The translations under genes were made by a program, and so were the position numbers. The notes beneath the pieces were generated by a model. The model was given only the letters and a program-made list of their open reading frames with translations, did not search any database and was not told the DNA's origin. Below, one piece after another: positions 1-34,188 of a stretch of 34,188 nt of DNA. The stretch is from positions 119,580 through 153,767 of the forward strand of contig MFYT01000009.1 in the NCBI GenBank assembly GCA_001789205.1, written 5' to 3'. Within the stretch, counting starts at the first letter, position 1. Every line of letters starts with the position of its first letter. Source of the stretch: Candidatus Raymondbacteria bacterium RIFOXYA2_FULL_49_16. GTDB lineage: Bacteria > Fibrobacterota > OXYB2-FULL-49-7 > XYB2-FULL-49-35.

Positions 1-1541
1 GGTTATTAATATGCCTTTTCGTGTTGATCTTTCCTTTAATGAATGCAGCACAGCAGAACCCGAACACCCTTCTTTTTCCAGACAATATTCAGTATGAAGG
101 TTCTTTCCGGCTTGATGGCGGCCTGCGGGTAGACGAACACGGCTACTTCAATTATGGCGGCTACGCCTTCGCGTATTATCCCGCTGGTGATTCCACTGGG
201 CCGGATGACGGTTATCCGGGATCACTGTTCGGCACCGGGCATGCATCAGGGTCGTATATTGCCGAAATCAGTATTCCCGCACCGGTTATTTCACTGGCAG
301 AAAACCTTGCCGATCTTCCCCTGGCCTCCCCTTTGCAGAACTTTGCCAATCCATATTTAGGCATTCCGGGCTGCCCGGCAAAAACCACGCAGGGCGGCCT
401 TCTCTACCTTCCGGCCCAGGGGCAGCAGGCTTCGGGCAAACTGTACGGAAATCTGTGCAACGATTATGTGGGCACATTTCCCAATGATATTCACATGGCC
501 TGGTTTGAGACCAATCTTTCAAATCCCGCGATAGCAGGATTATGGCGTCTTGGGGACTATTCCCGCTGGGACAATTCACGATATCTGTTTGAAATTCCCG
601 CATCATGGGCAGATACAAATACGCCGGGAAAAATATTGGCCTGCGGACGGTGCAGGAACTGGGGCGGAGAAGGGCCGAATCTTTTTGCATGCGCTCCATG
701 GGAAAAGGGCAATCCCCCACTGTATGGAGACACCATTCCGGGTGAGCCGCTCATGCATTTTATGGATGGGACAATAAAAAAACAGGACAAGGGATTTACT
801 CCGTGCAACGACTGGCAGGCGGGTGCGTGGGCGACCCGGGGAAGCAGATCCGCCGTCATTTTCCTGTCGTCAGTCAGTTACAGCCTTGACCATATGTATA
901 TGAGCGGCCCGTATGGACCGGGCAGATATGCCTGCCTTCTTTTTTATGATCCCGCAGACCTTTCTGACGTGGTCAAAGGGAAGAAAAACCAATGGGAACC
1001 GCATTGGTATGCCAGGAAAACAATTGATTCTCACTTTTTCGGCGCAAAGAGGCCGGGGAGCAACAGCGATCAAAGCATGGAGGACTGTTATTACAGTATA
1101 GGCGGCATGGCCTATGACCGCGAGCGGGGCAAACTGTATGTTGCGCAGACGCTTGAATCCTCGACCCGGGACCCGCTTATACATGTGTTCCGGATAGACA
1201 CGGCAACAACGTCCGCGGAAAAACATGCATCCCGGAATGTTCCAGACATGCAACTGGCCATATCCCCGAACCCGTTTAATCCCAAGACCGTTATCACGGT
1301 CAAGGTGACCCGCTTCGCCGAAGCGAGGCGAGAGGAAAAAGGTGAACGGTGCAAGGCAGAAATGATAATTTATACCATTGAAGGAAAAATGGTGCTAACA
1401 ATATCGGACCTTCACCTTTTACCTTCTACCTCCACCTTTTCCGTCACCTGGGACGCTTCCAGCCAGCCAAGCGGCGTCTATATTATCAAGGCAACCATGG
1501 GAAGCAAGACGCTGTTGAAAAAGGCCGTGTTGATAAAATAA
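1..1541 (+). CDS. Secreted protein with C-terminal sorting domain, 5' end cut by window edge
   Basis: The reading frame is open to the window edge. Upstream of the GTG at 21 it reads LLICLF, and with the following VLIFPLMNA this forms the hydrophobic core of a signal peptide ending near ...NA/AQQ. The true start therefore lies outside the window. The mature part (about 400 residues) has the pattern 'IQYEGSFRL...SLFGTGH...AEISIPAPVIS...LPLASPLQ', shared with the paralogue at 7534-9156. I cannot name this domain; the Gly/Asp/Trp-rich, cysteine-containing sequence could be a beta-propeller or similar beta fold. The last ~95 residues are a sorting domain (SPNPFNP near the start, WDASSQPSGVYIIKA near the end), as used for T9SS-like export and surface attachment. 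Relative to the paralogue, this domain carries two low-complexity insertions that look repeat-derived. It leads a probable operon with the next two genes (gaps 22 and 8 bp). Confidence 0.85.
   Translation, partial: LLICLFVLIFPLMNAAQQNPNTLLFPDNIQYEGSFRLDGGLRVDEHGYFNYGGYAFAYYPAGDSTGPDDGYPGSLFGTGHASGSYIAEISIPAPVISLAENLADLPLASPLQNFANPYLGIPGCPAKTTQGGLLYLPAQGQQASGKLYGNLCNDYVGTFPNDIHMAWFETNLSNPAIAGLWRLGDYSRWDNSRYLFEIPASWADTNTPGKILACGRCRNWGGEGPNLFACAPWEKGNPPLYGDTIPGEPLMHFMDGTIKKQDKGFTPCNDWQAGAWATRGSRSAVIFLSSVSYSLDHMYMSGPYGPGRYACLLFYDPADLSDVVKGKKNQWEPHWYARKTIDSHFFGAKRPGSNSDQSMEDCYYSIGGMAYDRERGKLYVAQTLESSTRDPLIHVFRIDTATTSAEKHASRNVPDMQLAISPNPFNPKTVITVKVTRFAEARREEKGERCKAEMIIYTIEGKMVLTISDLHLLPSTSTFSVTWDASSQPSGVYIIKATMGSKTLLKKAVLIK
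1308..1335. repeat. GC-rich palindromic repeat inside a coding sequence
   Basis: CGCTTC-gcc-GAAGCG (1311-1325) followed by GAGGCGAG. The same wording (GACCCGCTTCG...GAA...GCGAGGCGAG) recurs at 25913-25944 and, inverted, near 26342-26374. Here the repeat is read in frame as RFAEARREE within the sorting domain of the surrounding gene. Confidence 0.6.
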
Positions 1542-1563
1542 ATACGATAAAAAAGAGGTCTCC

Positions 1564-2730
1564 ATGAAAAAAAACATATTCATTGCGTTGGCCGTATTGA
1601 CCGGATTTGCGACCGGGTATTCGCAGGCGCCTGACATTTCTTGGACAAAATTATTCAGCAAAGACACCCTTGGCGCCAAAACAGGCGACCAGGACGACAT
1701 TCGTTCGCACTATGTTGTGGAAACGCACGACCGTGGCTTTGCGCTGACCGGGCATTGCTGCTGCCGCCATTGCAACGGCGATATGTTTGTGATACGCACT
1801 GATTCGGCCGGTACAATAATCTGGACGCTGAGAAGTGACGACAGCAGCAGGAATGAAGTCGCAAATTGCATCCAGGAAACCGGGGACCACGGATTCATAA
1901 CAGCCGGATTCACCCAGGGTTCCAGCTTCAACATGTATTACGTGGTCCGTATTGATTCCATTGGAAACACGCTCTGGGCAAAAAAGTACGGCAGCAGCGG
2001 GTCCGGAGATTTTGCAAATGCCAATTCTATAAAACAGACGCCTGATGGCGGTTTTATTATAGCCGGCTATACGTTTCCGCGCGCCAGCAGCCACAGCCTT
2101 GTCTATATCATCCGCATAGACGCCAATGGCGATACGATGTGGTCAAGAACTTTTGGAGGGACCAAAAATGACTGGGCGCGGGACATCCTGGTAACCGCAG
2201 ACAGCGGATATGTTGTCTGCGGCGCCACCGAGTCGTTTGGCGCAGGAGGCTCGGATGTTTACCTGCTTCGCCTGGACAAGAACGGTAATCTCGCCTGGAG
2301 CAAAACATTTGGCACAGAGGCGAATGATGGAGGATATTCCATATGCCAATCATTGGACGGGGGCTTTGTGGTGACCGGGTACACCAATGATTATCAGGAC
2401 GTGTATCTGGTCAAAACCGATACAAACGGAAACGCGGTGTGGACAAAAACGATCGGTTCTCCCGGCACCTCAGAGCATGGCAGATCTGTGAAAGCATTGT
2501 CCGAAGGCGGATACATCATTGGCGGCCTGACCGGAGCGGACTCGACCTGCGGGTATCTGGTGCGCACTGACGAGCAGGGAAATGTGATGTGGACCAAAAC
2601 CATTGCCGGGGATTCGCCAGACTATCCCCTGTATTGCGTCCAGGCAACTGCTGACGGAGGAATCATCGCAACCGGCCGCGATGATATAGGTGAATTTCAT
2701 ACGCAATTGATCAAACTGAACGGCAGGTAA
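1564..2730 (+). CDS. Secreted repeat protein of delta-60/propeller-like type
   Basis: An N-terminal signal peptide (MKKNIFIALAVLTGFATGYSQ) is followed by about seven repeats of roughly 50 residues. Their consensus is 'D-GGFIIAGYT...YLIRIDxNGDxxWSKTFGGxxND-ARSI-QT', with the GGF/GGY, R(I/L)D and W(S/T)KT elements recurring regularly. Such repeats are common in secreted proteins of Bacteroidota and Fibrobacterota and probably form a beta-propeller. The protein ends with the last repeat and has no sorting domain of its own, so it may be periplasmic, freely secreted, or held by a partner. A Cys/His-rich patch (HCCCRHCNGD, residues about 62-71) interrupts the first repeat. The start is supported by GAGGTCT just upstream. 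It sits between the sorting-domain protein and the rhamnosidase in a tight same-strand run. No catalytic residues are recognisable. Confidence 0.8.
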   Translation: MKKNIFIALAVLTGFATGYSQAPDISWTKLFSKDTLGAKTGDQDDIRSHYVVETHDRGFALTGHCCCRHCNGDMFVIRTDSAGTIIWTLRSDDSSRNEVANCIQETGDHGFITAGFTQGSSFNMYYVVRIDSIGNTLWAKKYGSSGSGDFANANSIKQTPDGGFIIAGYTFPRASSHSLVYIIRIDANGDTMWSRTFGGTKNDWARDILVTADSGYVVCGATESFGAGGSDVYLLRLDKNGNLAWSKTFGTEANDGGYSICQSLDGGFVVTGYTNDYQDVYLVKTDTNGNAVWTKTIGSPGTSEHGRSVKALSEGGYIIGGLTGADSTCGYLVRTDEQGNVMWTKTIAGDSPDYPLYCVQATADGGIIATGRDDIGEFHTQLIKLNGR

Positions 2731-2738
2731 AAAAGTCT

Positions 2739-5504
2739 ATGTGCCATAATGCGTTAAAGCAATGTACAAATCTGATCTTTAGCTGCCTTCTTACGGTTAT
2801 AACAATATCCTGGGTTTTTGCCAGTGCTGACGCGCCCATTGATGCCTTGGCTTGGCCGCAAACTACCAGGGAAGCACGCCCAGGCGCATATTGGTGGTGG
2901 ATGGGCAGTGCTGTTGATACAACAAACCTGGCCAGGGAATTGCAGGAAGCGCGCAACGCCGGATTGGGAACGGTCCATATTGTCCCCATTTACGGCGCAA
3001 AAGGCTGCGAAGGTAAATATATCAGCTACCTGACCCCGCAATGGATGGAAATGCTGCGGTATGCCATTACCAAAGCCAAACAGTTTGATCTTAATGTAGA
3101 TATGTCCACCGGTACCGGCTGGTGTTTTGGCGGGCCGCACGTTACTGAGAAAGAGGCCAATGCCTCGGTGGTTGCGGAAACGTTCTGGTTTACCCCCGAT
3201 GCAGTGGCAGGCAAAAAACTGAACATGAAGTTCGACCGCCTTTCCACCCAGGCTCTCATGGCGTTCTCACCTGAAGGCGCAGCCATTGAGTTGACCGATA
3301 AAATTGGCCCGGACAGCACTGTCAACTGGAGCGGTGAAAAAGGCACGTGGCGCATGTATGCGGTTTCGCAGCGCCCGTCAGGGCAAATGGTAAAACGGGC
3401 TGCTCCTGGCGGCGAAGGGAACATGCTGAACCTGTTATACCCCGAGGCGGTCCGCCATTATATGCAGGGATTTGACCAAGCCTTCAGCACATACAAAGGC
3501 CCAATGCCGCGGGCTATGTATCATGATTCATATGAATACCATTCAAACTGGTCGCCGGATTTCTTCACTCAGTTTGAAAAACGCCGCGGATACCGGCTGC
3601 AGTCAGAACTGGAAGCGTTGTTCGGCAATCTGGAAAACGATCATACCGCGCGTGTCAAATCAGATTACCGCGAGACCATTTCAGACATCATGGCCGAAGA
3701 ATCACTGCCCCTGTGGGCCGATTGGTCGCGCCAGCATGGATTCCTGACACGCAACCAGGCTCATGGATCCCCGGGTAACTTGCTCGACCTCTATGCTCTT
3801 GCCGATATCCCTGAAACCGAGATGCATCATATTGACCGCAATATTTTTGTTTCGAAGTTTGCCTCCTCTGCAGCGCATGTAATGGGAAAAAACCTGATCG
3901 CCTCTGAGACCGGGACCTGGCTGCAGGAGCACTTCACCGAAACACTCGCCGACCTGAAAGGCATAGCCGATGACTTCTTTTTAAGCGGAGTGAACCATAT
4001 ATTCTATCACGGCATGTGTTATTCGCCTAGCGAAGCAGCCTGGCCCGGATGGGTTTTCTATGCTTCAACGCAGATGAATTCGCGCAATTCCATCTGGCGC
4101 GATGCACCCGCGCTCAACACGTATGTTACGCGTTGCCAGTCAATTCTCCAATATGGCAAGCCCGATAATGATGTTCTGCTGTACTGGCCCATACACGATC
4201 GATGGCACAACCCCAAAGGCTTAATACAGCACTTTTCCATTCACGCGCAGGAGTGGTTCGAACAACAACCCATAGGCAAAACCACCCGGCAATTGTGGAA
4301 CCGTGGTTTTGCCTTTGATTTTGTGTCTGATCGTCAGCTTGTTATGGCAAACACAGTTGATGGCAGCATTGCAATGGCTGGTGGCAGGTATCGTGTTATT
4401 GTTATACCTTCCTGCGAGCACATGCCGGTAAAAACCTTGGAAAAACTGCTGGTACTGGCACAATCGGGAGCAACCATTGTGTTTGAAGACCATCTGCCAG
4501 CAGATGTGCCGGGCGTGGGTGATCTGGAAAAACGACGCACGGAATTCAACCAGCTTCTGGGTTCTTTTAAAAAAACCATAAAAAAAGAAAAATTCGGAAA
4601 TGGCCGCGTATATATCGGCAGCAACGTGGAGACAATGGTAAATAGTGCTGGAGTAATGCGGGAATCAATGGTCGACAATGCTGGCCTATTGTACGCGAGA
4701 CGCTCTTTCAATGGCGGGTATCATTATTTTATCACCAACCATGGCGAGCAATTGTTCAGTGGCTGGATCACGCTTGGTATTCAGGCAAAGACCGTTATCA
4801 TAATGGATCCCATGACATCAAACACCGGTATTGGCGCCATTAGGCAAAAAAAGAATGGCGGCGTTCAGGTATATTTAAAACTGTTGCCTAACGAATCAGT
4901 AATCCTGCGGGCACTTACCGGAGGAAAAGCAGCGGATGGCGCTCCCTGGAACTACGTACAGCAAACTGGACCGGCCATTGAGATCAAAGGAACATGGCGG
5001 GTGAAATTCATTCAGGGTGGGCCTGTATTGCCCATGGGGTTTGAAACAGATAAACTTGCTTCGTGGACCGGGCTGGGCAATGAAGAAACGCGTTGTTTTG
5101 CCGGCACTGCGCAATATGCCATTACCTTTGAGGCCCCGGCGTTGCAGTCCAAGCGTTGGATTCTGAATCTGGGAAAAGTTTGTCAAAGCGCGCGCATACG
5201 CATTAACAATCGTGATCTTGGCACCTGTTTCATGTTTCCCTGCGCTATTCCCGTGGACCAATTAAAACCAAAGGACAATGTGCTTGAAGTTGAAATCACA
5301 AACGTCCCGGCCAACCGCATACGCGATCTTGACCGCCGCGGCGTTATATGGAAAAATTTCCATAATATTAATTTTGTGAACATTAATTATAAACCATTCG
5401 ACGCCGCTGACTGGCCGTTGACCGATGCCGGCCTGCTCGGTCCCGTATCTCTGACCCCGGTATCCGCAATACCATTTAAGAAATTGACACGCCAAAAACA
5501 ATAA
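2739..5504 (+). CDS. Secreted alpha-L-rhamnosidase, glycoside hydrolase family 106 type
   Basis: A 921-residue protein with an N-terminal hydrophobic export segment (NLIFSCLLTVITISWVFASA). After it comes the GH106-like opening 'RPGAYWWWMGSAVDTTNLARELQEARNAGLG', followed by STGTGWCFGGPHV and, around residue 262, the D-SYEYHSNW element within a (beta/alpha)8-like region. The C-terminal ~150 residues (from about GTWRVKF) resemble the galactose-binding beta-sandwich found at the end of these enzymes, ending NIRDLDRRG...WPLTDAGLLGPV. The family removes terminal alpha-L-rhamnose from pectic or other rhamnose-containing glycans. The length fits the family (about 900-1100). The gene starts 8 bp after the propeller-like gene and likely shares its transcript. 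Export points to action in the periplasm or outside the cell. Substrate specificity cannot be read from the sequence. Confidence 0.85.
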   Translation: MCHNALKQCTNLIFSCLLTVITISWVFASADAPIDALAWPQTTREARPGAYWWWMGSAVDTTNLARELQEARNAGLGTVHIVPIYGAKGCEGKYISYLTPQWMEMLRYAITKAKQFDLNVDMSTGTGWCFGGPHVTEKEANASVVAETFWFTPDAVAGKKLNMKFDRLSTQALMAFSPEGAAIELTDKIGPDSTVNWSGEKGTWRMYAVSQRPSGQMVKRAAPGGEGNMLNLLYPEAVRHYMQGFDQAFSTYKGPMPRAMYHDSYEYHSNWSPDFFTQFEKRRGYRLQSELEALFGNLENDHTARVKSDYRETISDIMAEESLPLWADWSRQHGFLTRNQAHGSPGNLLDLYALADIPETEMHHIDRNIFVSKFASSAAHVMGKNLIASETGTWLQEHFTETLADLKGIADDFFLSGVNHIFYHGMCYSPSEAAWPGWVFYASTQMNSRNSIWRDAPALNTYVTRCQSILQYGKPDNDVLLYWPIHDRWHNPKGLIQHFSIHAQEWFEQQPIGKTTRQLWNRGFAFDFVSDRQLVMANTVDGSIAMAGGRYRVIVIPSCEHMPVKTLEKLLVLAQSGATIVFEDHLPADVPGVGDLEKRRTEFNQLLGSFKKTIKKEKFGNGRVYIGSNVETMVNSAGVMRESMVDNAGLLYARRSFNGGYHYFITNHGEQLFSGWITLGIQAKTVIIMDPMTSNTGIGAIRQKKNGGVQVYLKLLPNESVILRALTGGKAADGAPWNYVQQTGPAIEIKGTWRVKFIQGGPVLPMGFETDKLASWTGLGNEETRCFAGTAQYAITFEAPALQSKRWILNLGKVCQSARIRINNRDLGTCFMFPCAIPVDQLKPKDNVLEVEITNVPANRIRDLDRRGVIWKNFHNINFVNINYKPFDAADWPLTDAGLLGPVSLTPVSAIPFKKLTRQKQ

Positions 5505-5541
5505 CCAGCCCTTGCGAACGCTGACTCCCCGGCCGTAATCA

Positions 5542-6339
5542 CTATTTGTTTTCCGATTGTTTTCGATACGCGGCAGGGCCTATGTCCTTGAATTGCTTAA
5601 ACACGCGGGAAAAGTGGTTGCGGTCGAAAAAAGCGGTTTCCTCGGCTATGTCCTCAATTGTCTTTGTGCTATGCGATAATAACAAAGCCGCCTGATTGAT
5701 CCGCGCCTTCATGCACCATTTCTGGGGTGATGTTCCTGTTTCCTGGTGAAAAAGCCTGATAAAGGAATTAGTATTCATACCAATGCTCTGCGCCAGCATT
5801 TTGTTCGAAGGCGGGTCCTTTAAATTTTGCACAATAGTTTCCATGATAAAAGTAATTCTTGGAGAATAGGCGCACGTGTCCAGGCTTTCCTTGGGAAGCC
5901 TGGAAAGGCAATCATAGCAGAGGTTTTTTATATGCAGAGTTTTCATAATGATATTTTCCAAATCAATCCGGGCAGGATCCATAAGACCTGAAATCAATCC
6001 GGAAATTGTTTTGGTAATAGGGAGAAAATAGACCCCTGGTTTGAATGGATTGATTGCTGAATCAAGTTTGAAATGAACATGAAACTGTGTGGCCCGTGCA
6101 CGGCTTTCAGAATAACACGGCGTATTGGCGGGGATCACTGCAAGATACGTGGGATCCAGGGCCAATGGTTTTCCCTGGTACCGCACATACCATCCCTTCC
6201 GGTCCATCCAGTAGATCCGCCAAAAAGGATCGCAGAGTGTATAATGCCAGTCTGAAAGGGTCTGACTTCGGCACACCAGCACATCAATGGAAAAAGGCAT
6301 GAGAGGGACTGTTACATTGTTTGGAAAGCCGGTCTTCAT
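5542..6339 (-). CDS. AraC-family transcriptional regulator
   Basis: The N-terminal ~140 residues look like a cupin-type effector-binding domain (LDPTYLAVIPANTPCYSES...QFHVHFKLD). The C-terminal ~95 residues hold two helix-turn-helix motifs: NKMLAQSIGMNTNSFIRLFH and TIEDIAEETAFFDRNHFSRVFK, the second being the classic AraC signature ending in PAAYRK. The length of 265 residues is normal. The gene is transcribed divergently from the URO-D-like gene and convergently with the rhamnosidase gene (37 bp between the stops, no clear terminator). Regulators of this type next to glycoside hydrolases usually respond to the sugar released, so local control by rhamnose or an oligosaccharide is a reasonable inference. 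Confidence 0.9.
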   Translation of the reverse strand: MKTGFPNNVTVPLMPFSIDVLVCRSQTLSDWHYTLCDPFWRIYWMDRKGWYVRYQGKPLALDPTYLAVIPANTPCYSESRARATQFHVHFKLDSAINPFKPGVYFLPITKTISGLISGLMDPARIDLENIIMKTLHIKNLCYDCLSRLPKESLDTCAYSPRITFIMETIVQNLKDPPSNKMLAQSIGMNTNSFIRLFHQETGTSPQKWCMKARINQAALLLSHSTKTIEDIAEETAFFDRNHFSRVFKQFKDIGPAAYRKQSENK

Positions 6340-6436
6340 GGTATGTGAGAAATATATATAAAATAAGGGTCATCGTGAATAGCTAATTAAGATAAAATAT
6401 GTTATAATTATCAATAGGAACGTTATAAACGAATCA
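6340..6436 (+). promoter_or_regulatory. AT-rich divergent promoter region, AraC gene / URO-D-like gene
   Basis: This 97-bp intergenic segment is strongly AT-rich against GC-richer neighbours. It contains a perfect TATAAT at 6403-6408 on the plus strand, about 29 bp before the first candidate start of the downstream gene. No convincing -35 hexamer lies at the expected distance, which would suit an activator-dependent promoter such as one driven by the divergent AraC protein. No operator repeats could be assigned with confidence. Confidence 0.45.
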
Positions 6437-7522
6437 ATGGATCATGTAGCGGGAGAAATAATTATGCCGTTTGATGATGGATGGGCCGCAATCAATCTGG
6501 AGATGCCCAAGCGCGTGCCGCGCACCGAGTATTCAGCCGAAGGCCATTGGGACTTGATCAAAGCGGTGACCGGCATTGATGTGGGAGCTACCTCGCCTGA
6601 AAAAATGCAGCGCCAGGCAAGCGCCACCTTTATGCACGCCTGGAACTACGATTTTTTCTGGGACATATTAATTGGCAATAATGAATTCGGCGCGACCAGG
6701 ACCAGCATGGGTCACGCAGAATATGCGGCTGGAGGCGTGGATCGCAACGATACGCTTTTTTGCCCGTTCACTGACCCTGAGCATGTGCTGTGTTTTGACC
6801 CAGGGGAAGCATACGGACATACGGACAAGGCCGCGCTTGTCCAACGGTTCGAAACGCATTATCGGACAAATTGCCAAAACCATGGTTTTGGGATCAATAT
6901 GACGGGCATTTATACCACGTTAATCTCAGGGTTCATCGAAATTTTCGGATGGGAGATGCTGCTTTTAGCAGCCGGTACTGATCCAAAGCGTTTTGGAGAT
7001 CTTGCCAACAGGTATGCAGCTTGGAACCAGCAATACTTTGACGCCTTGGCCCAGGCTGATGTGCCGGTGGTCATGGTGCACGATGATATTGTGTGGTCAT
7101 CAGGCGCTGTTTTCAGTCCGGATTGGTACCGTGAGTACGTGTTCCCAAACTATAAACGGTATTTTGCCCCGCTTTTAGACAGCGGGAAAAAAGTCATATT
7201 CTGCTCTGACGGCAATTTTAATGAATTTATTGACGACATCGCGGCCACCGGAGTGCATGGTTTTGTGTTCGAACCCCTCACCAGCCTGGAATATATTGTG
7301 AGAAAATACGGCCAGACCCACGTCATCATCGGCAATGCCGACACGCGAATTCTCCTCTCTGGTACGCGGGCCGAAATCCGCGCCGAGGTAGAACGGTGCA
7401 TGGCGCTTGGCCGCGGCTGCCCGGGATATTTTATGGCTGTTGGCAATCATATTCCGGCAAATACGCCAGTAGAGAGTGCGCTTTATTATAATCAGGTCTA
7501 CGAGAAATTGAGCGTACGATAA
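6437..7522 (+). CDS. Uroporphyrinogen decarboxylase superfamily protein (MtaA/CmuA-like methyltransferase)
   Basis: A 361-residue cytosolic protein with the URO-D superfamily layout in its C-terminal half. The elements are VMVHDDIVWSSGAVFSPDWYREYVFPNYKRYF, then GKKVIFCSDGN, then a segment equivalent to GxIGNxDTRxLLSGTRAEIRAEV, then GRGCPGYFMAVGNHIPANTP. Cys256 and Cys328 lie 72 residues apart, like the distal zinc ligands of MtaA-type cobalamin methyltransferases, though the usual His two residues before the first Cys is an Ile here. The N-terminus lacks the RxPVWxMRQAG signature of haem-pathway HemE, so a methyl-transfer role fits better than haem synthesis. An alternative start at 6464 has a better ribosome site (GGGAGA, 7-nt spacer) than the ATG at 6437. 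The stop overlaps the ATG at 7522 by one base. Confidence 0.75.
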   Translation: MDHVAGEIIMPFDDGWAAINLEMPKRVPRTEYSAEGHWDLIKAVTGIDVGATSPEKMQRQASATFMHAWNYDFFWDILIGNNEFGATRTSMGHAEYAAGGVDRNDTLFCPFTDPEHVLCFDPGEAYGHTDKAALVQRFETHYRTNCQNHGFGINMTGIYTTLISGFIEIFGWEMLLLAAGTDPKRFGDLANRYAAWNQQYFDALAQADVPVVMVHDDIVWSSGAVFSPDWYREYVFPNYKRYFAPLLDSGKKVIFCSDGNFNEFIDDIAATGVHGFVFEPLTSLEYIVRKYGQTHVIIGNADTRILLSGTRAEIRAEVERCMALGRGCPGYFMAVGNHIPANTPVESALYYNQVYEKLSVR

Positions 7523-7533
7523 TGGAGGTGGCC

Positions 7534-9156
7534 ATGCTTGTACGAACTTTGACCGCAGCAAGGCGTGTTGTCCTGTTTTTTATCCTGGCAATAATCAGTC
7601 AAAATGCGGCCCAATCCAGCCAGCCGCAGGTCCAGTTTGGCGACTTGCGCTATTGCGGGGCCTTTAAGCTCCCGGAGTATTGGGAGCCCGTGTGCGATGA
7701 CCAATGCACATTCCACTATGCGCACGGCGCCGTGGCATTCAACCCGCACCAGGGCGGAAACAACGCAAACCCGCCATCATTGTTCGTTGCATGCTTTACA
7801 GGACAAGGGGCTTCCAACGTGGGTGAGGTCAGCATACCGGAACCGGTGATCTCCAACACCGGTAACATCAATGATCTTCCAACAGCAACAAGCCTCCAAC
7901 GCTGCGCCAATGCAGAGGCAGGCGCGTCGGCCACCCTGAGTTTTGGGGAGGGAGGGATCAGCGGGATCCTGATCGCGGGCTCAAAAATGTACTTTACCTG
8001 CTACAACAGCTATCCGGCAGGCGGCTGTCAGTCCCTTAGCCACTTTGTGAAAAATTCATTGGATCTAAGCGCTGCCGATGCAACAGGTGCGTTTCTGGTC
8101 ACTAACAATGCAGGCGGAACCTGTTTTATTAACGGCCCAATGACCTGGATACCGCAGGAGTGGCAGGCTGCGCTGGGAAACATGCCTGCCATTACCTATA
8201 ATTGCTGCCACAGCATAATTGCCTCCACTTCATGGGGACCCGCCGCCTTTGCCTTTGATCCATCAGCGCTTGGCAACACCCCTGCCGCCAGTGTGGCGCT
8301 CCAGTACTACACCAGCAGCCACCCGGCATTGGGACAGTGGGACGGAGGGTCTGGCCCTCTGGTTTTTGAGACGGCATGGAACAACAGCTGGAACGATGCG
8401 CCAGTACCGGGATATCGCGGGCTGGTGATCCCGGACGGAACCAGGAGCGCCTTGTATTTTGGGGCGCAGGGAATCGGGGAATACTGCTATGGCGAGGGGA
8501 CCAGTGATTCAAGTCTCCACGGACAGCCATACGGAGGCACTATATACTGCTATGACCCGGCCGCAGTGGTCAGCAAAGGCGATCACGCGTATCCGTACCG
8601 CTTCCAAATCATGGCATTTGACCTGAACGACTGGGCCTCTGTTGCGGCTGGCGCAAAAGAACCGTATGAAGTAACACCATACGCGGTCTGGCCGCTTGCG
8701 CCGCCGGTAATCCCATTTACAAACGGTATCACTGACGCCGGGGGAGGCGGAGCAGCGTACGACCCAGCCACTAGGCGGATATACTGGGAACAGGCGCGCG
8801 CATATGGCAGCGGCCTCCCGATAATCCACGTATGGGAAGTAACGTCGGCGACCGCGGTCGCACCCTGGCATGCGCTGGAAAATCAGACTGACATAATTAC
8901 AGCGTATCCGAATCCGTGTAATCCCGGGGTAAAAATAACCGTACACTGGCAATGGACGGTGGATAGCAGAGATGCGATCATAGAAATATATAGTGTTCGT
9001 GGCGCATTGGTCCAAAAACTGCGCGCAGCTCGCAACACGGCCGACCAGCGGGCCGGAATTGCTTGGGACGCGTCCAGCCAGCCAAGCGGAATCTATGTAA
9101 TCAAAGCGGTCATCGGTAATACACGCGGGTCAAAAACCATCGTATTGACAAAATAA
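7534..9156 (+). CDS. Secreted protein with C-terminal sorting domain, paralogue of the first gene
   Basis: Starting at 7534, behind GGAGGT (7524-7529), gives a clean signal peptide: MLVRTLTAARRVVLFFILAI followed by ISQNAAQ. An ATG at 7522 overlaps the upstream stop and would add four residues. The mature protein shares with the gene at 1-1541 the blocks 'LRYCGAFKLP', 'GAVAFNPH', 'PPSLFVACFTGQ', 'GEVSIPEPVIS' and 'INDLPTATSLQ', plus a Cys-rich middle. I do not recognise the domain. The C-terminus (YPNPCNPGVKITV...WDASSQPSGIYVIKA...KTIVLTK) is a sorting domain, with Cys replacing the usual Phe of PNPFNP. The DNA of the WDASSQPSG segment is almost identical to that in the first gene, which suggests recent duplication or gene conversion. 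It ends 2 bp before the convergent mazG stop. Confidence 0.82.
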   Translation: MLVRTLTAARRVVLFFILAIISQNAAQSSQPQVQFGDLRYCGAFKLPEYWEPVCDDQCTFHYAHGAVAFNPHQGGNNANPPSLFVACFTGQGASNVGEVSIPEPVISNTGNINDLPTATSLQRCANAEAGASATLSFGEGGISGILIAGSKMYFTCYNSYPAGGCQSLSHFVKNSLDLSAADATGAFLVTNNAGGTCFINGPMTWIPQEWQAALGNMPAITYNCCHSIIASTSWGPAAFAFDPSALGNTPAASVALQYYTSSHPALGQWDGGSGPLVFETAWNNSWNDAPVPGYRGLVIPDGTRSALYFGAQGIGEYCYGEGTSDSSLHGQPYGGTIYCYDPAAVVSKGDHAYPYRFQIMAFDLNDWASVAAGAKEPYEVTPYAVWPLAPPVIPFTNGITDAGGGGAAYDPATRRIYWEQARAYGSGLPIIHVWEVTSATAVAPWHALENQTDIITAYPNPCNPGVKITVHWQWTVDSRDAIIEIYSVRGALVQKLRAARNTADQRAGIAWDASSQPSGIYVIKAVIGNTRGSKTIVLTK

Positions 9157-9158
9157 GC

Positions 9159-9962
9159 CTACCGCCCGTCGCCTTTTGCATCCCTGCGTTTTTCCTTGTC
9201 CCAATACGTGTCCATCTCCGCGAGGCTCATGCGTTCGAGTTTTTTTCCATCGCGGGCAATACGCACTTCCATACCCTTAAACCGGCGGGAGAATTTTTTG
9301 TTAGTGAGCGCAAGCGCCTCTTCGGGGTCAATGTCCAGTTTGCGCGCAAGATTGACAACCGAGAAAAGAAGATCTCCCAATTCGTCCCTGATCCGGTACG
9401 CGCGTCCCGAACGCACCGCGGCCCTGAGCTCGCCCGTCTCCTCGCCTATTTTATCGAAGATGCCCCGCGTGTCCTTCCAGTCGAACCCTGCGCGGCCAAC
9501 GCGCTTTTGTATCTTGAACGCCTTGAGCACTGCGGGCATGTGCGCGGGTATGCCGTCGAGAAGGGAAACGCGGCGCCTGTTGTGGGGCTCGTTGCGCTTG
9601 ATGCGCTCCCAGTTTGAAATAACCTGCCCGCTGTCCTTTACAACCGCTGATCCAAAAACATGGGGATGCCTGCGTTCGAGCTTGTCGCTGATGCTCCTGA
9701 GAACATCGTCCATGGAGAAACGTCGCTTCTCCGCGGCCATTTGGGCGTGGAAGACAATCTGGAGCATAAGGTCGCCCAGCTCCTCGCACATAGCGGCCGG
9801 GTCGTTGTCGAGCGCTGCCTCGTAAAATTCATACGCCTCTTCGATAAGGCAGCGGAGTATGGTGCGATGGTTCTGCTCACGGTCCCAGGGACACCCCTTG
9901 GGACCGCGCAGGCGCGCCATGATCCGGACCAGCCGCTGGAATTCACCACTCTTTGTTTTCAC
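9159..9962 (-). CDS. mazG: Nucleoside triphosphate pyrophosphohydrolase MazG
   Basis: A 267-residue protein with two MazG domains in tandem, as in full-length housekeeping MazG. The first carries GPKGCPWDREQNHRTI, then the metal-binding pattern EEAYEF...CEELGDLMLQIVFHAQ, and RRHPHVFG. The second has EETGELRAAV...RDELGDLLFSVVNLAR and TNKKFSRRF. MazG hydrolyses NTPs and dNTPs to the monophosphate plus pyrophosphate, and in the cytosol it clears aberrant nucleotides and affects ppGpp levels. It lies 5 bp downstream of yciO on the same strand and is probably cotranscribed with it. Confidence 0.95.
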   Translation of the reverse strand: MKTKSGEFQRLVRIMARLRGPKGCPWDREQNHRTILRCLIEEAYEFYEAALDNDPAAMCEELGDLMLQIVFHAQMAAEKRRFSMDDVLRSISDKLERRHPHVFGSAVVKDSGQVISNWERIKRNEPHNRRRVSLLDGIPAHMPAVLKAFKIQKRVGRAGFDWKDTRGIFDKIGEETGELRAAVRSGRAYRIRDELGDLLFSVVNLARKLDIDPEEALALTNKKFSRRFKGMEVRIARDGKKLERMSLAEMDTYWDKEKRRDAKGDGR

Positions 9963-9967
9963 GTTTC

Positions 9968-10582
9968 TTACTCCCCGAAATAGCTCAGATCGCCGCTCCC
10001 GTGCCGGATAATGACCGGCGTATCCTCTTCGAGGCTTATAATGGATGAAGGCGCGTATGAAACCTCGCCACCATCAATGACCATATCGATCTCATGGCCA
10101 ATACGCTTGTTGATTTCGTGTGGATCGTTGAGCACCTCGTTTTCAGTGAGCCGTATTCCGCAGGAGAGCAGGGGCGAACCAACAGCCTCGTACAATGCCT
10201 GGGCAATGGGCGCTTTGGGCATGCGCACGCCAATTGTCTTACGCTTGGTCAGCGTCAGCTTGGGTAAAATAGTCTTGCCCTTTAAAATGAAGGTATAGGG
10301 GCCGGGCAGATGGTGCTTCATGATCCTGTAGGCTGTGGTGGAAATATGGGCATATTCGCTAAGTTTTGAAAAATCATAGCATATGCAGCTGAAAAGACGT
10401 GATTTATCAGCCCTTTTGACCATATAAAGCCTGTCAACCGCCTTCTTATTGAATATCTCTGCGCACAAGGCATAGGTTGTGTCGGACGGATACGCTATAA
10501 CTCCACCATTTTTAATGAGTTGCGCAGCCTGTTGGACCAGCCGATTCTGGGGATTTTCAGGATGGATTGCACAGATAGACAT
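9968..10582 (-). CDS. yciO: YciO-type YrdC/Sua5-domain protein
   Basis: A 204-residue protein with the YrdC fold. GGVIAYPSDTTYAL and the VKRADKSR basic strand form the nucleotide/bicarbonate-binding part, followed by PGPYTFILKG, KRKTIGVRMP and TPVIIRHGSGD. The N-terminal HPENPQNRLVQQA and the overall match in length and motif order point to the YciO branch rather than to TsaC proper, which carries an SANxSG motif. Here the equivalent region reads CGIRLTENEV. TsaC/Sua5 proteins make threonylcarbamoyl-AMP for the t6A modification of tRNA, and YciO has related but weaker activity. It could be the only such enzyme in the genome or a secondary one. It is transcribed away from fliD and ahead of mazG. 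Confidence 0.9.
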   Translation of the reverse strand: MSICAIHPENPQNRLVQQAAQLIKNGGVIAYPSDTTYALCAEIFNKKAVDRLYMVKRADKSRLFSCICYDFSKLSEYAHISTTAYRIMKHHLPGPYTFILKGKTILPKLTLTKRKTIGVRMPKAPIAQALYEAVGSPLLSCGIRLTENEVLNDPHEINKRIGHEIDMVIDGGEVSYAPSSIISLEEDTPVIIRHGSGDLSYFGE

Positions 10583-10619
10583 GTGGCGTGGAATAAATAG
10601 TTAATGTTGATGAATAATC

Positions 10620-10647
10620 TCAAGTTTTTTCACGGAAAAGTCGATAA
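10620..10647 (+). promoter_or_regulatory. Sigma-28 (FliA)-like flagellar promoter for fliD
   Basis: TCAAGTTT (10620-10627), a 12-nt spacer, then GTCGATAA (10640-10647). The known sigma-28 consensus is TAAAGTTT-N11-GCCGATAA, so each box has seven of eight bases and the spacer is one longer. Transcription would start near 10655, giving a leader of about 37 nt before the ATG at 10692, with a GGGG ribosome site inside it. This is the expected promoter class for a filament-cap operon. Confidence 0.7.
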
Positions 10648-10691
10648 TAGTGATTGAAGACATCCATTTTTGGATAAAAAAGGGGATTACC

Positions 10692-12749
10692 ATGGCAGAA
10701 GGATTATCGATCGGCGGTCTGGCTTCGGGGCTGGACACAAATGCGATCATCGACGGCCTGGTCAACATTGAACGGAGCCGTATAACCCGGGTTGAAACGC
10801 AAAAAGACAACTACAACCTCACGCTCTCATCGTGGGGCGACCTTTCCTCAAAGCTCAGCGAACTTTCCCGCAAGGCCGACACGGTCAACAACGCGGAGTC
10901 TTTTGACAAATATTCCCTCACCTCGTCCAACGAGGACATTGTAACGCTCGAAGGCCTTGAAGGCGGCTCGCCCGGCACCTTTAGCATTGGCGTGTACCAG
11001 CTTGCCCAAAGCGAAAAGATCATGTCCAACACCTACGCGAAACAGAACATCGCATTGGGTCTCTCGGGCCAGTTTACCGTAAACCGGACAAAAGACGCGG
11101 TTGCAGAAGACCCGGCTGGCACTGATGTGACCATTACGATTGAAGCGGGCGACACCCTGCGCGACCTGCGGGACAAGATCAATTCAGCGGCTGACATCGG
11201 CATTTCAGCCTCTATTGTAAAGCTGAGCGAAACTGAATACAGTTTGATCATTACCAGCAAGGACACGGGTTCGGGCGGCACCGCCTATACCGAGACTACT
11301 GGCACTGTGCTTCGCGACCTGGGCATTCTCAACACTGCGGGCGAAAAGGGCAACGTGAGCCACAAGGCCGAATCCGCGGCAAACACCAGCGGCGGCGATA
11401 TTACCGCGGCAACGCTCTTTTCGGACATAGATGCCGCAAGCGCGTCAGTGAACGACACCATCACCATACGGGGCATGGACCATAATGGCAACGAGATTGC
11501 AACCCGAAACTTTGTCATCGACGATCCAGCCAGTCTCACGGTAAACGACCTGCTCAAGGAAATTGAAAAGACCTTTAACGGCACTGTCACGGCCACGGTC
11601 GAAAACGGCAAAATCATGGTCACGGACAAGACCACGGGAAAAAGCGCGCTCCAGGTTGAAATAACGGCAAACAACGAGGGCGGCGGCTCGCTTAATTTTG
11701 GCGGCCTTATGGCCGTGAATACCGCTGGCAAAAATGGCATTCTCCAGGTTGGCCAGGACGCCTTTTTCAGCGTTGACGGCCTCTATCTGCAGTCGTACGC
11801 GAACAAGGCCGAAGACACCATCGAAGGCGTGGCCGTGAACCTGAAAAAGGTGGACCTTGCCGAAAAGGTCACAGTCACACTCGACCGAGACCTCGACGCA
11901 GTGACCGCCAATGTGCAGAGCTTCCTTGATACGGTCAACGGGGTCATGAAATATATCACTGAAAAATCAAAAGTCAAGGTGACCCAGGGTGACAAAGAAG
12001 ATCCCAACGCCAGCAGCACGGACAAAAAGGACAAAACCGAAAAAGGCCCCTTGTCCAACGATTCCACGGTCTCGCGCCTTAAAAACGACCTCTACAACAC
12101 CATGAGCAAACAGCTTGAGGAGCTGGTGGGCGCCAATTACAAGTCGCTTGCGTCAGTGGGTATCACCACTGACCGGTACACTGGCGAATTCACGATTGAC
12201 GAGGAAAAATTCAAAAAGGCCCTTGCCAACAATTATGACAATGTGAAAAAGCTCTTTGTTACGCGCGGCACTGCTGAAGACTCCAGCTTTATCCTGGGCC
12301 GCTCAACGGAAAACACCTCAGCGGGCAGATACCGCATTGATGTGGACGCGCGTACGGTCTCCAAACTCGACGCCAAGGACAACGTGATTGGGACCTGGAA
12401 CGCGGAATTGGTGGGCAGCGTGCTTACGGTAAAAGAGGACGGCCCGGCAAAGGACCTTTCGGTCACTGTACCGTCGTCCGGCAGCACTATCCTCACGTTC
12501 AGCAAGGGCGTTACCCGCGAGATGTACGACTATGTCAAAGGCATCACTGACGCGTACGACGGCGTGGTCTCTGTGCGCCAGAAAAATATCCAGGACCGCA
12601 TCGACGAACTGGACGAGCGCATTTATGATATGAATACCAAGCTCGAGGAATACCGGCAGCGCCTTATGAAGGAATATTCGGACCTTGAACAGAGCATGTC
12701 GAGAATACAGAGCCAGAGCAGCCAGATGATGGCCGCCCTGGGCGGATAA
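10692..12749 (+). CDS. fliD: Flagellar hook-associated protein 2 / filament cap FliD
   Basis: Starting at 10692 (AAAAGGGGATTACC ahead of the ATG) gives a 685-residue protein beginning AEGLSIGGLASGLDTNAIIDGLV, the diagnostic FliD N-terminus. An upstream GTG at 10650 would add 14 residues and would place the start inside the leader. The N-terminal D0/D1 part is followed by Thr/Asp-rich variable domains exposed at the cap (about 60-400). The C-terminal coiled coil (NIQDRIDELDERIYDMNTKLEEYRQRLMKEYSDLEQSM) ends SQSSQMMAALGG, the FliD C-term pattern. FliD caps the growing filament and directs flagellin folding outside the cell. fliS and a chaperone-like gene follow directly. Confidence 0.95.
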   Translation: MAEGLSIGGLASGLDTNAIIDGLVNIERSRITRVETQKDNYNLTLSSWGDLSSKLSELSRKADTVNNAESFDKYSLTSSNEDIVTLEGLEGGSPGTFSIGVYQLAQSEKIMSNTYAKQNIALGLSGQFTVNRTKDAVAEDPAGTDVTITIEAGDTLRDLRDKINSAADIGISASIVKLSETEYSLIITSKDTGSGGTAYTETTGTVLRDLGILNTAGEKGNVSHKAESAANTSGGDITAATLFSDIDAASASVNDTITIRGMDHNGNEIATRNFVIDDPASLTVNDLLKEIEKTFNGTVTATVENGKIMVTDKTTGKSALQVEITANNEGGGSLNFGGLMAVNTAGKNGILQVGQDAFFSVDGLYLQSYANKAEDTIEGVAVNLKKVDLAEKVTVTLDRDLDAVTANVQSFLDTVNGVMKYITEKSKVKVTQGDKEDPNASSTDKKDKTEKGPLSNDSTVSRLKNDLYNTMSKQLEELVGANYKSLASVGITTDRYTGEFTIDEEKFKKALANNYDNVKKLFVTRGTAEDSSFILGRSTENTSAGRYRIDVDARTVSKLDAKDNVIGTWNAELVGSVLTVKEDGPAKDLSVTVPSSGSTILTFSKGVTREMYDYVKGITDAYDGVVSVRQKNIQDRIDELDERIYDMNTKLEEYRQRLMKEYSDLEQSMSRIQSQSSQMMAALGG

Positions 12750-12779
12750 GGGACGGACGCCTAACCACGGAGAAACGCA

Positions 12780-13250
12780 ATGGTCAAAAACAGCATGTAC
12801 AATTCCTACAAGACCGCGAACGTCAACACCACGGACCAGGGAAAGCTGATCGTCATCTGCTACGATGTCGCGATCAAGGCGTGCACCCAGGCCAAGGAAC
12901 TCCTGGCCGAGAAAAAAATCGTTGAAAAATCAAAGAAAATCTACAAGGCGCAAGATGCAATAACCGAACTCATGGTCTCGCTCAACATGGAAAAGGGCGG
13001 TGCCTTTGCAAAAAGGCTCTTTGCGCTCTACGACTATTTCAACTGGCGCCTTTCCGAGGCGAACATCAAGCTGAACACCGCCATGATCGAGGAGGTGATG
13101 CGCCACCTGAAAAGCCTGCGCGATGCGTGGGTAGTGGCCGCTGAAAAGGTGCGCAAGGACACGCACGCGCCCATGGTGGCCCCAGCTTTGGCCACCGCGG
13201 CCGCGTCGTCCGATACCGGAAAGGCCTTTTCACTCAGGCTGGTGGGGTAA
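12780..13250 (+). CDS. fliS: Flagellin export chaperone FliS
   Basis: A 156-residue protein. The N-terminus NSMYNSYKTANVNTTDQGKLIVICYDVAIKAC matches the FliS consensus (YxxxxVxTASPxxLIxMLYDGA). The helical middle (LMVSLNMEKGGAFAKRLFALYDYFNWRLSEANI) matches SLDxExGGExAxNLxxLYxYMxxRLxxAN. The Ala/Ser-rich C-terminal 25 residues extend beyond the conserved fold. FliS binds the C-terminal helix of flagellin in the cytosol and keeps it unfolded for export. It lies 30 bp after fliD. Confidence 0.95.
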   Translation: MVKNSMYNSYKTANVNTTDQGKLIVICYDVAIKACTQAKELLAEKKIVEKSKKIYKAQDAITELMVSLNMEKGGAFAKRLFALYDYFNWRLSEANIKLNTAMIEEVMRHLKSLRDAWVVAAEKVRKDTHAPMVAPALATAAASSDTGKAFSLRLVG

Positions 13251-13256
13251 GCATCC

Positions 13257-13643
13257 ATGGAAAAAGAGTTGCGCACGCTGCTGGCCAGGCTGACAAGCGC
13301 ATACGAGACCATGAAAAAGATCTCGGACTGGCGAGCGCTCCGTTCACTCAAGGACATTGACGCGATCAACGCCATAGTCGCGCGCCGGGGTGAAGTGCTC
13401 GCTGAGATCCAGCTCCTTGCCGCCCAATTGCCCCAGGACAAGGAAACGCTTCCAGCCAGCCTTGTTTCGCAGTACGAAAAACTGAGGCTTCTGGTCGAGG
13501 AAATAGCCGCGGAAGACCGCAACTTCATGGACCAGGTACGCAAGCGCATGAGGGAAATCCAGGAAGAATTGACCGCCCAATATTTTATGAAAAAACACGT
13601 TCTTTCGAGCTACCGCAAGCAGCAGTACGCTTTTTCAGCGTAA
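13257..13643 (+). CDS. Small helical protein, probable FliT/FlgN-like flagellar chaperone
   Basis: A 128-residue, wholly helical, charged protein starting 6 bp after fliS. It resembles no family strongly by eye. The size, the predicted antiparallel coiled coil (LRTLLARLTSAYETMKKIS...LEEIAAEDRNFMDQVRKRMREIQEEL) and the place directly behind fliD-fliS match FliT- or FlgN-like export chaperones, which evolve fast and are usually recognised by position. FliT would bind FliD, and FlgN would bind the hook-filament junction proteins. The choice between them is open. Confidence 0.6.
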   Translation: MEKELRTLLARLTSAYETMKKISDWRALRSLKDIDAINAIVARRGEVLAEIQLLAAQLPQDKETLPASLVSQYEKLRLLVEEIAAEDRNFMDQVRKRMREIQEELTAQYFMKKHVLSSYRKQQYAFSA

Positions 13644-13699
13644 AAAATTTCAGAATTCCAGAATAAGCGTCCCCCGGAATGGCCCTTCAAAGAATACCT

Positions 13700-14944
13700 T
13701 TACCCTTTGGCCCTCTGCCCCTCTGACCCTTTCCCCCTCACCCGTAACAAACTTCCGGCAGGCACCTTGCGCTCAAACCGCATAATGACAATATCATTGG
13801 GATTGGGCCTCTCCCGGGGTTTTCCATCAACATCGGTGATTGAAAGGACGTGCGCCTCTTCGCAAAAGACCCCCTGTTCGGGCGACGCGAGGGTGAGTGC
13901 GTTCGAAGCGCTGAATTGATTCTTTACATCGACCACGGCCCTGTTTCCCGGCAATGCCTCGCGCACAATGCCCGCCAGAGCCCATTCCTGCTTGGCACGG
14001 GCATTCTTATAATTCTGCCTGAAATGGGTGTATTCCAGTTCCTGGTAAAAACCAGTGGTATAGCCCCGGTTACTAACCGAATTGAGCGCTTCCAGCCATT
14101 CGGGCCTCACTCGCCATTGTCCGCCCGCCTCGCGTAGGCTATCGATCGCTTCACGGTATACTTTTGTGACGATTGATATATAATGCGCGCTTTTGTTCCT
14201 TCCTTCGATCTTGAGCGCCCTGACCCCGGCGGCAATGAGCCGGTCGAGCAGCGGCAAGGAACAGAGGTCGCGCGAATTAAACAGGTATGTCTTGCCGTCA
14301 TGTTCTTCAACAGCCATGTCCCCGTCCTTGTTTGCTACGGAAAAAGGCGTACGGCACACATGGGAGCATAGACCCCGGTTACTCGACCGGTACGTAAGGT
14401 AATCGCTGAGCAGGCACCTTCCGGAATAGGCCATGCACATGGCGCCATGCGCAAAGACTTCGCACTCAATACCCGAGGTGTCGCACACCTCGCCTATCTC
14501 GTGAATTGACAGTTCCCTCGCAAGAATAACGCGCAGGGCGCCCTGCTCTTTCCAAAACCGGGCCGCGGCCCAATTGGACACATTGGCCTGGGTGGAGACA
14601 TGAAAGGGGACCGTGCGCGCCTTGAGCGGCGCAACAAGCGCCGGGTCTGAAATAATGACCGCGCTCACGGGAAAGTCCGCCAGGGCGTCTATGAACCGCG
14701 CGCTCTCTTCGATATCGCTGTTAGTCAACACACTGTTGAGTGTCACATAAGCCTTTTTTCCCGCGCCAACGGTCCGGTCAATGGCCCGGCCAATCTCCTC
14801 AAGGCCAAAGTCCTCGTTGCCCGCGCGCAAGCTCCACCGTGCGGGCCCGAAATAGAGCGCGTCAGCGCCATACCGCAGGCCAGCCTCAAGAGTTTCCATG
14901 CTGCCCGCAGGGACTACCAGCTCAACAGGGACACTTTGTTCCAT
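13700..14944 (-). CDS. Peptidase U32 family protein (TrhP/RlhA-like RNA hydroxylation)
   Basis: The start chosen is the ATG at 14944 (MEQSVPVELVVPAGS), which begins right at the conserved domain. A GTG at 14974 adds ten residues. ELVVPAGSMETLEAGLRYGADALYFG is the standard N-terminus. The U32 signature appears as EVFAHGAMCMAYSGRCLLSDYL around residue 165, followed by SSNRGLCSHVCRTPF, which supplies further conserved cysteines. Family members TrhP (YegQ) and RlhA hydroxylate tRNA uridine or 23S rRNA cytidine using prephenate-linked chemistry and an iron-sulfur cluster; the peptidase name is historical. The last ~12 residues (GKGSEGQRAKG) come from a G-rich low-complexity tract that is probably repeat-derived. 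It converges with the flagellar cluster. Confidence 0.85.
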   Translation of the reverse strand: MEQSVPVELVVPAGSMETLEAGLRYGADALYFGPARWSLRAGNEDFGLEEIGRAIDRTVGAGKKAYVTLNSVLTNSDIEESARFIDALADFPVSAVIISDPALVAPLKARTVPFHVSTQANVSNWAAARFWKEQGALRVILARELSIHEIGEVCDTSGIECEVFAHGAMCMAYSGRCLLSDYLTYRSSNRGLCSHVCRTPFSVANKDGDMAVEEHDGKTYLFNSRDLCSLPLLDRLIAAGVRALKIEGRNKSAHYISIVTKVYREAIDSLREAGGQWRVRPEWLEALNSVSNRGYTTGFYQELEYTHFRQNYKNARAKQEWALAGIVREALPGNRAVVDVKNQFSASNALTLASPEQGVFCEEAHVLSITDVDGKPRERPNPNDIVIMRFERKVPAGSLLRVRGKGSEGQRAKG

Positions 14945-15016
14945 GAGTGAAACATACCTTTTTACGCGAATCACGTACCATGCCCAGCCGTAGCTTTTTT
15001 ATATTATAGAGGTCTC

Positions 15017-16744
15017 ATGGCAAAAGCAGCAATAACCGCAAAGACGAACAAAGGGTTTGCACGCGCGCCCGTACCCGCGCTCAAGGCGCGCAATATCCGC
15101 ATAGGCTCGCAAGGCCAGCTCAAACGGTCGTGGCCTGTTGCGCCAGGCGCTTTTTTTCGCATATACCAGGACGAACCCCTAACCCTCGAGTGCTCGTTCA
15201 CAAAAAAAATGCGCGCGCCCCGCGTAACACTCCGCACTGACCTGCTTGCCGCAAAAGGAAAATGGGGTGATATTCCTTTTTCAGAAACAGGACCGGGCGC
15301 CTGTTCCCTGTCCGCGCTGCCGCGAAAAAACGGCATCTTCAGGTTCAAGCTCAAGTATTCGCCTGACAATGGCGCAACCTGGTTTTTAGACCGCACACCC
15401 TTCACCAAAGTCATTGTGGATCCGGTTGCGGCGCGCGACATCAGGCAGTACACCCTGGTTCCCACGGCATCGGGCCGCATTGGAGAATGGAAGGCCCAAC
15501 TCTCCCGCATCCGCGACATGGGCTTCAACGTGGTGCACCTGCTTCCCGTGACCAGGATGGATGTTTCCGAAAGTCCCTATGCGGCCGCGGATCTCTTTTC
15601 CATTGACCCTTCGTATCTCAATCCAAATGACAAACGGAGCGGTCTTGACCAGTTCGAGGACTTCGTGGTTGATGCGGAAAAAAAGGGCATTGGCCTTTGC
15701 CTCGACCTGGTGCTCAACCATATCGGCCTCTCGAGTGTCATGGCCCAGCGAACGCCCGAATGGATTGTGCCTGATAAAAACGAGGCCAATGGCCTTTTAC
15801 GCGCGGGGTGCTGGCACATGAACAGCTGGATAAAGTGGCACGACCTGGTGCGCATCAACTACGACCATCCCGAGCCCGCGGTAAAAAAAGACCTTTGGGC
15901 GTACATGTCCGCCTATGCGCGCTTCTGGACGACCTACGCGTCCTATTCGCATGGCATGGTGCGGCTCGATAACCTCCATGCCAGCCACCAGGAGTTTATT
16001 GCTGCGCTGCTCGAGGGGCTCCATGGTTCTTTTCCCGGGCTTGTAGTGCAGGCTGAGTACTTCTCAGACTCAAACACGCTGATAAAAACAGCCTCTGAAT
16101 CAGCCATAGCCCTGTTTCTGGCCAATCCGTGGGAACACCCCTTTGCCAAGGACCTGAGAAAATACTTCGCCTACCTCCATGACATCAGCTCCCAAATCAG
16201 GTTTCTCACGCCCATTGCAACGCACGACACCGGATCAATCGCGCAGCTGTATGGAAAGCCCGAGGCGATAGTACCGCGCTATTTTGCCACAGCGCTCATG
16301 TCAACGGGCCAGACCGGCCTGGTGCAAGGCAACGAGCACGGGCTTCCGCGTAAAATCGAATTCATCGGCAGATACAACAAGCCCGCGATCGAACAGCCCG
16401 GCCGCTTCAGCCCTGTTATCGGAAAAATCAATACCCTGCACGCGTCGTACGCGCTCTTTCACCAGACCGGAAATCTTGAGTTTGTTGACAATTGCCACGG
16501 CGCAATCATTGCCGCGTTACGCAGGGACTTGCGGCCAGGGAAAGACTGTTTTCTGCTCTGCGCAAACCTCGATACAGCCAACGCCTATTCACTTGCCATT
16601 GAGACCGCGTCCTGGAAACGGGCTGGTAAGGGACCTGTGCTGCACGAGATGATGGACGGAGGCAGGTTCGAAGCCTTTGGCCATGAATTCAGGATTGACC
16701 TTCAGCCCTGCGGGGTCAAGGCCTTTTGGTTCGAGTACGTGTAG
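15017..16744 (+). CDS. Cytoplasmic GH13 (alpha-amylase superfamily) enzyme
   Basis: A 575-residue protein without a signal peptide. An N-terminal beta-sandwich of about 130 residues is followed by the GH13 barrel with all four conserved regions: CLDLVLNH near residue 228, GMVRLDN near 314 (nucleophile Asp), VVQAEYF near 343 (acid/base Glu) and ATHDTGS near 402. In the last, the usual NHD reads THD. The barrel approach 'GFNVVHLLPVTRMDVSESPYAAADLFSIDPSYL' resembles the glucanotransferase part of glycogen-debranching enzymes, so intracellular alpha-glucan (glycogen) metabolism is likely. Exact specificity is not assignable. The start has a good ribosome site, GAGGTCTC, the same wording as in front of the gene at 1564. 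It is transcribed divergently from the U32 gene across only about 70 bp. Confidence 0.82.
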   Translation: MAKAAITAKTNKGFARAPVPALKARNIRIGSQGQLKRSWPVAPGAFFRIYQDEPLTLECSFTKKMRAPRVTLRTDLLAAKGKWGDIPFSETGPGACSLSALPRKNGIFRFKLKYSPDNGATWFLDRTPFTKVIVDPVAARDIRQYTLVPTASGRIGEWKAQLSRIRDMGFNVVHLLPVTRMDVSESPYAAADLFSIDPSYLNPNDKRSGLDQFEDFVVDAEKKGIGLCLDLVLNHIGLSSVMAQRTPEWIVPDKNEANGLLRAGCWHMNSWIKWHDLVRINYDHPEPAVKKDLWAYMSAYARFWTTYASYSHGMVRLDNLHASHQEFIAALLEGLHGSFPGLVVQAEYFSDSNTLIKTASESAIALFLANPWEHPFAKDLRKYFAYLHDISSQIRFLTPIATHDTGSIAQLYGKPEAIVPRYFATALMSTGQTGLVQGNEHGLPRKIEFIGRYNKPAIEQPGRFSPVIGKINTLHASYALFHQTGNLEFVDNCHGAIIAALRRDLRPGKDCFLLCANLDTANAYSLAIETASWKRAGKGPVLHEMMDGGRFEAFGHEFRIDLQPCGVKAFWFEYV

Positions 16745-16826
16745 AGCCATGGGGATGTAAGGGCGTCATTCATCTAATAAAGGCACCTGTTGTAGAACAA
16801 CGCCCTGACAACCAGTCTCCAGCCTC

Positions 16827-16861
16827 GCTCCTCAGGCCTCGTTCCTCAGGCCTCGTTCCTC
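16827..16861. repeat. Pyrimidine-rich 14-bp tandem repeat
   Basis: Two and a half copies of G(T/C)TCCTCAGGCCTC lie in the 163-bp gap between the GH13 and GT9 genes. They are followed by a C/T-rich tract to about 16880. The gap shows no convincing terminator or promoter. Similar pyrimidine-rich tracts occur at 13710-13740 and 1408-1440. Confidence 0.75.
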
Positions 16862-16907
16862 TCTCCCTTCTTTTCCCCCCTCACTGTAATAAGCTATTTT
16901 TTCACCC

Positions 16908-18023
16908 ATGTTCTTCAACCGGAACCCTATTGCCTGGGGCATACGATACTTCTGGCTCAACTGGCTCGGCGCAAGCGGAAGGCTGCGCATGCTCTCTGTG
17001 CTGTCAAACGCATCCGCCCTGCGCAGGGAGACCGCGTTCAACGACCATATCAAAGGCTTCAGGTCTGTCCTGCTCATTTTACCGCAAAAGCCCCACGAAC
17101 TGGTTCTTGCCCAGAAGAGCATCATCGCCCTCAAGGAACACCAGCCGGACATGCGCATCGACGTGGTGGCCGAAACACGCAGCAAAGACCTTATTACCAG
17201 CAATCCCTATATCGACGGCGGCTTCTTCTATACGGCCGGGACCTTTCTCTACAACCATCCCCTGTTCAAAGAACTCACCGGGTCCATCCAGGCAAAAGCA
17301 TACGACGCCTGCATTGTGCTCAACCGCGACGAGCATCCCCTCAACTATTATCTTGCGGCAGCGTCTAAAGCCCCTTTGCGCATGGGATTCAACAACCCCA
17401 GAGCTTTTCCATTTATCAACCTTGCGGTGCAACCCAAAGCGTGCCTGATATACGAAGGAGACTTGTACGAGTCCCTGCTCCGTACCATTGGCGTACGGTT
17501 TCCCCGTTCGCGCGTGCGGTGGAACATACCCAAGAGCACGGAAAAAGACATGGAGGGTATTCTGGTTGAAATGGGATACCGGACAGGTGGCCTGCTCATC
17601 GGTATCGACCTTTCTCCCTCTGTAACCCAAAAGTCTATGCCCGACTCCCTTGCCGAGGACCTTGTCCGGAGCCTCTCGTCCATTGCGGGCGCGGAAGTGG
17701 TCGTCATGAGGACAAAAATAAAAAAAGACGCACCCGGCGCCTCTTTTGCGGGAAAACGGATCGTGCTGCTCGAAGAGGAACGGATTGCCCATGCCGCGGC
17801 GCTCATCTATTCGTGTTCCCTGGTGGTGTCGCTCAACACAATGACCTACCAGCTCGCGGTGCTGCTCAACCGGCCGGTTATAGGCCTGTTTGAAAACGGT
17901 GAAAAGGAACAGTGGGCCTGCTTGCAGAAGGGCCGCTTCGAGTACATTGCGGGGAATAAACTGAAAGACACCACCGGCGCCGAGGTCCTGGAACGGGCAA
18001 AGGCGCTTATAACCCCCGGTTAG
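16908..18023 (+). CDS. Glycosyltransferase family 9 protein (heptosyltransferase-like)
   Basis: A 371-residue protein of GT-B type. The N-terminal domain has the spaced strands VLLILPQKPHELVLAQKSIIAL, MRIDVVAETRS and YDACIVLNRDEHP. The C-terminal domain has LLIGIDLSPSVTQKSMP and then ERIAHAAALIYSCSLVVSLNTMTYQLAVLLNRPVIGLFE, which is the GT9 donor-binding block (usually DTGxxHLAAALGxPVVALFG; here SLNTMTYQ replaces DTGxxH). GT9 enzymes add heptose or related sugars to the lipopolysaccharide core on the inner face of the inner membrane. The acceptor here is unknown. There is no clear ribosome site before the ATG, and an overlapping frame at 16726-17448 is a shadow. Confidence 0.82.
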   Translation: MFFNRNPIAWGIRYFWLNWLGASGRLRMLSVLSNASALRRETAFNDHIKGFRSVLLILPQKPHELVLAQKSIIALKEHQPDMRIDVVAETRSKDLITSNPYIDGGFFYTAGTFLYNHPLFKELTGSIQAKAYDACIVLNRDEHPLNYYLAAASKAPLRMGFNNPRAFPFINLAVQPKACLIYEGDLYESLLRTIGVRFPRSRVRWNIPKSTEKDMEGILVEMGYRTGGLLIGIDLSPSVTQKSMPDSLAEDLVRSLSSIAGAEVVVMRTKIKKDAPGASFAGKRIVLLEEERIAHAAALIYSCSLVVSLNTMTYQLAVLLNRPVIGLFENGEKEQWACLQKGRFEYIAGNKLKDTTGAEVLERAKALITPG

Positions 18024-18031
18024 GAGAGTTT

Positions 18032-20671
18032 ATACTTAGAAATAAAAATGCGATCTTAATAGGTACGCTGTTAGGCATTGCAAGCGTAATTTCAAGCGCT
18101 CCGGCATCAGGTTTTGAAGGAAAATTGCATGCAGCGGCCATGACGACTATTACCAAAGACCATGGATTTAATTTGAATGCCATACCTGATAATGCTGAAT
18201 CGCCATCTCCTGCCTTGGGAAAAACTTTTGCTGCGATGGGAACCGTTTCTGACTCCTGCTACTTTTACGATAGTGGAGATTATCATATTTCTGACGGTGG
18301 GTTTAGCGCTCGGTATTTTAATGAAAATGGATGTGCGCCTGCAGGCGCCGTTGTTACCAAGGTTGAATATCGCCTGAGAGTAGCCCCTTCTGGCGCTGCT
18401 TCTGACTTTTATTGCGGGGATTATAAAATCTACCTGTCTTCGTCCAGTTCAACAAGCGTTTTGGCGGATCACCTCGTATATGACCGCCAGGGTGCGCGTA
18501 CTGATAGCGGGTCCGACGACGACGCAGAGGATGATTCTGATATTTACCTGAATTGGAGATCGACTGATTATTTTAACGGTGAAAGCGCTAATCAATATTG
18601 GGGTTTTCGGGTCGAGGACGTATTTACTGGCGACACTGGTATGATTGACTACTTCAGCTTCCGGATATATTATACCATTCAATCCTTAAATGTTATTCCT
18701 GAAGTATCTTACATCCAGGTCAACAATACAGCTGTCGGCCCTGGCGGATCGATCACTGTTATGTTAAATAACCTTCAGGAATCTTTTGAAGTCAGGCTTC
18801 GATGCTCCAACACCGGCACCGAAATGAGCCCGGCTTCCTTTAATAACATTACTATGTCATTCCCCCAACTAAGCAATAGCCAGGATCACTCGCATATATC
18901 CATATCCTCAGGTTCAAGCGGCGATTTAACCATTAATAGTTTCTACGGCTGTTGTGAAATCAACGAAGGATGGCCTATTGGAGGAGGAGACCAATACGCT
19001 GACTATTGCATGATTGAAGCCGCGGATAACTCCGGTTGGGCCTCAGGCGAGAGCAATACCCTCATTGCTGATATTACTCCCAAACAGTGGGGGTCTTTTA
19101 AGATAAATTTCAGGATGGCTCTTGCCGATTCAAGTTGGGCTCGTTGTGTCTATGACCCTGTTCAAGGCTATCCGGCTAGTTCAAATTCTGACTGCCTGAA
19201 TTATGAATGTTACTCCATTATAATAAACGTTATTGAAAACCCCAACCCCCCTATGCCGGCAAAAGTTGAAATTAGGGAGGTGACTGTAAATTATTTCATG
19301 CCCTATAGTGTATGGCTGGGCCAATTGCCAGCATATATTAATATGGGGGATAATCTTGAGATAAAGGGACGCGTTCTTGACCAATTCGGGAACCCTTTTC
19401 CAAATACTATGTTCGGCGTGCATGATGCTTTTCAACAAGTTTGTGCCGCCAAGACCACTGATGCTTCTGGTAATTTCATCTACAATACCAGCGTCCCCTC
19501 CGGCGATATACACTGCTCTAGAAATATGTTATTCTTCGTTGCATATGGCCATGATTGCACATACCTGAATTTTGCGATAAATATCCCGAGTTCGATGAAT
19601 CTTATGACCAACGCCTATGCGCAATCGACCATTCCAAGGCTGAACGCCAATCTAGGGTTTCAAGTATCGGATATGACGTTTTTTGATCCCAGCGGGAACC
19701 CTATCTGGGTTAGCAACGATTATGTAACTTCACTATTTCACATACAATCTGCGAGTGATGTTAATGAGGATAATTACTTTTATATATTGCAGCAATACCA
19801 ACGCAGTCAAACCGACCCTTTCTACGGCAAACCCGAAATACTGGATAGAGCAAAGGAAATAGATTACCAGCTTCATAAAACCTTTTTCGATGACGTTATT
19901 GATAATACTATATCTCAAATAGGACCTGGCGGGTTTATAACTTATATTGGCGCAGGTGGTTTTTGCGCTTCGACCTTATTCGGCAATCCAACGGGACCTG
20001 CTGGTTGTGTCATTGTCATGGAAATGGCTGCTCAGGATGTCTTGAAAGGACTCGGTATAACCTTGCTGAAAGACGCTGGGGCGTCACAACAAACCATTGA
20101 TATGTTTAGCAATAGCATGACTCTGACCTTTGCGTTGGCTGGAAATCCAATAACCATTCCAGGTACAATCACTGATGTTGTGTACTTCGATTACCAAAAC
20201 TCAAAAAATTTGGACGTACTAGACGCTGGGTATGCTGGTTACCGCAACAACACCCGGCCTTTTGACGTGATTTCATACACCAGCGATGGAAATAACTATT
20301 CATTTGATTTTACTTATAACAACGAACGTTATTCAGCAAAAGCCAGGACCAGCGGAACAACACAAAATTTCAACACTGGAAATAAATTACCTGAAACTGT
20401 ATCTGTCGGACCCGCCTTTCCCAATCCCTTTAATCCAGACGTAATAATACCGTATTCACTGCCTCAGAAATCCCTTGTTACCATCAAGGTATGCAGCGCT
20501 ACTGGCCAAGTGGTTTCGGAACTGGTGAATGGCGAAAAAAACACCGGGTATCATTCTATTGCCTGGGATGGTAAAATGATTGGTAGACAAGAACTACCTT
20601 CCGGTCTTTATATCCTTCAGTTGAAGGCGTGTAATAAAGTGAAGATGATGAAATTGATTTATCAAAAATAA
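18032..20671 (+). CDS. Large secreted sorting-domain protein, apparent ATA start
   Basis: The first canonical start in this frame is TTG at 18125, but that would remove the export signal. The frame is open upstream and encodes LRNKNAILIGTLLGIASVIS followed by SAPASG, a textbook signal peptide. It has AGGAG (18022-18026) five bases before an ATA codon at 18032 and no ATG/GTG/TTG in between. With the ATA start the protein has 879 residues. The N-terminal ~180 residues form a beta domain with an acidic loop (SGSDDDAEDDSD). Then come two or three Ig-like segments, one Cys-containing with a VxDQFGNPFPNT pattern as in Big/carboxypeptidase-regulatory-like domains, and a helical stretch. The sorting domain runs FPNPFNPDVIIPYSL...IAWDGK...LPSGLYILQLKA. 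By eye the base composition is AT-richer than that of its neighbours. Function unknown. Confidence 0.75.
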   Translation: MLRNKNAILIGTLLGIASVISSAPASGFEGKLHAAAMTTITKDHGFNLNAIPDNAESPSPALGKTFAAMGTVSDSCYFYDSGDYHISDGGFSARYFNENGCAPAGAVVTKVEYRLRVAPSGAASDFYCGDYKIYLSSSSSTSVLADHLVYDRQGARTDSGSDDDAEDDSDIYLNWRSTDYFNGESANQYWGFRVEDVFTGDTGMIDYFSFRIYYTIQSLNVIPEVSYIQVNNTAVGPGGSITVMLNNLQESFEVRLRCSNTGTEMSPASFNNITMSFPQLSNSQDHSHISISSGSSGDLTINSFYGCCEINEGWPIGGGDQYADYCMIEAADNSGWASGESNTLIADITPKQWGSFKINFRMALADSSWARCVYDPVQGYPASSNSDCLNYECYSIIINVIENPNPPMPAKVEIREVTVNYFMPYSVWLGQLPAYINMGDNLEIKGRVLDQFGNPFPNTMFGVHDAFQQVCAAKTTDASGNFIYNTSVPSGDIHCSRNMLFFVAYGHDCTYLNFAINIPSSMNLMTNAYAQSTIPRLNANLGFQVSDMTFFDPSGNPIWVSNDYVTSLFHIQSASDVNEDNYFYILQQYQRSQTDPFYGKPEILDRAKEIDYQLHKTFFDDVIDNTISQIGPGGFITYIGAGGFCASTLFGNPTGPAGCVIVMEMAAQDVLKGLGITLLKDAGASQQTIDMFSNSMTLTFALAGNPITIPGTITDVVYFDYQNSKNLDVLDAGYAGYRNNTRPFDVISYTSDGNNYSFDFTYNNERYSAKARTSGTTQNFNTGNKLPETVSVGPAFPNPFNPDVIIPYSLPQKSLVTIKVCSATGQVVSELVNGEKNTGYHSIAWDGKMIGRQELPSGLYILQLKACNKVKMMKLIYQK

Positions 20672-20829
20672 GACCGGTAAAGATCATATCGCTAAAATTA
20701 AAACAAATCGGTTGGAGGGGGCTGTTTTTAAAAACCGCACTTCAGAAAAGTTATGCCTTTTCTGCATATGGCTTCTGAAAAGTCTTGACACAAAACATCT
20801 TTTTCAGGGCTTCCTCTTGGAAAAAGACG
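20672..20829. other. Convergent intergenic spacer with small inverted repeats
   Basis: It contains GTTTTTAAAAAC (20724-20735), a perfect 12-bp palindrome, and CAGAAAAG-ttatgc-CTTTTCTG (20743-20764), an 8-bp stem. A CTTCTGAAAAG copy follows at 20772-20782. No T-run follows the stem, so a standard terminator is not clear, although the place between convergent genes would suit one. Confidence 0.5.
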
Positions 20830-21207
20830 CTATGGTCCCCGGTTCGGAATAAACGCGTTCTCGTAGTGGTTCACGGCCACTGCGTTACCAGGCCCCATGT
20901 TCACGGCCACCACGTCAAACCTGCACGCAGCATTAGTTATCGCCTTTTTAGCGCAATAGATTTCAGCCATGCGGTAGAGTTGGTGCTGTTTTTTTCCATT
21001 GACCCATCCGGCAGGGTCTCCGGCTGAGATGCCATAGGCGCTTTTCACTTCAACAAACACCACGGTTCCCTCGGGATCGCGGGCGATAATGTCGATTTCG
21101 CCCTGCCGAAGCCTGAAGTTCCGTTCGCTGATGATATATCCTTTGGTCGCAAGAAAGGTTGCGGCCTTTTCTTCGCCTTCTGCTCCGGCTGTTCGTGTGT
21201 TTTTCAT
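20830..21207 (-). CDS. yraN: YraN family (UPF0102) nuclease-like protein
   Basis: Starting at 21207 (AGGGAAC ahead of ATG) gives 125 residues, the usual YraN size. It begins MKNTRTAGAEGEEKAATFL and continues with GYIISERNFRLRQGEIDIIARDPEGTVVFVEVKS, which contains the GEIDxI...VFVEVK catalytic core of the endonuclease-like fold. The conserved basic segment WVNGKKQHQLYRMAEIY and CRFDVVAVN follow. The open frame runs on to 21279, but the extra 24 residues are three PGT(K/E) repeats encoded by REP-like palindromes and are unlikely to be translated. The cellular role of YraN is not settled; related folds cut branched DNA. Confidence 0.88.
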   Translation of the reverse strand: MKNTRTAGAEGEEKAATFLATKGYIISERNFRLRQGEIDIIARDPEGTVVFVEVKSAYGISAGDPAGWVNGKKQHQLYRMAEIYCAKKAITNAACRFDVVAVNMGPGNAVAVNHYENAFIPNRGP

Positions 21208-21222
21208 GTTCCCTGCGCTTTC

Positions 21223-21271
21223 GGTGCCTGGCACCATTTTGGTACCAGGGATGTTTTTGGTGCCAGGTACC
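21223..21271. repeat. REP-like GGTGCC/GGTACC palindromes
   Basis: GGTGCC-T-GGCACC (21223-21235), GGTACCAGGG (21241-21250) and GGTGCC-A-GGTACC (21259-21271) are packed into 49 bp between yraN and a transposase fragment. A further CCCAGGTACCC lies on the other side of that fragment (21700-21710). This is the expected layout of a REP element associated with a RAYT transposase. Confidence 0.7.
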
Positions 21272-21275
21272 TCTT

Positions 21276-21695
21276 TCAAGCAGCCTTTAGTAATTTTAAG
21301 GCTCGTATCTTTTTCCTTTCAGTCTGCGTCAGAATAGCAAATGTTTCCATGGTCACCGGATTACCTAATGCAAACGCGACACGTGAAAGGTCTTGGGCAT
21401 TATGAATCCCGAGATGCCTGTATAGTTCTTCTTTTGCAAGCCATTTATATTCCATTGATTGCCCGGACAAATATCTATAGCTCGTTATGGTTTCGTCTCT
21501 CTCCTCGTCTATCCTGTTGATAAACCCCCCGGCCACTGGATTATTATGTATATATCGTACCACGTTTTGAAAATAATCCGGGTCTTCAATGATTTGACTC
21601 TGAAATCTATTCCTGAATAATGGCCCGACCCTTTTATATTTTGCATTGAAAAACAGCACAAAATGATACCCGAGAAACCACATCCTCCTAAAAAC
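21276..21695 (-). pseudogene. Truncated REP-associated (Y1/RAYT-type) transposase
   Basis: The frame encodes the C-terminal ~135 residues of a Y1 (HUH-superfamily) transposase of the REP-associated group: FNAKYKRVGPLFRNRFQSQII, then YFQNVVRYIHNNPVAGGFI, the conserved RYIxxNPxxAG block, and a helical C-terminal tail. The N-terminal ~100 residues with the HUH metal-binding motif and MPNHxHLL are missing. The segment upstream is replaced by a GGTACC palindrome and a solo IS end. It cannot be catalytically active alone. The palindromes on both sides mark it as the remains of a RAYT unit. Confidence 0.75.
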
Positions 21696-21712
21696 CCGTC
21701 CCAGGTACCCAA

Positions 21713-21746
21713 AAAAAATGGGGGACTATTGCCGAACTTGGGCTAA
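21713..21746 (-). repeat. Solo IS end (terminal inverted repeat of the IS1634-like family)
   Basis: On the minus strand this reads TTAGCCCAAGTTCGGCAA, then TAGTCCCCCATTTTT. It matches the left end of the deletion derivative at 28293 in 17 of 18 bases and continues to match for about 15 more. No second end lies close by, so the rest of the element has been lost. The TAG inside this end is the stop codon of the histidine kinase. Confidence 0.75.
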
Positions 21747-24700
21747 AAGTAAAAATAGAAGGTCGCGCCCTTTTCCTTCCCACTTTCTGCCCAGACCAAA
21801 CCCCCCATCCTGTCCACGATCCTTTTCACCGTGGCAAGGCCAATGCCCGATCCCTTGAATTCCTTTTGCGAGTGCAGCCGGTGGTATGCCTTGAACAGCG
21901 AGTCTGATTCTTTGGGATCAAATCCCACGCCATTGTCCCTGATAAAATAGCAGTGTCTGCCCTTCTGTTCCATGACGCCGATTTCGATGCGCGTCTCGGA
22001 TTTTGTGGAAGTGAATTTCCATGCATTGCGGACGAGGTTCTCCATCATGATCCTGAGCAGGCCCGGATCTCCGGTAACGGTGAGACCCGGCTGGATGTCT
22101 ATGTGGACCGTGCGGCCCTGGTCAGTGGCCCTCAGTTCGTGGAAAAAGGCCAGGGCCATTTCGCTCATATTCACTGTTTCACTCGTCAGGGCCCGCCTTG
22201 AAATATTCGACAGCGTCATCAGGTCCGAGATCACTCGTGCCATGCGGTCCACCGACTGTCTGATGTGATCCATGGCCTGCTTGCCGTCGGTCCCCAACGT
22301 CGGTCCGGCCTCCATCGAGAGGACCTCGATGTTCGTGATGATGGCGTTCAGGGGATTGCGAAGGTCGTGAGAAACGGAATAGGAAAAGGCCTCCAGTTCC
22401 TTGTTTGCCAGGGCCAGTTCGTTCATCTGTTTCTCCAGGAATTGGTTGAGTTCCTGGATTTTTTTGCGGGCCCTGGCCTGTCCGGTGATGTCGTGAACCA
22501 TTCCCACCGACCGGATGACTGTATTGGTGGAGTCGCGGAAATGTTCACACCGGTGAAAGACCGTGCGGACCTCGCCCGTGGTCCATCGAACGATCCGGTG
22601 TTCGATCTCATAGTTGTCCCCGTCCTCGCGCAGGGACCCGGTATAGACCGCGTCCACGGCAGCGCGGTCGTCCGGGAACACGATATTCAGGAATGCCTCA
22701 TACGTGGTGCCGACCTCCCCGGGCTGCAACCCGAAAATCCTGTATGCCTCATCGGACCAGATGAGGCGTTTGGTGAGGTGGTCGAGTTCCCAGCTGCCAA
22801 GGTGCCCCACCTCCTGGGCCCTGTTCAACCTGCTTTCGCTCTGCTGGAGAGCAGCCTCGCTCTGTTTGCGTTCAGTGATGTCGGTGAAAACCGTGGCGAA
22901 TCTTCTGCGTTCGGGCGAAAAGACTGAGATGGCGAAATGCTTATCCATGGGGGGAAAGTATGTCTCAAAATGCTCCGGTTCTCCCCCGTCAGCCACCCTA
23001 GCGTACACGTCCATGTACGGGGGTCTTCCCGTTCCATAAAGGTCGGACGCTTTTTTACCCACGGACGCGCCGTGCGTGAGACCGGTGATGCGCTCAAAGG
23101 CGGGATTCACGTCTAGGATGCGGTAATCGACTGCCGCGCCATTCTCATAGAGGACCTCATGGTTGACCAGGCCTTCGTTCATGGAGGCATATAACGCCCT
23201 GAGCCGCTGCTCACTCTCCCGCACCGCATCCTCGGCCTGTTTGCGCCTGGTGATGTCGTGCACCATGCCAACTGACTTGATGATCGTGCCCGCGTTGTCG
23301 CGGAAATGCCGGCACCGTTCGTGTACAAAACGGGTTTCGCCGTTTTTCCGCACCACCCGGTGCTCGGTCTCATACGAATCCCTGCCATCACGAATCGAAT
23401 TTGAGTAGGCCGCGTCCACGGCTGCTCGGTCATCGGGGTGAATCGCATCAAGAAAGGCCTCGTACGTGGCGCTGAATTCCTGGGGCTGCAACCCGAAAAT
23501 CCGATAGACCTCGTCGGACCATGTCAGACTGTTCTTCACAAGGTCGAGTTCCCAGCTTCCCAGATGGGCGATCTCCTGCACCTGTTTAAGCCCCTCTTCG
23601 CTGTGTTGGAGCGCAGCCTGGGCGTGTGTCCGTTCCTCGACCTCTTTATTTAATTCATCGCGCGAAGCGGTGATGGCCTGAAGATTATACGCCATTGTAT
23701 CGAACGCGCGCGAAAGCGCGCCTATCTCGTCCTTCAGATTGGTCCCTATCCTGTGATTCAGGTCCCCGCGGCCGATTATCTCCGCACCCCTGGAAAGCGC
23801 CTCGATCGGCCGGGAAATGGACCTGGCAAAGGCGAATATGATGAACGCCGCCAGGAAGAACACGACCGCGATGATGAATATGACCAGCCGTTTGAGGTCC
23901 GTAATGCTCGCATAGGCCTCTTTGCAGTCCATCTTCGCCACCAGCCCCCATTTCAAGGAATTGATGTGTCTCCAGGCAGCGATGACCTTTTCACCCCGGT
24001 AATCCACTGATCGGCCCGCTCCTGTCAGGCCCAGCACCGCATTCTGCACCGGGATCGCTGCTGTTCCGCCTATGATGACGCGTTTCCTGAACGACGCGGA
24101 AGGATCGTGCCGCACCGGGTTCATATAGACGATCTCTTCGCCGTCACGTTTGCCGATCAGGACCTCGCCCGTGGCGCCCAGTCCCGTGGTGTCGCGGAGC
24201 AGCCGGTGGACAGGTCCCAGGTCCAGTTCAAAGACGATCATCCCCAACAGAGTGTTGGAAAAGTCGAAGGCAGGCGCGACGACGTACATCTCGGGCCGGT
24301 TTCCACGGGCAAGGTTCAACGACTGGTCCGAAATGAGCAGTCCCTTCAGACCCTCATTGAACAGGGCGGGCTGCATGTCCGCGAACGACTTGGACAGCTC
24401 TAGCGCGATGTGGCCAGGATTGCTGACATATACTATTTTTCCGTGAGTATCCACCAGCATAATATCGGACAGTTCTAAGATTCTCTGGATGCTCCGGAGC
24501 TGCCCGTCAAGCCATTCCCGGTCAGCGACAGCGGCCGGATTTCTAGGATCCAGGCCGTATTCCAACAATTGAGGCAGGAACTTCTTTATGATATAAAAGT
24601 TTTGCGCCATCTTCATTGCGTTCTTCAATCCCTCATAATACGCCTCGATCCTCTCTGCCTTGAAACGGGCAAGGTCCTGCAGTTGGAGAAGGCGGGCGGC

Positions 24701-24805
24701 CTCGAGGCGGTCCTGATAGTTATGGAAGGTGATAAGCCCCACAAAGACCAATGGAATGGACACAAGGGCAAGGATGATGACCGTCAGCTTTGACCGTATT
24801 GACAT
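21743..24805 (-). CDS. Multi-PAS membrane sensor histidine kinase
   Basis: The ATG at 24805 (MSIRSKLTVIILALVSIPLV) starts at the first membrane helix. The longer open frame is out-of-register sequence of the upstream gene. Order over 1020 residues: TM1 (about 8-30), periplasmic Cache-like domain (30-300), TM2 (about 305-327), HAMP (328-380), PAS1 (about 410-525), PAS2 (530-655), PAS3 (665-785), HisKA with SYSVSHDLRNPL near 811, and HATPase with NLVRNAWKF near 923, DNGVGF and GSGIGLATVKRIV. The phytochrome-like HDLRNPL H-box and the closing YFYF are typical of PAS kinases. PAS1 and PAS3 are close duplicates of each other. No response regulator is adjacent, so the partner is unknown. The stop codon lies within an IS end, so the original C-terminus may have been slightly longer. 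Confidence 0.9.
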   Translation of the reverse strand: MSIRSKLTVIILALVSIPLVFVGLITFHNYQDRLEAARLLQLQDLARFKAERIEAYYEGLKNAMKMAQNFYIIKKFLPQLLEYGLDPRNPAAVADREWLDGQLRSIQRILELSDIMLVDTHGKIVYVSNPGHIALELSKSFADMQPALFNEGLKGLLISDQSLNLARGNRPEMYVVAPAFDFSNTLLGMIVFELDLGPVHRLLRDTTGLGATGEVLIGKRDGEEIVYMNPVRHDPSASFRKRVIIGGTAAIPVQNAVLGLTGAGRSVDYRGEKVIAAWRHINSLKWGLVAKMDCKEAYASITDLKRLVIFIIAVVFFLAAFIIFAFARSISRPIEALSRGAEIIGRGDLNHRIGTNLKDEIGALSRAFDTMAYNLQAITASRDELNKEVEERTHAQAALQHSEEGLKQVQEIAHLGSWELDLVKNSLTWSDEVYRIFGLQPQEFSATYEAFLDAIHPDDRAAVDAAYSNSIRDGRDSYETEHRVVRKNGETRFVHERCRHFRDNAGTIIKSVGMVHDITRRKQAEDAVRESEQRLRALYASMNEGLVNHEVLYENGAAVDYRILDVNPAFERITGLTHGASVGKKASDLYGTGRPPYMDVYARVADGGEPEHFETYFPPMDKHFAISVFSPERRRFATVFTDITERKQSEAALQQSESRLNRAQEVGHLGSWELDHLTKRLIWSDEAYRIFGLQPGEVGTTYEAFLNIVFPDDRAAVDAVYTGSLREDGDNYEIEHRIVRWTTGEVRTVFHRCEHFRDSTNTVIRSVGMVHDITGQARARKKIQELNQFLEKQMNELALANKELEAFSYSVSHDLRNPLNAIITNIEVLSMEAGPTLGTDGKQAMDHIRQSVDRMARVISDLMTLSNISRRALTSETVNMSEMALAFFHELRATDQGRTVHIDIQPGLTVTGDPGLLRIMMENLVRNAWKFTSTKSETRIEIGVMEQKGRHCYFIRDNGVGFDPKESDSLFKAYHRLHSQKEFKGSGIGLATVKRIVDRMGGLVWAESGKEKGATFYFYF

Positions 24806-24815
24806 GCGTCGCTTT

Positions 24816-25529
24816 CTATATACAGGCCAAACCGATCCCGAGGAGGACGAACAACGCTGCGGTATGCAGGGCCATGGCCGTATTGAAGCCAGCAATATAA
24901 TAAAATAACACAGGAGTACCGGAAATATAGCCGATAATCGCGATCAGGCCGATGCTCCCGACGATGATGCCGATGGCCCGGAGTTTTCGCGAGAGTTTGA
25001 CGGTATTGAATACCGCCAGCATGCCGGCAACGGCAATCAGAATAAAATTGAGCATGGTGAGCATGGACGGCCGGCCGGGGACCACGCACGTGGGGCTGCC
25101 GGGATCGATGACAAAGAGGTCTTCCAATCCCGTGTGTACTCTCAAAAAAGCGGAAAAGATGAAGAGTCCCATAAGAAGGGCTAATGTGAACGAGATCATG
25201 GAGAGCGCCACTTGAACCAAATCAAACTCTCCTGTGCGCGCCTTGGTCAATAAATAGAGTGTGATGCCACTCAAGACGAACGCGATGGCCGTGGTGAATT
25301 TCATGCTCACCCATGACGGAGAGATGCTCGTAAGAACGCCGATTTGGAAAATCCAACCCGCTATCACGGCAAGGCCCGCAAGGACCACGGTGAGTGAAAA
25401 CGTCCGCGCCAGTGAGAGCCTGCCCAGGTGCCGCACATCGGCCTTTTCGGCCGTTTTTTGTGTTAAACCTTCGTTTGAGTAGATACTGGTCACTATGAAA
25501 ATATGGTTGCACATAGAATGCCAAGGCAA
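24816..25529 (-). CDS. Membrane-only sensor domain protein (MASE-like), start uncertain
   Basis: About 237 residues with six hydrophobic helices: TFSLTVVLAGLAVIAGWIF, FTTAIAFVLSGITLYLL, ALSMISFTLALLMGLFIF, MLTMLNFILIAVAGMLAVF, GIIVGSIGLIAIIGYISG and ALHTAALFVLLGIGLAC. The motif GTPVLFYYIAGFNTAMALHTA is the hallmark of an integral-membrane sensor module that normally begins a PAS histidine kinase. Here it stops and is followed after 10 bp by a separate kinase with its own Cache sensor. It may be a detached sensor subunit or the remains of a kinase whose catalytic part was replaced. The N-terminus runs into the opposing IS630 fragment, and ATG 25529, ATG 25514 or GTG 25493 could be the start. 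Confidence 0.65.
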   Translation of the reverse strand: MPWHSMCNHIFIVTSIYSNEGLTQKTAEKADVRHLGRLSLARTFSLTVVLAGLAVIAGWIFQIGVLTSISPSWVSMKFTTAIAFVLSGITLYLLTKARTGEFDLVQVALSMISFTLALLMGLFIFSAFLRVHTGLEDLFVIDPGSPTCVVPGRPSMLTMLNFILIAVAGMLAVFNTVKLSRKLRAIGIIVGSIGLIAIIGYISGTPVLFYYIAGFNTAMALHTAALFVLLGIGLACI

Positions 25530-25848
25530 GCATCCGAAGATAATTGTTGTTCATGGCCCTATCCATGCGAGCTGGCTTAACCAGATTGAGATTTATTTCT
25601 CGATTCTTCAGAGAAAAGCTCTTGTTCCGAATGATTTCCAATCGCTTGAAGCCTTGCGGGAGCGCATCTATAATTTCGAACGGTATTTCGAATCAATCGC
25701 TAAACCTTTTGAATGGAAGTTCACAAGGGAGGATCTTGCTGAATTTATGAGAAAACTACCAAGAATAATGGCGAAGGCTGAAGGCCTATTTTTGACAGAC
25801 AATTGCAGTATCTCAGCCTCCCCAGTCCAGAGATACAGCACCAGATGA
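25505..25848 (+). pseudogene. IS630-family transposase, C-terminal fragment
   Basis: The frame encodes KIIVVHGPIHASWLNQIEIYFSILQRKALVPNDF, then AKPFEWKFTREDL. This is the C-terminal part of an IS630/Tc1-mariner-type DDE transposase, with the final catalytic Glu in NQIEIYF. The first two catalytic Asp residues and roughly the first 60% of the protein are absent. The fragment overlaps the 5' end of the membrane-sensor gene on the opposite strand. Confidence 0.85.
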
Positions 25849-25912
25849 GATGCGTAACTGCCGAAAATAGGCTGCGTATCCGCATATTTTACGGCACTGC
25901 AAGCTCTGGAAA

Positions 25913-26035
25913 GACCCGCTTCGCTCTCGCGAAAGCGAGGCGAGGGCTGAACCCCGTCCCCCACCGGAAATATGCCCGCCTCGACCCGCCTTGCCCGCCG
26001 CAAGGCGAGGCAGGCTCGCTCTCGGCGAGGCGGGT
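25913..26035. repeat. Two GC-rich palindromic repeats, tandem
   Basis: The first copy is GACCCGCTTCGCTCTCGCGA, then AAGCGAGGCGAG (25913-25944). The second runs from ACCCGCC (25984-25990) to GGCGGGT (26029-26035) and contains CTTGCCCGCCGCAAG. Each is followed by a similar GCT(A/G)AACCCCG(G)TCCC phrase, so the repeat unit is longer than the palindrome. Confidence 0.75.
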
Positions 26036-26075
26036 GCTAAACCCCGGTCCCTCGAAGACCCGCTACCCGACTATT

Positions 26076-26098
26076 TATGCTGAGCCTGCCGAAGCATA
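26076..26098. repeat. TATGCT...AGCATA palindrome
   Basis: TATGCT and AGCATA flank GAGCCTGCCGA. The core resembles the CTTCGACAGGCTCAG-type palindrome seen scattered through many environmental bacterial genomes. Confidence 0.6.
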
Positions 26099-26144
26099 CC
26101 GTCTTCGAGAACCTGCCATCGTACGATAATTAACGCTCCTGCCA

Positions 26145-26376
26145 GCCTCGCCGGCTAGGCGGGCCGGAAAGCCATGGCGGAGCTTTTCTTTTTACTCTTG
26201 ATTTCGAGACCGGGAAGGGGTATTTTATCTAAAAGCAGCGTAGAATCAATATTTTTTCGGCCCGGAAGACCAAGACCGGGGCCCGCCTCGCCGAAACGGC
26301 GACGCGAGGCGGGGGTAATATCAAATGCCGGAACAACCTGCCTCGCTCGCCTCGCATCGCGAGAGCGAAGCGGGCC
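26145..26376. repeat. Three further GC-rich palindromic repeats
   Basis: GCCT-cgccggct-AGGC (26145-26160), CCCGCCTCG...CGAGGCGGG (26282-26313, 9-bp arms), and 26342-26374, which is an inverted copy of the unit at 25914-25944 (TCGCGAGAGCGAAGCGGG at 26357-26374). The elements differ in loop and length but share the arm sequence. Confidence 0.7.
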
Positions 26377-26472
26377 GAACAGGCCGGAATTCGCCATGCG
26401 TGAAGGACCGCGAGACTACACGAACTCAAAAATCAAAATACTTATCAGTTAATGATTGTCTCTTGTCGCTGC

Positions 26473-26502
26473 GTGGCACTGATTGCGAGCAATCAGTGCC
26501 AC
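26473..26502 (+). promoter_or_regulatory. Perfect 13-bp hairpin upstream of the sulfatase gene
   Basis: GTGGCACTGATTG-CGAG-CAATCAGTGCCAC is a perfect 13-bp stem with a 4-base loop, 71 bp before the sulfatase ATG. No U-run follows, so it is not a typical terminator. It could be an operator, an mRNA-stabilising or attenuating hairpin, or another mobile palindrome. Confidence 0.6.
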
Positions 26503-26573
26503 CCGGAAGCAATCGGGGCGTACCCGAAACGTTTCATTGTAACGCATTCAATCTCTTTACGGAGAAATAACCC

Positions 26574-28049
26574 ATGCGCGCAATCATGATGATGTACGAC
26601 ACGCTCTGTCGGCGATTTCTGCCGCCGTACGGCTGCGACTGGACTAAGATGCCCAATCTCCAGCGGCTCGCGGATCGGTCGGCAGTTTTTGACAACTGCT
26701 ATGTCGGGAGTATGCCCTGCATGCCGGCTCGCAGAGAACTCCATACCGGGCGGTATAATTTTCTGCATCGGAGTTGGGGGCCGATTGAGCCGTTCGATGA
26801 CTCGATGCCGGAAATTCTGCACAAGAACGGTATTTACTCGCATCTCACGTCCGACCATTATCATTACTGGGAGGACGGCGGCTGCACGTATCATACGCGC
26901 TACAAGTCCTGGGAAATCTCCAGAGGCCGCGAAGGCGATCCTTGGAAAGGGCATGTCAAAGACCCGGTAATCCCAAAGACCTTCCAAGTTAGCAATTCGT
27001 CACACTGGCGTCAGGACTGGGTCAATCGCGACTATATGCAGACGCTCGAAGATATGCCTCAGGCAAAGACGGTTAACGCGGGCGTCGAGTTCATCGACAA
27101 AAACCATTCCGAAGACAACTGGTTTCTGCATATCGAAACATTTGATCCGCATGAGCCGTTCTATACATTGAAAGATTATCTGGATCAGTTTCCTCATGAG
27201 TATAATGGCCCGCATTGGGACTGGCCGCTCTATGGCCGACAAAATGTTCCTCAGGAACAGCGCGATCATATCCGCAAGGTCTATGCCGCAATGCTCGCGA
27301 TGTGCGATGATATGCTGGGTCGCGTTCTCGATAAAATGGACGAATACAATCTCTGGGACGATACGCTCTTCATTTTGAATACTGACCATGGCTGGCTGTT
27401 GGGGGAGCATGACGAATGGGCGAAATGCTCAATGCCGTTCTACGACGAGGTCGCTCATGCGCCGCTGTTGATCTGGGATCCGCGATCCGGCATTAAAAGC
27501 GAACGGCGGTCAGCGCTCGTGCAGACAATTGATCTCGCGCCAACGATCCTCGAGTATTTCAATCTCCCAATCCCCAAGGATATGCAGGGAAAGCCGTTGA
27601 AGGACACGATTGCAACGGATAAATCGGTCCGAGAGTATGCGCTCTTCGGCATCCATGGAGGGCATGTCAATATCACGGACGGGCGGTATGTCTATATGCG
27701 AGCGCCGTTAACGCCGGATAACAACCCGCTTTACCAATACACAATGATGGCGACTCATATGAACCGGCGGTTCGATATCGAATGCCTTGAACGAGCTGAA
27801 GGGCTTGCAAAGTTCAATTTTACAAAGGGCTGTCCGTTGATGAAGATACCGACGAATAAGATCGGCGGATCGCCTTATCCTGATACCCGACCGTACGGAA
27901 CATTACTATTTGACTTGAAAACCGATCCGAACCAAATGAAGCCGATCAAGGATGATGTGATCGAATGCACCATGACAGAAGCGTTGAAAAAGATGATGAA
28001 AGAAAGCGATGCGCCGACGGAACAGTATGTCCGGTTGGGGCTGAAATAA
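26574..28049 (+). CDS. Cytoplasmic Cys-type sulfatase
   Basis: A 491-residue sulfatase family protein. The N-terminal metal-binding part is atypical (MMMYDTLCRRFLPPYG). It is followed by VGSMPCMPARRELHTGRYNF, containing the CxPxR motif whose Cys (about residue 44) is oxidised to formylglycine for catalysis. HIETFDPHEPF and NTDHGWLLGEHDEWAK supply further conserved active-site residues (the DHG metal ligands). There is no signal peptide, so it should act on an imported sulfated or phosphonate-like substrate in the cytosol. A good ribosome site (GGAG) precedes the ATG. No maturation enzyme (FGE or anaerobic radical-SAM type) is present in the window. The gene stands alone, with IS630 debris and palindromes upstream and IS1634-like and ISL3 debris downstream, which suggests it arrived with mobile DNA. 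Confidence 0.9.
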   Translation: MRAIMMMYDTLCRRFLPPYGCDWTKMPNLQRLADRSAVFDNCYVGSMPCMPARRELHTGRYNFLHRSWGPIEPFDDSMPEILHKNGIYSHLTSDHYHYWEDGGCTYHTRYKSWEISRGREGDPWKGHVKDPVIPKTFQVSNSSHWRQDWVNRDYMQTLEDMPQAKTVNAGVEFIDKNHSEDNWFLHIETFDPHEPFYTLKDYLDQFPHEYNGPHWDWPLYGRQNVPQEQRDHIRKVYAAMLAMCDDMLGRVLDKMDEYNLWDDTLFILNTDHGWLLGEHDEWAKCSMPFYDEVAHAPLLIWDPRSGIKSERRSALVQTIDLAPTILEYFNLPIPKDMQGKPLKDTIATDKSVREYALFGIHGGHVNITDGRYVYMRAPLTPDNNPLYQYTMMATHMNRRFDIECLERAEGLAKFNFTKGCPLMKIPTNKIGGSPYPDTRPYGTLLFDLKTDPNQMKPIKDDVIECTMTEALKKMMKESDAPTEQYVRLGLK

Positions 28050-28274
28050 GGTGCATTGAACCGGGTTATGACCATAACTTCCGCCAGAGGTCACATCTAA
28101 TTTGTTAAGAAATTGGCAATTAGTTGTTTATTTTTCATCAATAACGAATAAGATCGGGACTTAGTCGGCGTTGGTAGCACTATCGCGTCGTCAGTCAGTA
28201 AGATCCTCTGTCGGGTCGGGCGGACCATTGTTTAGGTATCGCCGATTTTTTTCACAGTTCAAGGAGTTTGGGAT
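28050..28274. other. Spacer between the sulfatase gene and an interrupted gene
   Basis: No gene is visible in these 225 bp. The 3' part probably held the promoter of the gene whose start is at 28275. Nothing I can assign as a promoter or terminator stands out. Confidence 0.5.
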
Positions 28275-28313
28275 ATGAAGAAGAGTTTCCTGTTAGCCCA
28301 AGTTCGACAATAG
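28275..28313 (+). pseudogene. 5' stub of a gene interrupted by an IS element
   Basis: AAGGAG (28261-28266) is followed nine bases later by ATG AAG AAG AGT TTC CTG, which reads MKKSFL, the opening of a typical signal peptide. After six codons the frame enters the terminal inverted repeat of the IS1634-like element and stops at TAG (28311). The remainder of the gene is not on the far side of the element, so a deletion or rearrangement followed. The identity of the lost gene cannot be recovered. Confidence 0.6.
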
Positions 28314-28841
28314 CGCCCCATTTTTAAAATTATTCTGACGCAAGTCTTTTAATTTCGTCATAGTTTTTCTCAAAGTCCGTGTAGTGAAGAAATACCCCCT
28401 TGCACTTGACACAAAGACGATGCATATTTATGGTATATGTATCTCCGTCGCATCAACAAGAAAGTCTGCGGAAAAGACCATCATTATTGGGCCTTGGTAG
28501 AGTCGTACCGTCCTGGTATGTTTCCTGGCATTTGTCTTGTGGAAAACTTTCGGGTTGATGTGTAAAAATGCTGGCCTCGGTGATGAGCCCAGGCGGGTAT
28601 TTAACGAATTGAAAAGAATCTGCATGGTCGATGTCGTTCTCACCACTACTGATGGGAAGGAAATGAAAATCCGTACGGTTCCACGCCCAGATAAACCCTT
28701 GCAAATACTATTGCACCGGCTGGGCTTGAACCTGCCGGAAAGACTAATAAAACGTGTTTTGTAGTGAAGAAATCTGAAAAATAACAACGTAAATACGTCA
28801 CTTACGAGGTTTTTACCCTAAACTTGTCGAACTTGGGCTAA
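28293..28841 (+). mobile_element. Internally deleted IS1634-like element (MITE-like), 549 bp
   Basis: The ends are perfect 18-bp inverted repeats, TTAGCCCAAGTTCGACAA at 28293-28310 and its complement at 28824-28841. Inside, TTGACA (28406-28411), 17 bases and TATGGT form a promoter for a transposase reading frame. Only the first ~25 and last ~75 codons of that transposase remain. A 14-bp direct repeat (TGTAGTGAAGAAAT, 28380-28393 and 28760-28773) flanks the coding remnants. No target-site duplication is visible. A full-length relative could move it in trans. Confidence 0.8.
28437..28764 (+). pseudogene. IS1634-family transposase with large internal deletion
   Basis: The 5' piece (from ATG 28437) reads MYLRRINKKVCGKDHHYWAL then VESYR, a typical IS1634/IS4-superfamily N-terminus, and after the junction it drifts to a stop at 28565. 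The 3' piece, in another frame (28537-28764), reads WKTFGLMCKNAGLGDEPRRVFNELKRI, then VDVVLTTTDGKEMKIRTVPRPDKPLQILLHRLGLNLPERL, the family's C-terminus. The catalytic DDE core between them, roughly 400 residues, is missing, and the two ends are joined out of frame near 28510-28535. Confidence 0.8.
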
Positions 28842-28842
28842 C

Positions 28843-29303
28843 GTTAATCGGAACCGTTGTTTCACGTCGCGCCAGACCACGCTCGACCGCACGCAATTTG
28901 ATACCATCCACGGCATCCCAACCCAAGCGCATGTGATCCGCTATACCGCACTGGTCGGCGCATCCATCAGCCAATCAATCACCAAAGTCTCAAAGAGTGC
29001 CGTATAACGAGAGCCGTCCAGCGCCCACGGTACGGAAATCTGCCGAACCCCATGGTCAGGGCATTCAACACGGGGTATGTCCCCAACCAAAATCGTTTGA
29101 TACTGGCACGTGTTCAGATGGCGCCATTCTCGACGGGGCGTACTATACCGCGACGACGGCGTGTGACACTCTGGGCATTCCAGGCTTGCCGAAGCGTTCA
29201 TGACAATAAAGATACGTACACTTTTCTCCAGATGGCTGACTTGCACATCGGTAATCTCCCACGGCGGTTTGATGCCGAATTGGGTCGACGCGTGTTTCCA
29301 CAC
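28843..29303 (-). pseudogene. ISL3-family transposase, N-terminal fragment with frameshift
   Basis: Starting near 29303, the frame reads STQFGIKPPWEITDVQVS, then the zinc-binding block CPECHTPSSRYSTPRREWRHLNTCQYQTILVGDIPRVECPDHGVRQISVPW and ALFETLVIDWLMDAPTSAV. This is the N-terminal region of ISL3 (IS204/IS1001/IS1165) transposases. A one-base shift near 28943 creates a stop. The other frame then continues with ADHMRLGWDAVDGIKLRAVERGLARRE, the expected helix-turn-helix continuation. The sequence is cut at 28842 by the right end of the IS1634-like element. The catalytic domain is missing. Confidence 0.85.
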
Positions 29304-29393
29304 ACTACACCCATAGCCCGGCCGTTGGGTATGTAGAGGGGCAATATCAATTTTTCAGTGTGATTAGCGGCAGCGTAAGGTTCTTAAGCCTAT

Positions 29394-30761
29394 CTAGCGC
29401 AGGCCCAAGTCTTTCAATTTCCTCGATAAATTCGACTGCGCCATGCCAATCTTCTGTGCAGTGAGCGTTATATTGCCATTGCACGCGGCAAGCGCGTTTT
29501 GCAAAAACGTCTTTTCAAAATCCGTTAGCGCTTCATTGAAATTTCCCACATTCGCAGGGTCAATCAAAAACGACCCGGTTGTCCGTGTTTTTCCCAACGA
29601 TTGCGAGCTCTCGAACATGGCCTCAACATCAGGCTGACCTATGGTGTCTGCGTCGCACAGAACAACCAGCCGCGAAACCGCGTGCTTAAGTTCTCGCACA
29701 TTGCCGGGGAATGCATGCTTTTGTAGCGCTGCAAGAGCGTCGTTAGAAAATTCCTTGTGAATGCCGAGTTCAGCGCAGGTCGTTTTTAAAAAATGAAGCG
29801 CCAGGCCAGGAATGTCCTCGGGACGCTTGCGCAGCGGCGGTACCTGGACAACAAAGGCGGAAAGACGGTACCATAGATCTTCCCTGAATTTTCCCTCTTT
29901 AATAAGCGCCTCGATGTTTTTGTGTGTTGCGCATACAAAACGGACAGAGACTGGAATGGATTTTGTACTGCCCAGGCGTGTCAGTGAGCCGGTCTCAATA
30001 ACACGAAGAAGTTTTGCCTGCACCTGCAGGTCCATATCAGCGATTTCATCGAGAAAAAGCGTGCCTTCGTCAGCCTCTTCTATCTGGCCCGCACGCTGGG
30101 CGTGTGCGCCGGTAAAAGCGCCCTTTTCGTGGCCAAAGAGTTCATCCTCTGCAAGAGTGACGGGCATGGAGGCTGCATTGGTTGCGATAAACGGTCCCTG
30201 GGCGCGTGGACTCTCAAAGTGCAGATAGCGCGCTATCAGCTCTTTTCCCGAACCCGAAGGTCCCAGCACCACCACAGGCGCTTTGATTGGCGCGAGCTTG
30301 GCCGCGGTTGCGTAGAGCTCTTTCATTATTGGCGAAACAAAGACCGGGGTCTCGCGCGTATAGAGCGCCTGTTTGGCAAGACTTTTTCGCAGGGATATTT
30401 TTTCAAGTGCATTGCGTACGCAGGTGCGGACCTGGACCAGGCGCAATGGTTTTTCCAGAAAATCGTGCGCACCCAGCCTGAAGGCCTCGGCGGCCAAAGA
30501 CACTGTGCCGTGGCCCGTGATCATGATTGCGGGAATATGGGCATGGTTTTCACTGATATGGCGCAGCACGTTCATGCCATTTCCGGCACCGAGCATAATA
30601 TCAACAATTGCCAGATCTGCGTCATTCCTCAGGTGTTCGTACGCCTCTGCCTCGGACCCCGCTGATTTTGTCTGAAAGCCGTCTTCGGAGAGAATCTCCG
30701 CAAGTGAATTGCGTATTTCTATTTCATCGTCGACAATAAGTATGGTCGCTTCGTGTTTCAT
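29394..30761 (-). CDS. NtrC-family sigma-54-dependent response regulator
   Basis: A 455-residue protein with receiver, AAA+ and Fis-type DNA-binding domains. The receiver has the acidic pair D11-D12, phospho-acceptor Asp54 in AIVDIMLG and Lys104 in EKP. The AAA+ domain shows Walker A GPSGSGKE (167-174), ELFGHEKGAFTGA (207-219, the loop that contacts sigma-54) and Walker B GTLFLDEI. The C-terminus is a short Fis helix-turn-helix (NITLTAQKIGMAQSNLSRKLKDLGL). It would open sigma-54 promoters when phosphorylated by the kinase encoded just upstream (16-bp gap). It is the last gene of the minus-strand operon and ends about 90 bp from the ISL3 fragment. Confidence 0.95.
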   Translation of the reverse strand: MKHEATILIVDDEIEIRNSLAEILSEDGFQTKSAGSEAEAYEHLRNDADLAIVDIMLGAGNGMNVLRHISENHAHIPAIMITGHGTVSLAAEAFRLGAHDFLEKPLRLVQVRTCVRNALEKISLRKSLAKQALYTRETPVFVSPIMKELYATAAKLAPIKAPVVVLGPSGSGKELIARYLHFESPRAQGPFIATNAASMPVTLAEDELFGHEKGAFTGAHAQRAGQIEEADEGTLFLDEIADMDLQVQAKLLRVIETGSLTRLGSTKSIPVSVRFVCATHKNIEALIKEGKFREDLWYRLSAFVVQVPPLRKRPEDIPGLALHFLKTTCAELGIHKEFSNDALAALQKHAFPGNVRELKHAVSRLVVLCDADTIGQPDVEAMFESSQSLGKTRTTGSFLIDPANVGNFNEALTDFEKTFLQNALAACNGNITLTAQKIGMAQSNLSRKLKDLGLR

Positions 30762-30777
30762 GCTGTCCTCACACCTC

Positions 30778-31929
30778 TTATTCTATTGCTGGAAAGGTCA
30801 TGCGCAGGGAAAGGCCGTGTTCCCGGCTGTTTTCCAATATAATATGGCCGTGCATTGCTTCCACAAGTTTTTTCACCACGGGTAATCCAAGGCCCGTGCC
30901 GCCCGGTTTATACGTAACATAGGGCACCCACACTTTTTCCATGCGGTCTGGTGGCAACCCTGGTCCATTGTCGGTCATGGTCACTGCGACAAACCCGCCC
31001 TCACGGACAATAACCACGGCCATTTCCGTGGCATTGGCTTCAACACTGTTTTTCCAGATGTTCAGGGCAATCTGGTTGAGCAGATAGGGATCAGCCTCAA
31101 TTGTCGCGTCTCCGCTGAACGATGTTGCCAGAGAATGGCGCATGCCCTCGGCAATGTTTGATAAAACAGAACGCAGTGCCACCTTCTTGAATTTCACTTC
31201 CGGTTCTTTTGCAAAGCTGCTGAAATTGCCCACCAGCCGTTCGAGCAGAGCGACCTGCGACGCGATCCGCTCCTGCATTTTCAGCAAATCATCTCCCGTG
31301 ATCTGTTTTCCAGCGCGCACCTGTTCCTCGAGGCGGTCGAGGGTAAGCCGGATAGGGGTAAGGGGGTTTTTAATTTCATGGGCCATGACGCGGGCAATAT
31401 CGCGCCACGCTTTTTCCATACCTTCGGTAATCGACTTTTCACGCAGTACCTCGAGCTCGTACTGCATCTCCTTCATGGATTCCTGGAGCCGTCCCAGGGC
31501 GCCGCCCGCGTTATCATCAATAATAGGCCGTTTTCCTTTACCGATAGCGTCGGCCGCAATTGCGAGTTCCTTGAGCGGCCGCGTCATCCGTTTAAGTGTC
31601 CACAGGGCAAAGGCGGCAAAGACAAAACAGACCATGACCAGAAGGCCGAGCGCTATTCTTTGCTGTTCAGCGACAATGATGGGAATCATCGCGTTCCACT
31701 GCCGAAACCGTTCAATGCTCGCGATCCACGCGGCCTGCTCATTGGGATTGGCCCTGGCAAGGCCCTGGCGCAACAGGCTTTCAAGTTCCGGGTCAACGCC
31801 CTGTTGCAGCGTGGGAAGCATGCGTGTGCTTATGGTATGCTGCACAGGAATGGCAAAGGCGAGAAAAAATGCCAATGCCGCAAGAAGGATTTTCCATTCG
31901 AGTTCGAGTTTTTTCCACAGTGTTTTCAT
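30778..31929 (-). CDS. NtrY-like membrane sensor histidine kinase
   Basis: The start at 31929 (MKTLWKKLELEWKILLAAL) follows the upstream stop by 7 bp. A start at 31965 would overlap that gene. TM1 is at about 11-28, a short periplasmic segment spans 30-90, TM2 is at about 91-112, and HAMP is at 115-165. The H-box reads MAHEIKNPLTPIRLTLDRLEEQ near residue 181, the exact wording of NtrY-type kinases. The ATPase part has NQIALNIWKNSVEA (N-box), DNGPGLP and GGTGLGLPVVKKLVEAMHG. It should phosphorylate the NtrC-like regulator encoded next. The periplasmic part is too small for a classic ligand domain, so the signal may come from the membrane or from the exported proteins of the same operon. Confidence 0.93.
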   Translation of the reverse strand: MKTLWKKLELEWKILLAALAFFLAFAIPVQHTISTRMLPTLQQGVDPELESLLRQGLARANPNEQAAWIASIERFRQWNAMIPIIVAEQQRIALGLLVMVCFVFAAFALWTLKRMTRPLKELAIAADAIGKGKRPIIDDNAGGALGRLQESMKEMQYELEVLREKSITEGMEKAWRDIARVMAHEIKNPLTPIRLTLDRLEEQVRAGKQITGDDLLKMQERIASQVALLERLVGNFSSFAKEPEVKFKKVALRSVLSNIAEGMRHSLATSFSGDATIEADPYLLNQIALNIWKNSVEANATEMAVVIVREGGFVAVTMTDNGPGLPPDRMEKVWVPYVTYKPGGTGLGLPVVKKLVEAMHGHIILENSREHGLSLRMTFPAIE

Positions 31930-31936
31930 GGGCGCG

Positions 31937-32464
31937 TCACTTCTCCGCAAGAGTTCGTATGTCAACGGTTATAGTGAGCCGCTGACGGTCCCATATCTGA
32001 CTCATATCAAGTTCTCTGCCCAGCCGTGAAACCGCGCTTGGCAAAACCGAGGCATCGAAGGTGCAGCGTGAGGTGGTGAGCGGCAGGCGCGTTTCCCATT
32101 GGGAAAATTCCTTGAGAGCAAGGAGCAGCATGGGGAATTTTTTCGATGCCATGGTGTTGGACGACGATGAATCAGTGAATGAATACGTGTAATCAACCAC
32201 GTCGAACCTGAGTGTCCGTACCAGAGAGATCGAATCCCCGGGAACCGGCCGCGCGACGAGTGCAACGCGCAACGGGATGCCTGCGTCGACAAGCTGCTCA
32301 AGCCTGCTGTCGCGGCTCAGATCAATCCTGCACGACACCAGATACGCCTGTTCAATCCTTTTCACATGTTCTATTTTAATCTCAGCCACACCCGTGGACG
32401 GGCCCATCCAGTTTCCGAAAAAGAGCGCAAGGCCCACAATACCCTGCTTGAACGTTTCGAACAT
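31937..32464 (-). CDS. DUF4390-like exported protein
   Basis: A 175-residue protein with a hydrophobic N-terminus (FKQGIVGLALFFGNWMG) that could serve as signal or anchor. It is followed by a beta-rich domain: RIDLSRDSRLEQLVDAGIPLRVAL, then RTLRFDVVDYTYSF, LLLALKEFSQWETRLPL and LTITVDI. This order resembles DUF4390, a family often encoded directly before NtrY-type kinases in other bacteria, and the same gene order is seen here. The family function is unknown. The gene begins 2 bp after the stop of the upstream gene and ends 7 bp before the kinase start, so translation is probably coupled. Confidence 0.55.
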   Translation of the reverse strand: MFETFKQGIVGLALFFGNWMGPSTGVAEIKIEHVKRIEQAYLVSCRIDLSRDSRLEQLVDAGIPLRVALVARPVPGDSISLVRTLRFDVVDYTYSFTDSSSSNTMASKKFPMLLLALKEFSQWETRLPLTTSRCTFDASVLPSAVSRLGRELDMSQIWDRQRLTITVDIRTLAEK

Positions 32465-32466
32465 GC

Positions 32467-33291
32467 CTATCCTAGGTTGCCGAAGATCAGGCGGAGCCTG
32501 ATCCCTCCATTAAACGTGTTGAAACTGTCGGTGAGCGGGCCGAATTCATCTACTGAAACAAAAGCGGAGATATTGGCGTCAGCGCCCACATGGAACCACC
32601 AGGTCATTGTATACGTGAAACCAGCATGCACCTCGAATGCGGTAAAGGTCGCGGTGGCTGTTTCGCTCAGGTCTTTGCCGGGTTCGGAAAATGCCGAAGG
32701 TTCAGCGTCGTTATAAAAACGGCGCGTTACATCGTACGACCCACCGCCGAACATGCCGCCGGCAACGTAATTCATTTTTCCCCTGACCAGGGCCTTTTCA
32801 AAGAGAAAGCCGCCGTAATTCACGGTCACGTTCAGCTCAGCTATGGAGTCTTTTGCCGCACCGAAAAGGTTGCTGGTATATTTGTGGGAAAGGTGCCATC
32901 CGCCGCCGCCAATGCGCAGGCCATTGCCGATGCCGCCGTATCCCATGCCGCCCGAACCGGCAAAGTAGTCGTACCTGCCTCCCATGCCAAAGGACAGATC
33001 ACGGAGCTGCGGCTCCTTTTTCAACAAGTCGCGCACAGGGGAGATGTTGACCCCCATGAGGCATGGGGTCCATCCGCCAGCGCCGCCAAAACCCTGGACG
33101 CGGGACTTGTCAATTCGCTTGGGCATGCTGTCGATAAATCGGGTTATATCTTCAGCCAGCATGGTCAGTTTCTTTTCCTGGACCGCTATTGGCTCAGGAG
33201 CCCCGGCCGGGGCAAGGGTATCAGTTTCCTGTCCAGCCGCGCGGCAGGCAACGCCCGCCAGCAGAAGCGCGCAGATAATATGGATTTTCAT
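32467..33291 (-). CDS. Exported Gly-rich protein, putative outer-membrane protein, paralogue A
   Basis: The ATG at 33291 follows AAGGA with a 7-nt spacer and gives a signal peptide (MKIHIICALLLAGVACRAAGQ). The Cys in GVACRAA could make it a lipoprotein, but the lipobox is imperfect. The mature part has a helical segment (AVQEKKLTMLAEDITRFIDS), then a Gly/Tyr-rich, alternating beta pattern (GMGGRYDYFAGSGGMGYGG, FNGGIRLRLIFGNLG at the end) that fits an outer-membrane barrel or similar fold. The C-terminal ~70 residues (FEVHAGFTYTMTWWFHVGADANIS...FNGGIRLRL) match the downstream-strand neighbour at 33325-34116. I do not recognise the family. Confidence 0.65.
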   Translation of the reverse strand: MKIHIICALLLAGVACRAAGQETDTLAPAGAPEPIAVQEKKLTMLAEDITRFIDSMPKRIDKSRVQGFGGAGGWTPCLMGVNISPVRDLLKKEPQLRDLSFGMGGRYDYFAGSGGMGYGGIGNGLRIGGGGWHLSHKYTSNLFGAAKDSIAELNVTVNYGGFLFEKALVRGKMNYVAGGMFGGGSYDVTRRFYNDAEPSAFSEPGKDLSETATATFTAFEVHAGFTYTMTWWFHVGADANISAFVSVDEFGPLTDSFNTFNGGIRLRLIFGNLG

Positions 33292-33324
33292 ACCTATTCC
33301 TTTCAAATAAATATACATATTGGT

Positions 33325-34116
33325 TTATCCCAGGTTGCCAAAGACAATCCTGAGCCTGATGCCTGGATTGATTGAGTTAAAGGTGGCTGAATGCGCTCCA
33401 AAACCGTCAGTGGCGTACAGCATAAGCAGCGAGCCTTCGGCGCCCGCGTGGAACCATTTTGCAAAGGAATAGGTGGCGCCAGCATGCACATCAAACACCC
33501 AGAGGGGCGCAACAGCAACGCCGTCGCTTTTATTTCCCTGCATGGGATTGTGCATGGATTGCCAGTTTGTGTCCTGAACGGTGGTAACGGAATAAAACGC
33601 CGATTCTTCGGATTGTTCCTCCATGGATTTTACCAACACAAGCGCTCCGGCGCCAACAACACCGCCGGCAAAGAGATTGACCGCGCCAAACGTGGCGCTT
33701 TTTTCAATCAGGATACCCGCATAGGCGGGGATGACAACCATATGGGTGATGGAATCCTGTTTCAACACAGAGTTGTTGGCCGTATCAAGTATTGGAGCGC
33801 CAGAATCGTCGAGTACCACTGCCGTATAGGGCTTGCTATGGTACTGACGGTATCCGCCCCACACGCCAAAACCAGCGCGGCCGTTATTTTTTGATCCCCA
33901 ATAGGCGGCAAAGCCCTGCATCAGAAACCGATTGTCCGAGAAATCAAAAAAATAATTGTTCAGCCCTGGTTCTTCCCTGCACAAGCTGGTTACTGGTGAA
34001 AGATCTAAATGTAGGTATTGGGGAGAAAGCACGAAAGCTCCGGCAGCAAAAGAACCGGAAACAATGGCAAAGAGCATGATCGCGAAAAGCAGCATTTTTT
34101 GTCGAGTAGAACTCAT
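33325..34116 (-). CDS. Exported putative outer-membrane protein, paralogue B
   Basis: The start at 34116 is set by AGGAGG (34122-34127 on the minus strand) with a five-base spacer; an in-frame GTG at 34122 lies inside that ribosome site. The signal peptide is MSSTRQKMLLFAIMLFAIVS followed by GSFAAG. The beta-rich mature part includes GFGVWGGYRQYHS and the shared C-terminal block FDVHAGATYSFAKWFHAGAEGSLLM...FNSINPGIRLRIVFGNLG, matching paralogue A. It is the first gene of the operon running to 29394 (33 bp to the next gene). It could report envelope state to the kinase, but this is speculation from gene order. Confidence 0.7.
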   Translation of the reverse strand: MSSTRQKMLLFAIMLFAIVSGSFAAGAFVLSPQYLHLDLSPVTSLCREEPGLNNYFFDFSDNRFLMQGFAAYWGSKNNGRAGFGVWGGYRQYHSKPYTAVVLDDSGAPILDTANNSVLKQDSITHMVVIPAYAGILIEKSATFGAVNLFAGGVVGAGALVLVKSMEEQSEESAFYSVTTVQDTNWQSMHNPMQGNKSDGVAVAPLWVFDVHAGATYSFAKWFHAGAEGSLLMLYATDGFGAHSATFNSINPGIRLRIVFGNLG

Positions 34117-34163
34117 AGCCACCTCCTTTGTGCATAAAGCCCGTGGGAAGACACTACAAACCC

Positions 34164-34188
34164 CCTCACAGAACCGGACTTGCAGATT
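34164..34188 (-). other. Possible group II intron domain V/VI edge
   Basis: On the minus strand the last bases read AATCTGCAAGTCCGGTTC followed by TGTGAGGGGG. Bacterial group II introns have a domain V ending in (G/A)C..GTCCGGTTC or GTACGGTTC, commonly followed by TGTGAGGGG. The pairing half (GAGCCGGA...) would lie beyond the window, so this is only a resemblance. Confidence 0.35.

Follow-up and report, generated by a model that had tools for sequence, protein, structure and literature searches.

A gene at 18032..20671 (plus strand) of the window, the 34,188-nt stretch of DNA analyzed here, probably encodes a T9SS-type secreted or surface protein that is translated, at reduced efficiency, from an AUA codon at 18032; we infer that this codon is used in vivo. 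Irrespective of the present state of this codon, 18032 is very likely the position of the start. AUA starts are already known elsewhere, and ATA at the head of a gene for a secreted protein is a probable isolated case. The window corresponds to C9:119580-153767 of a 5.43-Mb draft genome in 112 contigs.

Start region of the gene

The features of the gene and its surroundings are as follows.

16908..18023, plus strand: upstream ORF resembling heptosyltransferases/GT9 at scores under the family cut-offs; its TAG stop codon shares bases with the Shine–Dalgarno (SD) sequence of the ATA gene
18022..18026, plus strand: SD core AGGAG, overlapping the upstream TAG, 5 nt before ATA; duplex -7.3
18032..18034, plus strand: proposed start codon ATA; no other near-cognate codon ahead of the hydrophobic core has a strong SD at a suitable distance
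18032..18109, plus strand: segment predicted to encode a signal peptide (n-region with a charge of +2, h-region, A-P-A); its end is approximate, being set by the putative cleavage site
18032..20671, plus strand: T9SS cargo-type gene, 879 codons and TAA; protein body without detectable relatives
18048..18059, plus strand: out-of-frame ATG that meets a TAA after two further codons, without SD (+0.2 kcal/mol)
18125..18127, plus strand: TTG, the first canonical in-frame start, with AAGGA just 3 nt before; a signal peptide would be absent
20417..20662, plus strand: C-terminal sorting domain of T9SS type A, spanning residues 796-877 when the protein is read as 879 residues

The raw window was reread around the start. 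The upstream ORF is closed by TAG 18021-18023, leaving 8 nt between this stop and ATA 18032, and the AGGAG core lies five bases before the ATA, as an earlier note on this DNA had stated. The nearest in-frame stop upstream of ATA 18032 is TAA 17957. None of the 55 in-frame codons between this TAA and TTG 18125 is ATG, GTG, or TTG, in agreement with the claim of the same note that no such codon separates ATA from TTG. Among the near-cognate codons in frame, ATA 18032 comes first and is followed by ATC 18053, ATA 18059, CTG 18068, ATT 18077, and ATT 18089. The frame ends at TAA 20669 and comprises 879 codons from ATA or 848 from TTG 18125. Duplex energies for the SD are -7.3 kcal/mol at ATA 18032 and -4.8 kcal/mol at TTG 18125, and no SD was found at ATG 18048 or ATC 18053. 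The GC content drops from 0.57 (17800-17999) to 0.415 (18000-18199), which is consistent with a gene start near 18024 rather than 18125. The predicted fold leaves the ATA and the 16 nt after it unpaired and pairs the SD with the last part of the upstream ORF; the stability of this fold is no greater than that of shuffles (z 0.50). Promoter and terminator scans gave results near the shuffle level.

Signal-like N-terminus

Translation from ATA 18032 starts ILRNKNAILIGTLLGIASVISSAPASGFEGK. This segment is composed of an n-region with a charge of +2, a hydrophobic core without charge, and A-P-A ahead of a small residue, the pattern of the signal-peptide cleavage rule. An N-terminal Sec signal peptide is predicted to be present if ATA 18032 is the start and absent if it is TTG 18125. 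The chance level was estimated by counting segments with an uncharged core at least equally hydrophobic and at least one net positive charge ahead of it. The segment at ATA 18032 is better than chance. When 20,000 open Markov sequences matched in composition were examined, 204 held a segment no less signal-like, as did 134 of the 17,416 open 31-codon windows that the sampled genome provides in all frames. In the paralogs described below, such segments occurred at 4 of 15,240 internal positions versus 92 of 130 N-termini. The signal peptide that had been noticed upstream of TTG 18125 is thereby upheld, as a signal-like segment that is rare by chance.

Starts of the sorting-domain paralogs

The C-terminal region matches TIGR04183 at 30.8 bits (cut-off 23), bearing out the earlier reading of a sorting domain at the other end of the protein, and the same protein matches PF18962 at 26.2 bits, just under the cut-off of 27. 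The gene resembles T9SS type A cargo (TIGR04183) in combining a C-terminal sorting domain with a predicted N-terminal Sec-type signal. The protein matches 140 places in the genome. Since nearly all of these matches are to the sorting domain, the T9SS machinery is likely to be present in this genome; the gene itself excepted, no match starts before residue 697. A set of 140 matches is very large for T9SS-type cargo, and the closest genomes compared share the phylum alone.

For the paralog sample, every frame ending in a sorting domain was taken from the window and 40 further stretches, 781.6 kb in all. This gave 151 frames, 134 complete and 17 cut on the 5' side. A signal-like N-terminus is present in 131 of the 134 complete frames; of the other three, one is adjacent to a stretch of undetermined bases, and two follow closely on an in-frame TAG within repeats. 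The protein is of a kind that needs export, as had been supposed. A canonical start is available for the signal in 130 of the 131 (111 ATG, 13 GTG, and 6 TTG), and the lone exception is the ATA gene; as the start rule favors nearby canonical codons, 1 of 131 is the number of genes without a canonical choice, not a full census of noncanonical starts. In the first pass, a canonical start with an SD at least as strong as -4 kcal/mol was identified in 118 of the 131. The remaining 13 were judged by eye; 12 of them have an ATG or a GTG at the signal peptide or close to it, the exception again being the ATA gene. At one locus (L012), the ATG lay beyond the first-pass scan range and was located in a separate scan. 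Because 130 other genes have a canonical start there, the sorting-domain family can be said to carry a signal and normally to start just before it. The ATA gene differs in this respect from the other T9SS type A cargo genes in the sample (130 of 130 canonical).

The SD spacing at ATA 18032 is normal for the genome. The 43 AGGAG cores that precede paralog starts have a spacing of 5 nt in 7 cases and of 3-9 nt in 41, and none lies 12 nt or more from the start. None of 48 AAGGA cores upstream of paralog starts has a spacing of 4 nt or less. The SD is weaker than -7.3 kcal/mol in 38 of the 130 paralogs and is fused to a stop-like triplet, in any frame, in 9 of 130. A position-specific profile of the paralog N-termini gave a different picture and counts against the register of ATA 18032. 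The ATA register scores 0.1, with just 6% of the 130 paralogs below it, and the profile prefers 18041, three codons downstream (11.5). This profile is weak and bound to the register, the ATA score being reached by 1,597 of 20,000 open shuffles and at 52 of 794 5'-extension positions.

Two sorting-domain genes in the sample are split by an in-frame TAG: L048 at 14767 (minus-strand count, G000:C90:1-20000) and L020 at 3944 (minus-strand count, G000:C4:70000-89543). In both, the TAG sits in the middle of a repeat array with repeats on both sides, and decay, error, or read-through may account for it.

ATA elsewhere in the genome and search for orthologs

We looked for signs that ATA serves generally as a start codon in this genome and found none. 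Among codons upstream of the first canonical start, SD placement was seen for 4 of 113 ATA codons versus 73 of 3,536 for all codons; this lack of enrichment counts against the ATA start. The comparison covered 460 greedy genes, of which 319 lack a canonical start with a strong-core SD; the strict SD core rule accepts just 141 of the 460, and the enrichment test is accordingly blunt. In the other three SD-placed ATA cases, a canonical codon follows 3, 4, and 12 codons on. Inside genes, ATA is a codon of ordinary use, at 18 per thousand codons in the sorting-domain frames and at 23 of 879 in the ATA gene. ATA 18032 is thus an isolated case and not a new start rule.

In the ortholog search, the genome itself alone matched (1 of 60 genomes and 1 of 167 genomes of the phylum), and a search of a wider collection of genome contigs gave 11 pattern matches, none of which was confirmed; conservation of the ATA was accordingly seen in no ortholog, which also counts against its use. 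The region is single copy, with no second copy in the genome.

AUN starts at infC and in other bacteria

The start of infC is autoregulated by its product, IF3. In the infC gene of the same genome (L052, about 1384-2013, minus strand), the first in-frame ATG falls inside the conserved start of IF3, and an ATT lies upstream in frame, 7 nt after AGGAGG. ATT is the apparent start of this infC, and the ribosomes of the same genome can therefore be expected to use an AUN start; at infC, they very probably do so. In 78 of 80 infC loci, the start with the best SD placement was one of ATA, ATT, and ATC (among seven codons, ATA 55, ATT 12, ATC 11, GTG 1, and TTG 1). These loci were drawn from at least 536, with at least five codons upstream of the match required, and many are from Rhodobacteraceae and nonindependent. 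Judging from these sequences, AUN starts, including AUA, are ordinary for infC. The statement that ATA initiation is very rare accordingly holds for ordinary genes and fails for infC. When the suggestion to look for noncanonical starts in related genes was followed, no further paralog without a canonical choice turned up (130 of 130 canonical); outside this family, infC has its apparent ATT.

In Staphylococcus aureus, AUA starts are described for infC, ccpN, and citZ (PMC13009471). In reporters, the noncanonical starts of ccpN, citZ, and cvfC1 gave ~10% of the AUG level in poor medium, and ccpN reached up to 30% in rich medium (PMC13009471). Natural ATG-to-ATA variants of Listeria rsbW are still expressed, in the order ATG > ATA > ATT, and rare or flexible starts are found in <0.3% of core ORFs (PMC13068326). 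Raised IF3 inhibits noncanonical starts and lowers reinitiation (PMC2268962). All 64 codons were covered by Hecht et al. (2017), as cited in PMC12350097 and PMC8299109.

The ATA gene resembles S. aureus ccpN, citZ, and infC in having an AUA behind a strong SD and an expected lower initiation. The S. aureus cases rest on ribosome profiling and reporters, and ccpN is conserved to Bacillus subtilis (PMC13009471), whereas the ATA gene, its start predicted from sequence, is a single gene without orthologs that encodes a secreted-type protein. Listeria rsbW likewise begins where the gene before it ends, and its ATA, weak but working, derives from ATG, as may be the case here; rsbW overlaps rsbV (PMC13068326), in contrast to the 8-nt gap at the ATA gene. 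The AUU, AUA, and AUC starts of infC likewise stand behind a strong SD, but initiation at infC is linked to IF3, which the gene itself encodes (autoregulation, PMC13009471), a loop that the ATA gene does not have.

Proposed initiation at AUA and alternatives

In the mechanism that we propose, the initiator tRNA would read AUA with a third-base mismatch, assisted by the well-spaced AGGAG and the unpaired, A-rich start region. Ribosomes translating the upstream ORF would open the SD pairing, and those that have just terminated at TAG 18021-18023, 8 nt upstream, may also assist. Gene overlaps are typical of translational coupling, and a distance of about 20 nt nearly abolishes it (PMC10666635). 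Given the 8-nt gap, coupling to the upstream gene is possible but marginal. The output would be below the AUG level and would fall at high IF3; the efficiency of the AUA start is probably IF3-sensitive, and ATA 18032 is plausibly a low-output start. The ATA may well derive from an earlier ATG and still work. The earlier note had opposed use of the ATA to mutation or error, an opposition that does not hold, since a change of ATG to ATA leaves a weaker working start (PMC13009471 and PMC13068326). An altered start still works at a reduced rate, and thus an origin from ATG and present use of AUA can both be true. A more specific proposal is that AUA is a fixed, selected throttle, the output of which is tuned by the IF3 level and by translation of the upstream sugar-transferase-like gene opening the SD hairpin. 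We consider this quite unlikely; if it is true, initiation fidelity would control a gene other than infC in an uncultured lineage of the T9SS type.

A single base change would also be enough for loss of the start, in which case a recent mutation of the start codon would have left the gene effectively off or decaying, with a leaky product alone. A large paralog family could bear such a loss, and the TAG-split genes L048 and L020 indicate that some T9SS-type members decay or carry errors. The rest of the 879 codons is intact, however, and AUA reporters retain a clear fraction of the AUG output (PMC13009471 and PMC13068326); start loss is unlikely on balance. A base-call or assembly error at 18032-18034 has to be weighed in a draft genome of 112 contigs, where the single-copy region offers no second copy for comparison. 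A consensus slip that falls on a start codon and yields exactly a known weak start would be improbable a priori, and we regard this explanation as improbable.

The preference of the paralog profile for a start near 18041, together with the A-rich run at 18040-18048, would be in line with an original start a few codons downstream in this run that was broken by a one-base loss, either real or artefactual, the ATA behind AGGAG then being coincidental. The AGGAG would in that case be 14-15 nt off, beyond the range of all 43 paralog cores, and neither ATG 18048 nor ATC 18053 has an SD, which makes this reading very improbable. TTG 18125 is a canonical codon with a weak SD-like AAGGA, and it is the start reported by tools limited to ATG, GTG, and TTG. 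The protein would then be made without a signal peptide, although signals occur in 131 of 134 sorting-domain proteins and the other three are split or gapped. The AAGGA is only 3 nt away, a spacing seen for none of the 48 paralog cores, and the upstream signal-like segment would be left without explanation. We consider TTG 18125 the least probable start reading.

Under the favored reading, reduced but real use of AUA 18032, gene callers restricted to ATG, GTG, and TTG would trim the signal peptide off, and a surface protein would be mis-sorted in annotation. The signal peptide provides an external gauge of where the true N-terminus lies. In uncultured bacteria, a sorting-domain family that exceeds a hundred members per genome would therefore permit a census of noncanonical starts; the count here is 1 of 131.

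Protein body and neighboring genes

In the family search, nothing in the protein body scored above the cut-off besides the C-terminal domains; a weak carboxypeptidase-regulatory-like match had an E value of 0.045. A PHROGs search with the protein body gave nothing, and a PDB sequence search gave just FlgD (E 0.0023 and 0.0029) and weaker matches. The single-sequence AlphaFold model has a mean pLDDT of 34, too low for a fold search. The upstream ORF scores 19.7 bits against PF01075 (cut-off 22) and 30.7 bits against TIGR02195 (cut-off 134.6).

A second sorting-domain gene of the T9SS type lies in the window at 7492-9156 (plus strand), with an ordinary ATG and a strong SD. Short palindromic repeats of the GGTACC / GTGCCAGGCACC type occupy 21210-21690 of the window and adjoin an ORF at 21276-21683 (minus strand), which we take to resemble a fragment of a REP-associated tyrosine transposase. 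The start of a nearby YraN ORF runs into palindromic repeats of the same GGTACC / GTGCCAGGCACC type.
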